This document shows, piece after piece, positions 1 through 64,000 of a DNA stretch of 64,000 nucleotides (position 1 is the first letter of the stretch; every line of letters begins with the position of its first letter). The notes beneath the pieces were generated by a model. That model was given only the letters and a program-made list of their open reading frames with translations. It had not been told where the DNA came from and did no database searches. A program made the position numbers and the translations under genes. The DNA is from Brachypterus glaber (taxonomy: Eukaryota > Arthropoda > Insecta > Coleoptera > Kateretidae), in assembly GCA_958510825.1 (NCBI GenBank), contig OY294044.1:77360895-77424894 (forward strand), given 5' to 3'.

Positions 1-66
1 AAGCTCAAAAAATTGTCAAAGGTTCAAACAACTTTCATGTTTGCAGAGCTATAGCTTATATAAATA
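1..66. repeat. Dispersed direct repeat, copy 1
   Basis: These 66 bases recur almost unchanged at 2721-2787, starting with AAGCTCAAAAAATTGTC and ending in GCTTATATAAATA. The pair brackets the repeat cluster between them. It may be part of a larger element cut off by the left window edge. No coding content is visible. Confidence 0.7.
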
Positions 67-314
67 CTACTTATTTTAAATAATTATATTTATTTTTATA
101 AGCGACATATAACGCTGTCATAAAGTAACTCCCACCCCTTAACTTTTGAACGAGGTGAGATATGGACTTAAAATTTGGAACGCTTAAACACGATAACTTA
201 AAATACTTTTGGCATATGTTTGATATTTTTAGCTATAGGATTTTTTTTAATGCACATTCGACCATATACAGGGTGTCCGAGAACTCGCGACTATCCTTGC
301 AGGAACACATAATA

Positions 315-1487
315 CACGGTGTATTTGAAATAGGGTCGGAAATTTTAACAGATGATTCTACATCATAAAATATGACAAAAAGTTCCAATAAACATATGTC
401 TAAAAATGCGTCATAAGGGAGCTACGCCCCTTTGAAAGTGGCTAAAAAAATCGGTTTTTATTTAATAACTCAGGAACCCTTTGAGATATATCAACGAAGT
501 TTTGCACGTCAACTAATTCTACCAAGGCCCGTTTTTATGCGTTATTTTCGTGTACTTATTTCAACCAGGGGTGTGCGAAACGGGGGGGCTTATTAGTTTT
601 TTGTCCCAAACTTTTTTTTGTGTAACTTTTTTGAAATTTTATTTTTGAAATATGATTCCCCAGGTCAAAATACATAAAAAGGTACTCTTGTTGTAATACT
701 GTAGGATTAACCGTTTTCGAGAAAAATTCATTTGAAGGTGAAATTCCACGGTTTGAGGACGAAAAATTAAATACTAAAATGTTGAAAACCAAAATTTTAA
801 TGATGCAGGGCGAATGTACATTAAAAACTAAGAAAAAAGCCTCATATACAGGTACTTCCAAAAATGAATCCTAATGGAGCTATGGTCTCCTAAATATGCA
901 CCATTTTTAAAGGGCTATGGTAGCTTTAAAAGCGTTTTTTCGACCTACATGTATGGAAACTTTTTTTCTTAGTTTTTGATGTATAATAACATTGCATCAT
1001 TAAAATTTTGTTTTTCGACATTTTAGTATTTAATTTTTCGTCCTCGAACCGTGAATTTTCACCTTCAAATGAACTTTTCTCGAAAACGGTTAAGCCTACA
1101 GTATTACAACAAGAGTACCTTTTTTATGTATTTTGACCTAATGAATCATATTTCAAAAATAAAATTGCAAAAAAGTTACACAGAAAAAAGTTTGGGACAA
1201 AAAACTGATAAGGACCCCCCGTTACGCACACCCCTGGTTTAAATAAGTACGTGAAAATGACATACAAAGATGGGCCTTATTAGGATTAATTCACGTGCAA
1301 AACCTCGTTAATATATCTCAAAGGGTTCCTGAGTTATTAAATAAAAACCGATTTTTTTAACCAATTTCAAAGGGGCGTAGCTCCCTTATGACGCATTTTT
1401 AGACATATGTTTATAGGAACTTTTTGTCATATTTTATCATGTAGAATCACCTGTTAAAATTTCCGACCCTATTTCAAATACACCCTG
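315..1487. mobile_element. Foldback element of CAGGGTGT family, copy A
   Basis: This is a long near-palindrome: the left arm (315 to about 860) is repeated in reverse complement up to 1487. It is flanked by TA on both sides (313-314 and 1488-1489). The tips read CACGGTGTATTTG and, in complement, CAGGGTGTATTTG. The TA duplication and lack of a gene suggest a non-autonomous Tc1/mariner-type foldback element. Small open frames inside are by-products of the palindrome. A close copy lies at 21315-22494 with its centre inverted relative to this one; diverged relatives lie at 35270-35830 and 44730-45870. Confidence 0.85.
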
Positions 1488-1509
1488 TATATCAAAAAAA
1501 AAAATGAAA

Positions 1510-1676
1510 AAATGTGTTTAAGTTCAAGGAAATTTTAAAGACCCCGAAAATATATGCAATCATAATAGTCGCTCGCGTTTATAAACGTATACGTTATTAT
1601 AGCGTACCTATCAAAGCTTTTTCTAAACTTTGTAATTTTCGTGGTCTTTAAAATGTCCCTGAACTTATACACATTT
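1510..1676. repeat. Short hairpin element
   Basis: About 42 bases at 1510-1551 (AAATGTGTTTAAGTTCAAGG onward) match the complement of 1634-1676, with about 80 bases between the arms. This looks like a small MITE or palindromic remnant next to the larger inverted/tandem array. It has no coding potential. Confidence 0.6.
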
Positions 1677-1680
1677 AACT

Positions 1681-2665
1681 AAGTAAGAATGACAGTTTAT
1701 AAGAATATATACTGCACGTTTGTCGGTTAATAACCGAAAAATATATATAAGAAAGTTATCTATCTCTCGTTAAAATTAAATGGACAGGAAACAGTGAATA
1801 GTACCATTTCATCCTTTTTGGGAATCATCAGCACTGTGTATCCTGTATGTTGCTAATATTCAAATAAAACGTTAGATAGATATAAAAGCATGGTGCCATC
1901 TGTTGATGTGGTCACTGTTATCTGTTCACTTGTTCCCAAAAGGCAAATCGCCACAATTTAGGGTGTACAGTAACGTGCATTCAAAATGCCACGGACCTAA
2001 ACCATTATATGAACCTTTAGCCGGTTAAGCAGAGTTAACTAAGTTGGTTTAGGTCCGTGGTATTTTGAATGCACGTTACTGTACACCCTAAATTGTGGCG
2101 ATTTGCCTTTTGGGAACAAGTGAACAGATAACAGTGACCACATCAACAGATGGCACCATGCTTTTATATCTATCTAACGTTTTATTTGAATATTAGCAAC
2201 ATACAGGATACACAGTGCTGATGATTCCCAAAAAGGATGAAATGGTACTATTCACTGTTTCCTGTCCATTTAATTTTAACGAGAGATAGATAACTTTCTT
2301 ATATATATTTTTCGGTTATTAACCGACAAACGTGCAGTATATATTCTTATAAACTGTCATTCTTACTTAGTTAACTCTGCTTAACCGGCTAAAGGTTCAT
2401 ATAATGGTTTAGGTCCGTGGCATTTTGAATGCACGTTACTGTACACCCTAAATTGTGGCGATTTGCCTTTTGGGAACAAGTGAACAGATAACAGTGACCA
2501 CATCAACAGATGGCACCATGCTTTTATATCTATCTAACGTTTTATTTGAATATTAGCAACATACAGGATACACAGTGCTGATGATTCCCAAAAAGGATGA
2601 AATGATACTATTCACTGTTTCCTGTCCATTTAATTTTAACGAGAGATAGATAACTTTCTTATACA
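1681..2665. repeat. 360-bp repeat: one inverted and two direct copies
   Basis: The stretch 2046-2405 is repeated directly from 2406 to about 2665 with a 360-bp period. The same sequence is present in reverse complement at 1681-1998. The junction piece that reads TTAACTCTGCTTAACCGG at 2370-2405 appears in the opposite orientation at 1999-2043. The copies are nearly identical (for example one G/A difference near 2604), so the rearrangement is recent. No open frame of note. Confidence 0.85.
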
Positions 2666-2720
2666 CATTTGTCTAAGCGATTTTCAAGTTCGGGAAAATT
2701 TTCAAGTATAGAAAAAATTT

Positions 2721-2787
2721 TAAGCTCAAAAAATTGTCAAAGGTTCAAAAAACTTTCATGTTTGCAGAGCTATAGCTTATATAAATA
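2721..2787. repeat. Dispersed direct repeat, copy 2
   Basis: Second copy of the 66-bp repeat at the left edge of the window. It is followed directly by an AT-rich stretch with repeated TATAAATATAT up to about 2836. Confidence 0.7.
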
Positions 2788-4640
2788 TATAAATATATTA
2801 TATAAATATATTATATAAATATATTATATATTATTATGGGAGAATCACTTGCTTTCTCACTGTCTTGAGGACACATTTGACTGGGGATATGAGTCGCACG
2901 TATGCGAGATAAATCGCACACATGCGTCTCATATTGCACTCACTGTGCGCCATAGACAAAATAAACAAATAGATTGATTTTTGACCGTCTGCGCATACTT
3001 CTGCGTCCCGACTAAATGCGTCCTCCATTTTGATTCCAATTGTCCAACATAAAGTAAAAAAATATATATTTTATGTTGGTAACACTGTGTTGCGTTAGAT
3101 AGGAATATTTTCTTTGTTAGAGATGTGTCTTTTCATTTCACTTCAGTAGTCAGTAAAAGTTTCTTTTTGTCGTTGTTTTGTTGCAACAGTTTGTTATATA
3201 TGTAAAAACTAAATCAATATGTTATACTACACAGATATTTATTTATTTTTACCAGTAATTTAAATATAAAAATATAATTCTTCGCACACACCTCTAACAT
3301 ATTCGTGCAACAGGTTAACATAACCTAATTTATGTATGTTTTGAGTTTGTTTTCGAGGATTTTCTGTTATTTTTTCTACGCGTTTGGTGTTTTGTGCTAG
3401 AAGGGTGAACATTTTATTTTATTATAGACTATATAATAGCGTTTTTGAACTTTTAAAGTCTTTCTGTGTTTTTTGCATATTTTCTAGTGCTTTTTCAAAG
3501 AACTAGTAAAGTCTTTGCAATGACGTGTTTTATAAAAAGTTGTAGAAACATAAAACGACTGCTACCTGCAGACAGCAGTATCATATTTTTTAGGTAAGTT
3601 TGATTTTTTTTAATATAACATAAGAAAACATTAAAAAGTAAGGTTATGTCGTTTATTCTTCTTCTTCTTCCTTTATTTTGGCCTTTTCTCAGTGAGATAA
3701 TTAGCCAGATCCCTCTTAGTTACTCAATTCACCAAGAGTGGTTCTTGTCTGGCTTTTCGCCATGCCCACTCCTGTTTTAAATATATAAAATTTCCAGTCT
3801 TCTGTAAGACCTTTTCTTTTTCTTTTCCTTCTTTCCTTTTCGTGTTTACTGTTGGTTGTGTTAGCTGTTGCCAAGGCAGTTTTTTCTAATTTGTAAATAT
3901 ATTTGCGCATGCGCTAGTATATAAAAAATTTTGTACGTATAAAAACTTCTTCACGTGTTAGTTGCTTCCAAATCAAAATTTATCAGCATTATAAATGATT
4001 AAAAAACATAAAATTCCCTTCTTACTCCAATATAATCACATGTTCGTCATTTTACTGCACATCTTCCATACAATCACTATAAAATATATAAAATCGATTC
4101 TGGGGCAGCAAATAAATAAATAAATAACTAATACTAAAAGACTTGGTGCTAGAAAATTAAACGCGCTTAACGTATTACTAATTCCTGTACATATTAATCG
4201 TTTCACGGATGAAAAGCAACTGATGTCGTTTATTTATTTACATTTTACCCACTAATTTAAATTTCCCGGCTGATTTCTGACGTAACTTCCGATCAAAATG
4301 GAGGACTCGTAAATGTGTATACAACCTTGAGATGACAGCTCATCTATGTTCTTTGTCTATGCTGTGCGCGCATTTTGTTATCTGGGTAATTACAAAAAAA
4401 AAAATAAAAATAGGGTATTAAAACTGCATTTAAGGTTTGATTGTCCAAATTTTAGTTACCAACACAGGAAAATGTCAAGTAAGTTAATTAAATAATTTAT
4501 AAAAAATTTTTGGATTACCTTTGGGATTTTTTGGAGTTCCGAACAAAAAATCTTTGAAATATTCCAAAATTTCGTGATTGGAATCTCTAGTTAATCCATA
4601 AAAACTTTTCACAACGGCGAAATATTTTGAACATAAATAA
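2788..4640. other. Non-coding AT-rich stretch
   Basis: No gene is supported here. It contains a TATAAATAT run (2780-2836), a short TTC run (about 3656-3670) and a small TAAA run near 4110-4130 that could be an old retroposon tail. Open frames are short and unlike known proteins. Confidence 0.5.
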
Positions 4641-4734
4641 ATGATAAGGTGGAATCACTTAACAATAAGTTAAATCAACAACCTCCTAGAATACCAGTCC
4701 AATCTACTAGTTCAAGTAATGACAGCATTCTTCC

Positions 4735-5184
4735 ATGTCACTTGAAATTGAGGACCGGCTAAGGCGTTCCAAAAACTTAATGGTTTACAACATTCCAGAA
4801 AGTGGTTCCTCGTCTTTAAATGAGAAGATAAATTTTGATAAGGATAAAATTAAGGATATGATAAATAAAGTAAATATTGATGAATCAGAGATTTCAAAAG
4901 TTGTACGAGTTGGTTCATTTAAAGAAAAAGCTAGGCCAGTTAAAATCATTTTTAAAAATTCGGATCCTGTGAAAATTATGTTAAAAAATAAAAATAAGTT
5001 TTCTCAGTCAATAAGTTCAGATAAAACACTGTTACAGCAGAAACAGTTTAAAGATTTACTTACTGTATTAAACAACAGAAAAGATCTTGGTGAGCAAAAT
5101 CTGAGGATGAAGTATGTAGGTGGAGTACCAAAAATTGTTGATATTGATTTTACTAAGGACAACAATAAGTCAAAAAATGCTTAA
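4735..5184 (+). CDS. LINE ORF1 protein, 5'-shortened
   Basis: This 149-codon frame encodes the C-terminal part of a LINE ORF1 protein, the RNA-binding chaperone of the retrotransposon particle. The motif RRSKNLMVYNIPES near residues 9-22 is typical of CR1/L1-like ORF1 proteins. The coding region seems to extend upstream in another frame: codons from about 4649 read KVESLNNKLNQQPP, so a one-base frameshift just before 4735 probably broke the original frame. ORF2 begins almost at once after the stop. Function in this copy is unlikely. Confidence 0.65.
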   Translation: MSLEIEDRLRRSKNLMVYNIPESGSSSLNEKINFDKDKIKDMINKVNIDESEISKVVRVGSFKEKARPVKIIFKNSDPVKIMLKNKNKFSQSISSDKTLLQQKQFKDLLTVLNNRKDLGEQNLRMKYVGGVPKIVDIDFTKDNNKSKNA

Positions 5185-8030
5185 TTACCCCATTACATTG
5201 CTATTATCAAAATGTTGGAGGACTTCGTACAAAGTTAAGTGAATTTAATAAATCAGTGGCTTGCTCTCAGTATGATGTGATTTTACTTTGTGAGACAGGT
5301 TTAAGTAATGACATTCAGGATGGTGAATTGGATCTCAATAATTATAATATATTTCGCTGTGATAGAAATTGTAACACTAGTAGTAAGTTAAAGGGGGGTG
5401 GGGTTCTAATTGCAATAAAAATGATTTTGGGTGCTAAAATAGTTAAGATCAGCTGTGTGACAGTTGAGCAAGTTTTTGTTACGTTCACCTATTGTAATGT
5501 CAGTTTTGTTTTAGGAGTAATCTACATACCACCCAACTCTGGTATGGCAATGTACGAGAGTCATACAATATGTGTGCAAGATATTTTAAACAGATATAGC
5601 AATCACAACTTCATTGTTTGTGGTGATTATAATCTGCCTGACGCTATTTGGGACATTCAGAATAACATAATTAATGTAAATTGCAATCGTAATTCTTCAG
5701 CTCATATTATTGCAGACGATTTTAACTCTCTTAACTTGTTCCAGGTGAATAAGATCCCAAATAACAGAAATATTTTTTTAGACCTTGTTTTTACTAATTT
5801 AAGTGATTTAATTGTAACAAGTGCGATGGATCCGCTTTTTAATAATAGCTTGCACCATATTTCATATAGTTTTTCTTTAGATTCAAATTATTTTACAAAA
5901 ATTGAGAAAAAATTGGAGTACGTTGACTTTTATTATGAATATAAACAGGCTGACTTTATAGGTTTTAATGCTTACATTTCCTCTCATGACTGGGAACATA
6001 TGCTCAGTAATCTTTCTGTGAATGAAGCTTGTGAAAAATTCTATGATATTATTTATTTGGGAATAGCCTTATATGTACCTTTAAAAAGATTTAGAACGTC
6101 TAACTTTCCCTCTTGGTTCAGTTCTGAGCTAAGAAATATAATTAAAGAGAAAAAAGTGGCTCATAAAAAATATCAGTCAACCAAGCTTCGGGAGCATTAT
6201 CTATCGTTTTCAGTTTTGAGAGCTAGATGTAAGCAATTAACTAAAGAATGTTTTGACAGGTATATAAATAATATTAATTATGAAATTGCTCAGGAGCCAA
6301 GAACATTTTGGAAATATGTTAATAAAAAAAAGTCTACTTTTAATTTACCAAATTCTATGTACTTTGAAAATGAATCTGCGGATTCTCCTGAACATATTTC
6401 TAAACTGTTTGCAAAATACTTTTCTTCAGTTTATACTGATAGAACTGTTGATATACCTGTTGAAAATGATTCTATATTTGCCAGCAACATAGGTTTTTTA
6501 AGATTAGACATTATGGATGTGTTCAATAAAATTCAGAAAATACCCAATAAATTCTCCTGTGGCCCTGATGGCATTCCTAACACTTTGCTTAAAAATTGCA
6601 TTTGTTCGATTTCACACCCGATATTATTGTTGTTTAATAAATCAATAGAACAGTGCATCTTCCCTGATATTTGGAAAAGAAGTTACATAATACCAATTTT
6701 TAAGTCGGGTGATAGGAGTGACATTAAAAACTACAGGGGTGTATGTAACCAATCCAGTATACCCAAGCTGTTTGACAGCCTGGTGTATGATCAGTTGCGA
6801 TGGTCTTGTAGAAATATTATTTCTGACGAACAGCATGGGTTTTTCTCGGGGAGGTCTACGTCAACTAATCTTTTATTACTTTTCTCACAGATACAGAAAG
6901 CCCTTGAAAATAGATGGCAACTTGATGTTATCTACATTGATTTTTTTAAGGCTTTTGATCAGGTCATACATATAATGTTAATATATAAACTTAGGAAGTT
7001 AGGATTTAATGAAAGTTTATTAAATTGGCTTTTAAGCTTTTTGACAGGTCGTAAACAATCGGTAAGGATTGGGACTTTTTTCTCTTTTGAAATATTGGTG
7101 CTTTCTGGTGTACCCCAGGGTTCCCATTTGGCACCGCTTCTTTTTTGCCTGTTTATTAACGACATTATTTCGTACCTGATTTGGTCGGGAGCCTTGATAT
7201 TTGCAGATGGCATGAAGTTTTTTAGATTTATTAGATCTATGGAGGATGTAAGATTGCTACAATTAGACCTTACTTCTATACACAATTGGTCTGTGAGAAA
7301 TGGCCTTTTATTAAATGTAAAAAAATGTAATTTTATTAGCTTTTATAGAACTAGGGTCAGAATTCCTTCTTTATATGTTTTGGATGGTCAGCCTTTAAGT
7401 TATTGTCAGTCTGTTAAAGATCTTGGTATTACGTTAGTTGAAAATTTTACGTTCGCTAAGCATATTCAATTAATTCAAGGTAAAGCTAATAAGCTATTAG
7501 GATTTATTTTTAGGAGTTGTAAGGAACTTTCTACAAATTCGCTGATTATTCTATATAAATCAATTGTCCGGTCAAATTTAGAATACGCTACAATAATATG
7601 GTCTCCTCACTATAACATATATATTGATAGTGTAGAAAGAACCCAAAACAAATTTTTAAGGTATATTGCTTTTAGATTAAATATATTTAGGGCTGATCAT
7701 CAATATGAAGAAATACGTGAAGTGACTGGTCTGATGACTTTAGAATCTCGCAGAACCTTTTTAAATGTCTGTCTTATACAAAACATTGCGGTTGGCAAAG
7801 TGAACTGTTCTGAATTGTTGGGTGGTTTACAATTCAATGTTCCTTTTGTTAATACGCGTAACACAGTAAATATATTTTATATAAATATATTTCATAGGAA
7901 TTATCTATTTAATTCCCCATGGAATTGTGCTTTACGTTTTATTAATGACCATACTTTTTTGGATGTGTTTGCAGATTCATCTAATAGATTTAGGAATATA
8001 GTTAGGAATCATTTAAAAAGACTTGCTTGA
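5169..8030 (+). CDS. LINE ORF2: endonuclease-reverse transcriptase
   Basis: The frame is open from 5169 with no ATG near the start; the endonuclease domain begins at about 5196 with YYQNVGGLRTK. Domains in order: APE-type endonuclease (CGDYNLPD near 5620), reverse transcriptase (IYIDFFKAFD near 6937; SGVPQGS near 7106) and a C-terminal LINE region with NLEYATIIWSP near 7580. The catalytic box, normally F/YADD, reads FADG at 7200-7211, so the second metal-binding Asp is missing. The whole frame is nevertheless uninterrupted for more than 940 codons. ORF1 overlaps or abuts it, so translation probably relied on reinitiation or frameshifting. Confidence 0.85.
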   Translation, partial: VKKCLITPLHCYYQNVGGLRTKLSEFNKSVACSQYDVILLCETGLSNDIQDGELDLNNYNIFRCDRNCNTSSKLKGGGVLIAIKMILGAKIVKISCVTVEQVFVTFTYCNVSFVLGVIYIPPNSGMAMYESHTICVQDILNRYSNHNFIVCGDYNLPDAIWDIQNNIINVNCNRNSSAHIIADDFNSLNLFQVNKIPNNRNIFLDLVFTNLSDLIVTSAMDPLFNNSLHHISYSFSLDSNYFTKIEKKLEYVDFYYEYKQADFIGFNAYISSHDWEHMLSNLSVNEACEKFYDIIYLGIALYVPLKRFRTSNFPSWFSSELRNIIKEKKVAHKKYQSTKLREHYLSFSVLRARCKQLTKECFDRYINNINYEIAQEPRTFWKYVNKKKSTFNLPNSMYFENESADSPEHISKLFAKYFSSVYTDRTVDIPVENDSIFASNIGFLRLDIMDVFNKIQKIPNKFSCGPDGIPNTLLKNCICSISHPILLLFNKSIEQCIFPDIWKRSYIIPIFKSGDRSDIKNYRGVCNQSSIPKLFDSLVYDQLRWSCRNIISDEQHGFFSGRSTSTNLLLLFSQIQKALENRWQLDVIYIDFFKAFDQVIHIMLIYKLRKLGFNESLLNWLLSFLTGRKQSVRIGTFFSFEILVLSGVPQGSHLAPLLFCLFINDIISYLIWSGALIFADGMKFFRFIRSMEDVRLLQLDLTSIHNWSVRNGLLLNVKKCNFISFYRTRVRIPSLYVLDGQPLSYCQSVKDLGITLVENFTFAKHIQLIQGKANKLLGFIFRSCKELSTNSLIILYKSIVRSNLEYATIIWSPHYNIYIDSVERTQNKFLRYIAFRLNIFRADHQYEEIREVTGLMTLESRRTFLNVCLIQNIAVGKVNCSELLGGLQFNVPFVNTRNTVNIFYINIFHRNYLFNSPWNCALRFINDHTFLDVFADSSNRFRNIVRNHLKRLA

Positions 8031-8545
8031 CTGAAACCTGTGATCTTAATAAGGTAATACTAATAAATTAAAATTTATTATTGTTTTATTGTGATATACT
8101 ATTATTATATTATAGTATTATATTATTTGTTAATTTTCTTTTAATATATTCTTTTTTTGTTAATTTTCTTTTCAAAGATTAAATTAAATTATTATTATTT
8201 AATTATTAAAATATTTGTTAGGTTAATTTTATACATATTTTGTAAATTATTACTGTAATGGGGGTTTCCCGTATGGATAAATAAATAAAAATAAACATTT
8301 TTATTCAGCATTTTGACCATTTTCATTCAGAGTTTTTACAGTTTTCTTTAATCTTAAGTAAATAATTTACACCCCAAAAAAAATGTTCTTACATTTGGCT
8401 CAGGCCTTTGAGGGTAAAAGTGTCCTTTTTTTTACAGAAATGGGTATAGTTACTCATTAAAACAACTTTAAAACCCGCCATGATGGTAATAATTTAGAAC
8501 TTCTAAAATTTAATTTTAATAAGAATTTAAACATAAATTTGTAAG

Positions 8546-8752
8546 TTGGATACCGCTTATCGAAAAGTAACCAAGCGACATTTTAAACAACATTTTCTAA
8601 GGCATGGGAATAGATTGTACCATTGGTTAAAGAAGAGAATTATACTTAGTCAATGGTTGTACTAAGCTTAAAGAACCTATTACCATGCCTAACAAAATTT
8701 CATTAAAAATGTCACTTGGTTCCTTTTCGATAAGTGGTATCCAGTTTATATT
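8546..8752. mobile_element. Hairpin MITE
   Basis: Inverted repeats of about 40 bp, beginning GGATACCGCTTATCGAAAAG on the left and its complement on the right, bound a spacer of about 130 bp. No gene is present. The flanks do not show an unambiguous target duplication. Confidence 0.7.
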
Positions 8753-8764
8753 CTTCTTATTCTT

Positions 8765-9382
8765 CTTCTTTCTAATATGACCCTTTCTTTTGGCAATATA
8801 AATATGTATTTATATTATTTTTAAACACCGGCTCGCATCTAAGTGGTCTGGAAATTTTCCATACCTATGTTTTATTTACACTATCCCCTATTGGGCGGGA
8901 TCCCACAATTTTTCAATGAACAAGTCATCAAACCAACAAATAAGCTCCTACATTTTTCCATAAATCCACACTCACAAAATAATACCTTTACGGCACATGT
9001 AATAGTATAAATTCATATTATTATTTATAATAAAATACACTATAAAATAATTAAAATCGATTTCAACTACATATTAACGATAGCTTGGCTGGGGCAGACC
9101 CGCCAAATAGGTCTTTTCGCGTTGAAAAACTTCCAAATACTTTTGTATATTCAAAAACTAAAGAATTAATATTTGAGGTTATGTTAAAAATAAAATGATG
9201 CAAAAATAATAAATTTTCTGTAAACTTACCTAAATAAAATGATAACTGCTTTATAGAAGTCTTAAATTTGTAGTTGAGTGTTAAAATTCACTTTATAAAA
9301 ACTAACACTTTATTATTTAAAATAAAAGCGGGCTGCGACGTGACAGTAGTTCATTTGCGCACTAAAAAAAACATTCGAACTT
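8765..9382. other. Non-coding stretch with TTC run
   Basis: It starts with a short TTC-rich run and is otherwise AT-rich. The phrase CTGGGGCAG near 9090 also occurs near 4100, both downstream of TTC runs, which hints at an old retroposon family. I see no gene. Confidence 0.35.
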
Positions 9383-10085
9383 CCAAGCAGTGTTGCCAGA
9401 TTTTTTATTCAAAAAATCTACGTGTACGTAATATTCCAATAAAATTGTGAAATTACAAGTTAAAACTCGTAAATTTTACGTGCACCTGCTTGGCAACATA
9501 TTACCTTAGCATGTAAATTTACACATTTTTTTTACAGTGTACAAATGTGTTTCATGAAAAAATAAGTTACTTTGAGAATGTCTGTCCAATGTCACGTTTT
9601 TTGTGGACCAATAATAACCCAAATTTTCCGATCGACTTAAAATATTTAGGAAAAATCGAGTTCTATGAGGGAAGGATCCCTATTGTTTTTAAAAGTAATA
9701 CCCTCAATAACAAGATAACTATAATAGTTATCTTGTTTTTGAGGGTTAAACTTAAAAAAATACTAAAAAACTGCATTTTAAAAAAAATAAATTAAAGATG
9801 TTTCGTTTTTCAAAAATGAAAAATATTTCTATTTTATTTTCATTTTAAATTTTTTGTTTTTTAAAAAGACTTGTTAAAAAATAAAATAAAATTTCTTTTT
9901 ATTTTTTTTTTCTTTAAAAAAAAAAAATTAAAAACTATATAACTTTTTTCTAAAAAATATGCTAACATTTAAAAAAAATGCTAACATTTTATATTAATAT
10001 GCTAAAATTTTTAAGTATGCTAAAAAAACATGCTTCTGACATCTAATTATGCTAAATCTGGCACCACTGCTTCGAAGCCTACGGC
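9383..10085. mobile_element. Possible MITE with GCAGTGTTGCCAGAT ends
   Basis: The left tip reads AAGCAGTGTTGCCAGATTT and the right tip, in complement, GAAGCAGTGGTGCCAGATTT. The interior is AT-rich with repeats of ATGCTAACATTT near 9960-10030. A near-perfect short hairpin (ACCCTCAATAACAAGATAAC) lies at 9698-9748. No coding capacity. Element status is inferred from the matching tips only. Confidence 0.45.
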
Positions 10086-10744
10086 GAATCGCCGTAGGCG
10101 ATTCTAGAATTTAAAATATTTGCTATTTCATCAAATATTGAAATGATGTTTTAATTATGCAAAACAAAACCTATCTATTGTTTTAATTTGAACAATCGAT
10201 TCTTAATTAACCAATCAGCCTTTTCATAAATTTTATTTAAAGACAATGAACAAACCGTTCTTAAAATTCATTTTTTTTAGAAACTTTCCAGTATTTTATA
10301 AAATTGCAGTAGGTAAATTTTACCTTCACACCCCCCACGACAAAAACCTCGGATCGTCCCTAGGTCATTGATGATCAGTATTCGGCGTAAACTCAGTCAT
10401 GACTCATCAACGTTGAAAATAAACACAGAACCGTAGGCTTACGGAATAATTTTGTCGAATTATGAGGGAAATTTTTATAAAGGTCACTAAATCGAAACAT
10501 TTGACGACTAATTTGTTACACACAACAGTATTGACTATACATATTAACTATAAATATGTTTATATATCGGTGTTTTTCGAAGAAAAAAAAAACGATATTA
10601 GAGTTTTACCTTTTAAGAATACGAAAGTTTTTAATTTTTATTTATCGATAACTTTTTTCCAACCTAACTCGTTTAAATGGAATCATTAAAAAAAATCAAG
10701 ATAAAAAGAAATAAAAATGTAAATATTTAAAACCTCGCGTCAAC

Positions 10745-11456
10745 GCGGTGGTTCATAGTCACCTACAATATTTAAATGTTATATGGTCATGCACGTATAA
10801 TAACAACTTAAAGCCTTTGCAGGTTCTCCAAAATAAAGCTATAAAAAATACCTACTCACTTGATTACCGACATCCAACTTCTGAATTATATAAAAACTTT
10901 AAAATAAAGTCAATCAAAAATATTTACGCAAATCAAGTAAATTTGTTCATTCACCAGGTAATAAATAAAGAAAGACATTCATGTCTCACCTTTTCTCATA
11001 GGAATAACGTGCATGAATACAACACCCGAAATAACTCAAAAATAGTCCTGCCTCAGGTATTTTCACAAGTTGGTAGAAACTCCATTTACTATAAAGGAGT
11101 AAATGAATATAATAAATTGCCTGAACATATAAAAAAATTTAAAGGCAAAAAATTTAAAAATGCTGTCTCAGATTTTATAGGATATGCTTAAATAACTATC
11201 AATACTGTTTAAATTTCTTCTTTTATTATATGTTTTATATTTATATGTTAATGTACGTTAAATAATCTCTCTCCTTCTTAAAAGAAGAGAAATTACCATA
11301 ATAGTCATTATTCTGTGATGTAATTATATAAGCTTTAGCTTAGCTATAGATTTATAAATAAAATGTAATATTTAATTTTTGTACAAAGAGGTGTCCCTCT
11401 ATAAAACTTTGTGTTTTTTTGGGATGAATAAAGACATTATTTATTATTATTATTTA
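10745..11456 (+). mobile_element. 5'-truncated LINE fragment
   Basis: About 145 codons from the C-terminal end of a LINE ORF2 (10748-11191) start abruptly with a GTG codon, so the frame has no true start. Recognisable parts are HSHLQYLNVIW, LQVLQNKAIK and HEYNTRNNSK. The 3' UTR ends in GGGATGAATAAAGACATT and an ATT-repeat tail near 11435-11456. The fragment is dead on arrival through 5' truncation, the usual fate of target-primed insertions. Confidence 0.8.
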
Positions 11457-12840
11457 TAACGCTAGAATCGACGCGGCGCCTATGCGATGACTGTTGATAA
11501 TGGAGCAAACAAGGATAAGGCTACAATCTGTGCGAGTTACTAACATGGGTGACCTTAATTTTGTGTCCTATTTTATTGCGCAAAATTTAAATGGCCAGAT
11601 TGAGATTCTATGATTTCAATAATCAGGGTAGGAGTACATGTATTTGGACCCTTGCAAGGGTTAATACACATAGTTGACTGACAATTTTTTTTTTATACTA
11701 ACACTCTACAGAAAGTTTTCCATAAATGTATAAATAAAATGTATCTGTTATCTAAAATAGGGAAAAAAAACATGTCAATGAAAATTTGAATAAAGAAAAA
11801 TACTAAAATAAACAGATATTTTTTATTCACAATTTTTTGTACACTAATCTATAATTTAACATTAGATTTTTATTTATTTATATTACAATAACATCAAAAA
11901 TGTCAAAATGCTACATTTGAAAAAAAAATCCGTTCACCATTTATATTTATAACTACTACGATAAAAATACTGAAAGCATATATGATGAATGGCGTTTATA
12001 CACATTTAAAAAATGATACTTGGAATGTAGGTTGTTTCCACTTTTGAAAAATAAAAAAGTCAATACAATATTTTAATATCAACAAATATATATTATATAT
12101 TACGAATATTGTCCTTTTTTTCGAATTAGTACAAAGAAAAAATATACAGGATATAAAGGATTATTAAAACAGATAAAATCAATATAATACAACATGGATT
12201 TTTGCTTATAGTTTAAATTGAGACTTGATAAAATGATTTAAGTAAATTTGTGTTTTTTAAACACATAATTATTTACAAAATTGCACCAAAGAATATGGCA
12301 TACTAAGTGGACATAATGCTTTTTCACTAAAAATGGACAAGATTCAAAATAACCAATACAAAAAAAATGTAATTCAATAATATTTTAAGTTGTTTTTTAA
12401 AATATATAAAATTTAAGTACAAAATATTGGAACATATATTTTTTAAATTTCATCTTACACATCCCAAATTATTTATATTTGAACCTGAATATTTAGTACT
12501 TTACACGATTTAATTTATTGATTATTTTTGTTCAGTTGACCATTTCCAATTGAAAAAATGAGTAAAAGTACAGGAAAGTATAATATAGCGAATTTTATTA
12601 CTTCAATTAAACTAAAAGTGTACCCACGTAAAAAATTAGAGTTTATTTTTCAAGATGCAACATTAACTTTGGAAAGGATGGCAAAGGGATTATAAAACAA
12701 TCCTGTAAAAAAATTACAATAAAGATGAAAAATATGGCATAGGATTATTCATTGACCCTGTACTTTTACTCAATGTCTCAATCAGTAACAAACCTGTACT
12801 ACGTCTTTCATAACAAAACAACAGATTAATATTAAATAAC
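11457..12840 (-). other. Downstream of Vha55; probable 3' UTR region
   Basis: No gene is visible. The stretch directly after the Vha55 stop, read leftwards from 12840, should include its 3' UTR. Candidate polyadenylation hexamers AATAAA on the minus strand lie at 12642-12647 and 12594-12599. The real end cannot be fixed from sequence alone. Confidence 0.4.
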
Positions 12841-37443
<24,603 letters not shown>

Positions 37444-38123
37444 TTTTCACTAAAAGACTTCCAACACAGGCAGATAAAAACCAGCGACTGCGAAATTATT
37501 GGATTCACGTGTAGTCATGTGACTTTGATGTTTAGACGTCAAACCATAGATGGCACATGACATTTTTTTAAAACATGCACAGGCGAAAATAGTATATTAA
37601 ATTACAGCATAAATTATCTTCTTACGTATTTATTTATTTATTTATTTAATCAAAATTGTTTAATGCAACAAATAAAATTTATTTATCTCGCGTTAGTAGA
37701 TTTCTGTTTTAATAAATAAAAATCTACATGTGAAGATTCCTGTTTTTGGAGCTCATGCGAGATAGTAAAAAAATATAAAACATTAACAAAAATATTGATA
37801 TATAACCTGTATTTTAAAAATAATATAACATTTTTGAGATAATATTATTTTGTATGAAAACCATAAACCAAATTTTAATACTATTTGGATTTGCAATTTA
37901 ATTTTTGTGGTTTTTAATGTAATGTCAATTAAGATTACTTTTTAATTCATTAGGTGGCACTATTAAAAGTTTTAAATTAAGATTCCGTGAGAAAACACTA
38001 GATGACGCTAGTGTTATCAATGTCAAGAAAAAGTCAGAGCGAGAATTTTAATAACATCGAAAAAAAATATTCAGTCAGTGAGTAACCTCGAGTGGAAAAA
38101 GTGTTTTATAAATATTAACGGTA
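37444..38123. promoter_or_regulatory. Divergent promoter region, Vha55 and CoA-transferase
   Basis: The two start codons are 680 bp apart and face away from each other, so both promoters and 5' UTRs must lie here unless distal untranslated exons exist. E-box-like sites cluster on the Vha55 side: CACGTG at 37506-37511, the extended M-box GTCATGTGAC at 37514-37523, and GCACATGAC at 37553-37561. MITF/TFE factors bind such sites at lysosomal and V-ATPase genes in animals. The CoA-transferase side has no obvious TATA box at the right distance. A TTTA run (37629-37650) lies midway. Confidence 0.6.
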
Positions 38124-38298
38124 ATGGCAGCGACGGTGCGAGGTGTCTCCAACAAATTTGGAAATGTTTTTACGTCTTTGAAAGCCATATCTAGCCCTAG
38201 AAGTTTTTTTAGTTACTCTCAAGAACCGGCACAACCGATTCATGGTAAAGAACCCAAATGGACTGAACCAGAAGAAGCATTCGAATGTTTAAAATCAG
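38124..38298 (+). CDS. CoA-transferase exon 1
   Basis: 175 bases, from the ATG in ACGGTAATGGCAGCG to AAATCAG/GTAAAG. It encodes the likely mitochondrial presequence and the start of the mature enzyme, 58 codons plus one base. The G joins GC of exon 2 to give Gly in KSGDTVF, as in the family. Confidence 0.9.
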
Positions 38299-41200
38299 GT
38301 AAAGTTTTTTTAACAATTATATTTTCCTATAAAAACCAGTAAATTCTGTTATTTCCTCTAGTAATCCCCTTATGCATATATGGCTCCTATAATAAATACT
38401 ATTTTATTACGTGATATTTCTGTAACCAATTACCATAATAACCAATGTTTTTTATAACAAGCCAAGGTGCCAAAAAACCGACTACGAAATGCACGTGCCT
38501 GAAGAAAATAAGAAAGCTGAAACATTGGATAATCAAAAGCTTTCTTTATTCAATATTGACTTATTATATTGACTTATTATATTTACGGTTTACCAAACTG
38601 ACCATATGATACCTATACTGCCCTACTATGCTGGAAAGCAGTAACTCCATTTGTCGCCTAGCGACGTTTTGACGTCAACTCTGATGTAATATTTTGAAAA
38701 CGCTGCTATGTGACAAATGGGGTTACTGCTTTCTAACGTAGTAGGGCAGTATAGTATCTATCATATGGTCAGTTTGGTAAACTGAGTTTATAATAAACAT
38801 CTAGATTTCTATGATTTTCCTGATGACAATGATCAATATTTCCGAAAATTGTAGTTTTATTATAAAAGGCTGAAACATGGGCTAATTAAATGCCATACAG
38901 GGCAGAAGGAAGGAGTACATTTCTTGTCCAAGTCTAAGTAGACCACCGACCCTTAGATTCATAAAAATTTTCGCTTAAGTTATAAAACAGTTTTTAAATT
39001 TAAATAGTACATCAAATTTGTATTTTTTGCCTGCAGCACTAAGTAAATTTTTTTAGATTGTAAAACTTAGCTTAACTTACTCTTGATAAAAATATTTTGA
39101 TAAAAATAATTGTCGTTTTTTTTAAATAAATACCTATGTAATGTAATGTAATATTAGCTTAATTAAAGATATAATTATTGAGAAAATGGTAATTGTTCTT
39201 TGCGGAAATGCATAATTTTTTTTCTATGGGAATATTTAAATATTTTTTGTTTTGGCAAAAAAAACGTTATGGAAGGCTGTTATCGTTTGAAATGAAAAAG
39301 TATATTTTAGTTATTTATTTTGCCCCCGCTGAATCCGAAAATGTTAATCGTCCTTTACGGAAATGCACATTTTTTTTTCATTGTCCGCCATTTATTATTT
39401 ATTTGGACAAAAATATTATTAGTTGTATATTTTAAATTAAAAGAAACATCAAACAGATGCAAAACCAACATAAACCAACATTAGCATAAACCAACGTCCC
39501 CCATAAAAAAAAACACCATAAAAGTCCAAACCAGCACAAAACCAAACCAATGTTAACGTAAAGTAATGCCCCATTAAATAACTAGAATATATTTCGTTTT
39601 TAACGATAACAAATTTCCATACCGTTTTTTGCTAAAACCCAAAAATATATAAAAAATCGCCATAAAAAAAACGGTACATTTTCGCAAAGAACGATTACCA
39701 TTTTAAAATTCAGGGGGGGGGGGGGGCAAATTAACTAGAATGTGCTTGGTCTTAAACGATAACAGATTTCCATAAAGTTTTTTTGCCAAAACAAAAAATA
39801 TATTAAAAAATCGCCATAGAAAAAAAAAGGTGCGTTTCCGCAAAGAACGATTACCATTTTCGGATTTAGGGGAGCTAAATAACTAGAATATATATCGTTT
39901 CTAATTATATCAGATTTCCATAACGTTTTTTTTTTTGCGAAAAAAATAGAACTATAAAAAATTGCCATAGAAAAAAAATGGTGCATTTCCGCGGAAAATG
40001 AATGTTATCTTTGAACTCAGGAGGGTTAATTTAGTTAGATGGTAAGTAATTTGTAACGATATAAGATTTCCTGCAAACGAAAGTGCGGCCTTTTTTTTAA
40101 ATACCTAAAAATATTTTATTTACATATACATAAGCTGTAAAATTTGTTAAAAAAATGGACAGAAGGACTTCGGTCGATGGCTTTGGTCAATAATTTTCAA
40201 AAGTCAATAATTCTTAATCTATCTATCTAAATACCCATGGCAAGCCTACAACTAAGGCTCATACTTTAATTTAAAGTCTTTAAATATACAACATAAAATT
40301 CATACACTTTATATGCATGTTGTTGCTCTTGTATGATGGTATAGATTTTTCCTCCTGAGCACCCCTTGAAAAAAAAATTATAATATTTTCAGTGGTGCTG
40401 CCAAGCATTTTTTTTTGGGAGGGGGACAGCAAATATTACCCAACAAAAAATTTAAAAATTGAGAAATTTACCAAATCAAAAAAAAAACAGCTTGACTGTG
40501 AAATTTTGCTGAAAAAAGAAGTCCTTAACTCTGAAAAATTCCCAACTCAAAAAAAGCTTTACTACCCCCGACCGTAAAATTTTGAGGACTAAAAAAAGGT
40601 CCTCACCTCTGAAAAATTAAACTAAAAATAATAATAATTAATAATAATAATTAATTTTCTGTTTTGTGAGAATTTTAAATAATTATTTAAAAACGATTTT
40701 TGTTTATTATTTTATTAATAAATTAAATCAATTTACATTATTATTTTTTAATGTAGGGTAGCTTCTGTTTTGACTTGAGCCCCCTGTGGGGGTACTTAGG
40801 GCTTATTTCGCCAGGTGGTGCTCAAAATCATTCCCCCCCCCAGTTAAGGGCCTGGCTATACAGGTGTTTTTCGAGTTTCTGAATCCGAATTTAAGATTAA
40901 AAATTAAAAAAAATTAAATGGCGGATTGAAAATGGCGTCAAAAAATTTAAAATTTTTAATTTCAAATTCGGATTCAGCGACCCGCAAACCCTCTGTATAC
41001 CCATTTTAATAATCAGATGGTAAAAAATAGACTTGTCAAAAATCTTATTTTCTCGTTCCTCGAAATAATTTTGCCGAGTTAATAGTTATTTATGGTACTA
41101 GTGGGTAAAGTAAGATATTGCCCATGAGAAAATTAACCTGGGAGAGGGCTATATCGGTTTACCCATGAGTGCCATACAAGGTTTTATCCAATAAATAGCT

Positions 41201-44200
41201 TAGAAATTCATATTTTTATTAAAAATTTTAATGACATTTACAAGAAAATTATTTGACAAGTGACAGTTGAGTGGGTAAAATAAATAATTATCCACTCAAT
41301 AAAGTAAAAGCCACGCGGGGGTTATTATTTAGTTTATCTATTTAAAATAAAGCTGGTAATTGTCTCATTATCTGTATGTATTGGATAAAAATATTTCCCA
41401 CCACTTCCTGGCTAAATGACCATTGTTTCCAAGTTTAAGACCCCAATTAACGTATCAGGACTGGTTTTAAAGGTTCCGGTTCGGGGAAATCTTAAGGGGG
41501 TGGACTTTAGACACGCATTTTCCAACGCACTGTAAAACATTAAAGAATGCGTTTGCTGGTAAAGGCATATCCAGAACCTTGCATAAGAACATAAAACATA
41601 AGAATGCGATGCCGTGATTGGCTTACAAGATACATGGCGGCTCATCAAGCCAATCACGGCACCGCATTGTTATGTTTTATGTTCTTATGCAAGCTTGTGA
41701 ATAGGAACTAAGTAAAATTTTATTAACCTACTAAATACAATTTGACTGATAAACCAGTGTAATTAAGCCCAGTTTGCTTAACCTTCAATAATAAACAATT
41801 TAATTTTAAATAGCAATAGTACAATGTACTTTGAACATTAAATGTTTAATCTTTTAACGAAATACATTTTTAATATTTTGTCTTTAAAAGTTTATCAATA
41901 AAAATTTTAAAGGTTATTGGTTAACTATAATTATCATCAATTATTACACAGGCTCACAAAAAAAAGTTGTCTATGCTGGGATTAAGACCTACCTATTCTT
42001 AGGTATTTTGGGATGCTGAACTCCATTCTGCCATAAAAAAAGGCAACTCGGGCTCGTTTTTTCACGACACTGAAAACACCGTCTAAAATGGTGACACATA
42101 TTTCCCAAGATGTTTCGCAACTTCTTTTAAAAAACTTCTTAGAACAAACAACTAATTAATTAAGATTCCTATTTTATTTAGATTATATTCTAACGATACG
42201 TTTTATATTTGTAATATTTATTTTTATTGTACTACTTGGATGTATATCTGTTTGTACTAAATAAATAAATAAATAAATAAACTTAAAATACAGAAATTTC
42301 ACAGCTCCAAGAAAAAAGGTCCTCACTTCCGAAAAAAATCCTAACTGTACTCCAATCTTCCCAACTCGCGAAAAAATGCTTTACCCCTGACGAAATTTTC
42401 TCCCAATTTCCCAACTGTACCGCTGACAAAATTTTGTACACCTTTAGGAGGAAATCTTCAAATATTTCCTCGTAACCTTTAAATATTTCCTCCAGATTTC
42501 CTCCAATTTGTACACTTGAATTCCTTAGCTGTTTACCCCTCGGGATTTTCCCAACTCGAGCGTGGTTGAGGGGGTTGCGCCATATGATACCTATTATAAA
42601 ATAAAATTTTTGTATTTTTTTGGGACGAATAAACGATTTTGATTTGATTTGATTATAGGTATCATATCAGGAACAAATCAAACCACTTAAAAAAGTATTT
42701 AAAAGCAAAAAATATATGGGCTTCCACTACACCTTTTCAAGTTGTAAATCAGAAAGTACGATATTAATTTCAGACAGTGTAATTTGTTATTCAGATTTTT
42801 AAAATAAATTTCAGAAAGTATAAATTGTAATTTAGATTTTTAAATTATATTTCAGAAAGTGCAAATTGTAATTCAGATTGGCAAGTTATATTTCAGAAAG
42901 TATAAATTGAAATTCAGATTTGTAATATATATTTCAGAAAGCGTAAGTTGAAATTCAGAAAGTGTAATTATATTTCAGAAAGTGGAAATTAATTTTCAGA
43001 ATGTGTTATTATATTTAAATTTGGATCTGTAAATTCAATTTCAGAAAGAGTAAATTAACTTTAGGAAACGGTAATTTGTAAATCAGAAATCATAATTTTT
43101 ATTTCGGAACGTATTATTTTATTCAACAAAATTTAAAAAGAGTAGCAGTTATGTATTATACTTATATTCGGCATTAAATATTGAACAGCAATAAATTAAA
43201 ATTAAAAAAAATGTATTTTTTACATAAAATTAAACATTTAACAAAATTAATTTCTAAATGGCTAGGTCACTTCATTATATTACATACGTTTAATTATAAA
43301 TAACAATAGATAAATATTTCTGAAATTTAATTTACACTTTCTGAAATACAATTTACTCTGTAATAATAATATAAAGTTATAATTTCTGAAATATAATTTA
43401 CACTTTCTGAATTTCAACTTACGCTTTCTGAAATATAATTTACAGTTTCTGAAATTTAATTTATACTTTCTGAAATATAAATTGGAAATCTGAATTAAAA
43501 TTTACACTTTCTGAAATATAACTTGCAAATCTGAATTACAATTTATACTTTCTGAAATTTAACTTGAAATTCTGATTATCAATTTACACTTTCCTATTTA
43601 CAACTTGAAAAGGTGTAGTGCACTTTCTAAAAAACAGTTTGGAATTATAAGAGCGTTCGGGTAGGACGATCTCTTAACTCTTTTGACTCCATTGCTAACT
43701 TCATGGCAACTTTCATTGTCACTGTCGTTAATGAAAATTGACATGAAGTTAGCAATGGAGTCAAAAGAGTTAAAAGATCGTCCTACCCGAACGCTCCGAA
43801 ATTTCTAATCCGAAATTTCAGGAATGAGTGTTTAATAATATTTTTTAAATAGACCAGGTTCTATATTTAAGTTGTTTTGGATCCTCTCTTTGACGTAACG
43901 CAAAACAATAATTTTTAATTTATCAAAAATTGCAGTATCTATTGGATTGCCAAAACATATTTTTGTTATAAAAAAACATGTTATTTGTCTGCAGTTAAAT
44001 TAAGCTTAAAATAAACATTTTGCTTTCACCTATCACAACTGATAATAACAACTAAGAAAGTCTTTTGTTTAGTAAACAATGTTTACAAATTAGTAGTGGT
44101 CCAATCCAGGTATTCATTTACCTCGCAAAGCCCCCTCCCCATTTAAACAGAGACTACATTTCTAGTAGTAGTATTAGTTTTTAGTTTGAGATATTAAACT

Positions 44201-47200
44201 TCTTTACCTATCGTCTAGTAAATAAAAAATTAAAATTATGTTTTCCCACTTATAGATCTATCTATCTATCTATAGAATCTAAATAAATATAAAGTTTATA
44301 TGTTTCTGTTTTGTATTAGATTTTCACTAAATAAACCAACAAAAAAAGCTATTAATAAATTTTGACTTTAAAAATATAATTATTATAAAAAAAATCTCTA
44401 CCTTGGTATATATTACTATTGGTCATGTAAAAATGGACCTGAGCGCAAAAATTTTTTTTGATATTTTTATTTATTTTCACAAAATAAATCTACACCTTCA
44501 GGTCATTTGTTTCTGAAACTATTTATATTTTATGATTTATATTTAAATATTTCAATAATGATTTCTAAAAACGCTGAATTAAAGTTTATAATATTCATTC
44601 CTAAAATAGTTGTTTTATCTTCGCTTGAACAATGACAAACGCAAATAACACTTAATATAAATAATAAACAAATTTATTAATTCATTGTTTAAACATGCTG
44701 ATAAGCTACGTCAAAAAAATGTTTACATACAGGGTGTCTCAGAACTGACGCACTTCCTTTCAACGGAGTGATTCTAAATAAAAAATTCCTATAAACATAT
44801 GTTCAAAAACGACTCGTAAGGGAGCTACGCCCCTTCAAACGGGGTTCTAAAAATTCGATTTTTATTTAATAACTTAGAAACCCTATGTGTAAAAGCAATA
44901 ATGTTTTGCATGTGATTTTTCCTTATTAAGGCCTATTAGCCATGGTATTTGTATGTAGTTACTTCAACCAGGGACGTCCGAAATGGGGATCTTATTACTT
45001 TTTAGCCCCAAACTTTTTGTTGCTTTACTTTTTTGGGCGTTTATTACTAAAATAGTATTCCTCATGTAAAAATTTATAAAAAGGTACTCTTGTTGTAATG
45101 CCATATGATTAACCGTTTTCGAGAAAAATTAAAATTAAAGGAAAAATTATAGGTTTTATGAACCAAAAATTAAACACTAAAATATTTAAAACCAGGAGTT
45201 TAGTGATTTAGGGTTAATGTACATCAAAAAAAAAAAAAAGTTTCTGTACTTGTAGTTCCAAAAACTGATTCTCTCCAAAAATACACCACTTTTAAAGGGT
45301 CATGGTACCCTTAAAAACGATTTTTAAACCTACATGTATAGGAACTTATTTTCTTAGCTTTTGATGTAGAATCGCCCTGCCTTATTTAAATTTAGATTTT
45401 TAACATTTTAGTGTTTAGTTTTTGTTTCTCTAAACGTGTAATTTTGCAAATTTTGTATTTTTCTCGAAAACGGTTTATCCTACGATATTAGAACAAGAGT
45501 ACTCTTTTATGTGTGTTTTTACCTGTTGAATACTATTTTAATAATAAACGCACAAAAAAATAAAGCAGCAAAAAAGCAAAGCAGCAAAAAAGTAAATTAG
45601 CAAAAAAGTGATAAGACCACCCCATTTCGGACGTCCCTGGTTGAAGTAACTACATGCAAATACCATTGGTTAATAAGGAAAGATTACGTGCAAAGCTTTG
45701 TTGCTTTAACACAAAGAGTTATCAAATAAAAATCGAATGTTTAGAACCCCTTTTAAAGGGGCGTAGCTCCCTTACGAATAGTTTTTGGGCATATGTTTAT
45801 AGGAACTTTTTTTATCTTTTTTTATTTAGTCACTCCATAAAAGGAAGTGCGTCAGTTCTGAGACATCCTGTATTTATTTTGTAGGTACAGTTATTAATAA
45901 TAATAATAATAATTAGTGAGTACTTATGATACAGAACAATTGCCATGTCTCCTCTCACAGTGGGTTTTTGGTAAGTTTAGGTTTGACAAAAATGACAAAG
46001 AAAACCACACTGTGATCGTGATTCAGGCTTGTTTGGACATTACAAAACCACTTTTTTTAAAATCGAGTTAGCTCGTTTTTGCACTTTTTTTCGAAAATGA
46101 ACATAGCAGGAATATGAAAAATTGAGCGTTTAAAAATGTTACTCTGTTTTTTATTTTTACTATTTTTTTTTAATTTGGGACACCATCAATATTATTCTAA
46201 TAGTTTTAAAATTCTTTTTTTAATGTCGTCTTTTATGCAATAATCGAGCAAATACAAAAAAAGAACTTAATTACACAAATACATAATAAAATAGGTATAC
46301 CTATAGAAAATACATTTTTTATAGCAGAGGTGTATTAGGTATATCCAGAGATACTTAGAATCTTGAGATATAAGAATCCGAGGCTGCAAAAGTATTTTTT
46401 ACCTTGGTATATTGTTTTTTTTTACTAAAATAAACTATAAACTAAAAGACTTTAAAAGAATGCTATTTTATAAAACCTCACAAAAATCAAGTATCCTTGA
46501 TTAATGACATCCCAAATTGCTATAGAAACGGAATAATTAAAATAACGTCACGTATTTAGAATAAAAAACAAATACATTTTTTATGTATTAAATAGATTAT
46601 TAAATGATAAATAAATGATAAATTTTATACAAAATGCCATCAAGTCATGATGATAATAGAAAGAAGGTGTGCGCTCCTTGTGGTCGAAAAATTATATTCG
46701 GTAAGGATAAACCAAAATAGCATTTAATAACAAAACAGCTTGAGGATTTACTTAAAACAACTTATCCAGAATTCAATAGAGAAAATCCCAAATATTCCAT
46801 AGCAGTTTGTACAACGTGTCGTTTGTCACTTACGAATAACCAGCGTATTTTAGCATGCATGCCCAATTATCAGGATATTGTTACAAAAACAAACAAGATC
46901 AACGGAAAATGAATGTTGTTGTTTTATATGTTTAAAGGCAAGAGAAACGTTTCATAAAAAACAAGATAAGGGTAGGGGCCATGTTCTAAAAGAAGTTAAA
47001 ATAAATAATAAGGAAGTGCCGCATGCGTCTGAAAAAAATATTCCTCGTTGTAATATTTGTTTTTCAGAAATAAGTAAAGGTAAAAATCACGTTTGTAGTA
47101 GTACCTTAGCGACAAAAAATGTAAAGCTTATAGTAGATACTTTATCTGAAAAGCAAAAAGAACAAATTGTTTCATCTGTACTTCCAGATAAACTAAATAC

Positions 47201-50200
47201 TGAAAATAAATATGAAGAATTGGAGTTGGCAACAAAAGGAAAAAAGATTAAAGTCGCAGTTCATCAAAAAGACTCGAGAAAAATATTTTTCCCTGCTAAG
47301 AATCTTCTTGAATACCAAAAACAACAGGGTTCCTCAGCAAATCAAATGAAAAAAATGGCAAGTTTTTTAAGGAATTTTGCTGGTAAAAATTCTGTACCAT
47401 CTCAATTTAAACAAATATTATCTACGCAACAAAATAAACTAGATTATTTGTACAAAGATGGAGAATTTCTATTTGATGTAGAAGGTAAAGAAGAAAAAGA
47501 ACTCGGACCTGTAGTGTGGGCCGATTCTGAGGAACTATTAAAAGTTATATTAAAAGCAAGAGACCAAAATGGAAACGATGTAAATACAAAGGTTATGGCC
47601 GATGACGGACAGGGCTTTGTTAAGATCTCTTTGAATGTTTTTCCAATAACAGCTTCGGAGAATGAAAATTCTGACGATCCTCCCCAAAAAAAAAGTCGAT
47701 ATTCGGATACTGGTGGTGTATATGGAAACGCCAAGTTAACTAGCGTGCAAAAAACTATTTTGTTGTGTATCGTTCCTCAAGTTAAGGAGTCTTATCAAAA
47801 CCTTAAGCTTTTGTTTGAGCTAACTAATATAAACAGCATTTCCTTTAAATTTTTAGCTGATTTTAAAATAATTTTAACCTCTAATGGAATGCAAACGGCA
47901 AGCGCTACTTATCCCAGCCCTTATTGTTTTCAAACTTTAAACAGCTTAAAAGGAATCGAGGTTTATGGGGATGATGAGCAAGTAACATATATTGAAGGTA
48001 TTGAAAAACCATTAAAAAACAGTTGTTTGAAGTTAAGAACATACGGGGATTTAGAGGAAGGATATAAAAGATATGGTTTATGTGGTTATAACAAAAAAAA
48101 TGCAAAAGAATACCAAAGCACAATTCATTCTTCTTTATTTAAAGAGGATGAAAATATTACGGTGTTAGAAAAATGCTGTATTCCAGAACTTCATGTTCTA
48201 CAGGGTTATGTAAATCATATTTTCTGGAATGGCTTAGTGCCACTTGTAGGTCGCGAAAAAGCATTAATGTGGCCACAAAAACTTAATCTTATTTCCAAAA
48301 ACTACCAGGGTGAGGTGTTTGAAGGAAACGCCTGTCGAAAACTTTTAAAAAACGCAGATAAACTATTAGATCCGGATATTTTTCAAAATTCTAATCCTCT
48401 AACTTTAGTTCCACTGGTATCAGCATTTAAAGCTATGGACGTTGTTGTAGAAGATTGCTTGTCTTCTGGCAGTATTGGTCAAAATTTTGAGTTACATGTA
48501 ACATGTATACATTTAAACATGTAACATTTAAACATGTAACATGTATACATTTAAACATGTAACATGTATACATTTAAACCACTTAAGAAAATGTTTTAAT
48601 GCGACAGGTGTTTCCGAAACAAATAAAATTTAGCTTTTTGAAAAATGAAGGGTTGGGTTTTTGGTCGGAACAAGCAGGGGAAACATTACATAGGGAATTT
48701 AAAAAATATTGGGGGAAATATAAAATTAATTTACTTTCAAATTTCAATAATAAAAAATATTTAAGAAAAGCGGTTGTGGATTTTTCTTCAACACACCTTT
48801 AACTTGTATTTATTTTTAAGTTAAAATTTAATTATTTAGAGTTATGTTTTTTTTTACAGTTAGAGTTTAATCATTATTTATTATTATAATAGGTAATAAA
48901 AAAATAAATATTAGTAAAATGTACAAAATAATAAAAATTACTTTAAAAATTATAAATGTGTTGTCAAAAACTCTAATAATAAGAACTCTTAACCGCTAGC
49001 GGTCAATAAAAAATGTCGGTAATTTGTGCACCAAAACCAGGCTTTTCGTATAATATCTGGATTTTTCACCGGTCACGACCGGGATTTCGAATTTAGCACC
49101 TGGTAACCCTAGCCGTGTACGCATAGGTTACACAAAATTACTTTATAAAAATTTCGTATTTGCTCGGTTATTGCACAAAAGAGGACTTTAAAAGAAAAAT
49201 TTTAAAACTATTGGAATGATTTTGGTGGTGTCCTAAATCAAAAAAAAAAATTGTAAAAATAAGAAACAAAGTAACATTTTTAAACACTCAATTTTTTATA
49301 CTCCTGCTATGTTGATTTTCGTTTGGACAAATAATCATGAATCACGATCAGAATGTGGTTTTCTTCGTCATTTTTGTCAAACCTAAACTTTCCAAAAACC
49401 CACTGTGCTCTATTTAGCAGTACAAATAATTTCAATTTAACAAAAAAATTGTGATGCTACGAATATTGGACCGAATATTCGGAAATATTTCAGGTTGCCC
49501 ACGTATCAGGGAAAAGTCAGGGAATTCAGGGACTTTTGTCAGGGAATTTGATCCTGTAAAAAATTAGGAAAAAAATCAGGGTAACCTAAAAAACTCTGCT
49601 CTACATAATACATTATTACTAAAATTTATTCATAAAGTTTTACCAATTTATCCACACATTTTATAAAAAAAAATTTATAAAAGCATAACTCGAAACAGCA
49701 TGTTTAAGTTTTTTTGCCCATTTTATCAAAACCTATCCATAAATAACTAAACAGCATTTAGTAAATGCTGCAGCTATAGTTATAGGCTGGACAGTGTACT
49801 GGATACAAGGTTTTTAAAAATATAAATTTAAATTTTTTTGTATTTTTGGAGTTTTATCTACCAATAAAATGTATTTTTGGCGAACCATATATTTATTCAC
49901 CTATTTTCAATTTTAAATTCAATGTCAGATAGATGTATTTTCGACTTCATTGAATCTATAGTTTAAAATAACCGTTTGGTGCATGCAATCGTATGAATTT
50001 TTTATAAATAGCATGGTAAACGTAATTATACATAATCATAAATATTTAGGATCATAATGTTATTACTTCGGCACAAAAAGTGTCAAAGTATTGCGTTCAG
50101 GTTCGACGAATTAAAATTTTGGTTATTTTTTCTCGAGGGGCTGACCGCGTCTGAAATTTGTACAAAAGAGTTCCTTTTTGCAAAGAGTTCCTCGGAGTTC

Positions 50201-53200
50201 CTCCAGAGTTCCTTGAGAGTTCCTCCTGTGTTCCTTAAGAATTCGTCTCTGGAAGGGGTAATTTTTGGCAAATAAGCCGTAGAAATTACCGCTGTGCAAG
50301 CACTACCAATAAGGGACCCTCAAAAAAAAGCTTTGTCCCTGACAGTTTCTACCACACTTGGCACCTTTTCAAAGCAAAAATTGGCGCCCCAAAATTACCT
50401 TCCGGAAAAAAGCTTTGTGCCTGCCAAACTTGGCGCCCCATCAAAACAAAAACTGGCGCCCCAAAATTACCTTCAGGAAAAAAGCTTTGTCCCTGACGGT
50501 TTTTTGCCAAACTTGGCGAGCCTTCAAAACAGAAATTGGCGCCCCAAAATTGCCTTCAGGAAAAAACGCTTTGTCCCTCACGGTTTCTACCAAACTAGGC
50601 GCCCCTCCTTCGAAAAAGAAATTGGCGCCCAAAGGTAGGATGTTTTGATAAAGTGTTTGTAACGGCTGATCTAGTTTGAACATAAGAACGTTAATCCACG
50701 TGGCACGTGGGTAGAAATTTAAACAAAAGAGTTCCTTTTTGCAAAGAGTTCCTCCATTTTGCAAAGAGTTCCTTCAGAGTTCCTCCTTTTTGCAAATAGT
50801 TCCTTGGAGTTCCTCCAGAGTTCCTTTGACTTGTACAAAAGATTTCCTCGCGGTCAGCTCCTCGTTTTTTCTTTTTCACAATACAGGAAAAAACAGGGAT
50901 AAAATCCTGAATTCTTGCATACGACTATTTTTAATACCGGTGATTTCGAATAAAATAACAAAAAATTAAAAAAAAAATTCCGGCCATTAGCCAAAATTTT
51001 ATTTTTGTTTCAATCTTTCTAAAATATCGTAAAATATATCAAAAGGGTTCTTTTGATTATGTTGATGTAGAGCAATGTCCATAACTTAAACATTCAAAAT
51101 GGTGGAGTTTGATAAAATATCTATGTAAAAAATAAGTACAGTTTTGTTCAAATTAACGCGACTGTTCATGTTAGTGGGGGTTCAAAACCAAATATTTAAA
51201 GAATTATTAAAAATAAATTGGCCTAATGTATTGGACTCCAATGACGTTAACGTAAATACTAATAAATTTTATGATATTTAAAACAAAATTATTAAAGATT
51301 TTATTCCTCTTAAAGCGGTGAATGGCAGATTTCCTCCCTATTTCAGTAAAGACACAATTAAATTAATATATAAGAAAAATTAAGTTCACAAAAAATGGAA
51401 GATGTTAAAAATCACAAGTGATTTCAATGAATTCAAGCTACTTCGTTCCCAATCTAAACGTCGTATTCAAGAAGACTTTTATAAGTATATATCAGATATA
51501 GAGAGCGAAATACCACTCAACTCTAAAAAGTTTTGGCATTTTGTTTCTAACAAAAAACTCAACTAGGGGTTACCCAACGAATTGCACTTTGAAGATAGAA
51601 CTGCCAGTGATGATTTCTTTCAGTCCGTCTTTGTACCAAAGTCAAAGTCAAAGAAAAATAGAAATTCCGAAAATGCCCCCTGTGGTAATTCTCTTTGCAA
51701 AATTAACCTGACCGAGTTGGATGTACAGAAAGCATTGAGGAGTTTAGACGGAAAAAAGGGAGCAGGCCCGGATAATATACCTGCCAGTTTTGTTAAAAAG
51801 TGCTCAGACTTTTTATACACGCCCTTGGCCATACTTTGCAATCAATCTTTATTAACTGGTGTCTTTCCTGAAGTTTGGAAGGTGTCTGCCATTGTACCAA
51901 TTTATAAAAGTGGACCTAAAAACAAAGTCAAAAACTATCGTCCAATTAGCAAGTTGTGTATTTTTGGAAAACTTTTTGAAAAGTTGGTTTATCCATATAT
52001 CTTTAACTTCCTAATTAATGACATACTACCAAATCAACATGGGTTTCTTAAAAAGCGTAGTCTAGAAACCAATTATTGAGTATTGCCAATTTTTGTTTGA
52101 TACAATGGATGATCTCGGCCAAATAGATGTTATCTACACCGATTTCAGCAAGGCCTTTGATAAGATATGTCATGATATTTTGTTACTTAGCTTGGCCGAG
52201 ATGGGGATTTGTGACAGCCTCCTTAGATGGTTTGAATCATACATATGCAATAGGTCTCAATTTGTCTCGCTCTTAGGGTATTGCTCTAGCAGATTTCAGC
52301 CATCTTCGGGGGGCCGCAAGGCTCTCATCTCGGTCCATTGCTCTTCATTGTATATATTAATAGTATAAAACACATTTTTAAAAATTGTCATTTCCTACTA
52401 TATGCAGACGTCCTAAAACTAGTTATTAAAATTAACTCTTTGCTTGAATGTAGATTGCTCCAAACTAATCTTGATAACCTATTAGATTACTGTAAAGTGA
52501 ATCAGTTGTTTTTAAATATAGATAAATGCTCAGTGATAACTTTTACGCGCAGCTTTAATCCGATTATGTATCGCTACAAACTTGGCAATACATACTTAAA
52601 TAGAGTATCTCAAATTAAAGATCTAGGAGTACTCCTCGACTCCAAATTAACTTTTAAACTCCATATAGACAAATTAGTTAATGATTGTAACAAAATGCTG
52701 GGATTTCTAAAAAGACAATGCAAACCACAAAATCCTTAACATCCTTGTATAATTCACTTATATTTAGCAAAATACAATTTGCCTGCATCATCTGGAGTCC
52801 AAGATACAAGAATAATATCGGTAGGTTAGAAAATATCCAGAATAAATTCCTTAAATTTCTCTGTTACAAGATACGGCATATAATTGTTAATAACGAATAC
52901 AATGACGTACGTATTCATTTTAATATCATGTCACTAGAAAAAAGAATTCTATCAGAAATCTTATTTATTTACAAGATAATTAATAATGTTATTAGTTCCT
53001 CCTCTGTTCTAGCTCAAATTAAATTTTATGTTCCATTGAAAAGACTAAGAAACTGTGATTTGTTTCTTATTCCTTTCCGAAGGACTAATCATTCTCAAAA
53101 ATTAACCTGTGATTAGAATGTTACGTTCTGTAAACTCCTACTGTACAGATCTGGATATTTTCTCAACAAATCTATTAACATTTAAAAATTCTTTAAAATC

Positions 53201-56200
53201 ATTGTTTTTTGAGTCATAATCTCTTCTTTTCCTTCCATTGAATATTCTTAATATTCTTAACATCATATCATAATTCAATTATTGATCTCACTATTATCAA
53301 CTATTTATGAAGTATTATAAATTAATATAAATTATTGGCATTGTATTAACTACTTATATATTTTTTTTGTGATATTAATTAGCGTATTACTTGTAGTATT
53401 ACATTTAGTACTGTTCATGGATTGTAATCTGTTTGTGTCTCTCTAATAAATAAATAAAAATAAAATATAATTCAGGCTTTGTATGACAAAAAAAAATAAG
53501 CTAATTAAATATTTGTTAATTTTCCTAACATTTTTTAGTTAAATCAACAAATTATAAAAATTGTATTAATTCCTTGCTCGCTGTGCAAGAAACCACTAAT
53601 ACAACTTTTTTTCCATTTTTCGAAATTCTGATGCTTTAAAAGTTTGTTTTTTATTTGGTTTTAAAGTATGAGTTACTATTCAAGAACTTTATCTCTTTTA
53701 TTTTTTATTAACAATTGTTAATTTTTCTACCCCATACTTTTTAGCTAAACCAGTTAACAGTTATGCCATTTCCTATGTTCTTTACTAATTTTCGATTTCG
53801 ACCCTTAAGCTTAGTTTAACCCATTTTCCAACAAACCAAAGTCATCACTAAGAAACCAGAAACTATATTATACATTTTGTTACATTATACAATTTTATAT
53901 GATATAAAAGCTTGTCACGAGATTTTTTATAAAAGAAATTTATACAGGAACATCTCGCGACATATAAAATATAAAATTATATAAAATTGTATAATGTAAC
54001 AAAATGATCATATGATGGGTTTGATTTACTTGAAAGTTTATTTTCATAAACAAATTTAAATAAAAGCTTGTTCTTAAAAATGTTTTTTACTATTAATTTA
54101 TTTTCTTCTTTTTAGAGCACTTAAATAAAAGCTTGTCCCTAAAAATGTTTTTTTTTACTATTAATTTATTTTTTCTTTTTTTAGTCGTCAAAATTTTGTA
54201 GGATACAACTTTTTTTCAAATAGGGGCGCCGCACCAGAATCTTGCTTCAGTGCGCCGAAATGCAAAGGCCGGTTCTGTGTATTATTTAATGCATGGTAAT
54301 CCTTACATGTAAATTTGTTTATGATTGACTTCAGAAATTTTGATGAATAAAAAAAAAGGCCTCACATCTAAAAAGATGTGGACAGAAAAGGGATTTTTTT
54401 AATTTTAGGGATGGGGAGGTTGGGGGTAAATTTTATATAAAATAGTATTGTCATCAGAGATAAGCATGTACCGAATTTCAGCTCTCTACGTTTATTCTAA
54501 GTGGGTGAAACCTAGCCTTATACGCGTATGGGTGGTGATGAGGGAGATAAGGGGGATGTAAAATTTATTTTAAAATTTTATTATCACTGGATGAGTATGT
54601 AACCAAATTTTAGTTTTAAATTATCTCGTGGGTAAAAAATGGATTTTTTTTATTTTTAGGGGTGGTGGGATTGGGGGGCAATTTTTATATAAATTTTTTT
54701 GTCAACCGAGTTTAGCATGTGTACCAAATTTTAGCTTTCTAAGTATATTTTAAATGGGTGAAACAGAGAGGGGGTGTACTTAGCCGTATACGCGTATGGG
54801 GGGTGATGGGGAGACAAGGGGGGATGTAAAATTTATTGTAAAATTTTTTTATCACGAAAGGAGTATGTAGCCTAATTTTAGTTTTAAATTATCTTGTGTG
54901 GGTAAATTTTTTTTTTTTATTTTAGGGGTGGGGGGTTGGGGCTAAGTTTTGTATAAAATTGTCTGTCAGCCGAGTTAAGCATGTGTACCAAATTTTAGCT
55001 TTCTAAGTGGTCGAAACATCCTTTGGCAGATTTGCCCTAAACAAACATACTAACAAACATTGCAAGTTAAATAAAAGCTTGTAATAAACTTTATTGATAA
55101 ATAATATTTATTAAATATAAGAATTCAACATTTCTTTAAATTCAAAGTAGGTATTGCACTGTATTGTTAATATTAGGTAAATACTGCATAAATGTCAGTT
55201 TCTCATTGCAAATTTTAATTTGTTTTCTACAAAGCTTGCATACAACTACCGCTCGAAGTGCTGAAGTTCAGTTAAAACATAATTAATTTTTTATCGATTT
55301 TTATAAAAATTGTACATACCGGGTGAGTTTTATTTGTCCACCACCAAAATTAAGATTAATCTTCATTCGATAAAAACGAAACTTAGGTGACTTATATAAT
55401 TTTACATTGGCTATATTTTTTTACACTTCCGGTTTCGCCGGAAGTGGCATAAATATGTTTTTTTTTTAATGGAACACCCTGTAAATTTTGACATTTTTGA
55501 ATTCAACCGATAATTCTATGTATAAAAAGCTGAATGCTTTCTTTTACTTTTTTTTTCGTTTTCATTTTTATAGTATAAAAACGAGATACACATAATTTAC
55601 CTTGTTTTCATCTACTTAAGCTTAAAAAAATATATAACTAATATTAAAATAAAAATTGGATCAGTGACATCGAATTAGAGCTAAAAAACGGGGTTTTGCC
55701 CTGAACTCCTTTTTTTATGTCCCTTATTTGTAGAGTATTTTCCGCTATTTTTCTTATACCTTTATATACTTTGAAGATTAAGTAAGGGCATATCCACAGG
55801 CTAGCATAACAATATAGTACATAACAATGCGATGCCGTGATTGGCTTGATGTGCCTCCATGTATCTTGTAAGCCAATCACGGCATCGCATTATTATGTTT
55901 TATGTTCTTATGCAAGCTTCTGGATAGGCCTTAGGTAAAAATAAGGTAAATTATGTGTGTATCTCGTTTTTATACGATAAAAACGAAAACGAAAAAAAAA
56001 GTAACGAAAAAAAACAATCTGTTTTTTATACATAGAATTTTAGCTGAATTCAAAAATGTAAAAAATTACAAGGTGTTCCATTTAAATAACACACATTTAT
56101 ACCACTTTCGGCGAACCCATAAGTGGAACTGAATCCGCCATTTTATAGCCAATGTAAAATTATATAAATCACCAAAGTTTCGTTTTTATCGAATAAAGAT

Positions 56201-59200
56201 TAATCTTAATTTTAGGGGTGGACATAAATAAAACTCACCCGGTATCCTTTTAACTTGAAAATTTTAAGTGATAATCAATTAATAAATATGTGATAAAAAT
56301 GCATAACGTGCCAAATTGTCAATTAATATTCGACCTTGGATCAATTTATCTAATACTGGTTGACGATAGCAAAATGTTCCTAGACAACGTGAACCGTTTA
56401 GTCACTTATTGTTGACCAAAGTTTTTAAAATTCGCTGAACCTTGATAAGCAAAACCACACAGAAAACAAGCAGAAAGGGATACCCTTTCTAGACGGCTCG
56501 AGATACCCTTTCTAGATGGCTGGCAAAAAATCATATTACCAATGTAAGCGAGCTATGATAGATAACAAACCGAGGTGTCAAAAACCCGACTACGAAAAAA
56601 TACACATTGGTGAATAAAAAACCATTTAACATGGATCCTATGATTCCGAATTCAGAATACAAATCTATAGATTTCTTTGATTTTCCGTAAAATTCTTGAT
56701 AATAACGATCAATTTTTTCGAAATTTGGAATTTTATATAATAAAGCAGAAACGTGGCCGTTTTAAATATAATTTTTAAAAATATGCTACCGAATTCATAA
56801 TAAAGTATATATCTTTCTTTGATATTCTATTAAATTCCTGATAACAGTTACTATCTATATTATGTCACTCGCGCGATAAAAACGCACCTTTTGACTCCCC
56901 GATCGTTAAAATAGGCCCAGTAGTTTAGGCTCTAGAGGCAAACAAACAAACAAACATGTATCAGTGTCCGACTGGGCAGCCCGAAGCTAGTAAGATTTTC
57001 CCGTTAGGGGCTCGCAATAAAAAATAAAATCTTTTTTTCCCTCCCAAAAATTTTAATCACTAAAAAAAAGTCATCATCCCCAAAAACTTTTTTTTACCCC
57101 TGCCAGAAAGAAAATTTGATAACTACACTTTTTCTCACTATCTCACCTGTCCAGTCTGACGCTGTATGCATACATACAAACAGGTTAAAAACATAACCCT
57201 CTTCCGCGTTGCTGTAGTCGGGTAAAAATAGTCGTTTTACTCCTTGACCGTCTTACAGTAATACTGCACCCTGATTTTTACCAAAAATATGTCCAGTCGA
57301 GATCTTCGACCCTTGATCGGGAATTGACTTCATTGCACCGGATTTTAAACATTGACCGTAACATATAACAAAAGCCAAGCAGTAAGAAGAAGAAGAAGAC
57401 CGTAACATATACAATGTACATGTTCCTATACTGCCCTAGTACCAACGAACTAACAACTCTTCTCTCTAGAATACGCATACCGTTAATATAAAGTATCGCC
57501 AACAACTCGGTTTGTTTGTAAACAAATAGTAGGCCTGATCAATAACAATTACCAGTAACTGTTATTGTTGTCTCTGTTAGAACAAAGCTGTGCGAGGAAG
57601 ATAGACAAATGTATATGTTGGCTACGTTTTTGTCAGTTTTTACAAATGAAATGCCTATTCTAGAGAGGAGTTATTAGTTTGTTGCTAATACCCTAAAAAG
57701 CAGCAACTTCATATTAAATAAAACTGAGATAATGGCAAAAACAGTAAATCGTCTTAACCACACCCTTGTGTTATAGGTAGAATCGAGAAAGTGGGCGTTT
57801 AAATTTAGGTTTAAAGTACCTTTATTATAGCACAAGTTTCGCAATTATTAATTATTTATTTAACAAGAAAATGGGACTTACTGCTTTTTAGCTTAGATCT
57901 CGTACTCAAAATTTTTAGCAACGCTAAATTAAAAAGCAGCATGTGACAAGATAAAGAGAAAACAAAAATATATAAAAAAAAAAATCCTTTTAAAAATCAA
58001 TTTTACTTTCCCCTTGGGCCCAAGGAAAGTTTTGCGTAAGTAAGAAAAAACTTTTTTATTGCTTTTTTTCACGTTTCTCGACGTTTTATATCAAAAAAAG
58101 ACGATTTCCCTAAAAAAAATCTGTCTGTATATCGGTTGGTCTGTTTGTCAGGAAAATTTGTGACCACGATAACTCGAGAACGCTTTGAGCTAAAGACTTC
58201 AAATTTGGATCATAGGTTTATTATCCAAAGTTTTAGGCTGAGATTGTTTTTGGTAAAAATCGGTGCGGGGTAAAGGGGTAAAATAGGGTTAAAACAAGTT
58301 TTTAAAAACATTTATTTTTTATTTTCTTTTCTTTTTCAAAAAAAGATTTTTTTTTGAAAAAAATAATCAATTTAATTCAAAATTTTTTCGTTTTTCAAAA
58401 AAATTGTTTTAATAAATCAAGACAGATGTAAGTATTATTTTGTTGGCACCATTTATTTTTTTTTTGTTATATCCGGAAAATCTAGATCTAACGTCATACA
58501 AAAACTATAATAATGCAAAAAGAAACTGTTTTATTAATGCTTTACACCCTTCTAATTGCGTTTAAATATATTTAGTAATAAATAACTTATTTGGAGTTAC
58601 TGCTTTTTAGCTTAGTAACAGTCTATTATTTTGGAGATACTGCAATTTTTATAAGTCTATAACTGAATAAAGCTGTTTACTTAAATTTGATTGGTTCAGT
58701 AAATAGTCCATGGAAATGCACAACTAAGAGTAAGGTTAATGAAAAATTCACAAAAATTGGAGTTGCGTAGTGAGGCAGTATATAGGATTTTTTTTTGGGT
58801 AACTGCTACTAACCGGGTTAAGGCAAAACGTTTGTTGTTCTCTGTAATTAATGTGTTAAAAGGAAAACAAAATACATATTCTATTAGTTTAATCATTGGT
58901 TTTTAAACCAACACTTTATTATACTGCAGTATACTGTTGCAGCCATTACTTCAGTCGTTGGTAAACTTTTTGGATAAGCAACCAACACAAGATTGAACTA
59001 ATGCCTATAATAGTAATAATATATAATAGTAATAATAGTATAAAGTATTGGTTTCTTAACCAAGAGTGTACTTACAGCTGGTTTTTCAATCGATAGTTAA
59101 CTTCCAGTTTAGAGAAATTGCCACTTAAATCAAAAATTTGCAGGCTTGAATCTTAGATTTTTGTTGCCCAGTCAAGACCCAAGATCGCTCCCATATGTCA

Positions 59201-62200
59201 AGAATTAACTACCGATTGAAATAATGGTTAATAAGCCGGTTACTCGCGGTTACTTCAAAAAAAATTCTTTACATGTGAAAGTATCGTTTACTTGCAGTAT
59301 TTTTTATAGATTTTGGCAAAATCTGTTACATACCTAGATTATTATGTTATTAATATTAATATTTTTTTTTTTAATTTTAGGCGACACTGTATTCGCACAA
59401 GGGGCAGCTGCTACTCCTGTGGATTTACTAAATGCCATGACAAACGTTGGAAAGAAAAAATGCCTTAAAAACATTAGAGTATGTCATATGCACACTGAAG
59501 GACCTGCCTCTTACACCGATCCTTCATGTGAAGGCATCTTTAGGTAATATTAAAATAGTATATTACATAACAAGTATATTCAGTGGGAGGCATATCGTAG
59601 TGGCTAGCGCGTATGTATAGCAAGCCTACTAGCGTAAGTTCGATTCTCACTGGCGCCGATTTGCCTTTTTCAGTTAATTAATAATTGAAATTTGGCGAAG
59701 GCGATAAGTGAAACGGACACTCCCTAGGAACTGGTTCGAAAGTCAGTATAAGCCGGTGGTTCCCTCTACTACTATCCCACACAAGTCCTGGATTTAGGGC
59801 GTGCTTAATTAAGTAGAATAGTACGAGGTTAAATAAACAACAATATATGTCGCAGCCTTTTGAAGTATTTGGCCGTTTCATGAAAGGGCTGGACGGTTCA
59901 TGAAGTTTGGATGCTTGGATGTTGGTTGGTTGGTTTGGTAGTGATAGCATTTCATGAACCGTCCAGCCTTTTCATGAAACGGCCAATTACTTCAAAAGGC
60001 TGCGACATATACAATGTATATTATACATTTCATAGGATATTTTAAGGAATTTTTACTGGGCGATATAGGGGCCAATTTTAGTAGACTCGAGGCAATAATA
60101 AACTCCACTGAGCCTTATTTATGTCGCCTACTTAAGGGGTCATCCATAAAATACGTCACGCAAATTGGCCAAAATTCATACACTTCATACCTAGTTTCTC
60201 GCGTTATTAAAGGATGTAGAGATTTCTAATTTTAAAAAGTTGGATCTCCAACGGACTCGACTAGTTTATTCCTATGTATTTTGAGCCGCTGAATCCGAAT
60301 CTGACGTCGAAATTTGATTCGTATAAATTTACATTTAGTGATCAATTTTGAGTAAAACTAACAAAAAAAAATAATTGTGGGGGAGAATTTTGAGAATTTT
60401 CTTTTGTTTTTCTTAAACGACTGTTAGCTTTTATTAAGATGCTGGCGTAAGGAAGCATTTTTCAAAAAAAAGCGTATTTAACAAAGATGTTCCATTTTAA
60501 ATAAGCTTTCATTTGGTTTTAGAATCATTTAAATCGATTTTTAAATGAAAAATTTATATTTTTTTACAGTTTTCCCTGCTTTAGGGTAGGTATTTAGGGG
60601 GGATTCATCCACCAATATGCCCATTTTGATACACTACTGCTTATAGGTTTTTTATAGTACCTTAAAATGTTTTCCCTTCATTAATTTTGATAAATTAGAT
60701 CATTTTCTACATTTTCGACCATAATAATATTGATACATAATTATGTGTATTTTTTAGGTCATTTTCATTTTTCATGGGTGGTAACGTAAGAAAAGCGGTA
60801 GCAGATGGCAGAGGAGATGCGCTGCCCATCTTTTTGTCGGAAATTCCATTGCTTTTTACCAAAAAAATCATTCAGCCTGATATTGCCGTTATACACGTAA
60901 GTATATTTGTTCATTTTATCCAGTTAATGATTTAAGAAAAATGCATGTAATATCACTGGACAATAGTTCTACAAGGCTCTTAAAAGCAGTAAAAACAGTG
61001 AGCTTCCCATATTAACTTAAATTGTTTTTACTCAAAGCTGTACTACGGTGAAGACGGTGAATACGGTACTACCGGTAGTACTATTTAGAGTTTGTGTTTT
61101 GTATTAAATTTAAGACGATACTAGATACCCGCGCCGTAAGGGATGAGACCTATGCCATTTTATTTCTTATAGATAATAAAAGTTTGAATAGAAATTTGTT
61201 TAGAGGTTTTAGAGGTATGTAAATATGTAGTAATCGCACACTAGTTATACCCTACTAATCTAGTGTTTTAGTAGCTTAAATAATTTTAAGGGTTTACTAA
61301 ATGAGCAAGTAACAGTAGTCCAGACATATTAGATTTAAAAAGTTACTACTTTTTATTAGGGACCCTAAATAAAGTGACATTTAACTTCACACAAAGGGTT
61401 GAGACACCAATTTAGTAATTTCTGCAGGGTTATGTTTTTTTTGCGAATAGGCACTATTGGTATAGTAGAAGTGACATTACTTGTCAAAATATCCATAGAC
61501 GTATTTTTTGAAAAAATGTCACGACAATGTTCAGTGGTAAACTGTCGTAATTCTATCCATGCAGGATATATATTATTTCCATTCCCCAAATGCAATGCAT
61601 TATTAAATGAATGGAAAAGAAGCATGTATCTTCCGAATTGGAAGATTTCCTTATTCGTTAGTGCCTGGCTGATCCTGTATTGGCTGGGATAGTACACTTT
61701 TAATTCTTTCTGTTTTGCCGTGAATTTATGATTTAAAACGTCGAAGTATAAAACTTATAAAAATATAAATTTGTTATGTATGCACACACTTTAATATATG
61801 AAAATCTTCAACATATTTTATTACTAAATAATAAAAAATATATTTTTTGGATTATAATAAAAAAAATACATAAACATGCCTAGTGCAAGCCTAAAATAAA
61901 CACGTTCTAATCAAAGTTTTAATGTATATTTTTATTATAATTATCATAGAAAACAATAATGAAAAACCTGCAGTTATCATTAAAGGAATACCTACAAAAT
62001 TATTTTTTTTTAATATTTTTAGTTTGCTAAAGTAAAACTACTAGTTGATCATATTCTTCGGTACATGCCTGAATTTTTTACATTCCTCTTATTTATTTAT
62101 ATTATTCTTTTCTTCAAAATTAATTCAGTTCCAAATAAAAGTAATTTCAACTATTTAGGGAAAATTCCGAGATTATTCGAACACTGACGGTCGTCAGTAT

Positions 62201-63644
62201 ATTCCATAAGTAAATCTTGATTTAAATTGTTAAGGTATTTTCGTAGGCACTTTAAAAAAGTACAATAATAAAACTATAAACCATAATTTCGTAAATAAAT
62301 AAATTTGATGACCAAATATTCAGTTTGACACTGACACTTAAATATGACAATATTATTATATTAATTAATATCGACGCCTCTGTTCGGGTTGACATTTAAC
62401 TATAACCTCAGATTTTGTATATGACAGAATTATATTAAATTTTGACATAATTATTACTAGATTTAGATTTGGCACCAAAGCACTTTGGATAAAACCATTG
62501 TCTTTCATTGTTTAACAATACTAGTGCTTGGTTGCCATTTTAACCTCAAAATCAAAGCGTGTCTCAACCCTTTGTGTGAAGTTTAATGTCATTATATATA
62601 GGGTCCCTACTTTTTATAGATATTGTTCTCATTTAATGCGGCTTTTGCAAAACTTAATTATTTTTACCAATTTCACGATTAAGTTCTACAATTTTAAATA
62701 ATAAAAATAAAACGTAAAAAACCCTAATGCACCAGACAAAAATTTTTACAAACTTTTCATCTTTCTCATCTACTTTAATTTTTAAGCAGGTTCATTATTC
62801 AGAATTTCACAAAAATGCAAGAAAGCCCTAGTGCCGCAGGTATTATTTAAAAACTTTAATTTTAAAACAGTTTCTCAATTCCAAATTTTACAGAAATGTA
62901 AGAAACCTCTAGCGCCGCAAGCCAGAATTTTTACGAATTTAAAGGTCTATGGTACACTTGAACACGCAATAAAAAAAGCTCGTTTTGGCGCCCCATACTG
63001 CGTTTTCTGGGTAGGAGGCGTCAACCTCCCTTTATTTACGGCCCTGATTATATCATGAAAATGTGTATTTAGAAAAAAAAGCTTCCTACGAATTTTGCAA
63101 TTATTTTATCCTGGAGGGGGGGGGGGTAATTACCCCCATTACCTACATGTGGATCCGCCACTGTTTTTTATTAGGTTAAGTAAACAAGGAAACAAGTGAC
63201 AAAAATAAAAACGCCTTCTCATTTGACATTATTAATAAAATATGAACAAAAAAAACTATCCGGGTCTTCATAACTAAAAGTAAGTACATTCTTTAGTCTT
63301 TGGCGCCCCTCTTAAGTGTTGCGCCTGTGGCAAATGCCACCTTTGCCACCTAACGGCTCTCTCTATGTCATAGACAATACTAGCTTTGTCTTCAATTTTA
63401 CATTTTTGACTTTAGGTGTCCCCACCAGATCAACACGGTTACTGCAGTTTAGGAACCAGTGTGGACTGTGTTCGTGCCGGTATGCAACACTCTAAGATCA
63501 TCATCGCGCAGGTTAACCCGAATCTGCCCAGAACCTTCGGTGATGGTATCATCCACATAAGTCACATCGACTATGCCGTCAAAGTCAATACTCCTCTGCC
63601 TATACACGGCGGAAAACCACCAACTGACGTCGAAAAAGCAATAG
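38124..63644 (+). CDS. Acetyl-CoA hydrolase/transferase family, 3' end outside window
   Basis: This is the first half of a mitochondrial CoA-transferase of the acetyl-CoA hydrolase/4-hydroxybutyrate CoA-transferase family, which moves CoA between carboxylic acids. Four exons give about 235 of an expected 470 or so residues. Recognisable parts are HGKEPKWTEPEEAFE (exon 1), GDTVFAQGAAATPVDLLNAM (exon 2), FFMGGNVRKAVADGRGDALP (exon 3) and SPPDQHGYCSLGTSVDCVRA (exon 4). The catalytic Glu lies in the C-terminal half, outside the window. The N-terminus (AATVRGVSNKFGNVF) is basic and hydroxylated, fitting a mitochondrial presequence. Exon 4 ends in phase 1 at a proper GT donor, so the gene continues. 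Intron 1 is 21 kb and full of transposons. Confidence 0.93.
38588..38782. mobile_element. Hairpin MITE
   Basis: Arms of about 65 bp start TTTACCAAACTGACCATATG and continue through ACTGCCCTACTA; the right arm is their complement with few changes. The spacer is about 70 bp. The phrase ATACTGCCCTA also occurs at 57431, suggesting a relative there. Confidence 0.8.
39187..40060. repeat. Satellite-like repeats of about 156 bp, mixed orientation
   Basis: From about 39560 three tandem units of about 150-158 bp share CATTTCCGCAAAGAACGATTACCATTTT, with starts near 39565, 39725 and 39875. A diverged half in the opposite orientation occupies 39187-39410. A G run of 12 or so interrupts the array at 39713. 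Open frames here are chance. It lies in CoA-transferase intron 1. Confidence 0.8.
40061..41576. other. Intron 1 DNA without a gene
   Basis: A hairpin with CTGAATCCGAATTTAAGAT and its complement lies near 40876-40980. G- and C-rich runs and AT-rich DNA fill the rest. No gene is supported. Confidence 0.4.
41577..41694. mobile_element. GCATAAGAACATAAAACATA MITE, copy 1
   Basis: This is a near-perfect palindrome of about 118 bp with arms of about 48 bp, running through GCGATGCCGTGATTGGCTT. The same hairpin occurs at 55800-55916, with its loop in the opposite orientation. No gene. Confidence 0.8.
41695..42724. other. Intron 1 DNA with LINE-tail remnants
   Basis: TAAATAAATAAATAAATAAA at 42260-42280 follows a LINE-like 3' end (GTATATCTGTTTGTACTAAA). 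A second tail, GGGACGAATAAACGATTTTG followed by TTGAT repeats, ends near 42650. That small insert is bracketed by ATATGATACCTATTATA and its complement TATAGGTATCATAT. No coding remnant is visible. Confidence 0.5.
42725..43620. mobile_element. Foldback-like element with tandem-repeat arms, copy 2
   Basis: The tips CACTACACCTTTTCAAGTTG match the element at 15252-16700, and both arms again consist of imperfect tandem units with TTTCAGAAAGTGTAAATT. At 896 bp it lacks about 550 bp of the centre found in copy 1. The shared centre (for example AAATGGCTAGGTCACTTCAT near 43255) is in the opposite orientation to copy 1. Non-coding. Confidence 0.85.
43651..43796. mobile_element. Hairpin MITE, 146 bp
   Basis: Long arms (GAGCGTTCGGGTAGGACGAT onward, about 60 bp, nearly perfect) surround a short loop. 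It lies just 30 bp from the end of the preceding Foldback-like element. Confidence 0.8.
43797..44729. other. Intron 1 DNA, no gene seen
   Basis: AT-rich sequence with a short ATCT microsatellite near 44255-44272. No coding region or clear mobile element is visible. Confidence 0.45.
44730..45870. mobile_element. Foldback element, diverged CAGGGTGTC subfamily (copy C)
   Basis: This palindrome has tips CAGGGTGTCTCAGAACTGAC and its near complement, with TA on both sides (44728-44729 and 45871-45872). Internal blocks such as GGGGCGTAGCTCCCTTA and TTCTCGAAAACGG are shared with copies A and B, but overall it is clearly diverged. Non-coding. Confidence 0.85.
46634..48802 (+). pseudogene. RAG1/Transib-like DDE transposase, decayed
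   Basis: An ATG at 46634 opens a zinc-finger region (CAPCGRK, later CTTCRLS) that is stopped by TAG at 46718-46720 and then needs a frame change near 46890. The main frame 46878-48524 (548 codons) has CFIC, RCNICF...HVC zinc motifs, a first acidic site in MADDGQGFVK (about codon 242), a second in LADFKIIL (about 328), a half-lost C-x2-C (PSPYC, family PCxxC) and GNACRKLLKN (about 484), which resembles RAG1 GNFARKL. A tandem expansion at 48495-48580 then breaks the frame. The last part, 48599-48802, carries the likely catalytic Glu in GLGFWSEQAGETLH, comparable to WASEGNESG of RAG1. It is not functional as it stands. Confidence 0.75.
48493..48580. repeat. Tandem ACATGTAACATGTATACATT repeats inside transposase
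   Basis: About three to four imperfect units of about 23-28 bp (ACATGTATACATTTAA and variants) sit inside the coding region of the RAG1-like transposase. They introduce an in-frame stop and shift the reading frame, so they arose after the element lost function or caused the loss. Confidence 0.85.
49412..50124. other. Intron 1 DNA without a gene
   Basis: It contains a TCAGGGAAAAGTCAGGGAATTCAGGG low-complexity piece near 49510 and AT-rich sequence. No coding region is seen. Confidence 0.45.
50125..50880. mobile_element. Repeat element with GAGTTCCT and TTGGCGCCCC arrays
   Basis: The outer inverted repeats are TTTTCTCGAGGGGCTGACCG (left) and, in complement, AAAAACGAGGAGCTGACCGC (right). Inside lie AGAGTTCCTTTTTGCAAAG arrays (50160-50240 and 50725-50830). 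A central tandem array, with a unit of about 65-85 bp containing TTGGCGCCCCAAAATTACCT, spans 50330-50640. Overlapping open frames on both strands reflect the repeats. It has no recognised transposase. Confidence 0.6.
51180..53465 (+). mobile_element. Decayed CR1/Jockey-type LINE, 5'-truncated
   Basis: This 5'-truncated copy is related to the LINE at 4640-8290. The coding part is broken into at least four frames. The 3' end TCTCTAATAAATAAATAAAA lies near 53445-53465. No target duplication could be assigned. It lies in sense orientation in CoA-transferase intron 1. Confidence 0.85.
51400..53116 (+). pseudogene. LINE reverse transcriptase remnant
   Basis: Fragments at 51582-52079, 52093-52368, 52338-52739 and 52718-53116 give, in order, GAGPDNIPASFVKKC, NYRPISKLC, IYTDFSKAFDK, LLYADVLKL and the LINE C-terminal region (IQFACIIWSP). 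The catalytic YADD reads YADV, and the frame breaks near 52078, 52300 and 52737. It is not functional. Confidence 0.88.
53875..54005. mobile_element. Short palindromic MITE
   Basis: TTTGTTACATTATACAATTT on the left is mirrored by its complement at 53985-54005, with a central GTCACGAGA/TCTCGCGAC pairing. About 130 bp, non-coding. Confidence 0.75.
54055..54186. repeat. 66-bp tandem duplication
   Basis: TTAAATAAAAGCTTGTTCTT and about 46 following bases (54055-54120) are repeated at 54120-54186 with few changes. Non-coding. Confidence 0.75.
54360..55035. repeat. Tandem repeat, unit about 250-267 bp
   Basis: The phrase TTTTAGGGGTGGGGGGTTGG recurs near 54405, 54654 and 54921, with intervening blocks ACGCGTATGGGGGGTGATG and CATGTGTACCAAATTTTAGC. 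Two and a half to three units are present. Non-coding. Confidence 0.8.
55319..56242. mobile_element. Foldback element with CCGGGTGAG ends and nested MITE
   Basis: The tips CCGGGTGAGTTTTATTTGTC and the right-hand complement are flanked by TA (55317-55318 and 56243-56244). Arms of about 300 bp run inward through CACTTCCGG...CCGGAAGTG and ACGAGATACACATAATTTAC. The centre is occupied by the MITE at 55800-55916. Non-coding. Confidence 0.85.
55800..55916. mobile_element. GCATAAGAACATAAAACATA MITE, copy 2
   Basis: Same hairpin family as 41577-41694, here inside the loop of a larger foldback element and in the opposite orientation. The arms run through GCGATGCCGTGATTGGCTT. Confidence 0.8.
56243..57354. 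other. Intron 1 DNA, no gene seen
   Basis: Includes a direct repeat of GATACCCTTTCTAGA near 56480-56517 and a low-complexity piece near 56960-57130. Nothing coding is supported. Confidence 0.4.
57368..57398 (+). mobile_element. 31-bp micro-retroposon with GAA tail
   Basis: The insert ACAAAAGCCAAGCAGT plus a GAA-repeat tail is flanked by a perfect 13-bp duplication ACCGTAACATATA (57355-57367 and 57399-57411). The duplication and tail mark it as an extremely truncated target-primed insertion. Confidence 0.8.
57418..57702. mobile_element. Diverged hairpin MITE
   Basis: The left end (TAGTACCAACGAACTAACAA onward) and the complement of the right end (GTATTAGCAACAAACTAATA) pair imperfectly over about 45 bp through CTCTAGAATA. 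The interior is non-coding. A weaker inverted pair with CTGCTTTTTAGCT near 57890 and 58597 suggests further relatives. Confidence 0.6.
57703..59340. other. End of CoA-transferase intron 1
   Basis: It includes a dispersed repeat (58005-58450) shared with Vha55 intron 3, containing GGTCTGTTTGTCAGGAAAA and TCGAGAACGCTTTGAGCTA. No gene is supported. Confidence 0.4.
59381..59543 (+). CDS. CoA-transferase exon 2
   Basis: 163 bases after a polypyrimidine acceptor (TTTTAG). It encodes residues 59-112, with the conserved VCHMHTEGPASYTDP segment and the end GIFR. Donor: TTTAG/GTAATA. Confidence 0.94.
59580..59839 (+). mobile_element. tRNA-derived SINE
   Basis: Its first 75 bases look like a decayed tRNA head: an A-box-like GTAGTGGCTAGCGC (59598-59611) and a B-box-like AGTTCGATTCT (59637-59647), followed by CACTGGCGCC. 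These are internal promoter elements of RNA polymerase III. A non-tRNA body follows, ending near an A-rich TTAAATAAACAA at 59829-59840. A clear anticodon stem cannot be folded by eye, so this is not called as a tRNA gene. It lies in CoA-transferase intron 2. Confidence 0.6.
59845..60010. mobile_element. Hairpin MITE with 5-bp duplication
   Basis: 166 bp, arms of about 65 bp starting ATATGTCGCAGCCTTTTGAA and nearly perfect. The flanks carry ACAAT on both sides (59840-59844 and 60011-60015). It begins at the SINE tail. Non-coding. Confidence 0.85.
60758..60896 (+). CDS. CoA-transferase exon 3
   Basis: 139 bases, residues 113-159: RSFSFFMGGNVRKAV, then LPIFLSEIPLLFTKKIIQPD and VIH. Acceptor TTTTTAG; donor ACAC/GTAAGT. 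Too short to stand out as an open frame, but phases fit both neighbours. Confidence 0.93.
60897..61356. other. CoA-transferase intron 3, left part
   Basis: Contains a short palindrome, TACTACCGGTAGTA, near 61068, and no gene. Confidence 0.4.
61357..62609 (+). mobile_element. P-superfamily transposon, copy 2
   Basis: 1253 bp with tips TAGGGACCCTA on both sides and a perfect 8-bp duplication CTTTTTAT (61349-61356 and 62610-62617). Compared with copy 1 at 19150-20703 it is in the opposite orientation and lacks about 300 bp, the stretch of copy 1 between about 20105 and 20410. It sits in CoA-transferase intron 3. Confidence 0.9.
61516..61692 (+). pseudogene. Truncated THAP domain
   Basis: From the ATG at 61516 the frame reads MSRQCSVVNCRNS to SMYLPNWKI, identical to copy 1 over about 43 residues except one Arg/Pro change. 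It then runs across the internal deletion into unrelated residues. The second half of the zinc site is gone. Confidence 0.8.
62618..63415. other. CoA-transferase intron 3, right part
   Basis: Pieces of a dispersed repeat are visible: CCTAGTGCCGCAGG and CCTCTAGCGCCGCAAGCC (62827-62925), TGGATCCGCCACTG (63150) and GTTGCGCCTGTGGCAAATGC (63319). They resemble the family glimpsed at 18190-18400. A G run lies at 63114-63126. No gene apart from the exon that follows. Confidence 0.45.
63416..63644 (+). CDS. CoA-transferase exon 4
   Basis: 229 bases, residues 160-235: VSPPDQHGYCSLGTSVD to PPTDVEKAIG. It holds the strongly conserved SPPDQHG and NPNLPRTFGD segments. Acceptor CTTTAG/GTGTC; donor AATAG/GTATGC. 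Later exons lie beyond 64000. Confidence 0.94.
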
Positions 63645-64000
63645 GTATGCAGTTAGCTTAATAATAATTAGAGCATAAGATAGAAAAGTGGGGGGGGGGG
63701 GGGTTAGTCATGTCGTAAAAAATACAAGTAACATTCTGGTCAAAATTTCAGCTCAAATACTGTCCGCCCCAATTCATTTGAAAATTGGAGAAAATAAAAA
63801 TCACACTGCACGATTTTTTTCTTCAAATAAATCTGCCATATAATGGAAAATGCAAACATTCAAATCTGTACCAAATTTTAGTCTATATATATAAACGAAA
63901 TTTAGCATGCACCTACATTTGATAATTGAAAAAATAGTTATATATATTTTTTTAAAGGTCCACTCACAAAAACTAAATTCCTAAATTAAAAAATACTTTT

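Follow-up and report, generated by a model that had tools for sequence, protein, structure and literature searches.

The element at positions 45956–49407 of the window, which is the whole 64,000-nucleotide stretch of Brachypterus glaber DNA analysed here, is very probably a DNA transposon of Chapaev type (CMC/Transib superfamily), an autonomous copy now decayed, whose transposase belongs to a family with a predicted RAG1 fold. RAG1 is the enzyme that assembles antibody genes, and the Chapaev transposons of the CMC group reportedly go back to Kapitonov and Jurka in 2007. A preliminary description of the window had read the element as a RAG1-superfamily member or a CMC/Chapaev relative rather than a canonical Transib, and the RAG1-type folds, the 4-bp target duplication and a link to the Pfam family DUF1280 through a related protein all agree with that reading. 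The element is flanked by CTCT at 45952–45955 and at 49408–49411, the two copies of the target duplication, of which the left is backed also by the 4-bp duplications found family-wide. As had been claimed, CACAGTG stands at both tips (45956–45962 on the + strand and, inverted, 49401–49407), within terminal inverted repeats put at about 300 bp, which align in three stretches (I1–I3), 83–91% complementary, that extend inwards to 46259 and 49152; the right repeat (49152–49407, − strand) is shorter than the left (45956–46259, + strand). Inside the left tip lie, on the + strand, the conserved end block AxGTT (45979–45983, +24 to +28 from the tip), the nonamer-like ACAAAAATG (45986–45994) and a second conserved block, AAAATC (46059–46064, +104 to +109). 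An inner inverted heptamer, CACTGTG (46008–46014, − strand), is present where it had been noticed, but it is mostly a feature of left-type ends: in the fetched loci it is present in 29 of the 31 left-type ends that the pattern caught but in 1 of 32 right-type ones, the majority of which have CACTCTG instead, and we judge it incidental. At the right end AAAATC is absent at +104 and has one copy at +89; the two ends are thus not equivalent, since the right one is without the left-end stretch that holds the +104 block. Elsewhere in the window (1665–2673) there is a different repeat, with copies in inverted and direct orientation (340 and 269 bp) matching at ~98–99%, which contains further CACAGTG words and to which no link from the element was seen.

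The interior of the element holds the remains of a transposase gene, all on the + strand. These comprise a start with a first zinc-type CxxC (46634–46717, closed by an in-frame stop and supported by homologues), an N-terminal remnant with a second CxxC, CTTC (46721–46912), a main open frame carrying both catalytic Asp positions (46854–48524), which at 556 codons is the longest open stretch in the element and whose homologues' core has the RAG1 fold, and a C-terminal remnant with WSEQAGE at the catalytic Glu position (48587–48802), both remnants being defined by open frames and homologues. The gene is broken by a stop after 28 codons, by a frame change into the 556-codon frame and by a 23/38-bp tandem repeat array within the coding region (48494–48579) ahead of the C-terminal remnant, and this copy is unable to make transposase. 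The motifs that had been matched to those of RAG1, namely MADDGQGF, LADFK...YC, GNACRKLLKN and GFWSEQAGETLH, are all present in that order. In an alignment of 51 rows, in which gaps were scored as misses, the two Asp residues are found in 51 and 51 rows, C488 in 49, C491 in 51, the His of LH in 48, H710 and H715 in 48 each and E737 in 46. In the CxxC zinc pair (47910–47927), the first Cys is replaced by Ser in the element and by Asn in the other three copies of its family that carry coding sequence. Directly before the core, P0001 (residues 240–252) and its homologues carry a conserved LSTxGRKxRxxxNP, with Gly245 in 49 of 51 rows; as a string of letters it recalls GGRPR, a motif of the nonamer-binding domain of RAG1.

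The likeness to RAG1 is carried by predicted structure. Structure prediction had been proposed as a check, and the predicted structure of a homologue gives RAG1-type folds as its sole strong matches: its core (residues 260–776) superposes on RAG1 460–996 with ~14% identity in the structural alignment, the match to RAG1 is far higher than that to unrelated chains, and HzTransib and BbRAGL are also among the matches, while the N-terminal part gave no fold match. Sequence comparison returned far less. The family profile had no matches in the PDB, the Pfam RAG1 model was absent among the families listed (the best 25 of 34, and the best 25 of 56), and hhalign to RAG1 gave a probability of only 0.3–0.6%. 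For the N-terminal zinc pattern, hhalign to the N-terminus of RAG1 gave E-values of 0.0019–0.0033 but probabilities of only 14% and 10%, and no full column shuffle out of 60 equalled its score, while 2 of 60 did so with Cys held fixed; the pattern appears weakly similar to the N-terminus of RAG1. Overall, the suggested comparison with RAG1, Transib and CMC/Chapaev models succeeded in part: the fold match and the link to DUF1280 through a related genome protein stand, whereas no direct sequence match was found at cut-off.

Copies of the family are spread through the 648-Mb assembly. The first 345 bases of the element have at least 41 genome matches, a figure that pools left- and right-type ends. 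Searching the genome for an exact 33-bp tip pattern gives 69 occurrences, and its reversed version gives none. Fetching 34 loci yielded 35 two-ended elements, including 45956–49407 itself; one locus with a single recognisable end (L039) was excluded, and at the edge of L037 the fetched sequence cuts short a second copy. An exact 4-bp duplication flanks 32 of the 35 two-ended elements, exact 5-bp and 3-bp duplications flank none, and in the remaining three the duplication is off by one base (L009 and L014) or unmatched (L041). Taken together, the 69 tips against none reversed and the 32 exact duplications place the family signal well beyond chance, and the duplication lengths bear out the misfit with the 5 bp of canonical Transib that had been pointed out. 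CACAGTG is found at 31 of 35 first tips and 34 of 35 second tips. Most of the elements (31/35) are short versions of 0.5–2.2 kb, the other four measuring 3.4–3.5 kb, and at least four copies carry the family's coding region (genome protein search, 81 of 789 candidates scored), which in all four is split over frames. At L012 (G000 C4:40102500–40109600) two short copies with an identical target duplication lie 2.6 kb apart; they appear to have arisen by tandem duplication of the locus and not by separate insertions, and because they share the duplication site they are not independent.

We compared the tips with those of sister families from the same genome. The ends of nine other families or subfamilies were fetched, of which F9 and F3b were dropped because their ends were not resolved; F4 and F5 have the same tip and were counted once, giving seven families with the element's own, F2 and F10 were not included, and the right ends of F1 and F5 lie outside the fetched sequence. 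The tips read CACAGTG in the element's family, CACGGTA in F1, CACAGAT in F4/F5, CACACTG in F6, CACAGGT in both F3 and F7 and CACGCTA in F8. CAC is therefore common to all seven (7/7), followed by A or G and then by G or C, and the full heptamer occurs in none of the six sister families. The flanking sequence shows 4-bp duplications for F6, F7 and F8 and, for F3, one with a single mismatch. Further inside, the left ends have AAAATC exactly at +104 in five families and at +103 in F1, with GAAATC at the aligned place in F7; at right ends it stands at +104 in F6 and F8, but not in F3, F7 or the element's family. The block is kept in sister-family ends that are barely alignable elsewhere. When the seven left ends are placed side by side ungapped, the highest-scoring 7-column window, at +103, has 39/49 and 17 columns beyond CAC reach 6/7 (rotation mean 1.1); allowing F1 and F7 a single-base gap apiece raises these values to 45/49 and 26 columns, and in every case 0 of 3,000 rotations do as well, in a control that leaves in the shared ancestry of the families.

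Assignment to Chapaev rests on several published features. Chapaev elements are described as having 3–4 bp duplications, CAC...GTG ends and a DDE transposase with C(2)C, LH and H(4)H (PMC4079192), and these are found here, except that the family's own four coding copies are without the first Cys. DUF1280 has been identified as the Chapaev transposase and grouped with RAG1 (PMC3985635). Direct matches to it (PF06918) came from 3 of 51 members, the best at E 0.021, and a DUF1280 search of the genome found seven places, including L075 and L077, none of them over the 25-bit cut-off. DUF1280 hits of 22.2 and 14 bits likewise fall short of it. The first piece of L077 matches DUF1280 at E 1.3e-4 with 22.2 bits, below that cut-off, and in two pieces L077 matches the family profile with probabilities of 98.7 (E 2.5e-16) and 99.9 (E 2.6e-33). 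L075, which is 39% identical to L077 and is its fuller sibling, aligns with 591 columns of the family profile (E 2.9e-60, probability 100); hmmscan listed no match between it and DUF1280 at E≤1, although the genome search gave its place 20.8 bits. L075 (631–2520, − strand) and L077 (1426–2892) show that the genome also holds another, more remote lineage of this transposase group, 26% identical to the family profile, with L077 the nearer of the two to Pfam DUF1280. The N-terminal zinc region bears on the same question, as an N-terminal zinc domain named Chapa is said to connect Chapaev with RAG1 (PMC4411706), and the weak likeness of our zinc pattern to RAG1 would fit such a domain, short of proof. 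It is unlikely, all things considered, that these families form a separate, undescribed clade of RAG1-fold transposases that is sister to Chapaev rather than within it: DUF1280 is reached only below its cut-off, and multi-block ends with AAAATC near +104 are without counterpart in the available portions of published Chapaev descriptions, but the testable Chapaev features in the accessible part of PMC4079192 are present and the N-terminal zinc region is somewhat RAG1-like, as is said of the Chapa domain (PMC4411706).

The perfect heptamer raises the different question of whether the ends are V(D)J signals. ACAAAAATG lies exactly 23 bp inside the heptamer and matches the V(D)J nonamer at 7 of 9 positions, which occurs in 1.4% of shuffles at 23, in 2.7% at exactly 12 or 23 and in 7.6% when ±1 is allowed. 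Over the seven families, nonamer likeness at 12/23 ±1 has p 0.003 by plain letter shuffle; rotations, which keep the A runs, give p 0.014–0.047 at 12/23 ±1 and 0.003–0.015 at exactly 12/23, whereas 12 ±1 alone is unremarkable even with the element's family included (p 0.32–0.52). Without that family the rotation values are 0.07–0.14 (12/23 ±1) and 0.15–0.27 (23 ±1). The likeness at 23 bp is real in the element, but its conservation across families is not supported. Since the perfect CACAGTG is not common to the sister families compared, it argues only weakly for V(D)J ancestry, and the weight that the preliminary description had placed on the heptamer is not borne out: everything beyond CAC varies among sister families, and right ends seldom carry the inner inverted heptamer. 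We give little credence to the element being a Transib-type or RAG-like (RAG1L–RAG2L) transposon with true RSS-like ends, that is, a heptamer and a 23-bp-spaced nonamer, even though the exact heptamer at most tips of the family, ACAAAAATG with the seven-family shuffle and rotation values and the presence of HzTransib and BbRAGL among the fold matches speak for it. Transib and RAGL are reported to make 5-bp duplications (PMC7204232, as far as the consulted text goes), and the absence of exact 5-bp duplications in all 35 elements contradicts membership of either; moreover, the element leaves only ~0.7 kb ahead of the transposase remains and ~0.6 kb behind them, with open frames of more than 110 codons otherwise absent, as against the convergent RAG2-like gene of RAGL, while the sister families are without the heptamer beyond CAC and the rotation p values rise as given above once the element's family is removed. 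That the element is an EnSpm/CACTA, Mirage or other DNA transposon with RAG1 motifs by chance is hardly credible, for although CAC tips are also found in EnSpm elements, these go with 3-bp duplications (both from the accessible part of PMC12730594), which are exact in none of the 35, and the RAG1 fold match is far above that of unrelated chains.

Chapaev-type membership being the preferred reading, one gene would have encoded a ~730-aa transposase with N-terminal zinc modules followed by a RAG1-fold core. This enzyme may bind the CAC tip and the internal blocks of both ends and, acting without RAG2, would cut beside CAC to excise the element and insert it at target breaks staggered by 4 bp; if its chemistry resembles that of RAG and Transib, it probably leaves hairpins on the flanking DNA. 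The short relatives were presumably mobilised in trans by family copies intact at that time. Among the sister families with open frames are six equal-scoring 792-codon copies (G000 C4, C10, C11, C15, C16, C18) and sixteen equal-scoring 697-codon copies (G000 C1, C2, C4, C10, C12, C16, C17) at different sites, two of the latter being identical for 587 bp on the upstream side and 997 bp on the downstream side; such open frames and near-identical copies at different sites suggest that these families recently transposed. Downstream pieces of 1.5–2.5 kb from seven families contain no open frame of more than 149 codons, so that, judged from open frames and with F1 and F5 read short of their right ends, no RAG2-like partner is seen. 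We propose, tentatively and at somewhat less than even confidence, a recently active, RAG2-independent RAG1-fold lineage in which CAC, AxGTT at +24–28 and the nearly fixed AAAATC at +104–109 are read jointly by the core and by a zinc module related to the N-terminus of RAG1. If true, this would provide a living outgroup for how a RAG1-type enzyme recognised its ends before 12/23 signals arose. As of 2014, the biology of Chapaev was described as largely uncharacterized (PMC4079192), and one genome with several apparent Chapaev-branch families offers natural material for the action of a RAG1-fold enzyme without RAG2, and a testing ground for the role of the N-terminal zinc region and for end features predating the heptamer–nonamer signal.

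Compared with known systems, the element differs from HzTransib and other Transibs, which have 5-bp duplications (PMC7204232) and, according to the consulted part of PMC4411706, a transposase with no identifiable domain outside the core. Chapaev3 (Merrow, Garfield, Conan) belongs to the same broad group; its 3-bp TWA duplications and 556-aa transposase in Garfield (PMC4079192, in part) contrast with 4 bp and ~730 aa here, and membership was rejected because no exact 3-bp duplication occurs among the 35 elements. Vertebrate RAG1 works with a RAG2 partner, of which none is seen here, produces 5-bp rather than 4-bp duplications and uses a 12/23 signal pair that is without support at the element's ends, and has in common with it the predicted core fold, the catalytic and zinc residues and the exact heptamer at the ends of the element's family. 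Closest is Chapaev: the +24 and +104 end blocks go unmentioned in the available portions of its published descriptions (PMC4079192, PMC4411706), and, in a likeness drawn from such descriptions rather than from Repbase members, the two share the 4-bp duplication, CAC...GTG ends, C(2)C, LH and H(4)H, an N-terminal zinc region and a sub-cut-off link to DUF1280.
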